Shown here in pieces: positions 1 through 64,000 of a stretch of 64,000 nucleotides of DNA. The position numbers and the translations under genes are program-made. The stretch comes from Arthonia radiata (Eukaryota; Ascomycota; Arthoniomycetes; Arthoniales; Arthoniaceae). Every line of letters begins with the position of its first letter. Within the stretch, counting starts at the first letter, position 1. The notes below the pieces were generated by a model. The model was not told where the DNA came from. It did not search any database and saw only the letters and a list, made by a program, of their open reading frames with translations. The stretch covers positions 1,562,480-1,626,479 of the forward strand of contig PSQN01000012.1 of assembly GCA_002989075.1 (NCBI GenBank), read 5' to 3'.

Positions 1-257
1 TAAGTTACGGGTTATCTGGCCCCTATCAAAAGAACAGATATCTAGTAAGTCCTGCACGGGCCGCTAGACTTAGATATATAAGCTAGGATCCCTCTAGAGG
101 ATTCTAGCTAACAAGACAGACAACACAACAACAGCTTCTCTTTGTTACTGAGTATTGTACCTGTAACAAGCCTAAGTATTGCACTAGTCCCAAGCTAGTC
201 TCGTCTTCCTACTCTTTGTAGTAGTATCCTTCTTCTTCCCTGCACCCTTTTTTAACA
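1..257 (+). repeat. 5' LTR of Ty1/copia element (truncated by window edge)
   Basis: This stretch is repeated at 3442-3686, about 3.4 kb downstream in the same orientation, which makes the pair the LTRs of one element. The copy ends in TTTAACA at about 257. Comparison with the downstream copy suggests that about 12 bases are missing to the left of the window. It carries an extra stretch of about 24 bases (near 155-178) absent from the other LTR, where a short motif around 'agtattg' is duplicated. It is clearly richer in G and C than the downstream LTR. Almost every mismatch is C or G here against T or A there, so this copy is close to the un-mutated state. Confidence 0.8.
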
Positions 258-1560
258 CCTCTAAGCGACGTCAATAAGGTGTCTAACTACCGGCCGCCCC
301 CCTCGTAGGTTTAGAATAATTAGGATGTAATCTAGATGTAGGGCAGGGAGCAGTTAGATAGCAAAAAGGGCCCAAATAGGCTCTACTAGTGTTTAAGCTA
401 ATTATTGAGGAGACCAGAAAGAAATGCGTCTACTAGAGGGAAGATATCCTCCTAGAATCGTAGCCTTCCCAAATAGGCAATATTCCGTCCCAATTCGCTA
501 TCGGAACGTCCATGCATCACAATATAGCTGCCAGCTATTCTTCCTCAAACAATATATTATTCTAATTTATTTTGTTTTACGCTTAAATACGTAACCTTTT
601 GAGCTTACTCTTTAAATCTATAATCGCTGCTTTAGCAGCTTCGCGCTACCTTTTCGCCGTACAAACAACTTTCTTCTCTTCTACTAAACGTTTGCGTTGC
701 TTCTAGAGAACATCTAATACCTATAAGTACTAAGAATAGATACTCTAAGCTAAAATAAGTTAAAACTAACCTAAAGAAAATAAACATAAGATAAAAACTA
801 ACTATCTTTTAACAATAGACGGACGTTATATAACTTCTTATCGCGAATATATATAAAATACGATACCTTTCTAAACTTTAGAACATACTTCTTATCTAAG
901 TAAGAGCAACGGGAACACAAAGGCATCTCTCGACTATAGACTTCAGCAAGAACAGTATTAATCTTAAGCGCTTTGTTAGCGTTAAGAGCCTTCTTAACTT
1001 TAGATATAACGACTTATAGAACTGAATCTGTTATAGAGCGATAACGAGGTTTTAATGTTTCTAGAGCCGTTAAGGACGATTAGCCTTAAAAAGAAGACCT
1101 TATATTACGATCTTACTATATTAGGCTAGTATAAGGCTAAGCGCAGCTAGCCTTATTAGAGTATTATATAGTATACCCGACGACTCTAATATAGTAACGT
1201 CGGCGACGTCGCTATATCGCAATAGAATCCCGACTACGCGACAAAAAGACTGTTAAAACCGTTAAATACAGAAAGATATACCTTTGTACCTTAAACTATA
1301 TAGCTAAACTAATAGCCGACCTTAAAATAAACTTTACTCTGTTAACTTAATATTTAAATATAAGTTTCTTAACTATATTTAAGTAATATACTTTATCTTC
1401 TATCTACTTTAGTTAAGCCCCTCTTACCTTTTATAATCTATCTCATCTCTTCTGCCTTTTAATCTCTAGTACACAAGATATCTACTATTAAGGTCGACAA
1501 GCATATAAGACAAGTAAGCCTTAGTTCGGTTCTCTCAGCGACCGGCGTTATATAGACGCA
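258..1560 (+). other. Degraded internal region of copia element (gag/integrase side)
   Basis: This is AT-rich sequence full of stop codons in all frames, between the 5' LTR and the recognisable reverse transcriptase. In a complete Ty1/copia element this part would hold gag, protease and integrase. I could not trace any of these domains by eye, so their presence is inferred only from position. The first 250 bases after the LTR keep some GC-rich words, and mutation becomes heavier from about 540. No intact host gene is visible. Confidence 0.5.
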
Positions 1561-3168
1561 ATATAGTCGGAGCTCAAAGAGCTAGCTAACTAAGAAACCT
1601 AGATATTAATCGAGCTGCCGCCGAATAGAAAGGCGCTAAAAGAGCGCTGGGTACCAAAGATTAAGTACTCCCCGGAGAGCAAGCCGATTTTTAAAGCCTG
1701 CTGGATAGCTAAGGGCTGCTAGCAAAGACCCAGCCTTAATTTTATAGAGACCTTTATAAATATAGTAAATTTAATTATCTACCGGCTTATACTAGTCTTA
1801 GTAGCAGAAAAAGACTAGAAAATAAAGCAATAGGACGTAAAGTTAGCTTATTCTAACGTAAAGTTAGATAAGATTGTCTATATCGAGCAACTAACTAGCC
1901 TATCTAACGGAACTAATAAAGTTTATCGAATAAAGAAGGCCCTTTACGGTCTAAAACAGGTCGGCCGACAGTAGAAAGCCTATCTTCGAGAATTACTAAG
2001 GGAAATAGATTTTAAATTCCTAGTATCTAATTAGTCGGTTTATATTCGAAGAACCGGAAAGCAGGCAATTTTAATTGTCTATGTAGACAATATATTAGCT
2101 GTATCCAATTCTACTGAAACAATCTTTAGAATCTACCAGGAACTAAACAAGAGTCTTATAATTAAGGGCTTAGGAGACGTTAGTAAGTTCCTAGGAATTA
2201 AAATTATTCGAGATCGCCCGGCGAAAACAATTCGCCTAGACTAGTCGACTTATTTGACTAAAATTTTAACTAAATACTCGAAGAAAAACGGCCGAATGCC
2301 CGGGAAAATACTGCAACCTGTCGGCTCAAAATTGGTACCGAATCCTAACTAAGCTAGTAGTACGGATATTTCTAACTATTAGCAATAAATTGGGTCGATT
2401 TTGTATCTAACAACAAAGACAAGACCCGATATTGCCTTTATAACTAGCCTACTAGCCCGATACATATCGAATTCTAGCGAGGAGCACTAAAGAGTTTTAA
2501 GTAGCCTTTAGGCTTACTTAAATAAAGCTTCTAACCTTAGCCTTTACTATAAATCTTCCTTAATAGACGGTATAACCGGCTATTGTAACGCAGATTGGGG
2601 GGGAAACCTCGGCACTAGAAGATCGACTACCGGCTATATCTTTCTACTCAGGAACGGAGCCCTTAGCTAAAATTCGAAGCTACAAAAAACGGTTGTCTTA
2701 AGCTCTTATAAGGCCAAATATATAGCCCTTAAAGAAGCTATAAAGGAACAGTTATTTATCCGATTAATTGCTACTAAACTGTCTAGGATTTTCAAAGAAA
2801 ATTCGATTACTACCGTTTTAGCGGATACTTTTAAAAAGTCTGCGGATAAAAAGACTCGGCGGGCTCTAACACACCAGATAAGCATATATTTGCTCGGGCA
2901 AGCCGGTTAAATTAGACCAGAGACCCTGGTTTTGTCGGTAAAACTGTTACTTACCGACAGCAATTCGATAAAAGAACTTACAAAAAACCCTACCTTCTGA
3001 GCTAAATCTAAGCATATTGATATACAGTATTACTATGTTAGAGAAAACGTTCAGGCAGGCCAAATAGAGCTTAAATACGTTTCTACAAAGAAACAATTAG
3101 CAGACAGTTTAACAAAACCGATTGACTTGGCTAAAATACTAACGTTTAGAACTCAAATTAGCTTATAA
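1561..3168 (+). pseudogene. Ty1/copia reverse transcriptase-RNase H relic, RIP-inactivated
   Basis: One plus-strand frame reads through a copia-type polymerase with many in-frame TAG/TAA stops where W or Q is expected. Recognisable blocks in order are: KERWVPKIKYSPESK (start of RVT_2), a WIAKGC-type block, DVKLAYSN (first catalytic Asp), YRIKKALYGLKQ, YVDNILA near 2080-2100, KTRPDIAF, GYCNADWGG (RNase H), SSYKAKYIALKEA and the closing KHIDIQYYYVRE...VSTKKQLADSLTKP block. The frame ends at TAA 3166-3168. The second Asp of the canonical YVDD is Asn here, as one G-to-A change would give. Stops such as '*DVKLAY' for MDV-type and 'A*RV' for W/Q codons match repeat-induced point mutation. The element cannot make a functional protein. 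Confidence 0.9.
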
Positions 3169-3441
3169 TTCGGCTAAAACAACTAGTCGATTAAGAAGGT
3201 GTATTAGAAATTAACTAACTAGCTGGTTAGCTAGAACCCCTAGGGGCTCAGAGTATCGAATAGGTCCTACCAGCTGTCTCGGTCTAAAATAGAACAAGCC
3301 TTTTACCTAAAGGGTCGGACCTAGTAGCCCGAACTTAGGACAAAAAGAAGCATTATACGACTCGTTCTAAACAGCTGGCCTATAGTTTAAGACAATATAG
3401 AATAGACTTAAAGACTAATAATTTTAAATAAACAGAATTAC

Positions 3442-3686
3442 TGTCTTATATAGTAAGTTACGAGTTATTTAGCTTCTATTAAAAAGAATAGATATTTAGT
3501 AAGTTCTATATAAGCTGCTAAACTTAGATATATAAGCTAGAATTTCTCTAGAGAATTTTAGCTAACAAGACAGACAACATAACAACAGCTTTCCCTTGCT
3601 ACTAAGTATTGTACTAGTCCTAAGCTGGTCTCGTCTTTCTACTCTTTGTAGTAGTATTCTTCTTCTTCCCTGCACCTTTTTTAATA
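3442..3686 (+). repeat. 3' LTR of the copia element (RIP-mutated)
   Basis: This is a direct repeat of the LTR at the left window edge, about 245 bp. It probably starts at TGTC (3442) and ends at TTTAATA (3686), where the original terminal CA has become TA. Differences from the other LTR run almost entirely from C to T or G to A in this copy, for example across 3490-3520. The coding relic ends about 270 bp upstream at 3168. A polypurine tract before the LTR is no longer recognisable. Confidence 0.8.
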
Positions 3687-4686
3687 AAGAGCGATTCTGG
3701 TATTTGGCATCGTAATTGTACAGGGTTAGATTGGGTTCGTCTTCAATAATGGTGCTCCTTGTCTTGCCGATTTTAACAATAACTTTGCATTGCGCTAGCC
3801 CAAATAGGATAGCAGGAGCATTATTGGTAGGCTCTAGTCTCAGCCCGCTTAGACCCCTCGGGGCGGCTATTGTTACGTCTCAATCGGGTAACGGACGTCT
3901 AAGGGGTCTAAGGCGCGAGAGCAGTATATTTAGCGCATCTTTTTTAACTCGCTTAAATACTAATTAATAGATACTTAAATTGATATATAGATAGAACTAG
4001 TTAGATAGAATTAGTTACTTAAGTTTAAGAACGATCGGGCTTATTATTCTGTCGTTATTCTTATCGGCGCAAGACAACTTTCAAAAAGTCGAAAGTTGGA
4101 TATTTTAACCTTCTTACACATCTTTTCTATTGCTCTAGAATAGAAATAAAAGATATAAGACTATAGAGCTTCTCTTAAAGTATATATCTATATAAATTTA
4201 TTAACAAAAAAAGTGTTATAAGCGTACGCAATATTTACTTAAAAAGAGAGTACTTTACCCTGCAGTGTTAAAAGCTGAAGTTCGAAACAATTGAATTGCT
4301 TGCTAGCTAGGGAGGAAGCTTGGGACAAGATGAAGTCTGGTGCCAAGACTTATGTCTGTATCAGGAATCCTGGCATGCCAAGCCCGCCAAGCCCCACCAA
4401 AGCTACTGCACAAAGGCTGAGACTGAACGCGTCCACCAATTCTTGACATGCAGAGGTCCTAAAAAGCTGCTATCGGGCCTTAAGCTCGTTAGGCATCGTA
4501 TACTAAAAAGAGTAATTACTGCCTAATATAGTATATACAGGTACCGCGCTACGTGCGGCGCTTGCAGCAGAAACGTATGCTAGTAGTAAGACCGCCCCAC
4601 GAGCCTGAGTTGACTGAGGCTAGGCAGGCTCATGCAGATGATGCCAGCGTCTATCAATTAGTATTAATAAATTAAACGACTAGAAT
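3687..4686. other. AT-rich transposon flank with a hairpin, then normal-composition spacer
   Basis: AT-rich, RIP-like sequence continues beyond the LTR to about 4250, then composition returns to genome-like. Inside it, 3716-3930 is less mutated and contains an inverted repeat: cgcttagacccct at 3846-3858 against its complement at 3901-3913, separated by about 42 bases. From 4255 to about 4520 a GC-balanced stretch is open for 68 codons (4320-4526). It resembles nothing I recognise, and I do not call it a gene. The stretch ends at the 3' end of the minus-strand transporter. Confidence 0.4.
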
Positions 4687-6129
4687 CTACACTCTGTACA
4701 GCAGTTTCCAGCCGCTTTTGTATAGCCGTGCTCCAAGCATAAGCAGGCATCCCAAAGCGAACGTCGATCCACCCCACGCTTGAGCGTAAAGATAGTTGCC
4801 ATTGTCCTTGCTGACCAAAGCGCCACCAAGCGGGCTTCCGGTCAGGGTCGCCAGACTGACAATGGTAAAACCCATACCAGTCCTTGTGCCGACTTTGCTG
4901 AGGTCAGTTGTCAGACTTGCCAGCGTGGCCGGCCACAGGCTCTGTATACCCGCTGCCCATAGGCCGTAGATACATGCAAACGCATATAGCCCCGGTTTAT
5001 CACCTACTGCTGCCCAGCAAAATACCAATAGTCCGCAGATGGCAGACGTTGGCAGCAACATGTTGAGTGGCCCGCAGTATCTGTCCGCGATCAAGGCTGG
5101 GATGATTCGTCCAAACATGCCGACCCCGTTCATCAATATCAATAGGTCGATGCTGTTCTGGTAAGTGAAGCCTACATGAGCGCGGCTAAAGGCTCCAATG
5201 TAGTAGAAAGCGAAATAAAGCCCCCAGAAACAGAAGAACATGCCAGTGATGAAGAGCATGTAAGTCACCTCTTTGAATGCGCTCCACTCCACAATGGCAC
5301 CCGATCGGCGAGGTGGTAGGCGTGTACGTAGCACGGCGAACGTACCCATGTCCAGTGCAAGTATAACAAAACCGAGCACCCGAACTGTCCAGCCAAATCC
5401 GATGGATGGCAACAATTGTCTGACGATGGCTGGAAATATCATACCGCCTGTTGCTGAGCCGGCGGCGCCGAGCGCGATCGCAGTAGTTTTCTTCGTGGAA
5501 AAATATGTTGACGTAAGACCGACAGTGGGACAGAATTGTAGTCCATTGCCAAGGCCGGTACATATGCCCTGTGCCAGGAACAGCTGCCAGTATTCTGTAC
5601 AGACGCTGGTGGTAAAGACACCGATGAGTTGTAACACACAGCCACAAAAGAATGTAAGTCGGAAGTAGCCGGCATCCAATGCTCTACCAGAAAAGGCACC
5701 TATCGCAAACAAGAGGAAGATCTGTACAGATCCCACCCATGAAATGGCTGAGGCTGAGACAGAGAGTGTTGACAGGTAGTAAGTCTGGAACACGCCAAAG
5801 GATGATATGTATCCCCATGTGCTGCAGATAACAAAGTGACCAGCTAGCACCTGTGTCCAGGCTTTCAGGCCGCCGTCCGGTGGCGGTCCAGGGTCTTGTA
5901 TGTGAACGGTGGGGTCGGAGAAAGCGCTGGCCGCGCGGCTGAGAGTACTGTGATGGGACCTCGTCGACTGGTTCGTGATAGACCGCGCAATTGTCTGACC
6001 TTCGTATACTTTCTTGCCATCATCTATTTCTGCTTCTTCTGGGGACTCGTACTCAGAAGGTTGACGAGAGTTGTCGTGGCTAGGCAATGGTGCCTCCAGA
6101 TCTCCTGTAGATGAGTTTTTCTCGTCCAT
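4687..6129 (-). CDS. MFS transporter, monocarboxylate transporter-like (MCH family)
   Basis: This is a single-exon protein of 480 residues. The N-terminal 90 residues are hydrophilic and charged, then 'PPPDGGLKAWTQVLAGH' leads into the first membrane segment. That PDGG-W block is the hallmark of fungal monocarboxylate-type MFS proteins (MCH/MCT, family 2.A.1.13). About twelve hydrophobic segments follow in two halves with a central loop near residues 280-295 (LRTRLPPRR). The likely role is proton-coupled uptake or efflux of a small acid or riboflavin-like solute at the plasma membrane or an internal membrane. The substrate cannot be read from sequence. The start is the first ATG, and the frame is complete. 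It lies next to the transposon remnant without visible damage. No biosynthetic cluster partner adjoins it. Confidence 0.88.
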   Translation of the reverse strand: MDEKNSSTGDLEAPLPSHDNSRQPSEYESPEEAEIDDGKKVYEGQTIARSITNQSTRSHHSTLSRAASAFSDPTVHIQDPGPPPDGGLKAWTQVLAGHFVICSTWGYISSFGVFQTYYLSTLSVSASAISWVGSVQIFLLFAIGAFSGRALDAGYFRLTFFCGCVLQLIGVFTTSVCTEYWQLFLAQGICTGLGNGLQFCPTVGLTSTYFSTKKTTAIALGAAGSATGGMIFPAIVRQLLPSIGFGWTVRVLGFVILALDMGTFAVLRTRLPPRRSGAIVEWSAFKEVTYMLFITGMFFCFWGLYFAFYYIGAFSRAHVGFTYQNSIDLLILMNGVGMFGRIIPALIADRYCGPLNMLLPTSAICGLLVFCWAAVGDKPGLYAFACIYGLWAAGIQSLWPATLASLTTDLSKVGTRTGMGFTIVSLATLTGSPLGGALVSKDNGNYLYAQAWGGSTFALGCLLMLGARLYKSGWKLLYRV

Positions 6130-7143
6130 CCGAGCGAGCGATTCTTAAATTCTCTATTAGAGAGTCCAGTAAGAGTGACGATGACCTACAAAATATCCAG
6201 CAAACCATCGAAATTGCATCGAATGTGATGTCGCGAGGCCACTCCTGCTCAAAGATGCATGATCTGATGCAAGGAAGGAGTGATGTCTATGTAACGCTCC
6301 GGTCGCGCTTCATAGTCAAGATGACCAAGCAAATTTAGTGCAATGCGTGCTGCACGATTTTTGGTAAACAAATGCAGATCGTAGCGAGGGAAGCGAGGTC
6401 GGTTCACACTGTGACGAAGGCATGACTCTGACTTTGCGGGCTCTCGGCATCGTCGATGGCCGAACATCGGAGTCGGACTGGCCTTTTCATGATTAGGTTC
6501 ATAGCCGCTTCTTCGTCGCGACCAAACGATGCGTGAGTGGACTGTTGTAGAGTGCGCCGTCGAACAACTGCATTTCTGCTCTCATCTCTGTCACGGATAT
6601 TTGTGGCTTGGCTTGGCAAGGGGCTACACTCCAAATTATCTGGTACTCACTTCGCCCCCAAAAACGCCCTTGCCGTGCCACTTTCTGTAGGGGCTGTGAG
6701 CCTCCGATTCCTCCCAATCAAACCCCTAATATCGCCTTGGAAAGTGATACGGCGGGGTCGATAGTCCCTAATTGCCCAGCCAGCAATTCTGCTAGGCACC
6801 AAAATACAGTCTCATCAAAATCTCCACACATTGCCAGGTTTCGAACACGTTCTTTCGTCTCGACATCTTTCACCTCACCACTTGACTTTCGCCCGCACTT
6901 TCTTATATGACAATGTCCCTACAACACACTTGCTTGTCGTGCGCTTGTTTCACTTGCATCATGCTACGCGTCTCTGAGTTTCGCGTAAATGAGACGCGTG
7001 TAAAAGTCTTACTACCGACGCGTTCCAACCGTCCACAGTCGGATGCTGAATCAAGCATCCCGCGTGCATTCGTAACGTAGTCGGCTTATAGGATATGCCG
7101 TCTGGATTCCCCAATCAATACCGTTGACATTAGCCCAAAGAGG
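6130..7143. other. Intergenic, divergent promoters
   Basis: This is a spacer of about 1 kb between the minus-strand transporter and the plus-strand gene at 7144, so it must hold both promoters. Composition is normal and not RIP-like. Several short frames are open but none has family resemblance or convincing splice structure. No RNA gene was seen. Confidence 0.5.
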
Positions 7144-8088
7144 ATGCTGGACGTCCAAGCGCAGACGACAATTGCGAGCGCCATCAACGTCAACCCACAC
7201 GCAAACGGATACTCGTACGGTCCCTATCACAGAGACGTTTCTGAGAGCAAGCCAATCCGGCTTGGTAAGCTCTCAACACAGATCTGCGGATTTTGCTGCG
7301 AAAGCGGTACTCAATGCGGAGGATACGTTAAACAACCTGGCGGATTTCGCCGCCATGTCCGCTCTCACTTCATTCAGATCACTGGGGAAGACCGACGCGT
7401 TGCCGACAGAGTCAAAGGAGCAGAATTGGCCGCCGATAAGCTCGTGTTACAGCTTGACAGGAAGAACTACACGGCCGCAGACATCGATCATTTCCGTCTG
7501 AGCTGCCTCAAGTACGTCCTGGACGGGCACTGGCACGGAGCAATGTTCGTAGTGGAGCCACAACACTTTGTCACGGCGTTGAAGGATGCAATGAGGCTTT
7601 GCATGTCACTCTCAGCCACAGATGTCATCTTTGCTAGAGCATTTGGATCTCCCAGTACCTTCTTCCGAGGTCCTGAGAGCGATTTACAGGCCGTATTGAT
7701 CGATCTTGGGCTCAACCAGGTTCACGACAAAGCATTGCGATCATCGCAGAATGAACGTCAGGCACCGGCCGCAAACGATACGCTGACGAACGAGGATGAG
7801 ATCATAACTGCAGGATCCTTACATAACCGCCCTGGACAAGCTTCTCTGCACGATGGCACACAGTTTACGTCAGACGTGGTCGTTCACAGGTCTGAGCGTC
7901 AAGATGCAGTGGAAGGCGAGCATGACAGCCCTAAGTTTCAGACGTCCAGATTTGTATCGCCTACTTCACGTCGCCTTCGAACAACGAAACGCTTGCAGCC
8001 TACAGCAACAACAAACCAGGACACGTCTGAGGAGGACGAAGCCGACTACTTCCCTTGGTCTCGATCACTGCGTCGCCAGTATCACTAG
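7144..8088 (+). CDS. Hypothetical protein with a C2H2-like zinc finger
   Basis: This is an intact frame of 314 residues beginning at the first ATG of the frame. I do not recognise the whole protein. Near the N terminus lies a Cys/His cluster: C48, C51, C52 and C58, followed after twelve residues by H71-x3-H75 within 'GGFRRHVRSHF'. The C-x12-H-x3-H half matches a C2H2 finger, while the first cysteine pair is spaced irregularly (x5), so it is a non-classical finger. The middle (about 80-200) is probably globular and helical; the last 110 residues are polar and low in hydrophobics, ending in an acidic patch (SEEDEADYF). Nucleic-acid binding is possible but unproven. It converges with the deacetylase gene, whose stop lies 86 bp away. 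Confidence 0.6.
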   Translation: MLDVQAQTTIASAINVNPHANGYSYGPYHRDVSESKPIRLGKLSTQICGFCCESGTQCGGYVKQPGGFRRHVRSHFIQITGEDRRVADRVKGAELAADKLVLQLDRKNYTAADIDHFRLSCLKYVLDGHWHGAMFVVEPQHFVTALKDAMRLCMSLSATDVIFARAFGSPSTFFRGPESDLQAVLIDLGLNQVHDKALRSSQNERQAPAANDTLTNEDEIITAGSLHNRPGQASLHDGTQFTSDVVVHRSERQDAVEGEHDSPKFQTSRFVSPTSRRLRTTKRLQPTATTNQDTSEEDEADYFPWSRSLRRQYH

Positions 8089-8173
8089 CATGAAGTAAGT
8101 CGTTACTACCCCACGTCACACTCCTCATTCCACAGATCATGGCCGAAGGCACCTCGAAACTGCACCTCTAACG

Positions 8174-9446
8174 CTATGCTTCTTGCAGCTTCAGGTCTGG
8201 CGAAAGGCGTCAGCAAGCAGCGAACACGCTGCACATAGTGTACGTACCAGGATTCTTGAGAATGGCATCCTTCTCCGCAGGCAGCCAAGCGCCTTTAGGT
8301 GGGCTGTTCTTACTCTTAAAGTCATCGCAGATTTGTTCCATGGTCACCCACTCGACGCCCTCTTTAGTGTTGATGTACTCAATGACCCTTTCGAGCATGA
8401 AAAGCTACACGTATCTGTTAGAGGCTCGTCATCAACCACGTCATTTTGCTGGACACTTACAGCATGAGGATGGCCAGAGACGTCCGGGTGCGTTGTGACA
8501 GGAAAGACGAACTCGTCGTATTCGCGGTAGAAATAGTTAAAGTGATCCAGCCACAGTTCTTCGACCGTCTTTGGATTGACCCAGCCATGTGAAGTCTGAG
8601 ATGCCTTGATGAACATCATTGGAGGTAGGTCTGCATAGCAGCAAGATCAACATTAGCAAAATAAATGAACCTAGTAAGACTCACCATCCAGATACCAGCT
8701 GCTGGGGATCTCCACCAGGCCGGTGTCCTTACCACCTTTGAGCGGTGTCATCCAATTATCGGGATGCTTCTTGTAGTCGATTGGGACCCACTCGTCGCCT
8801 GTTCGCAGCCAATAGCACTGACAGTCGTGGTGTGAGAAACTGTGGTCATATTCCACGCCGTACTTAAGCATCAGCTCAGCACCTTCTTTGCTACTCTCCC
8901 ACCACGGGGCCACGATCCCCCTCGGCGGCTTGCCACAGAAGTCCTTGATTAGCTTGTAACATTTGTCCATGATGGCAGTCTGCTGCTCAATATTCATCGC
9001 ATTCGGGTTCTCATGAGAATACCCGTGAAGGCCGATCTCATGCCCGGCATCACGGATCATTGCACATTCCTTTGGGAAGGTCTCCAATGAGTGTCCAGGT
9101 ATGAACCACGTCGTCTTGATATTGTACTTGTCGAACAGCTTCAACATGCGTTCAACGCCGACTGTACCGGCAAAGAGGCCTCAAAGCAGCATCCATCAGC
9201 TCGAGGACTCCATACGCATGATAGGATCGTGCTCACCTCGAGAGATGTCACTCGTTGAATCTTGGCCACCGTAAGATCCGAGCCATCCTGTGGGACTTCA
9301 GCTGATGATCCACTTAGTCTCGCAAGCACTCTCCTTACCAGCTACAGCATCGATATCGCACGAGATGCAGCAAAGGACGCCTATATAACGTCAGCGTTCA
9401 CACTTCAGACGAGGGCCATTCATATATCCAGACGTTTCTTGGGCAT
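8174..9446 (-). CDS. Polysaccharide deacetylase (NodB/CE4-like), seven exons
   Basis: My model is complement(8174-8196, 8248-8404, 8461-8630, 8685-9179, 9237-9287, 9339-9380, 9434-9446), 951 nt in frame, 316 residues. Introns are 51-57 nt with CTGAC-type branch sites. The start is MPKKRVLCCISCDIDAVAG, then WLGSYGGQDSTSDISRG. Metal ligands of the NodB fold are visible: D13 or D15, and H87-x3-H91 in 'LHGYSHEN'. 'TTWFIPGHS' and 'PPRGIVAPWWE' are further family blocks. These cytosolic fungal members have no signal peptide and are related to peptidoglycan-deacetylase-like or imidase-type enzymes, so the true substrate (chitooligosaccharide, other amide) is open. The first coding exon is only 13 nt and its donor is GTCTGG, both unusual. 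The last exon encodes only the final DLKLQEA. Confidence 0.85.
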
Positions 9447-9781
9447 CTTGGGATTTACTGTTTACTTCGACGACGATTGCTACTACGACAGCTTACGGTC
9501 TTTCAGCAGATACGCCAATGTTGGAACGGAGCCAACCTTCTTTATCGGTATCAGTACCATCCCAATGGCTATCCCCCTCAATGCCCCTCCTGGAGATACC
9601 CCTGACTATCTCCGGGATCGTCCGATGACCTCACTCATCTGGACTGGGCTTTCGTCTGGGATCCTTCATTCGTCCAATTCCAGCAGCCCTAGCATCGCTC
9701 TTTATTCAAGGCAATATGCAATCAGAATCAGTATTGACCTTCTAAACCCATTGTCCGCCATTACAAGTGCATCTGCGGACT
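9447..9781. promoter_or_regulatory. Bidirectional promoter region, deacetylase / F-box-like gene
   Basis: A gap of 335 bp separates the start codons of the minus-strand deacetylase and the plus-strand F-box-like gene, so both promoters must lie here. A plus-strand frame is open through it (9262-9804), but it runs antisense through the deacetylase exons and has no family resemblance. I treat it as chance. Confidence 0.45.
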
Positions 9782-10601
9782 ATGCAGCTCCTATCACTCC
9801 CTGAGGAGCTTCTGGAAGAGGTTCGCATTTCCATTGTGTGAGGGAAAGCACCTCGACCATAGCTGACAGCGATGGCAGATACTCAATGACCTTTTCCTAT
9901 GCCGTCAGCATCCCGAAGCTTCGCGTACATCACCGTGCTTAGCTATTCACGCCCCTAACCAGCACGCGACTGTCACACCTCTTCGCCAAGTAAACCGTTT
10001 CCTCGCGCGCAAGCTCAGTCCTCCGATTTTTCGCCATGTAAATTGTAAGGGCAGCCAGCGACACACGAGCCTACAAGAGCTGTCGCTCTCGCCCACGATC
10101 GCACCCCTTGTAAAGACCCTCAAGGTCGACGTGTGTCCACGCGACTTCGGACCTGATTGGAGTGAGGAGATTCACGGCTATCCGGCTGGCGATCGGGCGC
10201 GATACTACTTCGATGATCTCAGGAGATATCTCGTACCGCCTCTTTCACGGATGCGACATCTTCACACCTTGTATCTTACCACCACCTACTCCGGGCTGCA
10301 TCTGGCGGGCATTTCAAGAGGCGAGCTCTTGATGCCATGCTTCGAGGCTTTGTGCGCGATCATACGGGAAGCTAGGCTACCGCGGTTAGAGGTCGTACAA
10401 ATCGGCGTGCCGTATGAAGGAGGCTATGCGGGCTTTTTCCAGGACAAGGGCAGTCGCAGAGTGCTGGAAGGCATCAAAGGCGGCTGCTGGGAAAAGGATG
10501 GCGTCAAAGAGTGGGAAGTACCGCGATTGAGAATGGCGAGTGTCAAGTTAAGCGATTGGCAGGATAACTATACGGTGATGGATTTCATGTTGGGCGAGTG
10601 A
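9782..10601 (+). CDS. F-box-like hypothetical protein
   Basis: The model is join(9782-9820, 9879-10601), 253 residues. Exon 1 encodes MQLLSLPEELLEE. After a 58-nt intron ending in GGCAG with a CTGAC branch site, the frame continues ILNDLF. The joined N terminus, LPEELLEEILNDLF, fits the start of an F-box, the motif that docks substrate adaptors on Skp1 in SCF ubiquitin ligases. The donor GTTCGC is weak. A later in-frame donor (GTGTGA at 9836) would add five residues and break the motif. The rest has leucine-spaced segments (LSLSPTIAPLVKTLKV, LHTLYLTTTYSGLHL) typical of fungal F-box proteins, but I cannot name a family. It is not a close relative of the A/B/C family described below. Confidence 0.55.
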
Positions 10602-10986
10602 TGAACCCTCATAAGCAGACTGGAAACACTTGGATACTTTTTCGAATAGATGGAATCATAACCACATTCTCGTCCTATCCAAGTCGGCTATTCAAATCCA
10701 GTTTGTTACCGTACTGCTCGACGTCGCTATGTTCGTGTTCAACTCCCCATCCATAAAAGTAAGCTTCCATCCAACCCAATCTGGCCTAGTGCGGCCGAGG
10801 GGGGTCATTCAGGCACCACCTGCCTCCACACTTTCGGTGCATACATCCGTCCTTCATCCACGCGCCTCAATTCATACAACAGCACAGCCAGTCGCCGCCG
10901 TCGTTCGGCTAGCACCACAGCACCCAACCACCGTTACCAATTACTCCAACCAAGCCATCCCAGGCCACACCCAAAACACCGCCGCC
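10602..10986. other. 5' region of the IST1-like gene
   Basis: The frame of the downstream gene stays open upstream to 10630, but the upstream translation is low-complexity and unlike the family. I read the 385 bp as promoter plus leader. The last 200 bp are rich in CA/CC-type words (accaccgttaccaa, acacccaaaacacc), common in fungal leaders. A strong Kozak context (gccgccATGG) marks the chosen start at 10987. Confidence 0.5.
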
Positions 10987-12057
10987 ATGGCACCCAATCC
11001 CCCCTTCCTCTCCAAGCTAAAAGTGCATCTCAAACTCAGCATCCAACGCCTCCGCATGATCCAAGCAAAAGACGAGTCCCTCTCCAAGCAGTCCCGCCGC
11101 GCCATGGCCGAGCTCCTCGCGCACGGCAAGATCGAAAGCGCACGCATCCGCACAGAAAACATCATACGCTCAGACCTGCTCACAGAGCTACACGAGATCC
11201 TAGAGCTGTACTGCGAGCTACTACTAGCAAGAAGCGGGCTACTAGAAAATACGGCGGGCATCAACTACGGCAGCGGCGGCGCGAGCGCAAAGGCGAAGGA
11301 TAGCGTGGTGCCGTTGGATGAGCTGGATAGCGGGATATACGAGGCGGTGGTTGTGATTGTGCATGCGGCGCCGCGGACGGATATCAAGGAGTTGCAGACG
11401 GTGCGGCAGTTGTTGGTGGAGCGGTATGGGCGGCAGTTTGCGGAGGAGGCGATGCGGGATGAGAAGGGGGTGGTGCCGGACCGGGTGAAGCGGAAGTTGA
11501 GGGTGGAGCCGCCCGGCGCGGAGTTGGTGGAGAGCTATCTGAAGGCGATTGCGGGGGCTTATGATGTGGATTATGGGCGGGATGATGATGAGGGTGGTGG
11601 GACGGGGGAGGCGGAGAAGGCGGATGAGGAGAGCAAGGATGAGAATGATGTGGGTGAAGGTGGGGTGATCGAAAGTGTGGAGGTGGGCGCGCCGGGTGGG
11701 ACGAAGGGCAATGCGAAGAAACATGAGGAGGAGAGAGCTTCGAACAAGAGCTTGGACGAGACGAGTAATACAGATCGATTGAGAGAGTCGACGCCCACGC
11801 CTCCACGGCAGCCTGCGGGCGCGAAGAGGCCCGTCAGTGTTGCACCGCCGAATCCACGGACGGACAATGCCAACCCAAAAGTGAAGGTACCACCTGGACC
11901 ACCAGAGCTAAAGCCGAACGAGAAGATGCAGAAAGCAAGTGACAAGCCAGCACCAGCCGCGAAGAAAGCCGAAGAGAACATGGACACAAATGGCCCTGGT
12001 GGGAAAGTGCCGGACGTAGATGATCTTGAGGCAAGATTCAAGATGCTTAAGAGGTGA
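10987..12057 (+). CDS. IST1: IST1-like regulator of the ESCRT-III/Vps4 pathway
   Basis: This single exon encodes 356 residues from an ATG with near-ideal context. Residues 1-180 match the helical Ist1 domain: 'FLSKLKVHLKLSIQRLRMIQAKDESLSKQSRRAMAEL', then 'KIESARIRTENIIRSDLLTELHEILELYCELLLAR'. Ist1 folds like an ESCRT-III subunit and controls recruitment of the AAA ATPase Vps4 to endosomes during multivesicular-body sorting. A long polar, Pro/Lys/Glu-rich linker follows (about 200-340). The C terminus, VDDLEARFKMLKR, fits the MIT-interacting motif MIM1 (acidic, then LxxRxxxLK), the expected Vps4-binding tail. Both ends of the protein therefore support the call. The gene converges with F-box-like gene A, whose stop is 62 bp away. 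Confidence 0.9.
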   Translation: MAPNPPFLSKLKVHLKLSIQRLRMIQAKDESLSKQSRRAMAELLAHGKIESARIRTENIIRSDLLTELHEILELYCELLLARSGLLENTAGINYGSGGASAKAKDSVVPLDELDSGIYEAVVVIVHAAPRTDIKELQTVRQLLVERYGRQFAEEAMRDEKGVVPDRVKRKLRVEPPGAELVESYLKAIAGAYDVDYGRDDDEGGGTGEAEKADEESKDENDVGEGGVIESVEVGAPGGTKGNAKKHEEERASNKSLDETSNTDRLRESTPTPPRQPAGAKRPVSVAPPNPRTDNANPKVKVPPGPPELKPNEKMQKASDKPAPAAKKAEENMDTNGPGGKVPDVDDLEARFKMLKR

Positions 12058-12119
12058 TGTAATGATGCTTGGCTTGAATGGCGACAACTGTGCGCTGTTC
12101 CTCGTCTCTGTCGAGACAA

Positions 12120-14284
12120 TCATGCCTCCTTCACTAGATAGCCGCCGAAGTCAGAGTAGGTGCCGGTCCATGATGAATGTCGGCACGCATCCAGTAATGT
12201 CCGCGCCCGCGGATCGAGCGCTGGCTCAGATTGGTCAAATTCGTCAGAGCCATGTTCGCTGCTGTCACGAGGCAGCGCTTCGTTGTTCTTAGCATGCTGC
12301 AGGTCCAATTCAATTACCAAGGATTTCAGATCCATGACTTGATCCTCGTCTAAAGCGACATGAGCGTCCGACAGGCCAAGCACATCCCTCCACCGGTACA
12401 TGCATGCAAAGACCCCACGGTCGTTCCAATCTGGCGTTCGTATGATCAAGCTTCGAAGAGTGTTTGCGTGCCGACATAGGAAATCGTCCAGCGAATAGGA
12501 ATTGATTGGCATAGTGTTAAGATACATCAAACGGAGATGCGTCCAGAATTGCTCCTTCGCACAGGTCTCGAAGAAGTCTACGGGTTCTTCATCGTCGTCC
12601 TCAATGCCAGGTGCCACGCCACCAGCTAGCGACAATTCTTGAAGTGACGTTGTGACAGACAGAAAGCGACCCCATTCGAGACCAAGCCCGGCGCTTGACC
12701 AAGGGGAAAATATTTCAATGTGTAGCCTTGTCACATGGCACACGTTGCTCCTGGCAAGAGTGTTGGGAATCGCATGTGAAGTGAACCCCGCAGGCTGAGG
12801 CTCGAGCAAATGAAGGCGATCAATCTTCGCGGCATTTGCGCATTCCAGGGCGCAAATGAGCGCCAAAAATGCTGTGTAATGGCAAAATTCGAAGGAGGGT
12901 CGACGTAGATTGTCGTTGTCGACACGCAGGGCGTGAAATAAGCCTGGATAACGGTGGCCACTGGGGTAATTCCTCTCTTGATCGTCGCTACAATGGTCGT
13001 CGCTATCGTCCTCTATGATGAGGCTCTTGAGGGGACGATGAAGTCCAGGAAGCGTGGTTGAGTGGCCCACGGTGAATGCTGATAGGCTTGGAAATCTGGC
13101 AAGGATGTTGTGCAAAATCACCTGACCATTCTTACTGATCAGGAAGCTTGCGTATCCTTCACGGCTGCTGGAAAGCTCATTGACTTCTGCAACTCGATCT
13201 GGCACATACGCACAGGACCGCTTTACGCCAGCAAGTTCGCCTCTCAACCCCATCAAGACGATTTGCAAAGCGCCCCACTTCGCTCCGTATCGTGTATACC
13301 ACACGTTAGAGCGCATGTACTTGACGGTGAATCTGCTGGAGCTCGGTCGGTGGCTAGTGTCTAGGAAACTGAAGCTATGAGCAAGCGTCAGTAGAAATGT
13401 TTCTGAACAGCAATCACATCAGCAACAATTCTTTCAGAAAACAAGTCAAGTGGAGAGTGCTAGCGGATGATTCTTTGACGAGGTCGTGATGTGATGCAGA
13501 ACGGAACATGTGGACGCTATGAGACTTGTTTGGGACGAAGATGCGAGCACAGCCTTCTCAGGAGTTCGTTCGGGGTTGTAGCAAAGCAAGCTTAGGCAGC
13601 GCGCTTGCTGCCAAGCGGTAGAATTACCGGTACAGAACAAAATGCGTGGATGCTCTGAGGCTTACCTTAATTCCCATGGCAGGCTGCGAAGATGGTCGCG
13701 GTTGCTGATAAAGTCGAAAGCTTCAAGAGCGCCAGGGTCGAGGGTGAACGTAGCCTTCGAGAATGGATGTTCCTTGCGCTCACGCGTCCACGTCGTCTAC
13801 GGAGCGGTCAGTATGTTCCGGTTTGCACGACTCGTGAAGCTTTGGCTCGCTCCAGAGTTCACAGCAGTGAGCTCTCCAGCCTTGAGACTTTATGCACAGA
13901 GCATTGAGGTAACGCCAGCAGATAAGCCGCTCTAGCGCAGACAGAGGCTGTTAATGGAAGCTGACATTTGCTGAAAGCTGGCCTAGGACGTGATCATCTG
14001 GCACTGTCATTTTGAAGTGGCAGTATCTGTAACTAGCAGCTCCTCCAGACAATGCATGTTCAAGGTTTGCTCCCGGGACATGAGTGTTCACAAATCTTGA
14101 AACAAGGATCGAGCCTGAAGAGAGTTACGCGGCTTACCATGCACCTCAATATAGTTTCGTTCAAGCGCTTGCAGGTTGCTCGCAGTGGTTTCAATGTGTC
14201 ATCGACCAAGCGAGCATGCTGCACTATCTGGTACAGTATGTCTAAAGTCGGACAATACTGATGAACATCACCACCAGGTCCCAC
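12120..14284 (-). CDS. F-box-like protein, family copy A (three exons, two long introns)
   Basis: The model is complement(12120-13374, 13666-13796, 14138-14284), 1533 nt, 510 residues. Exon 1 holds an F-box-like segment (LDILYQIVQHARL...LKPLRATCKRLNETILRCM). Exon 2 runs through HPFSKATFTLDPGALEAFDF to RSLPWEL. Exon 3 carries KWGALQIVLMGLRGEL and a leucine-spaced repeat region with an acidic insert (EDDDEEP). The same blocks in the same order occur in copies B (52.1-53.9 kb) and C (54.7-56.3 kb), which supports all three models. Function is unknown; an SCF adaptor is the usual guess for this architecture. Introns of 291 and 341 nt are far longer than the 50-60 nt typical here. The 291-nt intron is made of two repeat units (separate entry). 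The start codon is the first in-frame ATG and could be further upstream. Confidence 0.65.
13375..13665 (-). repeat. Two tandem introner-like units forming intron 2 of gene A
   Basis: Read on the minus strand, the intron starts GTAAGCCTCAGAGCATCCAC. Its first 141 nt align with unit 1 of the GST intron at 32328. Twenty bases of the 5' box (gagcatccacgcattttgtt) match 17 of 20 there. 'ggcagcaagcgcgctgcc' corresponds to the GST core 'ggcagctagcgcgccggc', and 'aggctgtgctcgcatcttcg' to 'gagctgtgctgacatcttg'. The second part (150 nt) starts again with tctcatagcgtccacatg and ends at CTGACGCTTGCTCATAG, a good branch and acceptor. The intron is thus a head-to-tail pair in the sense orientation of its gene. 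Confidence 0.75.
13797..14137 (-). repeat. Long intron 1 of gene A, possibly two or more decayed introner-like units
   Basis: The donor is GTAAGC and the acceptor CCGTAG with an ACTGAC branch site. At 341 nt this intron is about six times the local norm. Plus-strand words resembling the complement of the 5' box occur near 14051 (aatgcatgttcaagg) and about 13895 (gcacagagcattgagg), about 155 bp apart, which would fit two degraded units. The similarity is weak by eye, so the assignment rests mostly on length and on the clear pair in intron 2. Confidence 0.35.
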
Positions 14285-15200
14285 CCCTACCTTCAGGATC
14301 GTCCAGGAACGGCTTAGAGGCTGGCATGGTAAGAAGTAAAGTAATGAACCGCGTGGGCTCTGTAGTGCTTAAAGCTCTTTACTTTAGTGCTCTCGAAGGT
14401 CCAAATCAACTTTTGGATACGACTGGAACGATAATGTGAGACTGTGCAAAGAAAGACGCGTCAAAGGTCGTTTCGTAAAAACACAAGTCTTGGCGCCGCT
14501 TTCCGGAATAGCGTCCAATCGTTGGTTCTTGAAATCACAAGCATGCCTGCTCATCCGTTCCTTGTAACTGTTGTAGATGTCGAGGTGAGCTCATGAACAG
14601 CAATTGAAATCGCAGACCTCAAAGCGCGCTCCAGATTCTCTTACAGCTACAAGCACCCGCTTAAACTGCAACATACCGGTATGCCCTCATTTCGGACTCA
14701 GCCTCCATAACATCGCACGAAATCCAAACTTGTGGAGCGCCTTTGCTGACTTTGTCTTACTCCGAAAGCTCCTTGTGCTGGTGCTGATCAGCTGGCGTCA
14801 AAGGCGGCATTACGAAGCGCAAGCTCTACTGCGCAATATGCCGGCTCTGCAATTAGTCAGTCACGGTCATGGATCCGCCGGCCGTTGGTTCTCAAATGCA
14901 CGTTTGCCTACGAGATGGCGTTTGCAGGTAGAGTAACAAACGCTTTCAGGCAGTACCAGCGCTTTGAGCTCTGCGTGAATCGAACACAAAGTGCTTCCAG
15001 CCTGATCTGCAACAGCCGGCAGCATTGCTAATACCACAGTGTCTGAAACTAGATCTGGGCGATTTGCGGAAGCTTCGAATTTTTTAAGGCCAAGAGTCTT
15101 TTGTGTCCATTGGCCACGACCGTGTGTACGAGCTTGATCAACCCCACACAGCAAAATCGTTGCTTGAATGGAATTACTGCGAGCGTATATAGACGGCTTT
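14285..15200. other. Spacer upstream of gene A, poorly ordered part of the array region
   Basis: This lies between the putative first exon of gene A and the regular tandem array. No coding sequence is recognisable. A few words similar to the array boxes occur (for example near 14440 and 14690 on the minus strand), but period and order are lost. It may be older, more diverged array units or 5' untranslated/intron sequence of gene A. Confidence 0.35.
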
Positions 15201-16190
15201 GGAGCTTTGATGTCCTACAAAGGACCTTCGAAAAGGCAACACAAATGCGTGGAGGCTGTGAAATCATATAAAATTCATGTACAGACCGTGCAGCAGACGC
15301 GAGCGAGTGAATATATGCGTTGCAAGCTCAGTCTGCACAGCTCCAGAGACTGAGCACCTTTTTGAAAATGTTAGAGAAGGAAATCGAAATGCGTGCATGC
15401 TGTGCATAGAATTGGTACACATCGTGCGTAGCGTACTCGAATGATCGACCCAATCTACTGCAAGCTTAATCTGGGCAGCTTCAGGGACTTGGAACTTCTT
15501 GACGCTTTTTTGAATATACACGGAAACGTGTGTAGGCTGCGACTACACATAACATAGAGAGGAACTGAGTCTTCGTTGCGCAGCAGATGCCGTCGCTTGA
15601 AACAATCCGTTGCAAGCTCGTTCTGCATATCTTCAGGGAGTTGGGGAATTTATGGGAGGCTTTGGAGCAGACATTGAAGTGTGTGCAGGCTGATATGATA
15701 CACATGATACAAAACGTATGTAGATTTCGCTCAGCGCATACCACTACAAGAATCAACTCCTATTTTGCTCAGTTTGTGCAACTGTAGATAGTTGTCAGCT
15801 TTATGTAGGAGTTCACAAGAGAAACGGAAAGACGTGGGCGCTGAGGCGGTGTCCAGTATTGTCTAATCCTTGTACAATTAACGCAGCAGATACGACTGCT
15901 CAAAACGAACCTTTGCGAGCTCAACTTAGGCAACTTCAGGGATTTAGCAAAAGAAATTGGAATACCTCAACAGAAACTGAAAAGCGTGGAAGCTGTAGGG
16001 GTATATACTGTATGAACTTTGTATACACTTGGCACAGCAGACACCCATGCGAGAATCAAGTCGAGGGAAGCCCAATTGCGGCAACTTCAGGGATCTGGGG
16101 ACTTTTCGCGGGGTTTCAGATAGGAAACGAAAATGCGTGCGTGCTAAAGCAAGAAATTGTGTATCACTTCTTTCCTGCAAGATGGACAAG
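15201..16190 (-). repeat. Tandem array 1: seven units of about 147 bp, introner-like family
   Basis: On the plus strand a box resembling 'aaatgcgtggaggctg' recurs at about 15242, 15383, 15522, 15672, 15823, 15975 and 16122, spacing 139-152 bp. A second box, 'ttcagggacttggg', recurs once per unit (for example 15480, 15631, 15935, 16083), and a third, 'gcacagcaga', about 35-40 bp before it. On the minus strand these read cagcctccacgcatttt, ccctgaagttgcctaag and tctgctgtgc, in the same order as the boxes of the gene A and GST intron units. 'gttgcctaagttg' closely matches 'gctgcctaagcttg' in the gene A intron. Units are diverged, and no frame stays open across them. The array lies 5' of gene A and in its sense orientation. 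Confidence 0.6.
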
Positions 16191-16473
16191 TGGACGAGAG
16201 TGGACAGCCCAGCCGATATCGATATATCACTTGGGGCGCACACAAAATCTGCGCTGCCGCCCGAAATTCTTCAACTCTCACCACATCTTCTACGTTGACT
16301 TTGCTCTTCGAACTTTTCGCCTTTCGTCAGCGTGCAAGCTTGATTGAATCCTCAATTGTTTAGCATTGCATTGTCAGCGCCAGCGTCAGCAACGTCAACC
16401 CCTCGAACCCAACACCGTCCTCAGCTCAGCCACAGCACACCTACCCGCAAGCAATTTCTTACATCAAAGAAAC

Positions 16474-16973
16474 ATGGACAAGGTCGACCAAGCCACTGGT
16501 CTCGCATCCGCTCATGAAAAGTCAGCAGACAACATGCCTGGGCGGCTCGACGCCGAAGAAAAAGTCAAGCAGCTCGAGAAGCAGGTCAAAGAGCTCGAGA
16601 TGAAGAACAAAATCGCCAGAGACGCGCTGGCGACAAGCCAGAGGAAGTGCAAGGAGGTGCAGGCCAGCTGCGATCACGAGCGGTATGTATCCAGCCCACC
16701 CGCAGTCCCTCCTTCAGACAAAAAAATGTGCTTGACTGCTGGCGCTTCTGAAGAAATCGTTTTCTCCCATATTTCATATGAGACTTGTGTGCTAATACCC
16801 CTTGTTGTAGGCGCCGAGCCATGCTAGCGGAGCAGACTCTGGAGATGATAGACCATAGAATGACCCATGCCCTGCACTCGGTCGAGGTGTACAAGCAGAA
16901 GGCCGAGAGTCTGTGCGCTACTCTGGAGCGTGCGCAGCAACAGCAGCAAGCGTCATCTGGTAAGAGTCAGTGA
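16474..16973 (+). CDS. Small coiled-coil protein, two exons
   Basis: The model is join(16474-16682, 16811-16973), 123 residues. The intron (GTATGT to TTGTAG) is 128 nt, and total length is in frame. After a polar start (MDKVDQATGLASAHEKSADNM), heptad-like sequence follows: EEKVKQLEKQVKELEMKNKIARDAL. Across the splice come RRRAMLAEQTLEMIDHRMTHALHSVEVYKQKAESLCATLERAQQQQQ. This predicts one long coiled coil with a glutamine run at the end. I do not recognise a family. A GTAAGA donor just before the stop (16960) could extend the gene by another exon, so the C terminus is uncertain. It is divergent from gene A, with array 1 between them. Confidence 0.5.
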
Positions 16974-17582
16974 GTGCGTGTCGCGCAAAGCGCAGGGGTC
17001 AGTGTTCGGGACGGGCGGTATGGGTTACACTGCGGAGACTGAGGGATGATATTGCGTCGGAGCAGCAATGGTAGTACATGAACAGCATAAAATGACATTC
17101 TCAAAGCGAAACGCCAGTCTACTCTACCTTTTCATGCCTTCTCGCGACAGCCGGTACAATGCATGTGCTCGCTCTCAGGAGGCTGATATTCACGCCTGTA
17201 ATTTCAGGCACACCGCTCACGTCACTTCGCTGCTTTGCACCAGAATCAGTATAGCGGCTGGGCTGAATGCATCCTCATTCGTACGAGAGCACACAGCCAG
17301 GCAACACTATTGCTCCGGCTCACCCCTCAATCGCTACTCCGCCCGCGTCAATGTAAGATTGGTAGATGAGTACATAAGTAAGCCTTGTGACCCGCTCTTT
17401 GTAGGTTTGTGTAGTAGGAGCAAAATTGTCTTCTTCTTGCAAGACTGCAGAATCACCAGTACTCCTGCATGACCCCACAGACACCCTCTGCACCCTATTC
17501 TGCTGCCAGACTACCTGCTCTTGCACCCCGTCCATCTTCCACATCACAGCGTATCTCCTCAAATCTTCCACTTCCACGCAAT
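16974..17582. other. Intergenic spacer and leader
   Basis: No gene, RNA or repeat is recognised. Short frames are open but without resemblance. The following gene's frame stays open to an upstream ATG at 17469, which would add 38 residues of Pro/Ser-rich sequence. I prefer the ATG at 17583, where the conserved-looking part begins. Confidence 0.4.
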
Positions 17583-18470
17583 ATGCACGGCCACCACAAC
17601 CGCAACCACTGCTCCGGCCGCCGCCAGCGCCGCCGACCCCTCCTCGTCCAAGCCGCAGTCGCCGGCGGCACCTGGGCCTACAGCACTTATAACAAGCGCA
17701 AAGAGCAGAAGGCGCTCACCAACTCTCAATCCCAATCTTCCTCAGACGCCCTCGATGCGCCGGGTGCGGCCTACCGCGACCATCCGTCCATGCCACAAGA
17801 CGCAGAGCGGAACGCCGTGCCCACCTATCCCGACGAAAAAGCCCAAGTTCCCATTGAAACTGCCACACGCGGCGCTGAGGAAGCCGCACCACCAGCGTAC
17901 GAAGAAGTCGCTGCACCACCTGGTCCGCCGCCGTCGCAGGCTCAGCGTGGATATGCTGAGGAAGCCATGCCGTCTAGCTCGGGCTACCCTTACCAGCCTC
18001 AGCAGTTTCAACAGCCTCAGCAGTCCCAGCACCCAGAGCTCGCCTGTCGACCGAAAATGCAACGAAAAGGCTCTTCATCCTCTTCCATCTCCTCCGCCTC
18101 CTCCCTCTCCTCAATCCTCTCCGCCGAAGCTCGCAGCGCCCCAAACTTCGTCATCCCTCCAGGTCTGCTCAACAAAAAGGAGGTCAAGCGGAACAAGCGC
18201 ACGCTCAAGAAGTCGTTGCGGAACGCAGGGACGATGGAGAATGCGCATGCTGCTACGTTGGCATCGTTTGGCAGGCTCTGGGGTGTAGACCCGACTCAGA
18301 TGGCGGCGTTCAGGCAGAGTGTGGTTGATGAGAAGGGGGCTTTGATTTTGGCGGCGTGGGGAAGGAAGGCGGCGAAGGCGAAGGTGGGGGTCAGGGAGTT
18401 GGTGGGGGTTAGTTTTGAGGGCGCGGCTGGCGTTGTGGTGGGGAGGAGTAGGAAGGTGAGATTGGGTTGA
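17583..18470 (+). CDS. Hypothetical protein with PPxY motif and basic C-terminal domain
   Basis: The protein has 295 residues from ATG 17583 (333 if the upstream ATG 17469 is used). It begins MHGHHNRNHCSGRRQRRRPLLVQAAVAGGTWAYSTYNKRKEQK, a basic segment followed by a short hydrophobic stretch that could be a weak membrane anchor. The middle is Pro/Gln/Ser-rich and includes PPAYEEV, a PPxY motif of the kind bound by WW domains of Rsp5-type ubiquitin ligases. A serine run (SSSSSISSASSLSSILS) precedes a folded-looking C-terminal part: VIPPGLLNKKEVKRNKRTLKKSLRNAG and following. I cannot name the family. It converges with the LCP5-like gene on the opposite strand. Confidence 0.55.
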   Translation: MHGHHNRNHCSGRRQRRRPLLVQAAVAGGTWAYSTYNKRKEQKALTNSQSQSSSDALDAPGAAYRDHPSMPQDAERNAVPTYPDEKAQVPIETATRGAEEAAPPAYEEVAAPPGPPPSQAQRGYAEEAMPSSSGYPYQPQQFQQPQQSQHPELACRPKMQRKGSSSSSISSASSLSSILSAEARSAPNFVIPPGLLNKKEVKRNKRTLKKSLRNAGTMENAHAATLASFGRLWGVDPTQMAAFRQSVVDEKGALILAAWGRKAAKAKVGVRELVGVSFEGAAGVVVGRSRKVRLG

Positions 18471-18736
18471 TGAGGATTTGTGAAGAGTGTTGCTTCGTCT
18501 TTATGTTGTTGTAGCGCTCTTGCTGTTATTTAATTATGAACAGAACCTTTACCTCCAGGACACGTTTCAGCTTTCGGAATTCAAATGAGGGTGCCATATC
18601 TTGCTCGTGGAATCTCAAGCGCGCCTCTTTGAAGAGTGGCAGCGATGCTTCACCCGAACCAATGTTCGGTATCTGCTGTGATTCAAGTGGGATGGCTCTG
18701 GATACTCAGTCATGTTCAGTGTTAATTGCAGGACAT

Positions 18737-19765
18737 TCAGTATTTCCTCCTCTTCCCTGCCCTCTCCGTCGCCCGCCCGACTCTATCACCCACATCCGCA
18801 AGCGCACCCAGTCCAAACTCATTCGCACCAAAGCCCCCTCCACCCCTCTCCAGCCTCTTCCGCTTCTGTCTCTCTTTCTTCCCCTCAGCTGGCAATCGAA
18901 TTAAGTTACTCTCTTCATACCGCTTTCGCTCGTCTTCCTTTCTCCGCTCTTTATCAGACACAGTCCGCCTGCCACCGGCCGTGATCGTCGAACCAATCGA
19001 GGGCTGAGCAACAGGATTCGCGGCAAGCTCGTTGGATATGTAATCGTCGACTGCTGCCGAGCGAACGGGTCTCGCCTTGCGCTCGGAACGCACAGTATCA
19101 TTGAGAGTGTCGGTTGTGGGAAGAGATGTAGGGTCAACACGCGGTGGGCGATAGATGCCCGTCTTCTTCTCCGATTGCGGTCTCCCACGGGCATCGGCAC
19201 CTTGTACGCCCTTGATGCCTGCCAGGTTTGGGCGAAAGGCAAGATCATCTTGCTCGCCGTCGTCTGACCCGAATTCAGACGCCGACGCATCGGACGCGGA
19301 GTCCTCAGAGGCTGAAGATGCGCTTGCGTCGCTTGTGCGCCGATGTTTGCTCTTCTTCGTTCGTGTCTTGACCTTGCTTGCATCATTCCGTGTAGTATCG
19401 CTTTTCACACCGTCCGCAGCCCGAACGACCTTGTCGATCTCATACTGTAAGCGGCTTTCGAGCGGGCGTACGCCCTTCTCCAGGTAGAGCCTTAGCTCTG
19501 CGAGCTGCTTGATTACTGCATCATCGAGTTTTTGTCGCTCTTTCTCATCAATGCCGGAGTCGCTCGAGTAACGTTGTAGCTTTAAGATGATTAGGAAAGC
19601 TAGATTCTGCAGGTACGAGAGAAAGAGCTCAGTCTTGGTGTCGAGCAGAGAGATGCCGTCGCTTTTCGGTTGCAGGGCTTCTTCGGAAGGTAAGGGTGAG
19701 ATAGCGGATGCGACAGATGTTTGCAGCTTTGCAAGCAGTGTTGTGAGGTCTGTTGTCTCGGCCAT
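18737..19765 (-). CDS. LCP5: LCP5/neuroguidin-like Sas10/C1D family protein
   Basis: This single exon encodes 342 residues and begins MAETTDLTTLLAKLQTSVASAI. The N-terminal 115 residues form the Sas10/Utp3/C1D helical domain: 'GISLLDTKTELFLSYLQNLAFLIILKL', then 'VRPLESRLQYEIDKVVRAAD'. An acidic/serine tract and 'LAFRPNLAGIKG', 'GIYRPPRVDPTSLP' follow, the latter typical of Lcp5/neuroguidin. The tail is basic and ends KRRKY. Lcp5 is an essential U3 snoRNP-associated factor needed for early 18S rRNA processing in the nucleolus. Domain order and length agree with fungal orthologues. I am confident of the family and slightly less so of strict orthology. Confidence 0.85.
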   Translation of the reverse strand: MAETTDLTTLLAKLQTSVASAISPLPSEEALQPKSDGISLLDTKTELFLSYLQNLAFLIILKLQRYSSDSGIDEKERQKLDDAVIKQLAELRLYLEKGVRPLESRLQYEIDKVVRAADGVKSDTTRNDASKVKTRTKKSKHRRTSDASASSASEDSASDASASEFGSDDGEQDDLAFRPNLAGIKGVQGADARGRPQSEKKTGIYRPPRVDPTSLPTTDTLNDTVRSERKARPVRSAAVDDYISNELAANPVAQPSIGSTITAGGRRTVSDKERRKEDERKRYEESNLIRLPAEGKKERQKRKRLERGGGGFGANEFGLGALADVGDRVGRATERAGKRRKY

Positions 19766-20081
19766 AGCGAGTGCTTAGTCTGGACGTGGACGAAGAGAAG
19801 GATGGCAGAGAATGAATGCTGCACATATAATGTTCTCAGAAGGGAAATTTTACACGAGGCTTGGCATGCTCAGGGATAAAATAGCAGGATGTGCCGAGGC
19901 CTATCTTTCACAGCACGATGCCACGTGGATGCAGTCTCAGAACCCAGAGTGTAGGAAGACGCGTGCACGAACCGTACGCCTACATATGGCGCCGTAGAAG
20001 AGAACCAGAACCGCAACTGTATGTCTCGAGTGTAGACTGGCATTCAAATCGATAACATCACCAGAAGCGAGAAGCTCTCAC
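19766..20081. other. Short intergenic spacer
   Basis: This is 316 bp containing the promoter of the LCP5-like gene (minus strand). A 61-codon plus-strand frame is open but looks random. No RNA gene or repeat was seen. Confidence 0.4.
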
Positions 20082-20438
20082 TCATCTCAAAAACATCTTA
20101 AAGAGGAGCTTGACAGTGTGCTCGATCTTTGGTACTGTCTCAGGCTCGCGTGCTTCCTTTGCTCTCGAAAAATTCTTCGTAGAGAATTTCTGCGCGTTCC
20201 AAGGCACCGGAATGCCGCAACGACGGGCCTTATATGAGGCCTTATAGCCCGACAGCTTGAAGCCCAGCCATATCTCCTTGAAGATGTTGGGTTTATACGT
20301 GAGCAAGAAGCCGTCCTCGGGCTCTTGCCCCTGTTCAGTCATCTCTTTGAAGCTTTTCATGTTGTGCTTGATGAAGGCTTCCCACTCCTCGTTAGCATCC
20401 GTGCTAAGTCCGGACCCACCTAGATGACCAATCAGCAC
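20082..20438 (-). CDS. Hypothetical protein fragment, 5' end unclear
   Basis: A frame of 118 codons ends at a stop at 20082 and reads sensibly: NEEWEAFIKHNMKSFKEM, DGFLLTYKPNIFKEIWLGFKLSGYKASYKARRCGIPVPW and a basic tail. The frame opens with GTG and not ATG. The first internal ATG would leave only the last 90 residues or so. An upstream exon is likely, but I could not find one with matching phase. I recognise no family. It may be a fragment of a larger gene or a decayed one. Confidence 0.3.
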   Translation of the reverse strand: MLIGHLGGSGLSTDANEEWEAFIKHNMKSFKEMTEQGQEPEDGFLLTYKPNIFKEIWLGFKLSGYKASYKARRCGIPVPWNAQKFSTKNFSRAKEAREPETVPKIEHTVKLLFKMFLR

Positions 20439-21471
20439 AGTGTCTGTGCCTGACCAATACGGACATCAGACTAACGCCAGATCAAAGCTCTGTTCTCATG
20501 ATGTGTCAGGTCAGAAGGGGGTGTGAGCGTGACTTCTGGCGGTGACTGTTCAGCGGCATGCGTCGCGTATTGCGCGGACATTTGTTGGGTATCTGTTCTA
20601 TCGGAGTAATCGGACGTACTTATCGTCGTGTGCCTTGGAAAAAGTTAAAAGTGCAGAGCGATGCAGACGATCAGACAATGGCCCATCAAGTAGCCCTTTG
20701 CGAGGATACGTAAGCCTATTCCTAAATCCTGGAGGAAGCGGTAAGAGACGCGAGTCTTTTTTGAGGCTGCTCCTCAAGGAATCACGTTGGCAAGAACACC
20801 TATGCGACCGGCGTTCGATGCTGCACGTAGCGCCATGCTGACGTCTGAAGGTTAGCAGGGCGGCCATTGGAAACCATCACCCTCCTCGACTGGAGAGACT
20901 CAAACGACATATGTTTCATGCAGCCCTTTGTTTGAGAATGGGGAGCGTTCAAGAGGCAAGACTTTCGCCGTACAGAGGGTGATAGGCTTCACTTCACGAG
21001 CGCCAGTATCAGGAGTAGCCCTTACCGACGAGCGAGGAGACCTCCAGGCAGCTATTTAGGAGCACTCGGAAGCCGGTGCCAGCGTAGTGTCTGTCATCCT
21101 ATCTAATTGTAAGCGCGCTTACACCAGCGACAGATCTAGGTGATTAAACTTTCACGAAGGCGAGCGAGCAAAACGAAACGTGGTCGTTTTCTCCAAGTTT
21201 CAGCCAGAAATCGCTTCATCTTCTTACCACACCACGCTGTCAAATCAGCTGCGCTCATAGGCTTTTGCTTGCAAAATTTGGGGGCTGGCTGCGGAATCAG
21301 GAGCCTCAGATTGAGCGTAGAAGTGGCCTTCCCCGTTCGGGCTCGGAAGTGCGAGTCCAGGTAGTGCACAACGCTACAAACACTAACGGCTTATCCACAG
21401 TCAAAGCGTGAGCACCCAGCCAGGATAGATGGTCAACGCTCACATGATATTCCGTGCATTTGGTCTAGCCG
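20439..21471. other. Intergenic spacer
   Basis: About 1 kb without a recognisable gene. Several frames of 70-100 codons are open on both strands but have no domain resemblance and mirror each other. Composition is normal. It could hold the missing 5' exon of the fragment at 20082-20438. Confidence 0.4.
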
Positions 21472-22370
21472 TCACAGCTTCATAGCAGCCATCTCCTTCT
21501 CCGCCTGCTCCTTGTACTCCTCCCGCCATCTCGACAGCGGCAGTCTGTTGAACGCAGCATCACCAGCGGTCCACAGTATGCGCCGCTGATCTTTGTCCTC
21601 CGTCACATCATTGTCTGGACAGATCGCCCAGAACTTGCCGGCGTCCATCTTCTCCTTCAGGTAGTCGGCTACCTGTTCAGGATACCACTGGCCATCCTTC
21701 TTTGCGCTCTTTGGCTGCGGTCCGCCGCCTGATAGACCGGTGTACGTCCAGCCTGGTACGCAGAGATGGACGCTCGTGTTGCTGCCGCGCATGTCGAAGC
21801 TGAGCTGCTCAGCGAGTGATTTCACTGCGGCTTTGCTTGCGTTGTATGCTGGGTTGCCCGGTGGATTGGTGATGCCTTGCTTCGAGCCGGTAATTACGAT
21901 GGCCGAAGGCTTTTGCGACTGCTGCGATTGGATCTGTGGCAGGAAGGTGTTGAGACCGTATATGACGCCGAAGAGGTTCGTGCCCATGATCTAGCGCATG
22001 CTTTGAGTTTCATGGATTAGGTGATCATGGCTGGACATCGTACCTTTTCAAAATACCCTGAATTCTCCCAGCCACCCTGCACCTGCATACCAGCATTTAG
22101 CATCAAAAGGTCGACGCCGCCGAACGTCTTCAGCACTTTCTCCTTCAGTGGCACCCACTGGCTCTGGTCTGAGACATCGACCTCGTACGTCTCTGTCGTT
22201 TGCTCGGACCCAAGTGTCTCTTTTGCCATGCTTAGTGTTTTGGAATTGTTGTCAACTATTGCGAGCTTCATGCCATGCTTCCGACACAGGTTCGCAACCG
22301 CCAGGCCTACACCTGATGCTCCTCCCGTGATGAGAGCTGTGTTTCCCGCGGCGAACACTGATGCGGGCAT
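21472..22370 (-). CDS. Short-chain dehydrogenase/reductase (SDR)
   Basis: The model is complement(21472-21990, 22044-22370), 281 residues, with one 53-nt intron (GTACGA to GCTAG). The start MPASVFAAGNTALITGGASGVG places the cofactor loop TGGASGVG at 15-22. NAG follows in 'LLMLNAGMQ', marking the classical fold. Catalytic residues are S145, Y158 and K162 (VITGSKQGI...YNASK), spaced as in the family. SDRs are NAD(P)H-dependent oxidoreductases; the substrate is not predictable. The acidic residue after strand 2 (AIVDNN) suggests NAD(H) preference, by family rule. An upstream in-frame start would add 17 residues. The gene is divergent from the mitochondrial carrier at 22624. Confidence 0.87.
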
Positions 22371-22623
22371 TTTGTGCGTTGACGATGATGGTGTCGTAGA
22401 ACGGTTTCTTTCTAACCTCACAAGAGTCTCGTCTGTGGTTGTAGTTCCACTGCTTGCATAACACGAAGTACATTTACAGAGACGTCATGCCAAATGGAGA
22501 TCTAGTGCTAAGGTGGGGCTAGCGGTTTCCCAATGAAGAGCTCAGACCAGGCAGGGTTTCAGGCAGCTTGTGCATTTCCACGGTTCTCAACGAGAGAAAC
22601 CTATTTCGATATGTTGGAGATCA
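22371..22623. promoter_or_regulatory. Shared promoter between SDR and mitochondrial carrier
   Basis: Only 253 bp separate the divergent start codons, so the two genes must share control sequence, and co-regulation is possible. No specific binding site is obvious. The carrier frame is open upstream to an ATG at 22570, but the extra 18 residues do not resemble the family. Confidence 0.45.
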
Positions 22624-23562
22624 ATGTCGAATGACTTCTGGGCTGGCTACCTTAGCGGAGCAGCCTCGATCGTCATCGGCAATCCACTAGACCTCGTCAA
22701 AGTACGACTGCAAGCATCTTCGCCAGATGGCTCTGCGGCAGCAAGTCCAAGGACGTGGACCTCAGCGAGAACTCTGGCAGCAGGACTACCAGCGCCAATA
22801 TTGACCTACGGCGCTCTGAACGCACTGTTGTTCACCACTTACAACCGTGCTTTGTGCCACTTACCTGGACAGATCTCTCAAGGCAATGCGCTGGAGGCAA
22901 CTCAACATCCTCTGGCGAGCCATTTCGTTGCTGGAGCTGCAGCCGGGTTTGCAACCTTCTTCATCTCCACACCGACCGAGTATGTCAAGTGCCGAGCCCA
23001 GCTTGCAGGGCCATCATCTCCAACAAGAAGTCACAGCAGCTCGTCCTCGTTTACCATTGCATCACAGACATGGCGTGAACGAGGATTTCGGGGTCTATTT
23101 TTAGGCGGGACTGTGACTAGTCTTCGTGATGCAGTCGGCTACGGCTTCTGGTTCGCAACATACGAGGGTAGTGGACAGCTGTGGGATCGCTATTGCGGGG
23201 AGAACGTGCACCCTGGCCTGAGTGACAGTTCGAACAGTGCTCTGAAGATACTGCTTTGCGGCGGTTTGGCCGGCGTGGCTACATGGACGAGCATATTTCC
23301 CCTGGATGTGATCAAAACAAGGGTTCAGACGCAACGGCTCGAGCCAGTACACCCTCAAGCAATGACAACGTCAAGCTCGCCTCTCTTAGCGAAGGAGAAG
23401 GTACGTACCCGAGGTGCGCTGGCCATGGCCAGGGAAGCATACCGGCATGAAGGGCTCGCGGTCTTCTGGCGAGGCTTGGGAGTGTGTTGTCTCCGTGCCT
23501 TCATTGTGAACGCGGTGCAGTGGAGCGTCTACGAGTGGGCTGTGGCCTCCCTCTCTAGGTGA
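22624..23562 (+). CDS. Mitochondrial carrier (SLC25) family protein
   Basis: An intronless frame of 312 residues from ATG 22624, MSNDFWAGYLSGAASIVIGNPLDLVKVRLQ. The three carrier repeats are visible by their signature P-x-[DE]-x-x-[KR]: PLDLVKVRLQ, PTEYVKCRAQ and PLDVIKTRVQ. Six membrane helices in three pairs are expected. The closing motif FWRGLGVCCLRAFIVNAVQWSVYEW is typical. The protein exchanges small metabolites across the inner mitochondrial membrane. The repeats look most like the carnitine/ornithine/basic amino-acid branch (Crc1/Ort1/SLC25A45 type), but the substrate is an inference. It is divergently paired with the SDR. Confidence 0.88.
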   Translation: MSNDFWAGYLSGAASIVIGNPLDLVKVRLQASSPDGSAAASPRTWTSARTLAAGLPAPILTYGALNALLFTTYNRALCHLPGQISQGNALEATQHPLASHFVAGAAAGFATFFISTPTEYVKCRAQLAGPSSPTRSHSSSSSFTIASQTWRERGFRGLFLGGTVTSLRDAVGYGFWFATYEGSGQLWDRYCGENVHPGLSDSSNSALKILLCGGLAGVATWTSIFPLDVIKTRVQTQRLEPVHPQAMTTSSSPLLAKEKVRTRGALAMAREAYRHEGLAVFWRGLGVCCLRAFIVNAVQWSVYEWAVASLSR

Positions 23563-24727
23563 ATATTGCTGTTGTTGGTTGGAGCATCTGCATGTGCATT
23601 CATACTTACTTGCAACCTGAAGCCGATGGGTCACTTTTGAGGTTGATCTCGCGAGGTCTGGCTATTTGGCCCGAGTCACGAGATTATGATGATAGGGCGC
23701 TAAGGGTGGTCTCAATGTGAGACGGTGGCTGATCCCATTTCAATTGCCACTAGACGGCAACGTATTGCCGCCGAGAGAACAGCACGAGCCCCGCAGAGCT
23801 TGATTCGACTTGCTGCAGCAGATCCCGGCGTGACACATGTGCATCACAGTCGGATACTTTGTCAAAGGCGTGCATGCATAGCGAGTGATTGACGCAGTAT
23901 TGGGCTGCAGGGCGAGTTGGAAAGTTGGGGAGGATTTGCGGGCGAGCGTTGTGGCCGGCCCCTGAAACACACTCTGGCCTTGGCTTCGGCCCTGCACTAA
24001 CTTCTTTGGGGAAGCGCCGACGTGGTTTTTCCAATCTTCCGCGAGCCAAACTCCAGACAAATCACAAACCAGTCCCTATGCGATGTCCACACCTTCCCGA
24101 TGCACTGGTTGCTTTCCCCTTCCGCGGTGGCCAGCGAGTTCACCCGGAGCGCTGCTCGTGCCTCCATAACCCACGGACCAGGTAGAGTAGATCACTGTCA
24201 ACCAATGTTCTCGAGCCCGGCGCTCCGTTCCCTGCGATTACCTCTTTGACCCTCCTGAGTTTCTTCTGCGCTGTCAACGTTGCCGGTGCTGTCTGTCGTT
24301 TCTTGACTGCGTGTTCGTGTATTCTGCTATTTTTCACGAGACTGTTGGACACCTTTTTTTCTTCATTCTACGCTGACAGACCCCACCTGTTCACGCCCTT
24401 GATATATCCGATAACGTGGAGGTGCTCGCCGCAACGATTGATCTGATAGAAGTGGGGAGAGCGTTGTCCGTCATCTGCTTATCTCAAGGCGTTTCGTATT
24501 TGTCTTCCTGTTGTCTCTCAACACAAGCGGTTGAACTTTTCCGAGCAGGCTGCTTGAGACTATCATCGACGCGGCACGCCTCGCGAAGCGCGGGTTCTTC
24601 TGTCTCTACAATTTCCCCTACGCTCCGGACCAGCTTCTAGAGGCGTGCAACGCGAGGATGTACGTCCTCTGAACGGTTCTCGTCAGCCCAGCCTGTGGCT
24701 CTGGACCCTTCCAACGCGTCTTACGCC
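23563..24727. other. Long upstream region and leader of the ApsA/Num1-like gene
   Basis: There is 1.1 kb without a recognised gene. The last 400 bp are pyrimidine-rich (ctgtctgtcgtttcttgac, cttttttttcttcattc), a usual trait of fungal promoters and leaders. The downstream frame is open from 24695 but starts there with GTG. A GTACGT/CAG pair near 24660-24690 could be a leader intron. Confidence 0.4.
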
Positions 24728-27700
24728 ATGGAGAACGGATACTTTCACCGGCGGTCAATGTCCGCTGAGCGGCCGTTGCCATCGCCGACAGACACACCGT
24801 ACGAGACACCGCGGGTATCCAGTCCGCGCATCTCTTCCTTTGGCACAACTACGCCTTCCACGCCCCTCACGAACTCAACCACCTCGATGCAGAATGCTCA
24901 CAAACGGCGAAGCCAACATGGCAGTGGTTCTCAATACGACCCGGAGCAATTCACGCCAACAATACACGCGTCGCTCGTGTCCGAGATCCTCAGCCTCCGC
25001 CGCGAAATGGATAGCAAGCGGGACTTCATTGAGGACCTTGAAGCCAACCTTTCCTCAGCACGAGCCGAGAACGATGCCCTACAGAGCAGTCTGCGGCGTC
25101 AAGGAAAAGAGTCAAGAGCTTTGAAGAGGGAGTTGCAGCTGCATGAAGATGGCACATTGTCGGCAATGGAGGCGCTGGCGAAAGAGCGGGATGACATGAA
25201 GGAAGCGAATGCAGAGCTCCGAAGGCGGTTCGACACAAGCCAGAAGCGGCTACGATCACAAGAGGAGGACGCCCTACGGTTCAAAGCTACACTCGAGCAA
25301 GAACGGAGTTCCGGTGCTAGCAGCAAGAGAAGTCTTGAGAGGCGAGCAGAAGTTGCCGAAGAGCGTTTGAGAGCAGTTGTCGAAGAGGTCACTGCAAGTC
25401 AAGCAGCGTCTCTGGAGAATTCGCACATGGAAGAGGCCGAAGCATGTCCAGTGGAGGAGCCGACGTTTGGATCTCCTGAGTCCACACGATCCACACGCCA
25501 CAAGCGGAACGACACGCTTGGAAGCTTGCGAGAAGCGAAGCCTAGCTTAGCAGACGAATTGAACTTCAGCGATTCTAACTACGATCAATCAGATAATGAG
25601 TCCGTCCAAGAACCGCACCGACCGCGTACGCCTCCGAACCGCGTCTCTGCGCCTACAACACAGGATTCCCCGGCTCGCATGCGCTCTCCGCAGACTCGAG
25701 ATAGGATACTCGCTCGCGCTGAAGAACGACGATCGAAGGTCCTTGGAATGGTGTCCGCGTTTGAGCAACAGATGAAACGCGAGGACCGGGAATCTAAGAG
25801 AAGCTCTATCGCATCGAGGACGCTCAGCCAGAGCAGCAACAAGCTACGATTCTCTATACCTTCGTCGATGGATCTTTTCGCAGATGCGTCCCATCTACCC
25901 AGCTCACAGCATGGAGGTCTTTCCAGTTCCTCTGCGATCGATGACGATGTGCACCGCGAGCCTGTCAGCTTCCCACGACCCACCCGAAGCCGCGCCAGAT
26001 CAGATCCGACTCTGGCCTTGCTGCAAACGCCAGCAGAGTTCCAGGACTCGCTGTTCAAGCCTTCGCTAGCGGCTCTAGGAGCGAAGATTGAAGCCATCGA
26101 ATCGGAGAAGCCGCAACCATTACCGGTCGAAATGGTTTCTACCACCACTCAGACAGACTTCTCCCAACCAGAACCGCCAGCGCTGCCCAAATACACTTCG
26201 ACTGCTGTGCAAACTATCGCTCGCGAGAGTCTTCCACCCCCAACACGTGCTCCACCACCTGTGCCAGCTGCATTGCCGGAGATCGCTGTACATCCGCCTT
26301 CCAATCCACCCTCACCGCCAACGACAAGACGATCGGCAAATGTAGCACCGCCAACAAGGAGTGTGAGTGTTCAGACGCCGATCACTGCGCCCATTGGCAT
26401 GAGGTCGATCGCAATACAAACCGATGTCATCCGTGTAGACAGACGACTGGCGAAGCTACCACCCCATCTATTACCTTCCGCACTGGATGAGCAAGAGAAA
26501 GCAAGAGAATTGGCAAAGAATAAACCCAAAGCTGCATTGGATTCGGGTGTCACCAGCAAAGAGCCCGTAACGACTAATCTGCAAGCAAGCAATCTCAATA
26601 TGTCTCCACTGCTTCCGCCACTTGAAGAAGACGATGACGACTTTGATACTTCAAATAAAGATGCAAGGATGAGCGCATCTCACTATAAGAAGCCACTCGG
26701 GACGCAAAGCAGGCCAGCCAGTTCGGGAGTTCCAGATCGGGGTCTCGGCATAGACGACGTGATGGACGATCTGTACTCGAGTGACACTGAGTACGCTACA
26801 CGAACCGCGGTCAACAGACCTTCCCAAGGTGCTGGAAGATACAGTAAGCGTTTTGAGCCACCTGCGCCGCTGCCCGAGCACGAGAAGGTCGCCTTTGCCC
26901 CAGCGTCACAGCCGCGAAATAGGATGTCGGTCGCCAGCCAAAGCACGGTGCGAAGCTCGACTGAGCGCAAGAGATTCTCTCGCCTTACTAGCTCTTCCGA
27001 TCCAGCGTCAGAATATCAAAGCCGGCTTGGTCTTATGAACAGACAAGGCAGCATCCGATCGCGAAGTCCATCTATGGGAAGTGTTGGTTCGAGCAACTTC
27101 AGTGGGCCTCGTCCTCCCTTCATCATCCCAGCACGAAGAAGCTCGCGAGAGCAGTACGCCAAGATTAACGTCCAACGTAGTGGAAAGAATAGCACGTCTC
27201 CACGTCGCAGTGGCCGCACGTCACCCGAAAAGTCCAGCATAAAGAGCAGTCGGAAGCGGTCTCCAAGCAAATTCTTACGCAAGGCTCGCTCCTCCGCCTT
27301 TATTGAAGGTGTGACCTCCAACGAGAGGCCTCCACCTGTGCCGTCGCTCACGTCGCGAAGCGTACCTCAGCAAGGGGAGTCGAGCACTGCGACAGCCCCA
27401 GCGTACACTAGCGATGTTCACAAGCGGGAAATCGGCATTCCGCATGCAAACGGTAACCGATTATCGACTCTAATACCTACCGGTGGAGCTTCCGTGGGTA
27501 GTGCTGTGCAGCACAACGTTGTGGATGCTATTACTGCAACAACGATTGGCGAGTGGATGTTCAAGTACATGCGGAAGCGGAACACTTTCGGTGTGGCCGA
27601 GGGAGGTGCAGAGACGGGCAAGACAAGCGAGGCCAGACACAAGCGTTGGGTGTGGTTATCGCCTTATGAGCGGACTGTAATGTGGAGCAACAAGCAGCCG

Positions 27701-28827
27701 AGGACTAACACTGCTCTCATGGGTAAGGCTGGTAGAAAACGTATGTGTTCACCTTTCAATGCTGCTCTTGGCCTGGTATACTGACAGATTGTTTAGTCCC
27801 CATCCAATCCGTCCTCGACGTAAAGGATGAGACGCCGCCGCCCAAAGAAGCAAAAGCTGCTGGTCTCTTCAACCGTTCCATCCTGATCTTGACACCAGAT
27901 CGCGCGCTCAAGTTCACAGCTCCCACCAAAGAGCGGCATTACCTATGGCTGACCGCACTTTCTTTCCTCGCTCACCAGTCCGCGCAGAGTATCCAGAACT
28001 TCCCGAAGTTTGCCTTTCAGCCACCAAATTCACCCACTGTCGACAGCAGCTTTACTGCGTCCAGCGGACAGTCTCGGGCAAGCTCGATTCGCAACCCACT
28101 GCGCACCAGCCGCTCGAAAGCACCCTCGCAGGCGGGCAGCGGCGTCGCTACACCTGTCGTTGGTCAGCAAGCTGACGCCAACACCCGCCGCGAGCCACCG
28201 AAGATGCCTATGCCTGATTCTGCCTTTGCGCCTACCGTCCCACGTGTGCCGCATTCACGGAAACGCAGCATGTCTGCCACCGGCACTATGTCGATACGGG
28301 GTCGCTCGAATGTTTCGAACGTTGCGAATCACCACGCGCTGACGAGTCATCCTGTCACGTCCTTGAACAGTCCTACTTTGAGCGCTCCGGGCGGCTCGTC
28401 AATGCGTTTGCCGTCCGTCTCCGTTGCCTCGTCGAGACGTGGACCTCAGCAATTCGAAGACGAGGCGATTGTTCCGCCCGTAGACTTCATACCTCATCCG
28501 TCGAATCTCACTCAAGTGCAGACACATACACAGACGCCCAAAGAGCTCAGTCCTCGAGCGTCTGGGATATCAGCAATGAGCGCCGAATTCGGCGGTAACA
28601 ACAACTTCTTTGACGCAGTCGGTGTCGTGCGCATGGATGCATTTTCGAAACCGCCGCCTAATGCGCGACCGCAATCCCGACGGGCAGCGAGAGGAGAAGA
28701 CCCAGAGCATGCAAGGCAGGAGAGTGATGAGAGTTTTGTCGGTCCCCCGGATATTGGACGGTCCAGGGGACCCGCTGTGGCCAGGAGGCCCAATGTGGTG
28801 GGTGGTGGAGCGTGGAAGGACTTCTAG
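24728..28827 (+). CDS. apsA: ApsA/Num1/Mcp5-like cortical anchor with C-terminal PH domain
   Basis: The model is join(24728-27740, 27797-28827), 1347 residues, with one 56-nt intron (GTATGT to TTTAG, CTGAC branch). After a Ser/Pro-rich start, about residues 75-225 form a coiled coil (SLVSEILSLRREMDSKRDFIEDLE onward). A long low-complexity, phospho-site-rich middle contains repeated TTQTD/TAVQT/SIAIQTD-type phrases. The PH domain starts near residue 940: GEWMFKYMRKRNTFG, KRWVWLSPYERTVMWSNKQP, then after the intron FNRSILILTPDRALKFTAPTKERHYLWLTAL. This is the Mcp5/Num1-type PH domain that binds PI(4,5)P2 at the plasma membrane. Homologues anchor dynein and mitochondria at the cortex for nuclear positioning. 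A serine/proline-rich tail follows. Domain order supports the call. Confidence 0.88.
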
Positions 28828-29220
28828 TGGAGGAATGAAAATATCGGAGTAGGAGCTTGCGATGGTGACTGAAGAATTGGGCAGAGATGTAAATATGGTA
28901 GACGGCCTCCATGTATGTTTTTGTACAGGTATGAGTTTGTGTGAGCGTTGAGCAAGGTGTTCGGTTATCCTGAGGGAAGTGTACAAACTTAAAAGCACAT
29001 ATCTGTATTTCAATGCTAGAGCAACGGGGTGATTGAGACCTACGACGAAAGGGTGTCATTGGCATTCGATGGGAATTTGCATCACTTGCTCTCGAGGAAA
29101 AGGACAAATCGAGTAGGGAATATGTCCGATTTTGGAGGGACGCAAGGGATAGGTCCTATATTCAGACTTGATTTCGGGCAAAAAAATATAGTTTGACAAA
29201 GATTATGCTCCCCATGTTCA
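28828..29220. other. 3' flank of ApsA/Num1-like gene, tRNA upstream region
   Basis: This 393-bp spacer holds no gene. The final bases before the tRNA are AT-rich (aaaaaatatagtttgac), as often seen upstream of Pol III genes. Confidence 0.4.
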
Positions 29221-29305
29221 GGGCGTATGGTCTAGCGGTATGATGCTTCCTTAGCACAGACAGCACTGTCTGGAAGAGGTTCCCGGTTCGACTCCGGGTT
29301 CGTCC
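29221..29305 (+). tRNA. tRNA-Ala (AGC anticodon) with a short intron
   Basis: An 85-nt cloverleaf. The acceptor arm GGGCGTA pairs with TTCGTCC and includes the G3:U70 wobble that is the alanine identity element. The A box lies in the D arm (tggtctagcggtatgatg) and the B box is ggttcgactcc. The anticodon stem CTTCC/GGAAG encloses TTAGCA, then about 14 extra bases (29257-29270, cagacagcactgtc), then T. The extra bases sit directly 3' of position 37, where eukaryotic tRNA introns occur. The anticodon AGC is at 29253-29255. A T run (ATTTTTG) follows as a Pol III terminator. Confidence 0.93.
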
Positions 29306-29910
29306 AATTTTTGCTGCTTCCTAGAAGAATTTATGACTTCCTAGAGTCAGATTGTCAATTTTTGAGGATTTTCCGTGGGGTGGCGGGGTTGAGTGTGACT
29401 AAGACAGCGAGGCCTGCCACCTCAATCCTTCGCCCTTGCCCAATGGGCTCTACGGGTTTATTAAAACTACAAGCTTCCATTTGTAAGTCGACGAGCAGCA
29501 TGTAGTTTGATGCAGATATTTTTTTTAACACAGCGTCCTCGAACACGAGATCCGACTCCAAAAATCTTTTCCTACGGTTATCCTATCTTGAATTTCATTT
29601 TCGTTTCGCTGACATTGCACGCCCATCATTGCAACTGGAGAATTGATGTACGGATGAGCCGAATAGCGGACTGATCCTGTTTCATAAGTGCACAAACGAC
29701 AACAGTAGGAACAAAATCTGAGATCACTCACTCAAACACAGACGTGCCTGGTCATCCTCGGCACAATGCCGCTGCTGCAGACGATGATCTGCAGCGGCAA
29801 GCTTCTCTGTATCTTCCCCGCGTTTACATTGACCTCCTTCAGCATGTGTGACCCTTGCGTGCCTTGCTGGTTCCAGGAGAAGATTCATAGGACCTACAAT
29901 AGATGTTAGC
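29306..29910. other. Intergenic spacer
   Basis: There is 605 bp between the tRNA and the acyl-CoA ligase gene. It starts with the Pol III T-run and has no convincing coding frame. Two 68-codon minus-strand frames near 29355-29731 lack resemblance to anything. Confidence 0.4.
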
Positions 29911-31707
29911 ATGAAGGTGTTCAAGTCGCTTCAGCCGGACATCAAACGTCTGTCTCGAATCTGATCAATACCGCTCCAGCTGACAACCATTCACAGTCCC
30001 TCCTCCCAGGACTACGATTTGGGACTTCCTCTTCGCTTCGAGCTCATCTCTGGACTTGCCACATATACCGAAAGGCTCAACGCCAGCTGGCTTCACGAAT
30101 GCCATTACCAAAGACCGCCTGACTTACCCCAGGGTCAAGCATGTCGCAACCTGCATATCCACGGCTCTTGTGAAAGAATATGGCCTCAAGTCTGGCGACG
30201 CGGTCGCGCTGTTCTCCCGCAACACGATATGGTATCCCGCCACGATGTTTGCGGTCAACCGTGTGGGCGGAGTGATAAGTGGAGCCAGTCCAGCGTACAA
30301 CGTCGAGGAGATGACGTACGCCCTGCAGAAAGCCAACGCCAAGTTCCTTTTCACGAGCCCAACGAGCATTGAAGTGGCTGAGAAAGCCGCCAGCAATGCA
30401 AGTATACACAAGAGCAAGATCTTCCTGCTGGAGGGTGAGAAGGATGGCTATACCACTGTCCAAGAGCTGTTCAACATGGGCGACAGCTATGGAGAGCAGA
30501 ACCAAGTACCATGCTACCAGATACCAGATGGCAAGACCAATGCGCAGACATGCGGGTTCTTGAGTTTCAGCTCTGGCACCACGGGCTTGCCGAAAGCTGT
30601 GCGTCCATCCTCGTTTCCCATCCGCGGTCTCGCACTAGCTAACCTTCGCAGGTCATGATCTCTCATCAGAACGTCATCGGTCAGATGCTTCAGATGAACC
30701 AGATCACGCCCTCGGACCACCGCCGTGTTCTTGCATGTCTCCCGCTCTTCCACATCACCGGTCTTGTCCATCAGATGCACATGCCGGTCCTCCTCAACGC
30801 CGAGGTCTATATGCTCCCGGAGTTCAGTATGCCTGCGCTCTGCCAGACCATCCAAGACAACGGCATCAAGGAGGTCTTGCTTGTCCCGCCGATACTTATC
30901 CGAATGGTGCGCGATCCCATCGTCAAGAAGTATGACCTTAGATGTATCGAGCGCTTCAGCTCCGGCGCTGCCCCTGTATCAGAGGAGGTACTGCAGCAGC
31001 TGAAGAAGATGTTCCCTGGTACAGGCTTCAAACAGGGATACGGTATGACTGAAAGCTGCAGCTGCATCACGGCACATCCGCCCGGGCTGTACGACTATAA
31101 GTATGCGCACGCTGTCGGCACGGTCTGCGCGTCCACGGAAGTTAAGATCATGGACCCTGATTCTGGTAAGGCGCTTGGTGTCAATGAACCGGGCGAGATC
31201 TGTGCAAGAGGGCCGCAGATCGTCATGGGCTACCTGAACAACGAGAAGGCGACGAAGGAGACCTTCGACGAGGATGGATTCCTGCATACTGGCGATCTTG
31301 GGATGATTGACACCGTCGGGGTAGTCACGGTGCTCGACCGGATCAAAGAACTAATCAAAGTCAAGGGCATCGGTGTCGCGCCGGCAGAACTTGAAGACCT
31401 GTTGCTGGGCCACGAAAAGGTGGAAGATTGCGCCGTCATGGGCGTGCGGGATGACTACTCTGGCGAGAAACCGAAGGCTTATGTGGTCTTGAAGGCTGGA
31501 AATCCAAAAGAAGCCAAGGTGGGAGAGGAGATCATCAGGTACGTGATGGAGAAGAAGGACCGCAACAAGTGGATAAAGGAGGTGGAGCTCGTCGATACCA
31601 TACCGAAGAGCGCGAGCGGTAAGATCTTGAGAAGAGTACTCAAGGACCAGGCGAAGGCGGGGAAGACAGGCTTGGTTGTCACAGCACAGGAGAAGGCGAA
31701 GTTGTGA
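29911..31707 (+). CDS. 4-coumarate-CoA ligase-like acyl-CoA synthetase, peroxisomal
   Basis: The model is join(29911-29947, 29997-30598, 30652-31707), 564 residues, in frame. Introns are 49 and 53 nt with donors GTCTGT and GTGCGT. ANL-superfamily motifs are in order: SSGTTGLPKA (204-213, phosphate loop), YGMTES (343-348), HTGD with D428, VLDRIKELIKVKG and the catalytic lysine K537 in PKSASGKILRR. The enzyme activates a carboxylic acid to acyl-AMP and then acyl-CoA. The overall pattern is of the 4CL-like/fungal medium-chain or aromatic acid group. The protein ends in AKL, a type-1 peroxisomal targeting signal, so fatty or aromatic acid activation in peroxisomes is the likely role. The start MKVFKSLQPDIKLPPPRTTIWDFLF is supported by family resemblance across intron 1. 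Confidence 0.87.
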
Positions 31708-32226
31708 AGGTCGTATGTCTTGGCGACGACCGAGAAGGGGCTGTTCCCACAGTTACGATCTGGATGCGTAAAATGAGGTAGACAGTCGGAATTGGTGCCA
31801 CTGTTCAACGTCCCTCAACATCGCGTTCAAGTCAAGTCGACTGTATCACCGATTGCTTTCGTTCTATCACAGAATAGTCACTGTCTCTAATGTTCAGAGA
31901 ACCCATATACTACGCGGATGCCGCCATCGTAAATACAAAATATTACGGGTGGAAGGTCTGGCTCGCGACTCGTCGTGCAAAGCGTCGTGCAGGTACGCAG
32001 ACAAGCTTCACGGCGGAAGCTCCCCGCGCCTACTTCCATGCTTGATCATCAGCTGACTGAGCTACTTAGCGAGCAAGATAAAGCGCCGCGCAAGTGACAT
32101 AAAGGACCGCATCCCATATCATCCCAGTGCCGGACCGGACAGAACAGGAAGTTTCACTGGAGTGTCGATCGGGTTCAAGAACACGAAGAAAGAAAAGGAA
32201 GAGGCCAACCTAACCGAACTACAACC
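31708..32226. other. Intergenic spacer and GST promoter
   Basis: There is 519 bp with no gene. Positions 32140-32220 form a purine-rich leader (aagaaagaaaaggaagagg) directly before the start of the transferase. Confidence 0.4.
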
Positions 32227-33751
32227 ATGTCCAGCTCTGAAACCAAGCACACCACCATCGCCACCACTGCTGCCGAAGATTCAAACAAGCCCCCTACGCA
32301 TATGATGCGACAGGCAGATCAAGACGGGTAAGTCTTGGAGCATCCACACATTCCGTTCTGTTGCCTCAAACCCACCATTCGGCAGCTAGCGCGCCGGCGT
32401 TGTCTCGAAATACTTTGTTTGAAACCGAAACAAACTTCAGAACGAGCTGTGCTGACATCTTGTCTCTAGGTACGTCTTCAAGCATCCGCACACCCAGTTC
32501 TGGTGCCGCAAAGCTCGTTGTCGGGCAGCTAGCGCGCTGGCGTTGCCCTAGATAGCCTTCTTTGAATACTGAACAAACCTTAGAAGCGGCTGTGCTGATG
32601 TCTTTTTCTTGATTGAGTCTTAGAGCCTCCACACATCCCATTCTATTGCCTAGCAATATTTGTCAGGCAGTCAGCGCGCCGGCGTTGTCTTGATTACTTT
32701 GTTTGGAACAGCGAATGAACTTCAGAAGCTGCTGTGCTGACACCTGGTTGCTAGTCAGTTCCGACGTCAAAATGCACAGTTCCGCAACTTCATCTCCAAG
32801 GATCCAGACTCAGACTTCCCTGCTGAGAAGGACCGATATGTCCTCTACATCAACTACGGCTGCCCGTGGGCGCACCGAGCGAACATTGTGCGCTCGCTCA
32901 AAGGCCTCGAGGACGTCATCCAGCTCGTCGTCACGGGTTTCGATCTTACAGAGAAGGGATGGGTGTTCGACGGCAAGGACGGCAGCGCTGCCAAAGATCC
33001 CTTGTACGGCTTCACTGAAATCCGCCAGCTGTACTGGAAGGCAGACCCTCAGTACAACCTGCGCTACACCGTCCCGATGCTATGGGACAAGAAGCGCGAG
33101 ACCATCGTGTCGAACGAGTCCTCCGAGATCATCCGCATGTTCTATACTGAGTTCGACCATCTGCTGCCAGAACATCTGCGGGAGACCAACAAGCGAGGCG
33201 GTGGACTATTGCCGGCGAAGCTGAAGGGTGAGATTGAGCAGATGAACGGATGGGTGTACGACAGTGTCAACAATGGCGTCTACAAGACCGGATTCGCCGG
33301 CACCCAGGAGGCTTACGATGGACACGTGTGGAAACTCTTCGAGGGGTTGGACCGGCTAGAGAAGCATCTCGAGGATAGAGGCGGGCCGTATCTGTTCGGG
33401 GAGCATGTGACCGAGGCGGATGTCAGGTGAGTTCTTGCTGATGACTATCGGGGTGAGTACAAAGGAAACATGAGTGCTAACGAGCTTTATAGGCTCTACA
33501 CGACCCTGATCCGGTTCGACGCGGCATACTATACCCTCTTCCGGTGCAATGTGAAGATGATCCGACATGACTACCCGAAGCTCCACAAATGGGTGAGGCG
33601 CCTGTACTGGGACGAAGGAGAGGCCACGAACGGAGGCGCGTTCAAGAAGACCACGTACGTGGATTGCTTCAAAAAGGGTTATGCAATCGCGAGCAAGATC
33701 ATGATCGTGCCAGCCGGACCAAAGCCGGATATCATGCCCTTGGAAGCTTAG
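32227..33751 (+). CDS. Omega-class glutathione transferase / glutathionyl-hydroquinone reductase
   Basis: The model is join(32227-32327, 32755-33426, 33493-33751), 343 residues, total in frame. The first exon encodes a polar leader ending ADQDG. Exon 2 begins [14 protein letters not shown] and contains the active site '[12 protein letters not shown]' with C70. This CPWAHR signature defines the ECM4/YqjG glutathionyl-hydroquinone reductases, which use the cysteine to reduce glutathionyl-quinone adducts. The all-alpha C-terminal domain follows ([33 protein letters not shown]). The usual localisation is cytosolic. Intron 2 is an ordinary 66 nt. Intron 1 is 427 nt and consists of three tandem copies of a 142-nt intron-like unit, described separately. 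Confidence 0.9.
32328..32754 (+). repeat. Tandem triplicate of a 142-nt introner-like element forming GST intron 1
   Basis: The units are 32328-32469 (142 nt), 32470-32611 (142 nt) and 32612-32754 (143 nt). Each has the same ordered boxes: gagcatccacac near its start, a GC core ggcagctagcgcgccggcg, ctttgtttgaa, and gctgtgctgacatc near the end. Unit 1 on its own is a complete intron, from GTAAGT through a GTGCTGAC branch site to CTCTAG. Unit 2 follows directly with GTACGT, so the first junction is AG|GT, a zero-length exon. Unit 2 has lost a clear AG end and unit 3 has lost the GT, while unit 3 provides the final CTGAC and CTAG acceptor. The outermost signals restore the reading frame of the host gene. 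Confidence 0.88.
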
Positions 33752-35394
33752 CGAGATGCTGCAGGGCATTGAAAGGGTCTTGCTAGATCATAGAACTGCT
33801 GGCGTGTCATCTGATGCGAGGTGGCCGGATGTACTCCGTGAGCCATAGCCTGTCGCTCAGGGCACACGATCGCCTGACGGCATTGATGCTGAGCATCGTG
33901 AAGCCGCAGAGAGCAATCATGATAGCTCGATAAATGCGAATACGCTGAAGTCAGCTGTCAAAACGATTCTGATGGGTGACATCACAATATTCAGCTCCTT
34001 CTTCCTCTGCCAGATCGCCTGAAGGATGTTGGGGCGGACCTCGTGAAGGACGGCAGGATCTGGGATGAGTAAAAGGAAGCAGTATGAATTCATAGCGAAA
34101 GGATTGCGCGTTATCTAACAAGGGAAGTCCACGGGTGAATGTCCTGCGCTTGCTCTGACTTCACGTTGTATCCCCTGCGTCGCAGAACCATCCCCAAGCG
34201 TTCCAGGTCAGCTCCGAGTCTCAGACGGTTGAGGCTGTGGGTACTTCTTGGCTCATCGGCCCCTGAACTCCCGCCGTCGACGCCATCGCGCGACCCTCGC
34301 TTTCGCTTCTTTGCATAACGTCAACTTCGTTTGCTGTATCCTTTGACGAGAAGCACGTCGACTGCCTCGTCTATGTTCAACAAAGCTGACCACCACTTGT
34401 GTCATCATGGCTTCTCGAAGGTAAAAAAATACCGGGGCGGAGAAGGCGCCGTGATTGGCAGTGTATCGATTTCCCCAAGAATCATGCCCTTTTCGACATA
34501 GCGCCGCAGTTGAAGCCGAGCGCCGTTCGTTGTTTCAATCTCTTTCCCCTCTCTCATTCGTGCATCTTCTCATCCCCGGCCGCGCTATCGACGCCCAGCT
34601 CGTGTCCCGCCCAGATTCCAGCAGATCCCCATTTCCTGTTCCTGAAAGAGCAAAGCAGTTGTGCGGTGGCTTTGAGAAGGCGTTGCGCTCATTTGTGGAA
34701 GACACAAGAGCACTGTAGAGCCAAGACGGTTAAGACAGTCAACACGAATGATCACTGATGGAGGCCGCCCGTAAGCTGATCTCACTGCTCGTAAGAGCCT
34801 TGCGAAAGAAACGCTGCTTTCGGCGTCGAAAGAGAACAAGTCTGCAAGGTACACGATGGCTATCGCTGCTTCTGTCAATGGCGGCCACGATCTACGCTGC
34901 GAATAAGGGTTGGCCAACAGCACAAATGCTCCTCTGACGACTGCCGCGCGCGCATCGTTAGTGAAACGTGTTGCCCACTCTCCCCTTGAAATGAAATACG
35001 ACTCGCGTGTGAAGCGCAAATTGCGCTGAACTGGGCTGGGCGGCAAGACTGCCCGGGCTATCCCTTTCCTATCCCCTGCTGCCCCATGCCTGCCTTTCTC
35101 TTTTGTTCCTCTTCCCTTCCTTTCCCTTCCTTCACGCGTGCCAGTCACCCCAGGTCGTTACACACACTTTGCATCTACTTGCACAGAGCAGTCGCTCGTT
35201 TCACTCTTTGTCAACCAGACAGTCACTCTTTTCAACAACCGTCACCAACACAGCCTCAGCTCGCCCCGGTCGGCAGCATCCACTCGCTTTTCAGCCTATA
35301 ACAGCAGAAATAGAGTAGATCCAGCAAACGATCACATCATCAACCCACACCTTACCATTCTTATCGAGTAGTATTCAGGACCACCTCAATCGCA
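33752..35394. other. Long intergenic region with pyrimidine-rich promoter/leader
   Basis: There is 1.6 kb without a convincing gene. A 187-codon minus-strand frame (34585-35148) is antisense to a CT-rich tract and looks compositional. The stretch 35095-35140 is an almost pure pyrimidine run (cttttgttcctcttcccttc and on), followed by an A/C-rich leader up to the start of the secreted GH128-like gene. Such tracts mark strongly expressed fungal genes, so that downstream gene may be highly expressed (inference). Confidence 0.45.
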
Positions 35395-36630
35395 ATGGCA
35401 CACCAATACGCAAAGTTTGGAGTGGCTGCCATCTTGGCCGCACCTGCCCTGGCCATCCCCCGACCGGACTCCCACCAGCATCTCCATCGCCGACAGAACG
35501 TGTACACGACCGTCACTACACAAGTAGATGTTACCGTAACCCAATACGGCGAGGAGACCACTCCTCCACAAGCTGGTAACGGGAATTGGGCGCAGGGCTA
35601 TGGAAATCCCAACAATCAGCAAAAAAACAACGTCCCGGCGCCTGCAGCTCCCGCTGGCAACAACGCTCCTGTGAAGGCTGCAGATGTTCGTCCATCTGGT
35701 TATCAGCAACCTTCTGGATACCAGCCGCCAGCTCAGTCGACCCAACCCACCGTGCCAACCGTTCCCGCTTCCTCCGTCGTGGCCAGCAGCAACAACGCCC
35801 CCTCTCCTCCGGCCAACACCTACACCCCGCCATCAGGCCCCAGCACTGGCGGCAACAAGGCTGGTATCGGCTACGATAAGTCTTCTGACAACTTCAATCT
35901 GGCCATGGACATTATTGGCAAAGCCAACGGCAAGATCTCCTGGATGTACGACTGGGAGGGCTACCCGTGCAAGAATGGAGCCGGTTCCGACGGTTATGAC
36001 TACAGCGGTGTCGAGTTCGTCCCCATGTTCCACTCGGCCGACGGTGACTTCCTTAAGAACTGGCAGAACCCTGGCTTCATGGGTCCTCAGGGCAAGGGCG
36101 CCAAGCACGCGCTGTACATGAACGAGCCTGACTACAACGGTGTTAGCTACAGCGACGCTGCCAAGAACTACCCCCTATTCGCTCAAGGCACTGCCAGTGA
36201 CACCAAGCTCGGTGGCCCCGCTCTTGTGAACGGCCAAAGCGGCCGTACCTACCTGACGAACTTCCTCCAGTCTTGCAGTGGCTGCAAGATTGATTTCGCC
36301 CCGTACCACTACTACTCTGGCGCCTCCGACACTCCTGACTCTGCTCTCTCCGCCATGCAAGCCGATCTTGTGGAGTTCCAGAAGATCCTGCCCAAGGGCT
36401 CCGACGGCAAGACGATTCCCGTCTGGGTGACTGAGTTTTCCCTCAAGGCCGAGAAGGACGGTGGCAACTTCGATGCCAACACCCGTGCGGACTTCATCTC
36501 TAAGGCTGCGGCATGGATGGATGGTCAGAGCTTCATTGAGCGCTACTCTCCTTACCACGTCACGTCCCAGGGCGGTGCTGACGCCATGACGTCCAACAGC
36601 CCCATCACGAGCAAGTACCTTTCTTCGTAA
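35395..36630 (+). CDS. Secreted Asl1-like glycosyl hydrolase (GH128-type)
   Basis: An intronless frame of 411 residues. The N terminus MAHQYAKFGVAAILAAPALAIPRP is a signal peptide. A Kex2-like LHRRQ site follows at about residues 30-34, then a Pro/Ser/Gln-rich linker to residue 155. The catalytic domain begins GIGYDKSSDNFNLAMDII and contains ISWMYDWEG, VPMFHSADGDF, ALYMNEPDYN with the acid/base Glu of the NEP motif, DFAPYHYYSG, and VWVTEFSL with the probable nucleophile Glu. These fit the glycosyl hydrolase catalytic core of fungal Asl1-like proteins, grouped with GH128 beta-1,3-glucanases. The protein is likely cell-wall associated or secreted. The linker could be heavily O-glycosylated. Confidence 0.88.
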   Translation: MAHQYAKFGVAAILAAPALAIPRPDSHQHLHRRQNVYTTVTTQVDVTVTQYGEETTPPQAGNGNWAQGYGNPNNQQKNNVPAPAAPAGNNAPVKAADVRPSGYQQPSGYQPPAQSTQPTVPTVPASSVVASSNNAPSPPANTYTPPSGPSTGGNKAGIGYDKSSDNFNLAMDIIGKANGKISWMYDWEGYPCKNGAGSDGYDYSGVEFVPMFHSADGDFLKNWQNPGFMGPQGKGAKHALYMNEPDYNGVSYSDAAKNYPLFAQGTASDTKLGGPALVNGQSGRTYLTNFLQSCSGCKIDFAPYHYYSGASDTPDSALSAMQADLVEFQKILPKGSDGKTIPVWVTEFSLKAEKDGGNFDANTRADFISKAAAWMDGQSFIERYSPYHVTSQGGADAMTSNSPITSKYLSS

Positions 36631-37349
36631 GCTGCTGTCAACGAGAGCGGGCAGACGATAGCTCTGTCTCGGCATTTGTATATTTCTTATATATGGTTGG
36701 GAGATACAGCGGATCATGTCGGGATATTGGTAGTTTTTACGACGCACATGCGCTGCATCAATGAAACATTTGTACATCACTTCATCCCTCCCATTTCAGT
36801 CTTGCCATCGAAGAATGGATGCTTCTTCAAAAGTTATGCAAGGCCTCACGGTTCGGGGTTCATCATTTACACTAAGCTATACAAGTGTAACTCATGCGCT
36901 AGTCTGGATTGAATCAGATCGATGGCTTCTCACAGTGTCGCATCAGACGGCATCATCACGAGACATGGGCGTGGAAGTGCACTTCGACATCACTTCCACT
37001 TCCGTCTGACTAGCTTGCCAAGTTGCAAGATGTGAATAAGTGATGGCGACCATCAACACGCTGTGCTCTCGGCTGCAACCCTTCAAATCGCGCAACTTCT
37101 TCTGAGCATGCTTAACAAGGCCCGCGATTCCTGCACATTCACTGTATCTAATGAGTCATCTCTCACTGGATTGCGCAAGAATTGCAGCTTCTGGCGAGTT
37201 CGGATGTACCCTGTCATTTCCGGATGTTGTCATGACGACGTGTCTTGGCATCTTGTCAACACACTTCAGGTGATTCCGCCGACCTCACTTTTGCGAGATC
37301 TTGCATCCCGACCATTGGACAGCTCAGATCTTTCAGCAGAGTACTCGAG
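36631..37349. other. Intergenic, 3' flank and BUB1 promoter
   Basis: There is 719 bp without a recognised gene. The frame of the following gene is open upstream to an ATG at 37245, but the extra 35 residues are unlike the family, so the start at 37350 is preferred. Confidence 0.4.
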
Positions 37350-40300
37350 ATGGCGGAGACGGGTGATCTGATTGATTTCGATGTAATTGAGGACTCCAAA
37401 GAGAACATACAGGCTCTGCCCAGTGGTCGATCTGCCAAAAGCCTTGCGTCCGTGTTCTCTCCATTGGCCATCAAGTCGCCCTCCAACACCCAAGACATCA
37501 ATGACGCCGCGCGACAAGATTTTGAAAAAGAAATTGAAAGCATCGACGACTCAGATGACCCGCTGGATGTGTACGACCGCTACTGCAAGTGGACCTTGAA
37601 CGCTTATCCAACTGCGCAAGCAACGCCGCAGTCCCAGCTCTTACCATTGCTCGAGCGCGCAACGAAAACATTCCTGAGCTCGTCGCACTACAAGAACGAT
37701 CCTCGATATCTGCGCCTGTGGCTGACCTATATCCGTTTCTTCTCTGACGACCCGCGAGAGACGTTTGCTTACCTGTCTCGCCACGGCATCGGCGAAACCC
37801 TCGCCTTGTTCTACGAGGAGTTCGCTGCTTGGCTCGAGAGCGCAGGTCGATGGAGTCAGGCTGAGGAAGTGTATAAGATGGGTATCGAGAAGGACGCGCG
37901 TCCGGCGGAGCGGCTGATGCGCAAGTTCGGTGAATTTGAAAAGCGCTTTGAAGCCCAGTCTGAGGATTTCAAGGCGCCCGGGTCGCCTGCACTGCTGACA
38001 GTACGACCTGCGCTGGTGGCCAAGACTGATCCATTTGCGTCTTCTGGTACTCATTCCCAAGATCCTCAAGCGCAGCCAGCGGAAAGGCAAACCTCGGGAG
38101 CTATCGGTAGGCCTAAGAAGCTGGAGATCTTCTCTGATGAGGGTGCAAAAGCAAAGCCTGTTGCTGGCGGATCGAGAGGCTGGGAGAACATCGGCTCGCT
38201 TGCTGAACGGAAGAAGGAGAATGTGGTGGGTGCGACGCCGTGGTCAGGAGAGATCATGAAGACCTCCAAAGGGCCGTCAGCTGCGCCAAAGATGATGGTG
38301 TTCAAGGATCCGGTATGTGCTCATTCTCTTGCCCCTGAGACTTAGCATTCTGATGGTGGAGATTCACAGGACTAATTCTGTTTCTTGTTTGTATGCAGTC
38401 CATGTCGCGCGTTCCAATTCCACGTGTTGAGAATCATCCTTCTCTTGACCAGAAGGTTTTGAACCCTCGTACGGGGAAGCTCGAGTGTGTTGCCGTGAAT
38501 CTTGAGGCCGTTTACCCTGATCCTGAGGATCCTACTGTCGAGTTCTGTTTTGAAGAGCTGAGGGCAGCGAAGCGGGGGTGGCTGCAAAGGGAGTGGAGGC
38601 GTAAGAAGTCGCCGAAGCGTAGCCCAGAGAGAAAGCTGCGGGCGCCGCTGAAGGAGTCACCCCTGAAGCAAGCGATCCTTAGGGTTGATGACTTTAATGT
38701 GGGCCCCAACAATATTCACGTGCCTCAACTTGTTCGTTTGAACGATGAGAACGACGAGAACGTGCCACCTCAGATAAACTCTCCAAACTTGAAGCACACA
38801 TCTGGTCAAAGGAGAGAAAAGGGTCAAGACAATAAGACGCGTAGCATCAAGGTCAGAGAGCTGAAGAGCGAGACCCAGACCAGTGAGTTCCTATTCGATG
38901 GCGCGTTTGCGCTTGAGGTGGCCTAGGCAACCAGTGACTAACCTCCACTCTCCAGTTCAGGCCAACCTCGATTCACCTCAACGTCCCCGTCTCCGGCGCA
39001 AGAAATCATCATCAGAACAGACCGCCACCGTCACCCTATGCACCAAAGCCGCTCGTGACGACATATACGACCTATTCAACCAGACTTTGGACCCTGCAGA
39101 GCCCACAGAGACTATTGACGATAATTTGACGGACACCTCCGATTTTGAGAGCACGTACGATATAGAGAATAGCGTCGCAGACCTGGTCGAAATCACAGAC
39201 GCCGCCGGAACAGACGAATTCACAGGTAATTCCCAGTAGACCCAGCAAAATAATGATTTGCTGACCGAAGGCTTCCCTAGCGAAGAGCACGATACCCGCG
39301 TAGAAACCCCTCCGATGGCGCAACCTGCTCCTGGCGCTCGAAAGCACGACCTCCACACAATCATGGAGGAGACTGAACCCGCGCCCAGCTACGCCATAGC
39401 GCAAGGGGGGTGGGCTCCCCAGGCCGTTGCCCCGGCGGCTCCTCCGGTGGCTCCACCACCTCCTCCCCCTGCGGGCCAAGATGTACGTACGTGCATCTCG
39501 AACAACGCTTCGCCGGCCCTGAGCGGCCTCCAGGGGTTGGTGGTGGTTGGGGCTGCCTGCCCTGTCAATTGCGTTGGCATCCGCAAGCAATTTGACAGGG
39601 AGACCGGCAGGTTGAGGAGCTCTGCCGGGGCGGGGCCAGTGCTCAGCTGGCACAACGGCCAGCGCAGGCTCAAGCTCTGCCGCTTTCTCGGCAGCGGCAC
39701 CTTTGGTGCTGTCTACGTCGCCCAAGAGGTGGGCGCAGTGGCTGGTGCGGCGCAAAGTAAGTCTACAGCCCCTACGAAATTCTGCTAAAGTCCCAGAAAT
39801 CACATCATTTCCCTGGCGCTCATGGTTTTTACTGACTTTTCCAACCTAGACCTCCCTGGTGAGGTTGCTGTGAAGTTGGAGCATCAGCTCCCAGGAGGCT
39901 CACAGCCCAATGCCCTTGAGTTTACGGTCCTGCGCGAGCTCAGATCTCGCCTCGCCGGCACCCGGGCTCTGGAATCCATCGTTCACGCCCATTTACAAAT
40001 CATGTACTTGGCTGATGCTTTCCTCGTCATGGACTACTATCCTTACGGCACCCTTCACGACCTCAACAATGCCATTCAGGCCAATAACAAGCGGAACAGC
40101 GCACTAGCACCATTGCCAGAGATCCTCACCATCTTCTACGTCGTCGAGCTTCTCCGCACCGTCGAAGCCATGCACACAGCCAGTATTATGCACGGAGACA
40201 TCAAGCTCGACAACATCATGGTTCGCTTCGGCCAGCGCAACCACCCCCTGGTCAACTCCTACAACCGCGACGGCCACAAAAGCTGGAACGAATACGGCAT

Positions 40301-40763
40301 CGCCTTGGTCGATTTCGGGCGCTCACACGACATGAGGTGGCTTCCAGGCAGGACTTTCATCAGCAATTGGCAGGCCGCCGACTACGAGTGCCCGGAGGTT
40401 CATACCAGGGCAGGTTTCAGCTATCAAGCCGACTACTGGAGCATCGCCTACGCCGCGCACATGCTCCTCTTCGGCGAAAACATGAAAACGGTCAAAGAGA
40501 AGACAGCTCCCCTGAACTACGACTACGCTCCGAAGTACCGCCACGACCATCACTACCGGCGCCACCACCAGATACAGCTCTGGCTGCCGTTTTTCGAGTT
40601 CCTGCTCAACTCAAAAATGGTGAGCACGGCGTTTCCCGCGATCAACGAGCTACGGGCGCTCCGTGAGCCCATGGAGGACTACTTGGAGGCCGAGGGCGAG
40701 AAAGGTCTAGGTCTACGCACGTATATTCGCCATGCGGAAGAGCTTGCACGCAGCTGGAGATGA
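37350..40763 (+). CDS. BUB1: Spindle checkpoint kinase BUB1
   Basis: The model is join(37350-38312, 38399-38882, 38956-39225, 39271-39756, 39850-40763), 1038 residues, exactly in frame. The N terminus has a KEN box at 17-19 and the Mad3/Bub1 homology region I (DDPLDVYDRYCKWTLNAYP...YLRLWLTYIRF), a TPR-like domain that binds the kinetochore. A second KEN box is at 289-291. Exon 2 has VPIPRVENHPS and FEELRAAKRGWL, a Bub1/Mad3 region II-like segment. The kinase domain starts GSGTFG (713-718), with K743 in VAVKLE, HGDIKLDN (849-856) and DFG from D889. Bub1 phosphorylates histone H2A and recruits checkpoint and shugoshin proteins. The presence of both KEN boxes and an intact kinase suggests a Bub1 that retains Mad3-like signals. 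Confidence 0.92.
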
Positions 40764-41100
40764 CGCGAGGGACAGCGCAGCAGGATCGTTCATGGGTTAA
40801 GGCGGCGGGTTCGGTATGCATGGCGCCGGGGTATCAGTGGCATTAAGAGGCGTTTCAAGAAAGGAAAGAGGGTGTGAGTTTGCTGCATGATGATTACCAG
40901 GACGCTTCTACTTGAGGCTTCGAATGAGATGGAGAACAGCATACCCATGATGGCGTTCGGGAGGTTACTTCGTTTGTTTTGCACGGCGCCAGGGATTCAA
41001 TGATACCCAAGGGCATTTCAAGACGTTATGAGGAGGGGTACTGTACTGTCAGATAGCTATGAAGAGAGCTTTGTGGTCGCGTCTGCTCTGATACCCTGTC
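40764..41100 (+). repeat. BUB1 3' flank with a 155-bp near-duplication
   Basis: Directly after the BUB1 stop, a segment around 40828 (ggcgccggggtatcagtggc) recurs at about 40983 (ggcgccagggattcaatgat). Both copies continue to a tttcaaga phrase about 30 bases later. Spacing is about 155 bp, which resembles the period of the array that follows. I read it as the frayed start of array 2 or as a related two-copy unit. Confidence 0.4.
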
Positions 41101-43450
41101 ATCGGTCTATGCTATTTTCTCAGCCTTCACGATGTCCGAATAAGGTTTTATCACCGCTTTGTTTCTGCCACGCCAGCTCTTTACCTCTAAAAAGGAGCTT
41201 ATGCGAAGGGTAATGGGGCTACCAGGATGCTCTGCTTACCGTAAGAGAGCCACTCAAGAGAAGTTCGTAGCCTCATTCGCTCTGTCAGTTTCTCTTCCGT
41301 CTATGCTGCCTTCCCAGCCTCCACGGTGTCCGAATAAGGTTCCATTACCGCTTTGTTCCTGCCACGCCAGCTCTTCACCTTTGAAAAGGAGCTTGTGCGA
41401 AGGAACACATAGTCGGTAGGCTGTTGTGCTTACCCTGACATAGTCAATCGAGAGACCACTACGGTCCCACCCGCCCTGACACTCATGCTTCTATCCACGC
41501 TATCTCCTCAGTCTTCACAACGTGTACATATGGTTCCAGTACCGCCCTTTCTTGGCCACGCCACCTCTTTACGCTTCGATCAGAGCTTCCGCGAAATGCA
41601 CGGGGGCTGTGAGTCTGCTCGGCTTACCGTGCGTGAGGTAGCCAATCCAGAGATCTCTGTGATCTCGTTCGCTCTAATATTTCTCTTCGATCTACGCTTC
41701 ACTTTCAGCCTTCACAATGTCTGAGTATCCTCCCAACACTGCTCGTTTTTCGCAGCGCCAGCTCTTTACCCTCGAGTTAGAGCGTACGCAAAAGGAGATG
41801 AGGTCATTAGCCTGCTCTGCTGTCTGTACAAGATTTCTTATCCTGACCTCGTCTCGTCTCAGAGTCTACGTCTGGAGCAGCTTAATACGCACAGCCTCCA
41901 CGATCTCTGAAGAATGTTCTAGTACTGCCGTTTTTCTTCTACTCCGGCTTTTTACCTCGGAATCGAAGCCTATGTGAAGGGTACTGTGATAGTTAGGCTG
42001 CTCTGCTACCCGCACGACATCCTACATCTCAAACGCATTTATGGCTGGAATCTGGCATGGTCATCAGTCCTACGGCCGTACATCAAAGCCCGTAGCACTG
42101 TCTTTCTTCTGCAGCGCCAGCTCTTCACCCTCGGAATAGAGCTTACAGGAAGGGATCCGAGGTGAAAACGTTGCTCTACTATCCATGATCTCGTCTATCT
42201 TGAAACCCTCAATGTCCACAGCTTGGCGAAATAGGGTCAGCCTCCACGATGTCTCAATAAGCCTTCATTGTAGGCCTTTCTCTGCGATGCCAGCTCTTCA
42301 CCCTTAAATTAGGGCCTACCCAAAGGGCACCGTGGGTGCCAGGCTGCTCTACCCTCTGTACGATCTCTTACATCCTGCACTCCTCTGTGTCTAAGACGTG
42401 GCTGACTAGACTCAGCCTCCGCGATGTCTGACCGAGGTTCTAGAGCTGCCCTTTCTCTGCGGCGCCAGCCCTTTGCCCTAAACCAAGTCCTCAGGCTATA
42501 ATATCTACACGACAGGCGCAGCTCTGCTCTTCGACGCACCTATGTTCGAGAACTGCAACAACTACGAGCCTCAACGCTATCTCGGAATGCTCGCAGCACC
42601 GCCGTTACTCTACACCACCAGCTCTTTACCTCAGAATTGGACTACAGGCGGCAAGAAATATTCTCATTACGCTGCTCTACTGTTCGAGATATCTATTCAA
42701 GACTTACCATGACCACCAGCCTTCACGCCGTACGATGAAGCTCGAAGCGCTGCCTTTTCCCTACAATGCCAGCTCCTCACCTCAAACCCGACCCCCGAGC
42801 CGTAAGAACTACACGAGGGCGCTGCTCTACTCTATGATCAGCCTGTGTCCAAGACCGGGCACGACACCAGCTCCCGCACCCGATGCCGAAGCCTCTAGCA
42901 TCACCTACAGTCTTCCACGCCCGCTCTTTACCTTGATCCTGGGCCCAGTGCGACATGAACTACACCCGCCGCGGTGCTCTGCCCGTCTGTCGTGATCCAA
43001 AGTTGGATGAGCTTGACCTCAGCGTTCACGCTGCATCCGTGGCTCCCTAGAATCACCCTTGGTCGTCTGCGCCAGCTTTTCACTGCCGACGCAGGCACCA
43101 TCCGATGGGCATCATGGCTGCGGCACTGCTCTGCTCGCTTTCCAAAGTTCAAAGTATGGTATGGTTACCATCAGCCTCTCCAACGTAGTGAACAGCTCTC
43201 AACACCGCCGCTTCTTCGCCACGCGGGCCTTTCGCGCCTGAGATGGAGTCTATTTGAGGAGTGTTACACCCATAGCGCTGCTCTGTTAATCGCACAATCT
43301 GTTCGGCGTGCGCTCTGTTCATTTCGTAAAATCCTCGGCTGGTCTTAGCCTCCCCGACATGTTGCTCACCTCCTGGCTTAGCTGGGTTTCTTCAGCGCCA
43401 GCTCCTTACGCCAGATCTAGACGGTGTCAGTTCTTCATTTCATACGTGAC
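41101..43450 (+). repeat. Tandem array 2: at least 14 diverged units, intron-like boundaries
   Basis: A box like 'cagcctccacgatgtctga' recurs at about 41121, 41315, 41509, 41706, 41892, 42065, 42238, 42413, 42566, 42717, 42839, 43020, 43172 and 43346. Each is followed 45-55 bp later by 'gcgccagctctttaccctc' and then by 'ggctgctctgcttacc'. Box 1 is nearly always preceded by a pyrimidine-rich stretch ending in CAG, like a 3' splice site. Spacing falls stepwise: about 194-197 (first units), then about 174, then about 152. No reading frame survives more than one unit. The order catccacg-type box, ttctagtacc, gctgctctgc resembles the GST and gene A intron units, so common origin is likely but not proven. 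Orientation is that of BUB1. Confidence 0.6.
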
Positions 43451-44495
43451 TCCGCTCTAGTGTCTTTGTGGTCTACTGCCCTTGTCATCTTAATTTTCGA
43501 GCATGCCGGATGTTCGTGATCACAGCATCGACGTCGAATGCTGCATCAACTAGATCCCGAGCTTCACAAGCGCAAGCACAACGACTCAACCGTCCTGTAA
43601 GTGTGCGCACGCTACGAAGTCTGAAAAACGACTCTCCGTTGGTCCTGTGGGAAGACAGTTGAGCATCGAGACGAACGGGTTAGGATGGCTGCCGGTACTC
43701 TAGTGCATGCTTATGAAGTATGGCGCATACGAGGATGGTTGAAAGCGTCCACTGATCTGGAGACGACACACAAATGTGGAGAGACTACTGTGGAAACATG
43801 AACGATTCTAAGTCCTTCGTTGTTCGACTGTTCAGTATACTCGAAAGGATATGCTACAAGTAGGGAGCTCATAAACCGGAGAAGTCTTACGCAGGGGGGC
43901 TTTGAACACATCTAGAATGGCAGTGGGCTCAGAGTCTGCAGGCGCTCCGGGCATAGTTCGACCTAGCTACCAAAAACGGTGATCGATTCGACGGTGCGAA
44001 GGGAGCCGCAGATGTAGATCTGGCTAATTATGTGCGCAAAGCACGACCTAGACTGAGCGACCAAGCTTCTGGGTCCCGGAAGCCCTCAAAGGGCCGGCTA
44101 CGTGCAAGTCGCCCGAGACGTGGAGACTGCCAGCGACCGTGAGTGGGCCGGTTGCACTGAATGTGCCAGCAACGCGCACTGGACCCACGGCGTTGAGTGA
44201 CCGAGCCACAGGCAGAGGACCCTAGCTGTGGTACATCTCACCTGGCTTTGCGAGGTCGGCTTTGTCTCCTGACCGTTCGCTGTGATGGTGGGTTGGAGGA
44301 AGCCTCCAACCGCTCTCGCTGGTCATGGTGTAGGCCCTGCGCTGGCTGTGATATTGGGCAAGCAAAGCGGACCTTGGTCGCCACCGGCGGTCTTGTTGAG
44401 GTCGAGGTCGATGCGTTACCACGATCGTCGCTCCGAGTTTCCTTGCTCGTACAAACGTAGAAAGTCCTCGATCGCAGTCGTAGCTCTTGCATTCC
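43451..44495. other. Intergenic spacer
   Basis: There is 1 kb with no recognisable gene. Overlapping frames at 44197-44521 on both strands are open but mirror each other and lack resemblance. From 43900 to 44200 the sequence is GC-rich without repeats that I can see. No RNA gene was noticed. Confidence 0.4.
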
Positions 44496-45743
44496 TCACC
44501 TGAACTCATGCGCAATCGCATTCCTCAGCTCCTGGCCTGTCTTGCCAGCATCTAACTTTCTGCTCTTCTTGAACTCCTCACTCTCATAAAAGCTCACCAT
44601 CTCCTTGTGCGTTTTCTCGAACAGTCCCTCTGCCCATTTCGCGTTACCCGCGAACGCCCACAGCTTCTCGTGTATGACCTTCAATTTATCTTCCTCATCA
44701 TCATTCGCCCAGAATCCGTTATACTCCCGAGGGATGAAGTGCGTAGGAAACGGTCCAGTTCTTGAGAAGTACTTATTCAAGAACGCCTGCTCAGCCAGAT
44801 TATTGTCGAAGTTGTTTGGGTCTGCAGCTTCTCGCATTAACCGCTTATGCATGGCCTTACTGGGATTGAAGACGGTGACGCCGACATTGATCTCCTCGAT
44901 GTACATCATCCTCGCGCCGGAGAAGACGAAGTCGCATAACTCTTTCTCATTCTTTTTGTCTTCTGGGTGTGTGATCAGGTCTTTCTTGCAATGCTGCTTT
45001 TCTGAGACGTCAAAGATGTCGTCGATAGGCTTCAATGGGAAAGCATCGCTATCGAGGAAGGCAATAAGAGAAAACTGCGTCTGGTCCCACATGTGCAACT
45101 TGCTGAAGAGGTCGCGCCAGCGCGCCCAAATGGCGACGGTGGGCTTCCAGTCGACAAGTGGAAGCTCGACAACATTGGTGCCGGCAGCCGTGAGGAGATC
45201 GCGCTGCTCTTGCGCTATGAAAGGCGCAACGAATACAGTGAAGGGGTAGCCCTGTCTGGTGGCGCTCTCGGGCTTCCAGAGAATGCGATAGGCGAGTTGC
45301 TCAGTAGCGAGAAAGTATGGGTCGTAGGTAGAGCTGTTCCGCGTGCAAAGGTATGTTGCGAAGGTAGGTCCATGATTCTTTGCTTTTGGGTCTAGGTACA
45401 TTGGTGGAAGTTTGGCGAGTGTGGACAGCCCTTTGGGCTGGTGGTACTCCGTGAGCTCGGCTTGAAAGGAGAAGAAAGCCTCATTGAAGCCGGTGCTGCC
45501 TGCTTCTTCGTTCTTCTGGTCTTCGTTGGCGGTGAGCGCGGGCAAGATTGGGTTGTCATCGCTTGTCGCATCTTGGAGCGGGTGCTGGGCTCCGTTGACT
45601 GCAGTCTGCCATTTGTGAGGCACTCGAGTGCGGAAGGAGCTTGGGACTGGCGGACTGGGCCTGAACTGGAGATAGTAGAAAAGAGCGACAAGCGCGACTG
45701 CAGCAAAGAGGTATGTGAGGCGTCGAGGCTTGGTTGTGAGCAT
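44496..45743 (-). CDS. Type II membrane glycosyltransferase, GT8 (glycogenin/GNT1-like)
   Basis: An intronless frame of 415 residues. Residues 1-10 are cytosolic, 11-27 (YLFAAVALVALFYYLQF) form a signal anchor, and a stem region to about 120 follows, giving Golgi type II topology. The catalytic domain contains ATYLCTRNSSTYDPYFLATEQLAYRI, then FSLIAFLDSDAFPLKPID with the DxD metal-binding motif, FSGARMMYIEEINVGVTVFNPS and EQAFLNKYF. This pattern is that of GT8 enzymes, fungal N-acetylglucosaminyl- or glucosyltransferases like yeast Gnt1. The likely role is sugar addition to secretory glycans; donor and acceptor are not predictable. Confidence 0.83.
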   Translation of the reverse strand: MLTTKPRRLTYLFAAVALVALFYYLQFRPSPPVPSSFRTRVPHKWQTAVNGAQHPLQDATSDDNPILPALTANEDQKNEEAGSTGFNEAFFSFQAELTEYHQPKGLSTLAKLPPMYLDPKAKNHGPTFATYLCTRNSSTYDPYFLATEQLAYRILWKPESATRQGYPFTVFVAPFIAQEQRDLLTAAGTNVVELPLVDWKPTVAIWARWRDLFSKLHMWDQTQFSLIAFLDSDAFPLKPIDDIFDVSEKQHCKKDLITHPEDKKNEKELCDFVFSGARMMYIEEINVGVTVFNPSKAMHKRLMREAADPNNFDNNLAEQAFLNKYFSRTGPFPTHFIPREYNGFWANDDEEDKLKVIHEKLWAFAGNAKWAEGLFEKTHKEMVSFYESEEFKKSRKLDAGKTGQELRNAIAHEFR

Positions 45744-46434
45744 CTTGCTCTTTCAAAAGGCGTTATGTTCCAGCCATTCCCTTTGGAACCCAAAGAGACG
45801 AGGCCTTCAACACGGGTCGCCTAATGGTCGGTATCCAGAACAGGACATGCTACAGCAAATTGACTGCGGCGGACGCTCCTGTGTCTGTGTTCACACGAAG
45901 CACGTCTCTGTACGAGAACGGCTCGATCCAGGATCTTGTTCTCCTCCGCAAAAGAGGCGTTTATCCCCTGTCAGTTCATGCACTGGCGATCGTTTTAGCG
46001 CGTCAGGACCATGGAGCTTTCCACAAAGGGGCAAGCGCAATTGAGGAGGGCCGAGGCTCGTCGGGGCTAAGGTCGCGCCCACCGTGCAAAGTATGAATGC
46101 GCCTGGTAAGGTGCGTTGTTGGTGGCTCACGTCCATCCAGTCATGCATTGGAGACGAGCTAGACGAAGCTCGCTACGACCATGGCCGCAATACTCACTCC
46201 ATCGTACGAGTCGCTGATGTGTATTTGACCCGTCTTCGCCCAGGCATTGGCGTCACCATTGGCACGCGACTCGTCACTGTGGAGAATGTTTGGCTGAATT
46301 TTGGATCACAGCGCTGAGCGTAGGCATTCTTTGGTCTACGTGTAAGAGTCGGACGAAGAGCATCCATCAATTAATCATCTGTATAGCCAACGGAGACGCG
46401 ATAGACGCCCGGTTGGGCGGCAGGTCCGCCTGCT
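45744..46434. other. Divergent promoter region, GT8 / SGNH protein
   Basis: A spacer of 691 bp lies between the divergent starts of the GT8 gene and the SGNH-type gene. Several frames of 77-127 codons are open on the plus strand, but they overlap the GT8 start antisense and show no family features. Confidence 0.4.
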
Positions 46435-47783
46435 ATGGACGGCGTCAATGGCGGTTGGAAGTCGAGTCACAGCCGCAAGTCATCCAGCAAAGAACCTTTT
46501 CCTCGCGGCCCATATCTTCCCACAGAGTCTCCATGGCGGCATTACCTCAGCATAGCAGCGGTAGCATGGTTTCTCTTCTCACTATGGCCGACGATCAGCC
46601 ATTTCACATCCAATTCATCTCGAGTACGTCTTCCGTCTACGCAACGACCTTAGTTTAATGCTTCGACTGACTTGCAATCTAGGATCGCAGCATTGCGCGC
46701 AAGCCTTCAACGACGGTCACCACGACAGTGGCAATGCCTCCCATACAGACAACCGCCCTGCCCGGGTCCCTTACGCACACCAAGTACGACCCGTCACGGC
46801 TGCCTGACACCCAAAACACATTTGCGGACTTCACACAAAGCCACAACTGTACTGTGGACTCGCTGGAGCTACACGGTGCCTTCGAGCCGCTCTGTGAGAC
46901 GAAAGAGGAGGTTCTTGAGGCAATGACAACAGGTGGCCGGCTAGGCTTTGACAAGCCTTTCAGTCCCAATGGGTGTGACATGCGATGGTTCTCGTCAGAC
47001 GAAATTTGTGACATACTGACGCGATTCGAGAAGATATACATATTGGGTGACAGCATGATGAGGAACGTCGCCGTTGCGCTGAGCGTAATCTTGAGAAGAG
47101 ACTTTGTGATGGGCGGCCGGGCAAACTGGGTCAACTTGCCAGACGACCTGGGTTCGGACTGCAAATGCACACAGCCATTCGAGACCAGGAAATGCGCCTA
47201 CTATTCCACCGTCAGTACTCGCGTCACCTGGAGGGAAGACCCCAACTCCGTCTATTGCTCTCCAGCAGGAAGAGGCGGGTTCGAATACAACGCTCTACTG
47301 CAATATCCGATCCAAGAGACAGACATGTGGGACTTCGTGAGGCATCTATCGGTGCCGACACCGCCGAAGAAGCCGTATGCGTTCGTCATGGGACATGGCT
47401 TGTGGAACGACCTGGAGATCGACAAGACGTACGCCTGGGTCGATCAAGCGATCGATGGTATCACGAAGCAGGCGCCGTATCTCAAATCACATCCGAAGAA
47501 CTTCCACAAGCTTTTTCTTGGACCAAATGCGGCAGGTATCAAGAAGCCGGAGATCTTCGTCGCTCGGCAAGGCAACATTGCTTTGACAAAGTTCGAGAAG
47601 GCGGTGGCGCCCTTCGTGCAGGACCGTGGGTTTGACTTCCTTGGGACGTACAACGCAACCATTCAGACGAACAATCCTGACGGGACCCATGGTGGCATGA
47701 AGAATAACTTGCTGAAGGCGATGATGATCTTCAACTGGTTGGACAAGATGGACACGAGCGGCTATACGCATACAGAGGCATGA
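46435..47783 (+). CDS. Type II membrane SGNH/PC-esterase-like protein
   Basis: The model is join(46435-46623, 46683-47783), 429 residues, with one 59-nt intron (GTACGT to TCTAG, CTGAC branch). Exon 1 encodes a cytosolic tail and a membrane anchor (YLSIAAVAWFLFSLWPTISHF). Exon 2 continues with a Thr-rich stem. The lumenal domain has 'CDMRWFSSDEICDILTRFEKIYILGDSMMRN', where GDSxxRN contains the nucleophile Ser, and ends with 'NPDGTHGGMKNNLLKAM', the D-x-x-H block. That pairing defines PC-esterase/TBL-like SGNH proteins, many of which add or remove acetyl groups on polysaccharides in the Golgi. The acceptor glycan is unknown. Neighbouring genes are also glycan-related. Confidence 0.78.
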
Positions 47784-48475
47784 AGAGGACCCTGGTTCGG
47801 TCTGAATTGGCTTGAAGGCTGCTTTGAATAGCATGGAAGGCTCTTGGATAGCATTGGCGTTGCGAACGGATAGGAGGGCATCATGTCGTATACAGGGATT
47901 GCATACATCTGGCGGGAAATTATCGGACGACTGTACGTCAAGGGATGAAGGTACTGGGAATATCAATATCGCAAATCGAGCACTCGAAAGTGAACAGCGG
48001 CCACATCCACAATGCTATGTATCTTCTTCGTTTCAAACTCCACGCCATCGCCGCCATTGGCATCTTCAACACTGATCACTAGAGAGTCCAAGCTTAAGGC
48101 TCCACATCTCGGCATCCCAGGCTACCGGGTTGAGCAGAGCTCTGTCGATCAATGCATATGCGACATGTGCCTGACAGCAACAGAGTGTTATGTACCTTCA
48201 ACTAGCTAAAGCGCAGAGATGCTCTCAAATGCAATTCACGACTTCTCTTTCTGTTAGAGTGTACTTATAGTCTGAAGCAGTAGAAAGCTCCTCATAGCTC
48301 TCGTATCCTCGCCTCCCCTCCTACCTGTGGAATACGCGACCGGAGAAAGCACCAGTGTTTGACTTGTGACGGGACATAAGCATAGCTTCCTTATGGGCAA
48401 AATGCCCACGTGTTGACAAGTCTTTCACTCACCCCCCTGTGATCTCTTTCCCTCGATCAGCACACCGTCCCAACC
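47784..48475. other. Intergenic spacer
   Basis: There is 692 bp between the two SGNH genes. No gene, RNA or repeat was recognised. It presumably carries the promoter of the GDSL gene at 48476. Confidence 0.4.
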
Positions 48476-49819
48476 ATGCTGAAAGAACCGGCAGGAGCCA
48501 TTCGGCGCACACCTTCCGGATACGCCCTGTCTCCTCATTCAAATTCCCCCAGCTCTCTCAGAACTCCATTATACGAGAAAGATAGTAGTCACACTGCAAG
48601 ACCACCCAGGAGGTTTAGGATGAATAGAAGATTCATCCGTAGCTTGAAGCGCTGGGGGACATGGAGTCTCTTGCTGTTGGTCCTCATCGTACTCTGGCGA
48701 GAGCTTGGGAGCTCTGTGAGTGAACAAGAAGAGAGCAGCACCGGCCGGTTCGCAAGAATACGAGGGAGAGGTGCAAACAAGCGAGATTTGAGGCATCGAA
48801 GTTGGCCGGGATGGGAGGGCATACACAAAATCTACGCTTTGTACGTATCGACAGCCCTCATAGCAACCAAGAGCGTGCAGGCTAATGTTTTGAACAGTGG
48901 CGACTCTCACACCGACTGGGGGTTTGATCCTTCGGGCGACCAACCGACCTCCTCCAACCCCATTGGCAACCCCAAGTATCCTGGAATGACCTCCTGCTAC
49001 GGCCCCAACTATCTCACGCATCTCACTGGTGCTCTCAATCAGTCACAGATACTCGCCTACAACCTTGCGCGCCCTGGCTCCACAATCATAAACTCCCGCC
49101 AAGTACAAGGCCTCGACCCTTTCGGCCAAGGCATGGGTCTCGAAGACCAGATTGACAAGCTCTTCCTCGCAAATTATGATACCAGCTCTGCACGCGGTTC
49201 AGGTTCCGGTTGGACGCAAGAAGAGACATTGTTTGTCTTTTACGCAGGTGTGGACGAGAGTATGTTTGAATTCATTCAGCGAGGGAATGATACGGCAAGA
49301 AATACAACAGACGTGGATCTGAACATGCAGGTGTATCTGAACGACCTTGAGCGGATCTTTGAGTACGGTGCGAGAAACTTTCTGATCATCGGCATACCTG
49401 GGCTGGAAGAATCACCATTGATGCGGAATTGCGGAATCAACAAAGCCCTGGGGCGATTCGGTGCTGAGCTACTGGACCTCAATGGCCGGCTAGCGTTCAT
49501 GGCGCAGCTCTTCGCACATAAGCACACGGAGGACGCAACCGTATTCTTCTATAATAATCACAAGACGAGCATTCTCACACGCAACGATCCGAAGACTTTT
49601 GAGGAAACCAAAGGCGTACAGCGCATGGAAGGCTACTGCTACTTTTATGAAGATAAGAAAGAGGTCATCGAATTCGACCCGGCCTGCAGGGCTCCGCTTG
49701 ATGAGTTTTACTGGCGTGATACTCGACATCATACGGAGCCTTTTCATCGGTTGATGGCGAAGATGATCGTCGACCTCTTGTCTGACGTGCGAAATGCGCT
49801 GCCTTATGAGTTCTATTAG
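48476..49819 (+). CDS. Membrane-anchored GDSL/SGNH hydrolase
   Basis: A frame of 447 codons is open from 48476, but a 57-nt intron at 48841-48897 (GTACGT to TTGAACAG) is very likely. Removing it joins KIYA to FGDSHTDWGFD, the classical GDSL block with the nucleophile Ser, and gives 428 residues. The intron is a multiple of three with no stop, so the unspliced form would also be open. A cytosolic tail with basic residues precedes a membrane anchor (SLLLLVLIVLW). Other blocks are AYNLARPGSTI, WTQEETLFVFYAGVDESM (GxxD-like), FLIIGIPGLEESPLM, and DTRHHTEPFHRLMA, where D and H of the catalytic triad are expected. The family includes fungal acetylesterases (CE16) and lipases. It follows another SGNH gene in the same direction. 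Confidence 0.82.
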   Translation: MLKEPAGAIRRTPSGYALSPHSNSPSSLRTPLYEKDSSHTARPPRRFRMNRRFIRSLKRWGTWSLLLLVLIVLWRELGSSVSEQEESSTGRFARIRGRGANKRDLRHRSWPGWEGIHKIYALYVSTALIATKSVQANVLNSGDSHTDWGFDPSGDQPTSSNPIGNPKYPGMTSCYGPNYLTHLTGALNQSQILAYNLARPGSTIINSRQVQGLDPFGQGMGLEDQIDKLFLANYDTSSARGSGSGWTQEETLFVFYAGVDESMFEFIQRGNDTARNTTDVDLNMQVYLNDLERIFEYGARNFLIIGIPGLEESPLMRNCGINKALGRFGAELLDLNGRLAFMAQLFAHKHTEDATVFFYNNHKTSILTRNDPKTFEETKGVQRMEGYCYFYEDKKEVIEFDPACRAPLDEFYWRDTRHHTEPFHRLMAKMIVDLLSDVRNALPYEFY

Positions 49820-50425
49820 GATGTAAGGTCATCACCTTGCATATTAATTGTGCGACTTAGAAGTGAGAAATAGAGCTCACCAGCTTGCTGTCCGCGAAGA
49901 CGTTCCATGAGATATTCACCCTTAGCGCGAGTTCTCCAGCATACTTAGTAATACTTCCAGCTGAAGACGCTTTCCCTTCACAACAACAGCACAACTCCCA
50001 CTTTCCTCGACTTCAGAGACCTATCTATCTGCTACGCGAGCTTGAGCCGTGCAGCCAGCAGCAGGCTCGTCACGCTCTTATCGACCCGTCTACGACCACT
50101 TCAACTCGGCAACAATACGCTGCGGCGAACTGAGCTAACCCGTCATCAGCCTTTGCATCTGCTGCTTCCCACTTCGCTTCGAAGAGAGCGGCGCAGTCGG
50201 TGAGCCCTCGAAATCGACCACATCTATTGATATGGCAGCGCTCTAATCAAAACCTTCTGCAGACGACGTGAACTCTTCATCTCTGTCTGTGCTACGCTGT
50301 GGCACAGCACCAGCATCACTTCGAATCAGCTTTGGAAATTGGCCACCTCGTAACACTCTCCGCGCACCTCAAACTCCGGCCAGTGCCACGCCTCTCACCA
50401 ATCACTCCAGTCACTCGCATCCGAA
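49820..50425. other. Intergenic spacer and leader
   Basis: There is 606 bp. Plus-strand frames of 82 and 100 codons (49885-50133, 50268-50570) are open but overlap the start of the next gene in another frame and look compositional. The last 200 bp are C/A-rich, as in fungal leaders. Confidence 0.4.
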
Positions 50426-51169
50426 ATGTCGCGTGAGAGCCCCATGTTCGTGTCTTCTGACCAATCGAGCGCCTTCGTTACTCCGGCGCCCGCGAAATCG
50501 GAATCACCCAGCCCTCTCCCCGATGACGTGCAGGAGCTCCAAGAGCGCCCAGCCAGGCGTCAGCGTCTGAATCACGAGCCCAACCCAGACGAGGTCTATG
50601 TTCTCGTAGACGGCAATCGAATGAGTCTCCACAAGAAGCTGATCGAGACCTCACTTGACAAAGACTCCCCCTATATCAATGTGCTGATTGCGCACGATGA
50701 TCCCGACGCGCCCTTGCCACTACCAAAAGACACACCCTTCTTTGTAACGAAGATGTTCGTGACTTACCTGCATGAGTGGGGTCCGGGCGAAGTCAAAGTC
50801 GTCAAAGGCTACAATCTACGCAGATGGTTCTGCTTCTGGATCTTCGGCGAGGCTATCCGTGCGAAAAAGATCCAAAAGTTTGCGCTCAAGCAGGCACACG
50901 CAATCGTGGGAGAGCGGATCAACAGCAGCCCCACTGAAGACTTTGCGACAGAAATCGATGATCTTTGGGCAATGCCGGAGGGCGGGAGCCAGTTGCGAGA
51001 GTACATGCTCGACGTGTACCGCTGCGCTGGGCTGTGCACACCGGCGCGGCTGAGAGACAAAGATGAAAAATTCCTGATTGAGCTCTGTGAAAATCTCCAG
51101 ACTCAGGATAAGGGAGGAAAGGGCAAGAATGGGCTCAAGACCATGCGATTGGCGGATTACGAAGACTAA
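50426..51169 (+). CDS. Hypothetical protein with BTB/POZ-like N-terminal fold
   Basis: An intronless frame of 247 residues. A disordered start (1-55, Ser/Pro-rich) is followed by 'EVYVLVDGNRMSLHKKLIETSLDKDSPYINVLIAHDD'. That resembles the beginning of fungal BTB-like domains, where a strand pair precedes a helix holding the 'H-K-x-L' phrase. Then come LPKDTPFFVTKMFVTYLHEWG and NLRRWFCFWIFGEAIRAKKIQKFALKQAHAIVGERI, consistent with the helical rest of such a domain. The tail is Lys/Gly-rich. Such proteins are numerous in Dothideomycetes and mostly uncharacterised. The BTB assignment is by shape of the sequence only. Confidence 0.6.
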   Translation: MSRESPMFVSSDQSSAFVTPAPAKSESPSPLPDDVQELQERPARRQRLNHEPNPDEVYVLVDGNRMSLHKKLIETSLDKDSPYINVLIAHDDPDAPLPLPKDTPFFVTKMFVTYLHEWGPGEVKVVKGYNLRRWFCFWIFGEAIRAKKIQKFALKQAHAIVGERINSSPTEDFATEIDDLWAMPEGGSQLREYMLDVYRCAGLCTPARLRDKDEKFLIELCENLQTQDKGGKGKNGLKTMRLADYED

Positions 51170-51206
51170 AGACTCCGCGAAGAATGAGGAGAAGATGGCG
51201 GTTAAC

Positions 51207-51330
51207 ATTCGCTTTTAAAAGCGCGATTGTATATCGTCGCAGAACACCCTGTGCAGTACAGCAGCTGAGCACTGCTGTAATTACCCTATGTTGAGCGTGG
51301 ATTGACGCCGCCGGTGCGTTTGTGTCGAAA
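51207..51330 (+). repeat. Left copy of a 124-bp direct repeat
   Basis: From attcgct at 51207 to about 51330 the sequence recurs at 51593-51717. Shared words include gcgattgtat, ctgctgtaattac, gttgagcgtgga and gccgccggtg. This copy keeps more G and C. It starts 38 bp after the stop of the BTB-like gene. It could be one end of a small LTR-type or TRIM-like element. Confidence 0.7.
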
Positions 51331-51592
51331 GGTGCTTCAAATACACTTCGAGAGCCGAAGGGTAGATGCTGTTGACCCCCTTTCCTAGTTACTCCCCATT
51401 TGTATAGATACAAAAGAAAGTAAATGTCGCAAGTAAGTTTAAGAAGACGTATACTCGTCTATACTCTTCAATAGATATTACTATAAAAACACCTATGCGT
51501 CTTTAGTAGAACGTAAGGTTTAGAAAAAATCTTATGATTTACGAGAAGTAAATAAATATAGGAAGTACGACGTAAAAAGGAAGTAGGGTTAT
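51331..51592. other. AT-rich, RIP-like core between the direct repeats
   Basis: The part from about 51410 is strongly AT-rich (aagaagacgtatactcgtct, ttactataaaaacacctatg) with no open frame. The composition matches the mutated transposon at the left of the window, unlike the flanking genes. It has no recognisable coding capacity, fitting a non-autonomous element. Confidence 0.55.
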
Positions 51593-51717
51593 ATTCGCTA
51601 TTAAGAACACGATTGTATTTCGTCGTAGAGTATGCTATGTATTACAGCATCCTAGCGTTGCTGTAATTACTCGATGTTAAGCGTGGACTGGTGCCGCCGG
51701 TGCTTGTGTGTCCAAAG
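51593..51717 (+). repeat. Right copy of the direct repeat (more AT-rich)
   Basis: This is the second copy of the repeat at 51207-51330, in the same orientation and offset by 386 bp. Many differences are C-to-T or G-to-A relative to the left copy (for example cgattgtattt for cgattgtatat, gttaagcgtgga for gttgagcgtgga). The two copies bracket the AT-rich core. Confidence 0.7.
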
Positions 51718-52122
51718 AAGAGCTCGAAGCGAGCATGTAGACAGTGGGGTCTCACCCTCGTCTGACCAGACAAGCACCGCCATCCATCTCATGGTCAATC
51801 GCAGACGTCCGTTTGCACGCCCGCAGCAAGCCTGCACGGATAAAGTTAGCACAAAAGTCTTGTACAGCAGCCGCATCAGCAACAACGAACATGATTCTGG
51901 CCTCCTGGGAAAGCTACGCTCGTGAAATGGTACGAGTAGCAAAGTGCAGACGCTCTAGGACGTACCTGCGATATGCGCCTCTTCCTTTCGGAAACCTCTG
52001 TTGCTTCCGATCTCATCGTCTTCGTCTGCTAGCACCCAGTTCTTTTCCTCTTTGTGGTCGAACCAATACTGGTCAACGGGATTGTGCGCCTGATCGCGGA
52101 AGATCAGCAGTTGTCGAGGCAG
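51718..52122. other. Intergenic spacer next to pseudogene B
   Basis: There is 405 bp. A plus-strand frame (51744-52229) is open for 161 codons, but it runs partly antisense to pseudogene B and has no resemblance. No gene is called. Confidence 0.35.
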
Positions 52123-53878
52123 TTATAGCAACTGGGCGGGCTTGTGTCGTTCCAGCTGAGGTGTATTTCTGGCTACGCCAGCGCGTTGATAAAATCTCAG
52201 AAATGACTGCAGGAGATTGCGGGGGTTGAAGAAGCTGGACTCTGAGGTAGAACTTACCTCTTCCAGTTGCAGCTCCTCGCGCCACTTGCTTAGGTACCCA
52301 AGTATCTCGTCAGAGTCATCTTCGATTGCTGGGCGATGAAGCCTTAGACGGCGTAGGCTCGCCTTGTGTTCCACTAAGAAGGTGCTGAGCAATATCGTGG
52401 GTACCGGGAAGTGGTGCAGAGTGAGCAATTCGAGACGCCGCCACTGGCAGTTCGTAAAAAGTGATTTCCAGATCACTGTGAGGATGAATCAGTATATGAC
52501 CTATGGACGACGCAGATGCGTGTTTTCGAAGATGAGGTACTACTGACAAGCTGCTCGCTCGCTCAAAATAATGTTCGGCGTCTGGTAGGGAAGCTCACCT
52601 CGAGCGATCGAAAATATTTCTAGTGCTGGGGTCGACGGTATAAGCCCTTTTCATCGTTCATCGTCCATGCGCAGCTGTATTTGCAATCTGGCCTCCAGAT
52701 GGAGTGACTTGAGTCTGCTGAAATCGCATGCGGTGATGTAGGGCGTCACGGTTGGCACATGAAGCTCTGCCGGCTCTGGCTCTAGAATGGATAGATGTGT
52801 GAGTTTGATGCCAGTGCCTGCTCTGGCGTGGAGAGCGAGTAAGAGGCCTTTGAGGCAGTCGTAATGCATTGGTGGGATGCTTGCGGGGCGATTCCGGCCG
52901 CCATCAAAATTTGTAGCGTCACTCAAGCCTTGAATGCGGCATAGCAGTCCGTTGAGGCGGACGTCGTCGAAAAATGCACCTGGACACTAGCTTGTCAGTA
53001 TTCTATCCCCCTAAGAGCACAAGAACCAGTAAAACTCCTTGTAAAATGAGTGTGCGCATGTAGCGCCAGCACCTCGGCCATTGAGAGTCTCAACTCGGAG
53101 AACACAATGTATATGTCGGGAGCTGCAGCTGTACCTTCGCGTCCGACTGTCAGCACAGCACAACGCACGATACCTTGCTGCACATTGATCGCGCCATTGT
53201 GCCGGACACTCAACTCCTATCGTACGAAGCGACCTCGACAGATGAGCGATACGTTGGACGGCAAAGAGAGAGTACTTTATGTGTGTGGGAAATGTCAACT
53301 TACCTTTGAGGGTATTGTGCAAGCCTTCTGGCTCTGCCGTATGTCCAATAGTGAGATTTGATAATTGCGAAAGTCGAGCAAAGCTCTTTCGAAGTATGGA
53401 TTGACTCTCCTTCAAGAGAGCCATCGCGCATATTGCCGCTGGTGGGCCTCGAGTTCCCGCACTTCGGCAGTAAAGTTTGGCACATAGGTTTCAGCCCTGA
53501 AGCCATCAGGAGACTCCTTACGGAGGCTCATCAGAAGCACTTGTAGAGCCGCCCAAGCTATCCCGTATGGTTGCCACTCTTCCGTCATCAGGTAGTCAAG
53601 ATCGAGATGCTCAGGACTGGGGATGTGGCTCCAATAGTGGAAAGTGAATTCAAGCTCCCATGGCAAAGAGCGCAATGTGTCGTGACGCGAAAGGTGATCC
53701 AGAGCCCACAGATGCCGAGGATCGAGCGAAAAGAGCACTGTCGAGAATGCGTGCTTCTGATGACGCTTGCTTCGCATCGCCATCCAGCCCAAGAGCCTGT
53801 CATTCGACTTTTTGCATGTTGTGCGCAACGCAAGTTGACTGGCATTGTCAGTAGACTCCAGTATGTGATGGAGTATCT
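52123..53878 (-). pseudogene. F-box-like family copy B, probable pseudogene
   Basis: On the minus strand the order of blocks equals copies A and C: EILHHILES...LALRTTCKKSNDRLL, then HAFSTVLFSLDPRHLWALDHLSRHDTLRSLPWEL, then AWAALQVLLMSLRKE, LSNLTIGHTAEPEGL, LLLALHARAGTGIKLTHLSILEPEP and finally LGYLSKWREELQLEE. Two lesions are visible. Near 53417 the frame is lost within 'cgatggctctcttgaagg' by one missing or two extra bases. At about 52650 a TGA stands exactly where copy C has Trp. A 322-nt intron (52980-53301) interrupts it. Its 5' exon before 53878 was not found. It probably no longer makes a full protein, unless the frameshift is a sequencing error. Confidence 0.65.
52980..53301 (-). repeat. 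Long intron of copy B, possible pair of introner-like units
   Basis: The donor GTAAGT and the acceptor GTGTCCAG with an ACTGAC branch site flank 322 nt. About halfway, 'gttgtgctgacagtcgg' resembles the 3' box of the GST units (gctgtgctgacatc), and the second half ends with its own branch site. The length is near twice 160. Similarity elsewhere is too weak to be sure. Confidence 0.3.
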
Positions 53879-54681
53879 CTGTATTGAGTCAGCTGTAGAA
53901 TCACGCTTCCAGACATGACGCGGTACAGACCCTCTGGACAGCTGACTAGCACAGGGTTTGTGTTGGACGTCATTGTATTTTTAGAAGGTCAAATAATCGC
54001 TGGTGAAAGGAAGAGCAACAGGAGTAGATACGGGGCAGAACAGCTTAAGTATTCTGCAGAGCCTCTCCATGGCGGCAGCAAGAGTCGTGACCATACCCAG
54101 TCGAGCGTCCGCCTGTGTTGTGCTACGCAAAAGACGCGATGGCAGTGAGACACGCTAGAACGCCGATATGATCATTTGGCCCCCGGCAATTGATAGAGCT
54201 AATCGTACGCGGTTTGCCGATACGAATAGGTCTAATCGTCGTCGGTTAGTTACTAAACGGAAGGGAATAGGCAAAAATGCGGCTCGAGGCAAATATCGTC
54301 CTCAGCTCCGGGTGTTGGCCATTTCAGTGAGATGTCGTGATCTATGGAGCAGTGCTGTGCTTCTTGCAGAGTCGGAAGGTGCATGGAAAGATTGTAGAGA
54401 CCGCATTGAAGGTTGAGTTCGCAGTTCCCGTCAATATACAATCATGACGCTAAGCCTATTCGGGCCGTTATACTTAGAGCTCAAATTCGTCGAGAGATCC
54501 AAGCAATAAGGCTCGCTCAAAGCTGACGATCACAAACTACTAGAAACAATACAGATAGGCAGGTATAATAGAATCTTCTAAGGCGTCACTAACTGTACAA
54601 ATCATTCACCACAGTGTTTTCCTCAGCCCAGATTCGGTAGTGTTGTGGATGGAATGCCAAATGTGCAAACCGAATCATCAG
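53879..54681. other. Spacer between copies B and C
   Basis: There is 803 bp. It should include the missing 5' exon and promoter of copy B. The part near 54160-54260 contains a short repeated phrase (taatcgtacgcggtttgcc / taatcgtcgtcggttagtt, about 40 bp apart). No gene is recognised. Confidence 0.35.
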
Positions 54682-56299
54682 CTATTCGAAACCCTGTTGA
54701 CTCAATAGGAACTTGCCGGCATCAAAATAAGTGCAATCAGTATTGTCGTCAGATGCATGAAGCAGAAGCTCTTCGAGCAGTTTTTCCTCTTCTGAAGACA
54801 ACGGCTCTTGCACGACGCCGTCAGAAGGTTCTGTACTTTCATTTCGAGAAGGTCTACTCTTGCGGACCTCATCAATGCTGCATGTCTTGTCTATCAACAA
54901 GCTAGCCTCAGTGAGTGAGAGCGTCTGTCGCCATTTATCGAGATAAGCAGCATACTCCGCTAGATGCCCGGGAAGCATGGCTCGGCAAAGTCTCAATTGT
55001 GACAGCGTCGCTGCGTGAAGGAGGAGGAAGTCATCCTATAGAAGCGTCAGAGCTCGAGTCTTAGACCGAGGTCGGGCTCTCAAGTTTATTCTTACCAATA
55101 CTGCAGCGTGAACGACAACCCTCAGTCTCAATGATTGCAGATGCTTTAGCTTGACGTCTTTGAAGACTGCCAAGAACATCTCTGTCGCTACTCTCATTTG
55201 GTCGCTGGCCTGGAGTAATCCATTACCCCGTGCAACGGATAGTACTCGTAAGCCTTCGGCTGCATTGACCACTTGTTGCCAACCTGTTCCAACGTTGACA
55301 TGACGCATCGCGACGCTGAGCTCGATATGAAGAGACTCTACCGCGAAACTCTGCATATCAGAGAGCTGTCGAGGCATCCGGTAAGCGGCTCGTGTAGCAG
55401 AAGAGGGTGCGTACACTGCAAGGTCTGTGATTCGAGTCTCTGCCTGCGTTCAGTGTCAACAAGAACCTCTGTTGGGGCCACATCATACGCGAAAGCCACT
55501 GGTCTTCGTTCCTAATTTAGAGTGGGGCACGTGGGGAAGTGTAAGCACCGACTTACTCTCCGCATCGCCAGGACCAGGGCTTCAACAGCATTTCGCTCAG
55601 CTTGTCTAATGGGTCTGACTCTGGGAAGATCGTTTGAGAAGTTGAATACAGCAGTCAAAGCTGTACTAGACGCCAGCTCATTTGTATCAACGAGACCAAT
55701 CTGATCTACGAATGTAGCCTTCAAAGATCTCGTCTCGCAAAGATCCTCGCCTGTCTCTCCCATTGCAAACTTGCTAAGACTGGGAAGCTTGATCAAGATG
55801 CCGCTTAGAAGCTCGACGCCGGCCTCACTTTTGAGGTAGCTTGTGTAGAGATTTTGATACCGTGTAAGTTCTTCTACCTCGGTGAAACGATCCAATGTGT
55901 GTTCAATAGGATGTGGGTTCGGCAGCTCACCACGGAGCGCCAGCAGGTATAGCTGCAGCGTACCCCAAGACTCATGGTATCGGGGTAGCCAAGCACCGTC
56001 CTTGATGTATTGAAGCCCTAGATGACTTGGGCTACGCGCATACGACTTGTCGAGATAGCTATACTTCACGATCCACGGCAAGTGACGCAGGTGTTCCCGA
56101 CGTGCGAGGAAGTCAAGTCCTTCGAGATATGCGGGACATAGATTCAATGTGACCGTCGAGAAAGGATGTACTAGGCGAGCAAGCGTCCAAAGACGCATCT
56201 GGTTGGCTATCACATCGTTGAAGTATCTGCAGGACGCACGGAGAGGCAAGATGATGTCTTTGTGTGCGCGGGCATGCCAGACCAGCTCGTGTAGTACAT
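54682..56299 (-). CDS. F-box-like family copy C (5' end incomplete)
   Basis: The model is complement(54682-55035, 55096-55443, 55557-56299), with introns of 60 and 113 nt. It reads VLHELVWHARAHKDIILPLRASCRYFNDVIANQMRLW (F-box-like), HPFSTVTLNLCPAYLEGLDFLARREHLRHLPW, ESWGTLQLYLLALRGELPN, LPSLSKFAMGET, LVLAMRRAETRITDLAVYAPS, SLHIELSVAMRHV and LDKWRQTLSLTEASLL, ending KFLLSQQGFE. Each block has a counterpart in copies A and B, which also settled the splice choice at 55443. The acceptor at 56300 (CCCGCAG) requires an upstream exon ending in phase 1. The obvious candidate (ATGAGGAGC at about 56360) is in the wrong phase, so the start is unresolved. Function is unknown. Introns are ordinary, unlike those of A and B. 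Confidence 0.6.
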
Positions 56300-58083
56300 C
56301 TGCGGGATCGTGGTCAGCAATGCGGCAGGTGCCTCACCAAGTCAATTGAGAGCTCCTCATGACGCTTAATGGACTTTGAGGCCCATGACTATGGCCGCGA
56401 CTGAGAGCCTACCTGTTGGACAGCTGAGTATGCTCTTGCCTCCCATTCCGACTACGCCCCCTCGTCGACCGCATATGAGTCCGTGGACGGCCAGGGAGAT
56501 GCCGCTGTCACCACGAGTGAGAAAGCCATAGTAAGAATGATCGTGTTGCGCTCCGCCTGCAGGTGGTAGGCAGATGAGTCGCGAGAAGCCGACGCGCGAG
56601 TCATGTTTTCTTGGCGCGTTTTCTTGGCGCATCCTTCTCAACGGCATGGACTGACCAACCTTGGAGAACTCTTTCGTTTCGCGGCATGAACATGTTCGCT
56701 GTAGTTCGAGCGCGAGTACGATCTGGAAGCCCATTCTCTCCCCGGCGCCTCTTCGTCCTGGCTTCGCGCCGGTCGCTGGCCGCATTCTGTGGCATTACAT
56801 AAGCCCCTGAGCACAAGACAGCCACTTCCTGCACCAGCGATTCGAACGCGGGTACGAAAGCCTCGCATGTGTGTCTCAGTAGGGCGTATCGTTGCTTGCT
56901 GACAATGCGTTGCGTGGGAAATGAGATCCGCAAGGCCCCGACCGAGGAAGACCTGCGATGCCTTTTGTCAACGGCGGTGCGACCCAAGTATCTACGGAAC
57001 AGTAGATCGTTCCATCGAGATAACTCTGCTTGCTATCTGGCATTCGATATGTATCTGACTGAATAGAGTACGTGCGAGACTGTTGTTCATGAGAAAGACT
57101 TCGAAGGGCCATTCAAAGACTGACTTGCTGGGCTCATACAACAAACCGAGCATCTGGGGCAACACGAAGGTCGAATAATGCATACTATATCTGGGTACTG
57201 GACTATCTCGGGCGGACGGCAAATAGTACGACTATCATTGCAGCCAAAAGTCAAACTGCGAGATGCTCGGCTTGCGTTCTCTAGGCTCTTCTTCCACCGC
57301 CAGACATCGGCATGTGCCCCATGTCCACGCTGTTGTGGCCTGCCTCGATTACTGAAATGAGAAGACCAAGCAGCACGTGGCAACTTTCTGCATCCCCCGA
57401 TCCCAATCTGGCAAGTTTTCGGACAAGCAACGTGCGTGTCGAGACAGGTCGATTCAACGGTTTGTCGTTGCTGTGTTACGGCGGGTGGAAGAGTGACGTT
57501 TCCCATTCCCACTGTCGATAGCTGCCACTAGTAGACTTTTCAAAGTCTCCAGGGCCGTCTATGTCTCAACGCTATGCTAAGGAAACACACCGGCGTCAAT
57601 GAGATTAGATGCAGCAGCAAGCGCATGAAGAAGGGCCCATCCTCGCTCTCAAACCTGAAGAGAGCTTGGCATGCACACCCTCGATTGCATTCACGCGCTC
57701 AACTAACCGTATGTCTTGACACAAGTGCTTTAACGAGTCTTTTTGTGCTTGATCAACTGGAGTGGTACGGATTCTATGCGGCTCTGGCGAGACCAATCTT
57801 ACCAGGCGCCAAGCGCAATACATTGATCTGAAGGAGCATTGGCAACGTTTGAGTATTGCCTGAGTAACACAAACGCCACAGTCCGCAAGCACCACTAGCA
57901 CTGAGACTAAGTTTAGGCGCGTCGACACGGAGCAAGAGGATCAAATGGCTTACAGACATGGTCCAAAAGCTGAGATATTGAGAGGTCGTGGAAAGATTGG
58001 CCCAGTATAAAAGGTAATCCTAGAACCTTCACTTGCAGCTCGTCTGATGATCCCTTCCGAAAGACGCTTCAAAGACATTAGAA
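56300..58083. other. Long region without a convincing gene
   Basis: There is 1.8 kb. Minus-strand frames of 107-141 codons (56366-56785, 56601-56987, 57087-57512, 57605-57928) are open but show no domains, and no splice chain joins them well. The 128-codon one (56601-56987) ends in a Lys/Arg-rich tail encoded by a 13-bp tandem repeat (ttttcttggcgcN twice near 56604-56629 on the plus strand). A short or decayed gene cannot be excluded. Confidence 0.35.
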
Positions 58084-60251
58084 ATGCCCAGCATGCCTTC
58101 GGCGCCAGGAACACTTGCCATTGTCGCGGCTCTTATCCTGACCCGAGTCTCAGCATACTTCCGCAAGACCTGTGGCAATGTGCAGACTGGTCGTATTGAT
58201 CCTCTGGTATCGCCAGGCACCGTTGCTGGACATGCTCACACTATCGTGGGAGCTTCGAGTACTTAATGACCAAGCTTTCATTATCACGAAAGTCGCTTAC
58301 ATGCGGAGCAGATCTGGAGATCGACAGCACGTTTGAAACCCTCCAAAGGTCAGATTGCACTTCATGCGAGATCACCTCGGACAAGTCCGCCTATTGGACG
58401 CCACTGCTGTACTATCAGCGCGCGAATGGTTCTATCATTGAGGTCCCTCATGATGGCACGGTCGTCTACTATCTTGGTCGGGGTGACAACACCACTCTCG
58501 AAGTTTTCCCTCCTGGCTTGCGCATACTTTCTGGAAGCACAACTGCTCGATCATACGATAGCAGTGGGTTTGCTACTGTTTCCGCTACTACCTACACTTG
58601 GTCTGATTATCACAGCTACAATGACCTATGACAATGGCCGCCCAGTTGTCGACCGGGTAAATTTCGCCTGCCTCACGATCAGCCCCTGCCTGAGACACCA
58701 GGTATGCAGCGAACTGATTGCCCATACGGACTACGCGCCCAACTTCAGTTCCAAAGCTGCTGGAACGGCAGAGATCTGTACCTACCCGACAATAACCACG
58801 TGGCATACATGAGCCAGATTGACAATGGTGTCTGCCTACCAACACATCCTCACCACTTCGTCCACCTTTTCTTTGAGGTGCTGTACAGCGTCGCATCTGT
58901 TGATCAAAGCGACGGAGGCAAGTTTGTCTTTCCGCAAGGAGACACAACAGGCTACGGCTTCCACGGTGACTTCTTCAATGGTTGGGACACGATGGTGCTG
59001 ACAGCCGCTCTTGCTGGTGGAGCGAATAGCTGTGCGTATGACAGTAATAACCTGCTCACTACGTGTCCGGCCTTTTATGGCCAGTTTGAGCCTGCTGTCA
59101 ACTACAACTGTCCGGAGAAGCCACCCATCTACAATGAAGTCGGTATGTGAGGATAGCTAGGGCTGTGCTTTTCTCTCTCGGGATGAATCTTGAGCTAACG
59201 CTCATGCAGTCCACGGCAACGTCGGCACATCTCTCCCAGGCTGCAACAATATCGTCAGTGGACCAAACGCAGCCGGGCCGAATGATAACAAGTGCCCAGC
59301 AGGTGGCAACCACCCCACCCCCGTCCGCAATAACCCCTCCGCAGCTCAGACACCAGTGATCCGCGCATCGCCAACAAAAGGGCAAGCAGTGGGCAACTCC
59401 AGATTCGTCTACGCCGGCTGCTTCGCCGATGACGCTGGTGGCACAAGAACTCTTTCATCACGCACGTTTTCCGACCCCGGCATGACCATCCAGAGATGCC
59501 AGACCTACTGCAGCGGCCTCAATCCACCTTACAAATACGCCGGTGTGGAGTATGGTAACGAGTGTTACTGCGGGAATAACGTACAGCAGCCGTTGGCAGC
59601 AAATCAGACGTACTGCACGATGCATTGTGCTGGGTCGCAGACTCAGTAAGTCACTTGCCCCGCTCTTGACCATGCCTCGTAGATACTGACAAGCCGCTAG
59701 AGTCTGCGGTGGAAGAGGCCTCATGAGCGTCTTCAACAACACCAATATCTCGCCTTCGCAGACCGTGCCGGACGGAGCGGGACCTACTGGTGCGGCTGCT
59801 GGCCAATACAAAGGATACGCTTCAGAAGGCACGAATGGCCGGGCTTTGACAGGCGCTTCGTTTGTTGATGCCGATCGTATGACATTGGAGGCTTGTGGGT
59901 CTTTCTGCTTTGGCAAGGGGTTCACGCTTGCTGGTGCGGAGTACAGCCAGGAATGTTTCTGTGAGTGCACTCGCCGAATCCAACGGACAAAGATTTCGCT
60001 GACACTACGCAGGCGGCAACTCACTCGTTAATGGCGTGCAGCTGCTGACTGACAACTCGACTTGCAACATGCTTTGTAAGGGCAACAGTGGCGAGGTTTG
60101 TGCGGTCCGAGTAGGCTGTCTGTGTTCTCCAAGCCACCGTGATGGGCGATGTATGATACGTCACCGTAGCCGGCGGATCAAGGTGGAAGGAAATTGTGAG
60201 GCTCGACAAGCGCGGTGCGCAGGTTTGCGACATCCCTTACCGGATTCGTGA
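58084..60251 (+). CDS. Secreted DUF1996 plus tandem WSC-domain protein with two frameshifts
   Basis: Exons are 58084-58258, 58312-58563, 58616-59142, 59210-59645, 59701-59960 and 60013 onward, with introns of 49-67 nt. A signal peptide (LAIVAALILTRVSA) leads to DUF1996: CGNVQTGRIDPLVSPGTVAGHAHTIVGAS, SCEITSDKSAYWTPLLYYQ, TMTYDNGRPVVDRVNFACL, then CPYGLRAQLQFQSCWNGRDLY and GYGFHGDFFNGWD. Two WSC domains follow (YAGCFADDAGGTRTLSS...CYCGNN; YKGYASEGTNGRAL...ECFC). WSC domains bind wall glycans. The frame breaks near 58671-58680 (FACL to PLPETPGMQRTDC) and again near 60101. Correcting the latter would give CGGPSRLSVFSKPP and a stop at 60142. As written, translation continues off-family to 60251. 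It is either a recent pseudogene or carries assembly errors. Confidence 0.75.
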
Positions 60252-61496
60252 TGATTACGACGGAGCTGGCCGCGGCAATCTTCAGGCCCTTCATGAAATC
60301 CCCAAAATCCCTCTTGAATTGTCTATCGAGCCAAATTTCCACTAATACCCAACGCATGTCAGTTCCTTGCGAATGGCGCCTATTGAGAGTGATGCAGGAA
60401 AATGGAAAGTATCATACAACAAAGTCAAGTACTTTTCTCTCCGCAATCAAGTTGTACACGGAATTCGCAATTCTTGAGGCCAAGAATAGGTAACGGCTGA
60501 CAGACATGCACGCTGTGAAAATTCGCGTGTGATAGCGAAAAGGATGTGAACCTCTATTGAATTGAAAAGGAATCTCTAATCATGATTTAGACATTCACAC
60601 TTTTCGCTGCGACACTGAATTCACGTATTCATGATAACGGACACTTCTGGGTGTCGAACACTTCTGGGTGTCGAGTCTTCGACAGTGCGCAGAGCATATC
60701 GCCTTGAGGCCCAGTTCTCGGAAAGTCTTTTAGTTCAGTACCGCAGGGGTATGAGCTCTAAAACCGAGGGCTTCGAGCAGGATTTCTACAACCGTCTGCG
60801 CTGAGTTCTGAGCGCTTATTCGAAGTCGACTTGAAATAGAGTCGATTGCCGGACGATGGCACATTGCGATGCAGAGCCCAAGGGCAGTAGAGTATTGCGT
60901 TCAGCATTGAATAATTTCTACTCCGCCAGCCACTCGGCGCTTTAAGAGGGGAACAGAGAGCAGCATCCATACTATGCCGGAGCTTGAGCCGTCTGAGAAA
61001 ATCGACTCGCAGACGAAGCGGTATACGTCTGAAGCATGCTGGATTCATCTGAACTTTTGGCCAGAGCTGGCTTTGGACGAAATTGAATGGATGAGCTGTT
61101 CAGCGACCTCGGTTTGCTAGTGAGCCTGTGTGCTTGGCATTCTGGACCTCGATTGCCCGTCGAAGCCTAAATCAATGGCATCTGCACCATTAAAGGAGTG
61201 AGGCATTTGCTGCTATGAGAAATTTTCCCGAAATAGAGCAAAGTATTGCCAAATGCGATCGCGATGCTGCCAGGCACAAACGGAACTAACGCCATCGACC
61301 AATCATACGCCACGCTAAGGCCAATGGCGCCGCCGAGCAGGGGCGTTTGCTCACGTAAAAGTTTTGGCAGCGTCGTCATCTGGAAGGTGCCACCCAGATG
61401 GATTGAAGAATACAAACTGCACAGCCGGCGACCCTTCTCTCCTTCATCCTTACGTTCCTTACTTTCTCCTACTTCAGCCCTTCGTTGACCATAACC
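60252..61496. other. Intergenic region with a small tandem repeat
   Basis: There is 1.2 kb with no convincing gene. A 155-codon minus-strand frame (61167-61634) runs antisense into the GH17 start and looks fortuitous. The last 80 bp (ctctccttcatccttacg and on) are pyrimidine-rich, a normal fungal leader for the glucanase. Confidence 0.4.
60641..60674. repeat. 17-bp perfect tandem duplication with palindromic arms
   Basis: The word acacttctgggtgtcga occurs twice in direct succession (60641-60657 and 60658-60674). Each copy with its preceding g forms gacac...gtgtc arms, a short hairpin. No gene is nearby; the role is unknown. Confidence 0.8.
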
Positions 61497-63497
61497 ATGT
61501 ATTCCAAGCTTATTGCACTCGGGCTGTTGGCTGGCGGAGTTGCTGCTCAAGCCGCCAAAGGCTTCAACTATGGTAGCACACTCACTAACAACGCTCCAAA
61601 ACTCCAGCAAGACTTCGAAGCCGAGTTCAATCAAGCTAAGGCCATCGCCGGAGGCCCGGGTTTCACCAGTGCTCGCATTTGTAGGTGTTAACAGGGTTCT
61701 GAGACCTAATTGATTGCTGACTGCTTGCTCTCAGACACCATGATCCAAGGTGGCTCAGCCAATACGCCAATATCTGCTATTCCTGCGGCAATTGCAACCC
61801 AAACTCGTCTCCTCCTCGGCCTTTGGGCGTCAGCTGGCGAAGGAGGCATCCAAAATGAGATTGCTGCTCTCACCGCCGCGATCTCCCAGTACGGCACTGC
61901 CTTCACCAGCCTGATTGACGGCATCTCTGTTGGTTCTGAAGACCTCTACCGCATCTCACCCACCGGCGTCATCAACATGAGTGGCGTTGGTGCTGGACCT
62001 GCTGAGGTTGCCAACTACATCAACCAGGTTCGCAATGCTATCGCCAACACCGCTGCAAGTGGCGCTCTCGTAGGTCACGTCGACACCTGGACTGCCTGGG
62101 TCAATGGCAGCAACCAAGCCGTTATTGATGCTTCTGACTTCATCGGAATGGATGCCTATCCCTACTTCCAGAACACCATTGCCAACAGCATCGAGCTCGG
62201 TCAGGCAGTCTTCAACGACGCTCTTGGTGCCACTCGCGGCGCTGTCGGTGGCAAGCCCGTGTGGATCACCGAGACCGGCTGGCCTGTCAGCGGACCTCAG
62301 GAAAACCAAGCAGTTGCCAGCATTCCGAACGCTGAGACTTACTGGAAGGCCGTCGGTTGCCAGTACTTCGGCAACACCAACACATGGTGGTACACTCTCC
62401 AAGACGCTCTTCCCGACACGCCTTCTCCCAGCTTCGGTATCGTCGGCGCTGCGGGCGGCACTACGCCTCTCTTCGACCTTTCTTGCTCAGGTGCCGCCAG
62501 CTCCTCCATCTCAGGTCCCAGTGCCTCCGCGCAGGCAAGCTCAGTCGCCTCTCAGGTCTCGTTGGCCGCGACCGGTGGCAGCGCTGCTCCTACGCCAGAC
62601 TCTGGATCGCCTGGCCCATCTGCGCTCCAAGGCTCTTCAGCTGCTGCCTCCGCTCCCTCGGGTTCCGTGAGTAGCGCTCACTTGGCTCCTGCTGGTTCGT
62701 CGGCCGCCAACAGCGCCGCTGGATCTTCGGTTCCTGCTGCTAGCGGTGGCGCACCTCCTGCTGGAACGACCATCTACGAGACCACGTCTCTCTGCCCAGT
62801 GACAATGACTGGTGCTAGCGGTGCAGTCTCTACGGTGCTTTCGACTTCCACCTTCACCGTCACGACCTGCCCAGGTGGGTGCTCCAAAGCAGCAACTGCT
62901 GCCCCTGTGGCGTCTTCTTCTGTTGTCGCATCTGGCGCTCCAGCTCCACCACAATCCGCAGCCCCTCAGGCTCCAGCTCCGGCCCCGTCTGCCTCTTCTG
63001 CGGCCGGTGCGTGCCCAGCGTCGCTATCTGGTACTTATGAGTATCCTCATCTGATTGTGCCCATCGACAAGAACCAGCCGACAAAGGCTTTGGGAACGAG
63101 CTACAACGGCACTGTCTCCTCGACCGTGAGCAGCATCTTCAATTTCGATATCCCGCCCGTTGACGCTGGAAAGACGTGCAGTCTCGTCTTCCTCCTTCCC
63201 AACAAGCAGGACCTTCAGACTAGTAATTATGAGCTCTCAGGTTCTGGCGGTCTCGACATCAAGGGTCTGAGCGCGCCCGCAGATGAGCACACTAGCTACT
63301 CCAACGTTCCCGCCGTCTCTGGAAATGCTGGATCAATTCCAAGCGTCGCGCCTGGCAACTCCTACACTATCAGCTCTGGACCCTGTGCCGCTGGGCAGCG
63401 TATTGGATACGAGGTCAGCGCCACCGGAAGCCTTGGCCTCAATTACTTCCAAGACTACAACCCGCACCCTGTGGGTCTGTACATCACAGTCTGCTGA
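61497..63497 (+). CDS. GH17 glucan endo-1,3-beta-glucosidase with But2-type C-terminal domain
   Basis: The model is join(61497-61680, 61735-63497), 648 residues, one 54-nt intron (GTAGGT to CTCAG, GCTGAC branch). A signal peptide ([17 protein letters not shown]) precedes [11 protein letters not shown], the start of the GH17 barrel. [12 protein letters not shown] carries the acid/base Glu, and [14 protein letters not shown] the nucleophile Glu. [11 protein letters not shown] closes the catalytic domain near residue 310. A long Ser/Ala/Pro linker with a [10 protein letters not shown]...TVTTCPGGC block follows. The last 150 residues ([25 protein letters not shown]...IFNFDIP...GLYITVC) match the But2/ubiquitin-3-binding-protein C-terminal domain of fungal secreted proteins. 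EglC-type enzymes cut beta-1,3-glucan during wall remodelling. There is no GPI signal; the But2-like domain replaces it. Confidence 0.88.
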
Positions 63498-64000
63498 ATG
63501 GCGACATGGTCACGCAACATCTTGGATGCTTGGTCCGAACAGCCACTCAGTCGCACCACTTGGTGAACGGCCCTCACGTGTACGATGAAACAAAATGGAT
63601 GAAGGGGACCCTACGAACATAATTAGACAAGTCGTCAGATTGTATATTAGAACGACGAAGAACTTGAAAGCCTATCAACGGGCAATTTCCTCCATATCTA
63701 TGTTGCCTGTTTCTTCATCTGCCATAGTTCAGCTTAACGCTGTGAATTTATGAGCCATTTTGGTTCTGGGCGGGAGCCGCTTGACCCCGCAGTCTGCACG
63801 TCGCCACGCTGTCAAAAACGTCCCGATCTTGGCGTTCAGGATGACACTAGCCGCATCGGGCATAGCATCGCCCAATGCACAACCTAAGATGACAGCGGGC
63901 AGCTTCTTCATGCAACCACCTCAATCCCGACATTATACATCTCGCCACATCTTCTTATACGATAATCCTGATGCTTTGTGTAACTTGAGTTAAAGCTTGT
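63498..64000. other. 3' flank of the GH17 gene to the window edge
   Basis: There is 503 bp without a recognisable gene. Frames of 60-77 codons overlap on both strands near 63729-63993 and are probably chance. Sequence continues beyond the window. Confidence 0.4.

Follow-up and report, generated by a model that had tools for sequence, protein, structure and literature searches.

How can a single intron come to consist of several intron-like elements standing head to tail? This question is raised by a GST gene in a 64,000-nucleotide stretch of Arthonia radiata DNA (the window), whose first intron of 427 nt (32328–32754) is made up of three introner-type units, here called u1, u2 and u3 (Table 1). 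The gene is of the Xi-class/glutathionyl-hydroquinone reductase type; its exon 2 aligns with solved Xi-class GSTs and is in frame from 32755 once the 427 nt are removed. Retention of the intron would lead to an immediate stop, the frame of exon 1 reading GGG TAA at the donor, and u2 and u3 contain stops in this frame as well, so that they would be non-coding if retained.

Table 1. Coordinates of the GST gene, of the second array in the window and of the G family. Positions are those of the window unless an L-number is given; L-numbers are fetched genome regions, WIN stands for the GST array of the window (32328–32754) and A type for the 142-type units.
Feature	Position	Strand	Basis and remarks
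GST exon 1, coding part, 101 nt	32227..32327	+	translation and open frame; ends in codon phase 2 (...GAC GG|)
Unit 1 (u1), 142 nt	32328..32469	+	complete intron-like introner: GTAAGT, GCTGAC at 32451-32456, CTAG
AG|GT junction u1|u2, intact	32469..32470	+	sequence reading
Unit 2 (u2), 143 nt	32470..32612	+	other subfamily: GTACGT donor, GCTGAT at 32594-32599, acceptor lost (CTTGA)
Unit 3 (u3), 142 nt	32613..32754	+	third subfamily: donor lost (TTGAGT), GCTGAC at 32736-32741, CTAG closes the whole intron
GST exon 2	32755..33426	+	Pfam GST_N_2, GST_C_2; 3ppu_A E 3.4e-65; 3' end read off the sequence
GST intron 2, ordinary, 66 nt	33427..33492	+	branch point GCTAAC; outside the introner family
Second two-unit array, decayed	13375..13665	-	A-type (142-type) unit 13665-13530, then E-type unit 13529-13375
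G family sites	L023:625-783; L023 about 930-1058; L026:3142-3300; L059:2090-2248; L101; L102		

A first-pass annotation of this DNA had proposed a triplet in GST intron 1, and pairwise alignment of the units bears this out. Identities are 0.73 (u1–u2), 0.75 (u1–u3) and 0.70 (u2–u3), and the corresponding alignment scores of 158, 169 and 138 lie far above the maxima of 62, 74 and 66 reached in 500 dinucleotide-preserving shuffles per unit pair. An ungapped repeat finder recovered the same three-copy families at the array; TRF at default settings did not report it at 32328–32754. The annotation had given the unit sizes as 142, 142 and 143 nt; the number of units stands, the order has to be corrected to 142, 143 and 142 nt, one boundary having been off by one base. 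Its description of u1 as a full intron, directly abutted by u2 with a new GT donor, agrees with the joint, which reads CTAG|GTACGT, and its idea that this one AG|GT junction would permit stepwise splicing fits the sequence at 32469|32470, where the AG|GT of a recursive splice site stands inside the intron. Absent from the annotation was the state of the u2|u3 joint: it reads TCTTGA|TTGAGT, so that AG and GT are both gone. With AG|GT at the u1|u2 junction, the 427-nt intron can, as predicted from its sequence, be removed either whole or as u1 (142 nt) and u2–u3 (285 nt), in either order. Intron 2 of the gene (33427–33492) had no match to the family in profile searches. In the second array of the window (13375–13665, minus strand) the junction CCCAA|ACAAG has lost both splice sites, and the array reads as a single intron-like stretch of 291 nt, GTAAGC...CATAG.

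The units belong to a family that is spread over the genome, as the annotation had supposed when it recommended a genome-wide search. A 21-nt core, with up to three mismatches, was found at 111 places and in the reversed control once; similar copies in unrelated genes, as expected of introner-like elements (ILEs), are thus present. The 427-nt query had at least 46 matches in the 33.5-Mb genome (40 of 130 candidates scored), and an alignment of 46 units yielded a 142-nt consensus, GTAAGT...GTGCTGAC...CTAG. With GTAAGT, GCTGAC and CTAG, u1 has the layout of a U2-type GT–AG intron with branch point. The highest identity between units was 0.91 (first 101 units). E-type units were recovered poorly by the general model and were therefore modelled separately, at 156 nt. 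A further family, G, is about 158 nt long (GTAAGTCTACAGCC...GTGCTGACACGTAGCGCTCTAG), has at least 43 genome matches (40 of 48 candidates scored) and makes exact pairs of its own at L101 and L102. A third intron type (GTAAGTTCAACAGCGTCCACAC...) was seen at L016:2282-2440 and L098:468-626 (minus strand, reverse-complement coordinates); at both places it abuts 142-type units at AG|GT, and its two copies are 0.72 alike. A profile search with D units was set aside, the model having drifted into the general family. RNA secondary structure was dropped as a hallmark of the family, since there was no consistent signal: nine of ten units folded within about 1.7 sd of their shuffles, one had a z below –2, and the consensus fold has two pairs. 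The one outlier among the ten, L040:2002-2143 (minus strand), folds far better than its shuffles (z –4.2).

The genome regions came from three sources. L009–L045 (37 regions) were chosen by similarity to the three-unit query and are biased to arrays, and L086–L100, obtained with array and composite queries, are array-biased too. L046–L085 (40 regions) came from core-pattern places not yet fetched, half of them (20 of 40) as stretches of about 600 bases, which may cut chains; 100 of the 111 core places were listed, and 15 further listed places were left out of the sample. Chains were called from unit scores of at least 25. For the identity tests, units scoring below 40, covering fewer than 110 model positions or running off their stretch were left out.

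With the E-type model added, 118 chains were found at 93 sequences, a sample that is partly array-biased. Two or more units are present in 41 chains, at 36 of the 93 sequences (29 chains of two units, eight of three, three of four and one of five), and 77 of the 118 are units standing alone. Among the 40 core-pattern regions, ten hold multi-unit chains, a fused composite described below being counted. The 58 junctions, eight fused composites among them, read AG|GT within 6 nt in 34 cases, GT only in four, AG only in two and neither in 18. When the listing of the multi-unit chains was read by eye, no unit was recognised as split by another. Joints also cross the types, as A|E, E|A, A|G and G|E: G comes after A at L059, where the donor is lost, and at L062, where there is one extra G, and the G|E joint at L042 is AG|GT. 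The L042 locus carries a long decayed series of three unit types (120–2760, plus strand), in which G-G-E-E-A is followed by an exon-like stretch, which we take to be aldo-keto reductase-like, and then by many decayed units; it is possibly a dying gene.

Reading frames and flanking protein domains are consistent with removal of these chains by splicing. In a test set restricted to chains that begin with GT and have AG not more than 8 nt from the end, both sides had an open frame of 60 codons or more for 20 of 57 chains when spliced, for seven and eight when the frame was shifted by +1 and +2, and for three when unspliced; the multi-unit cases (n = 16) gave seven, four, two and none. The contrast weakens at lower cut-offs, to 25, 16, 14 and 10 of 57 at 40 codons and to 43, 38, 29 and 28 of 57 at 25 codons (spliced, +1, +2, unspliced). 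Of 20 flank pieces taken from 11 loci, 12 had Pfam matches and eight gave nothing; neither side of L009 matched. A GH28 domain spans the dimer at L022, with profile positions 154–212 on one side and 226–320 on the other, VPS9 is interrupted at profile position 74|75 by a solo unit at L027, and the four-unit chain at L012 lies between ABC2_membrane_7 (weak, just below the cut-off) and ABC2_membrane (strong).

Are the members of one chain related to each other more closely than to the rest of the family? Among 141 units at 89 sequences, the 33 abutting pairs of the 142-nt family have a mean identity of 0.647, exactly that of shuffled partners (0.647, sd 0.007), and a version of the test based on a multiple alignment gave 0.616 against 0.616. 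The best matches of arrayed units reach a mean identity of 0.796. Since joined neighbours are mostly not sister copies, mobile introns seem to have been strung together into longer ones.

The partners themselves look like introners. Among 49 intact solo units, five have a donor-like 3' flank and two an acceptor-like 5' flank (background 0.000 and 0.006), and all seven partners are family-like: an E unit downstream at L030, L034, L044 and L090, an E unit upstream at L051, the third type at L098 and a 36-bit family match at L073. The outer flanks of the 118 chains gave seven intron-like cases, L098 counted again. Four of these show family similarity (L016, L087, L098 and L042, where the partner is a G unit), and three, at L011, L066 and L095, are donor-like without it and may be exon sequence. 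A genome-wide search for the pattern CTGAC-N4-25-YAG|GTRAGT gave 47 hits where the reversed control gave 20; according to the hit lists, 20 of the 47 fall on introner places and the other 27 do not. The same pattern with CTAAC, the branch point as in GST intron 2, has nine hits against 18. The excess for CTGAC, the 20 of 47 at introners and the lack of an excess for CTAAC indicate that the surplus of abutting introns consists largely of introners. No clear pair of an introner and an abutting ordinary intron was found in the 49 solos, the flanks of the 118 chains or the junction patterns.

Some pairs recur in other genes. The u2–u3 pair of the window is found again at L009, with 85% identity over 283 nt, and there the junction still reads TCTTAG|GTACGT. 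Since it recurs in another gene with an intact junction, u2–u3 was probably already a pair beforehand. Likewise, L029 carries counterparts of units 2 and 3 of L012 (0.84 and 0.87), with a similarly degraded joint; over three units the two loci are 81% identical, the third unit reaching only 0.70. When the masked flanks of 78 sequences were compared by blastn, 21 rows resulted, and not one of them joins WIN to L009 or L012 to L029. Permutation tests for common ordered pairs gave P values of 0.002, 0.07, 0.15, 0.03 and 0.008 at identity thresholds of 0.70, 0.72, 0.74, 0.76 and 0.78, and with the multiple alignment 0.21, 0.019, 0.001 and 0.056 at 0.72, 0.75, 0.78 and 0.80. As these results are mixed over the thresholds, we place weight on the named recurrent cases. 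Two further candidates were rejected: L010/L086 as a common dimer (per-unit identity 0.68 for the u1 units and 0.91) and the E-E-A series of L039, L042 and L054 as one moved trimer, in which the units at the same place are not the closest.

The clearest of the recurrent cases is a fused composite, in which an E unit without its last part, i.e. branch point and acceptor, is joined to an A-type unit without its GT. It is present at eight loci (L011, L023, L035, L042, L046, L056, L087 and L097), and by alignment the deletion is identical at all eight. The missing part of E is present in the lone E units of L024 and L088, in L044, where E follows A, and in the E|A pairs of L051 and L039, which have an intact junction. 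As the composite profile was derived from six of the eight composites, their match to it is by construction; the other two, L087 and L097, turned up in addition. When the flanks of these six loci (without L087 and L097) were compared, only L023 and L042 matched, and this within G units. Because one common deletion is found at all eight loci, the fused E–A pair has, as far as alignment can tell, most likely spread as one longer introner.

Taken together, GST intron 1 is in our reading a chain of different introner members, joined end to end and removed as a whole, and we consider it likely that they were joined before or during insertion. Joining at this stage meets three observations at once, namely exact 3'–5' joints, partners across types that are as if random, and the lack of clear ordinary partners. 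Homology-guided insertion fails, because the partners are as if random among introners, and insertion into AG|GT splice junctions of any kind accords poorly with the lack of clear ordinary-intron partners. We infer an intermediate of RNA or cDNA: intron RNAs or cDNAs from different subfamilies would be linked exactly end to end, and the linked chain would integrate at one site, the joining taking place before or during integration. RNA joining by itself would yield the head-to-tail order. Later the junctions would decay, as u2|u3 at GST has done in losing AG and GT, and elsewhere a fused product of such a loss has most likely gone on to spread as a longer introner of its own. Joining could alternatively come about when a reverse transcriptase jumps end to end between templates. 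Excerpts of PMC12403724 propose ligation of intron RNA into double-strand breaks, and the joining step could be an extension of this proposal to more than one RNA per break.

The main rival is serial insertion, in which each introner reverse-splices alone into an AG|GY target that is offered by the boundary of an existing introner. The target preference is real: solo introners lie at AG|GY in eight of 49 sites against a background of 0.011 (1.1%), the same bias as reported for ILEs in excerpts of PMC8469720, and random-looking partners and exact AG|GT joints would be expected as well. If intron boundaries in general served as targets, however, ordinary introns should be among the partners, and there is no clear case beside the three unexplained flanks; nor does the CTAAC junction pattern occur in excess (9 vs 18). 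Moreover, the pairs recurring in unrelated flanks would need movement of pairs besides. We therefore regard serial insertion as a rather unlikely, though serious, explanation.

The reverse direction, in which a multi-unit element is ancestral and the solos are derived from it by single excision and movement, is distinctly improbable. AG|GT junctions would allow the excision of single units, and composites do recur. A fixed ancestral unit order had nevertheless to be rejected as a general rule, as E stands on either side of A, 12 times upstream (eight of these being the fused composite) and six times downstream. Furthermore, most chains (77 of 118) are solo, and partners vary by locus.

Multiplication in place, which the annotation had inferred for the triplet, would explain the head-to-tail order and the near-equal lengths of the units, but for the GST array this reading was rejected, as the closest relative of each unit is at another locus: L011 for u1 (0.91), the first unit of L009 for u2 (0.87) and the second unit of L009 for u3 (0.86), whereas the abutting units of WIN reach 0.69 and 0.66 in the same alignment. 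In a FastTree phylogeny u2 is the sister of L009 unit 1 (support 0.90) and u3 of L009 unit 2 (0.81); the node joining u1 and L011 has weak support (0.12) and lies within a clade of 16 members supported at 0.91. No unit in the 33 pairs of the 142-nt family has its neighbour as closest relative, and none of the 30 neighbour pairs placed in the tree forms a cherry. The GST array contradicts tandem duplication of one introner unless gene conversion overwrote the units one by one, and we give this very little credence. The annotation's idea seems to hold at a few other loci. E–E pairs are reciprocal best matches at L042 (0.79) and L054 (0.75), not at L039 (0.59), the G–G pair of L042 has 0.81 against 0.63–0.71 to the other compared G units, and among the first 101 units, two non-adjacent ones of L052 match each other best (0.73). 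The G–G pair of L101 has 0.80, equal to the value of its first unit against L026, and that of L102 has 0.63. Because of the exceptions at L042, L054 and L052, duplication in place does, judging from unit identities, occur at some loci, and the GST array bears no sign of it. That the array is a satellite or a chance repeat instead of an intron can practically be dismissed in view of the GT...GCTGAC...AG layout and of the GH28 and GST frames, which continue over the L022 dimer and over the window array.

The founding papers on ILEs are reportedly those of van der Burgt (2012) and Torriani (2011). A literature search over titles and abstract openings among the listed matches found no description of abutting introner chains. 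The following comparisons draw on excerpts of the papers cited. The ILEs of Dothideomycetes (Collemare 2015, PMC4457414) resemble the present family in being similar U2-type introns in unrelated genes, in forming several families and in comprising old and younger copies. In the excerpts of this paper neighbouring ILEs are 145–626 bp apart with exon between, whereas here units abut exactly, subfamilies and families are mixed and a fused pair has spread; active ILEs are 98–99% identical, against a maximum of 0.91 here. Other intron duplication, in-gene tandem duplication included, makes up less than 1% of the single gains in Z. tritici (PMC4457414).

A second related system are the sister [D1,2] stwintrons of Hypoxylaceae and Xylariaceae (excerpts of PMC8469720, PMC12403724, PMC9024468, PMC5639578 and PMC7138796). 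There, too, two introns at one position need consecutive splicing, which is predicted here, and stwintrons propagate as a unit and become single introns through deletion or loss of internal signals. The internal intron of a stwintron splits the external donor after its first G, whereas here whole introns abut at AG|GT, and CTAG|GTACGT leaves both donors whole; unlike stwintrons as these excerpts describe them, the present chains run to four or five units with varying partners. A third comparison is with DNA-transposon introners: TSDs, TIRs or both mark 59.2% of the judgeable families, ascomycetes being the outlier (excerpts of PMC9860276). Such elements are likewise mobile introns spread over the genome; here, no inverted repeats were found when they were sought in 32100–33000.

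Recursive splice sites, also known as zero-length exons or ratchet sites, consist of an AG|GT junction at which the donor is regenerated. The junctions described here have the same AG|GT but appear to have arisen as a side effect when mobile introns were joined, and whichever of the joined introners is spliced first, the mRNA would be the same.

Intron gain is an old question, and the mechanism of fungal introners is disputed between reverse splicing, repair with intron RNA and transposition. Chains joined at AG|GT, the lack of clear ordinary partners and a composite at eight loci limit the mechanisms that are possible. Tentatively, and with about as much doubt as confidence or slightly more, we suggest that this fungus has or had a step that joins introns 3' end to 5' end, by which a cassette of several introns could be gained in one event, the loss of inner sites then giving rise to longer families. 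If this is true, introner families evolve by concatenation of modules. The chains and the composite also offer a way in which small introners grow into longer introns and AG|GT recursive junctions arise.
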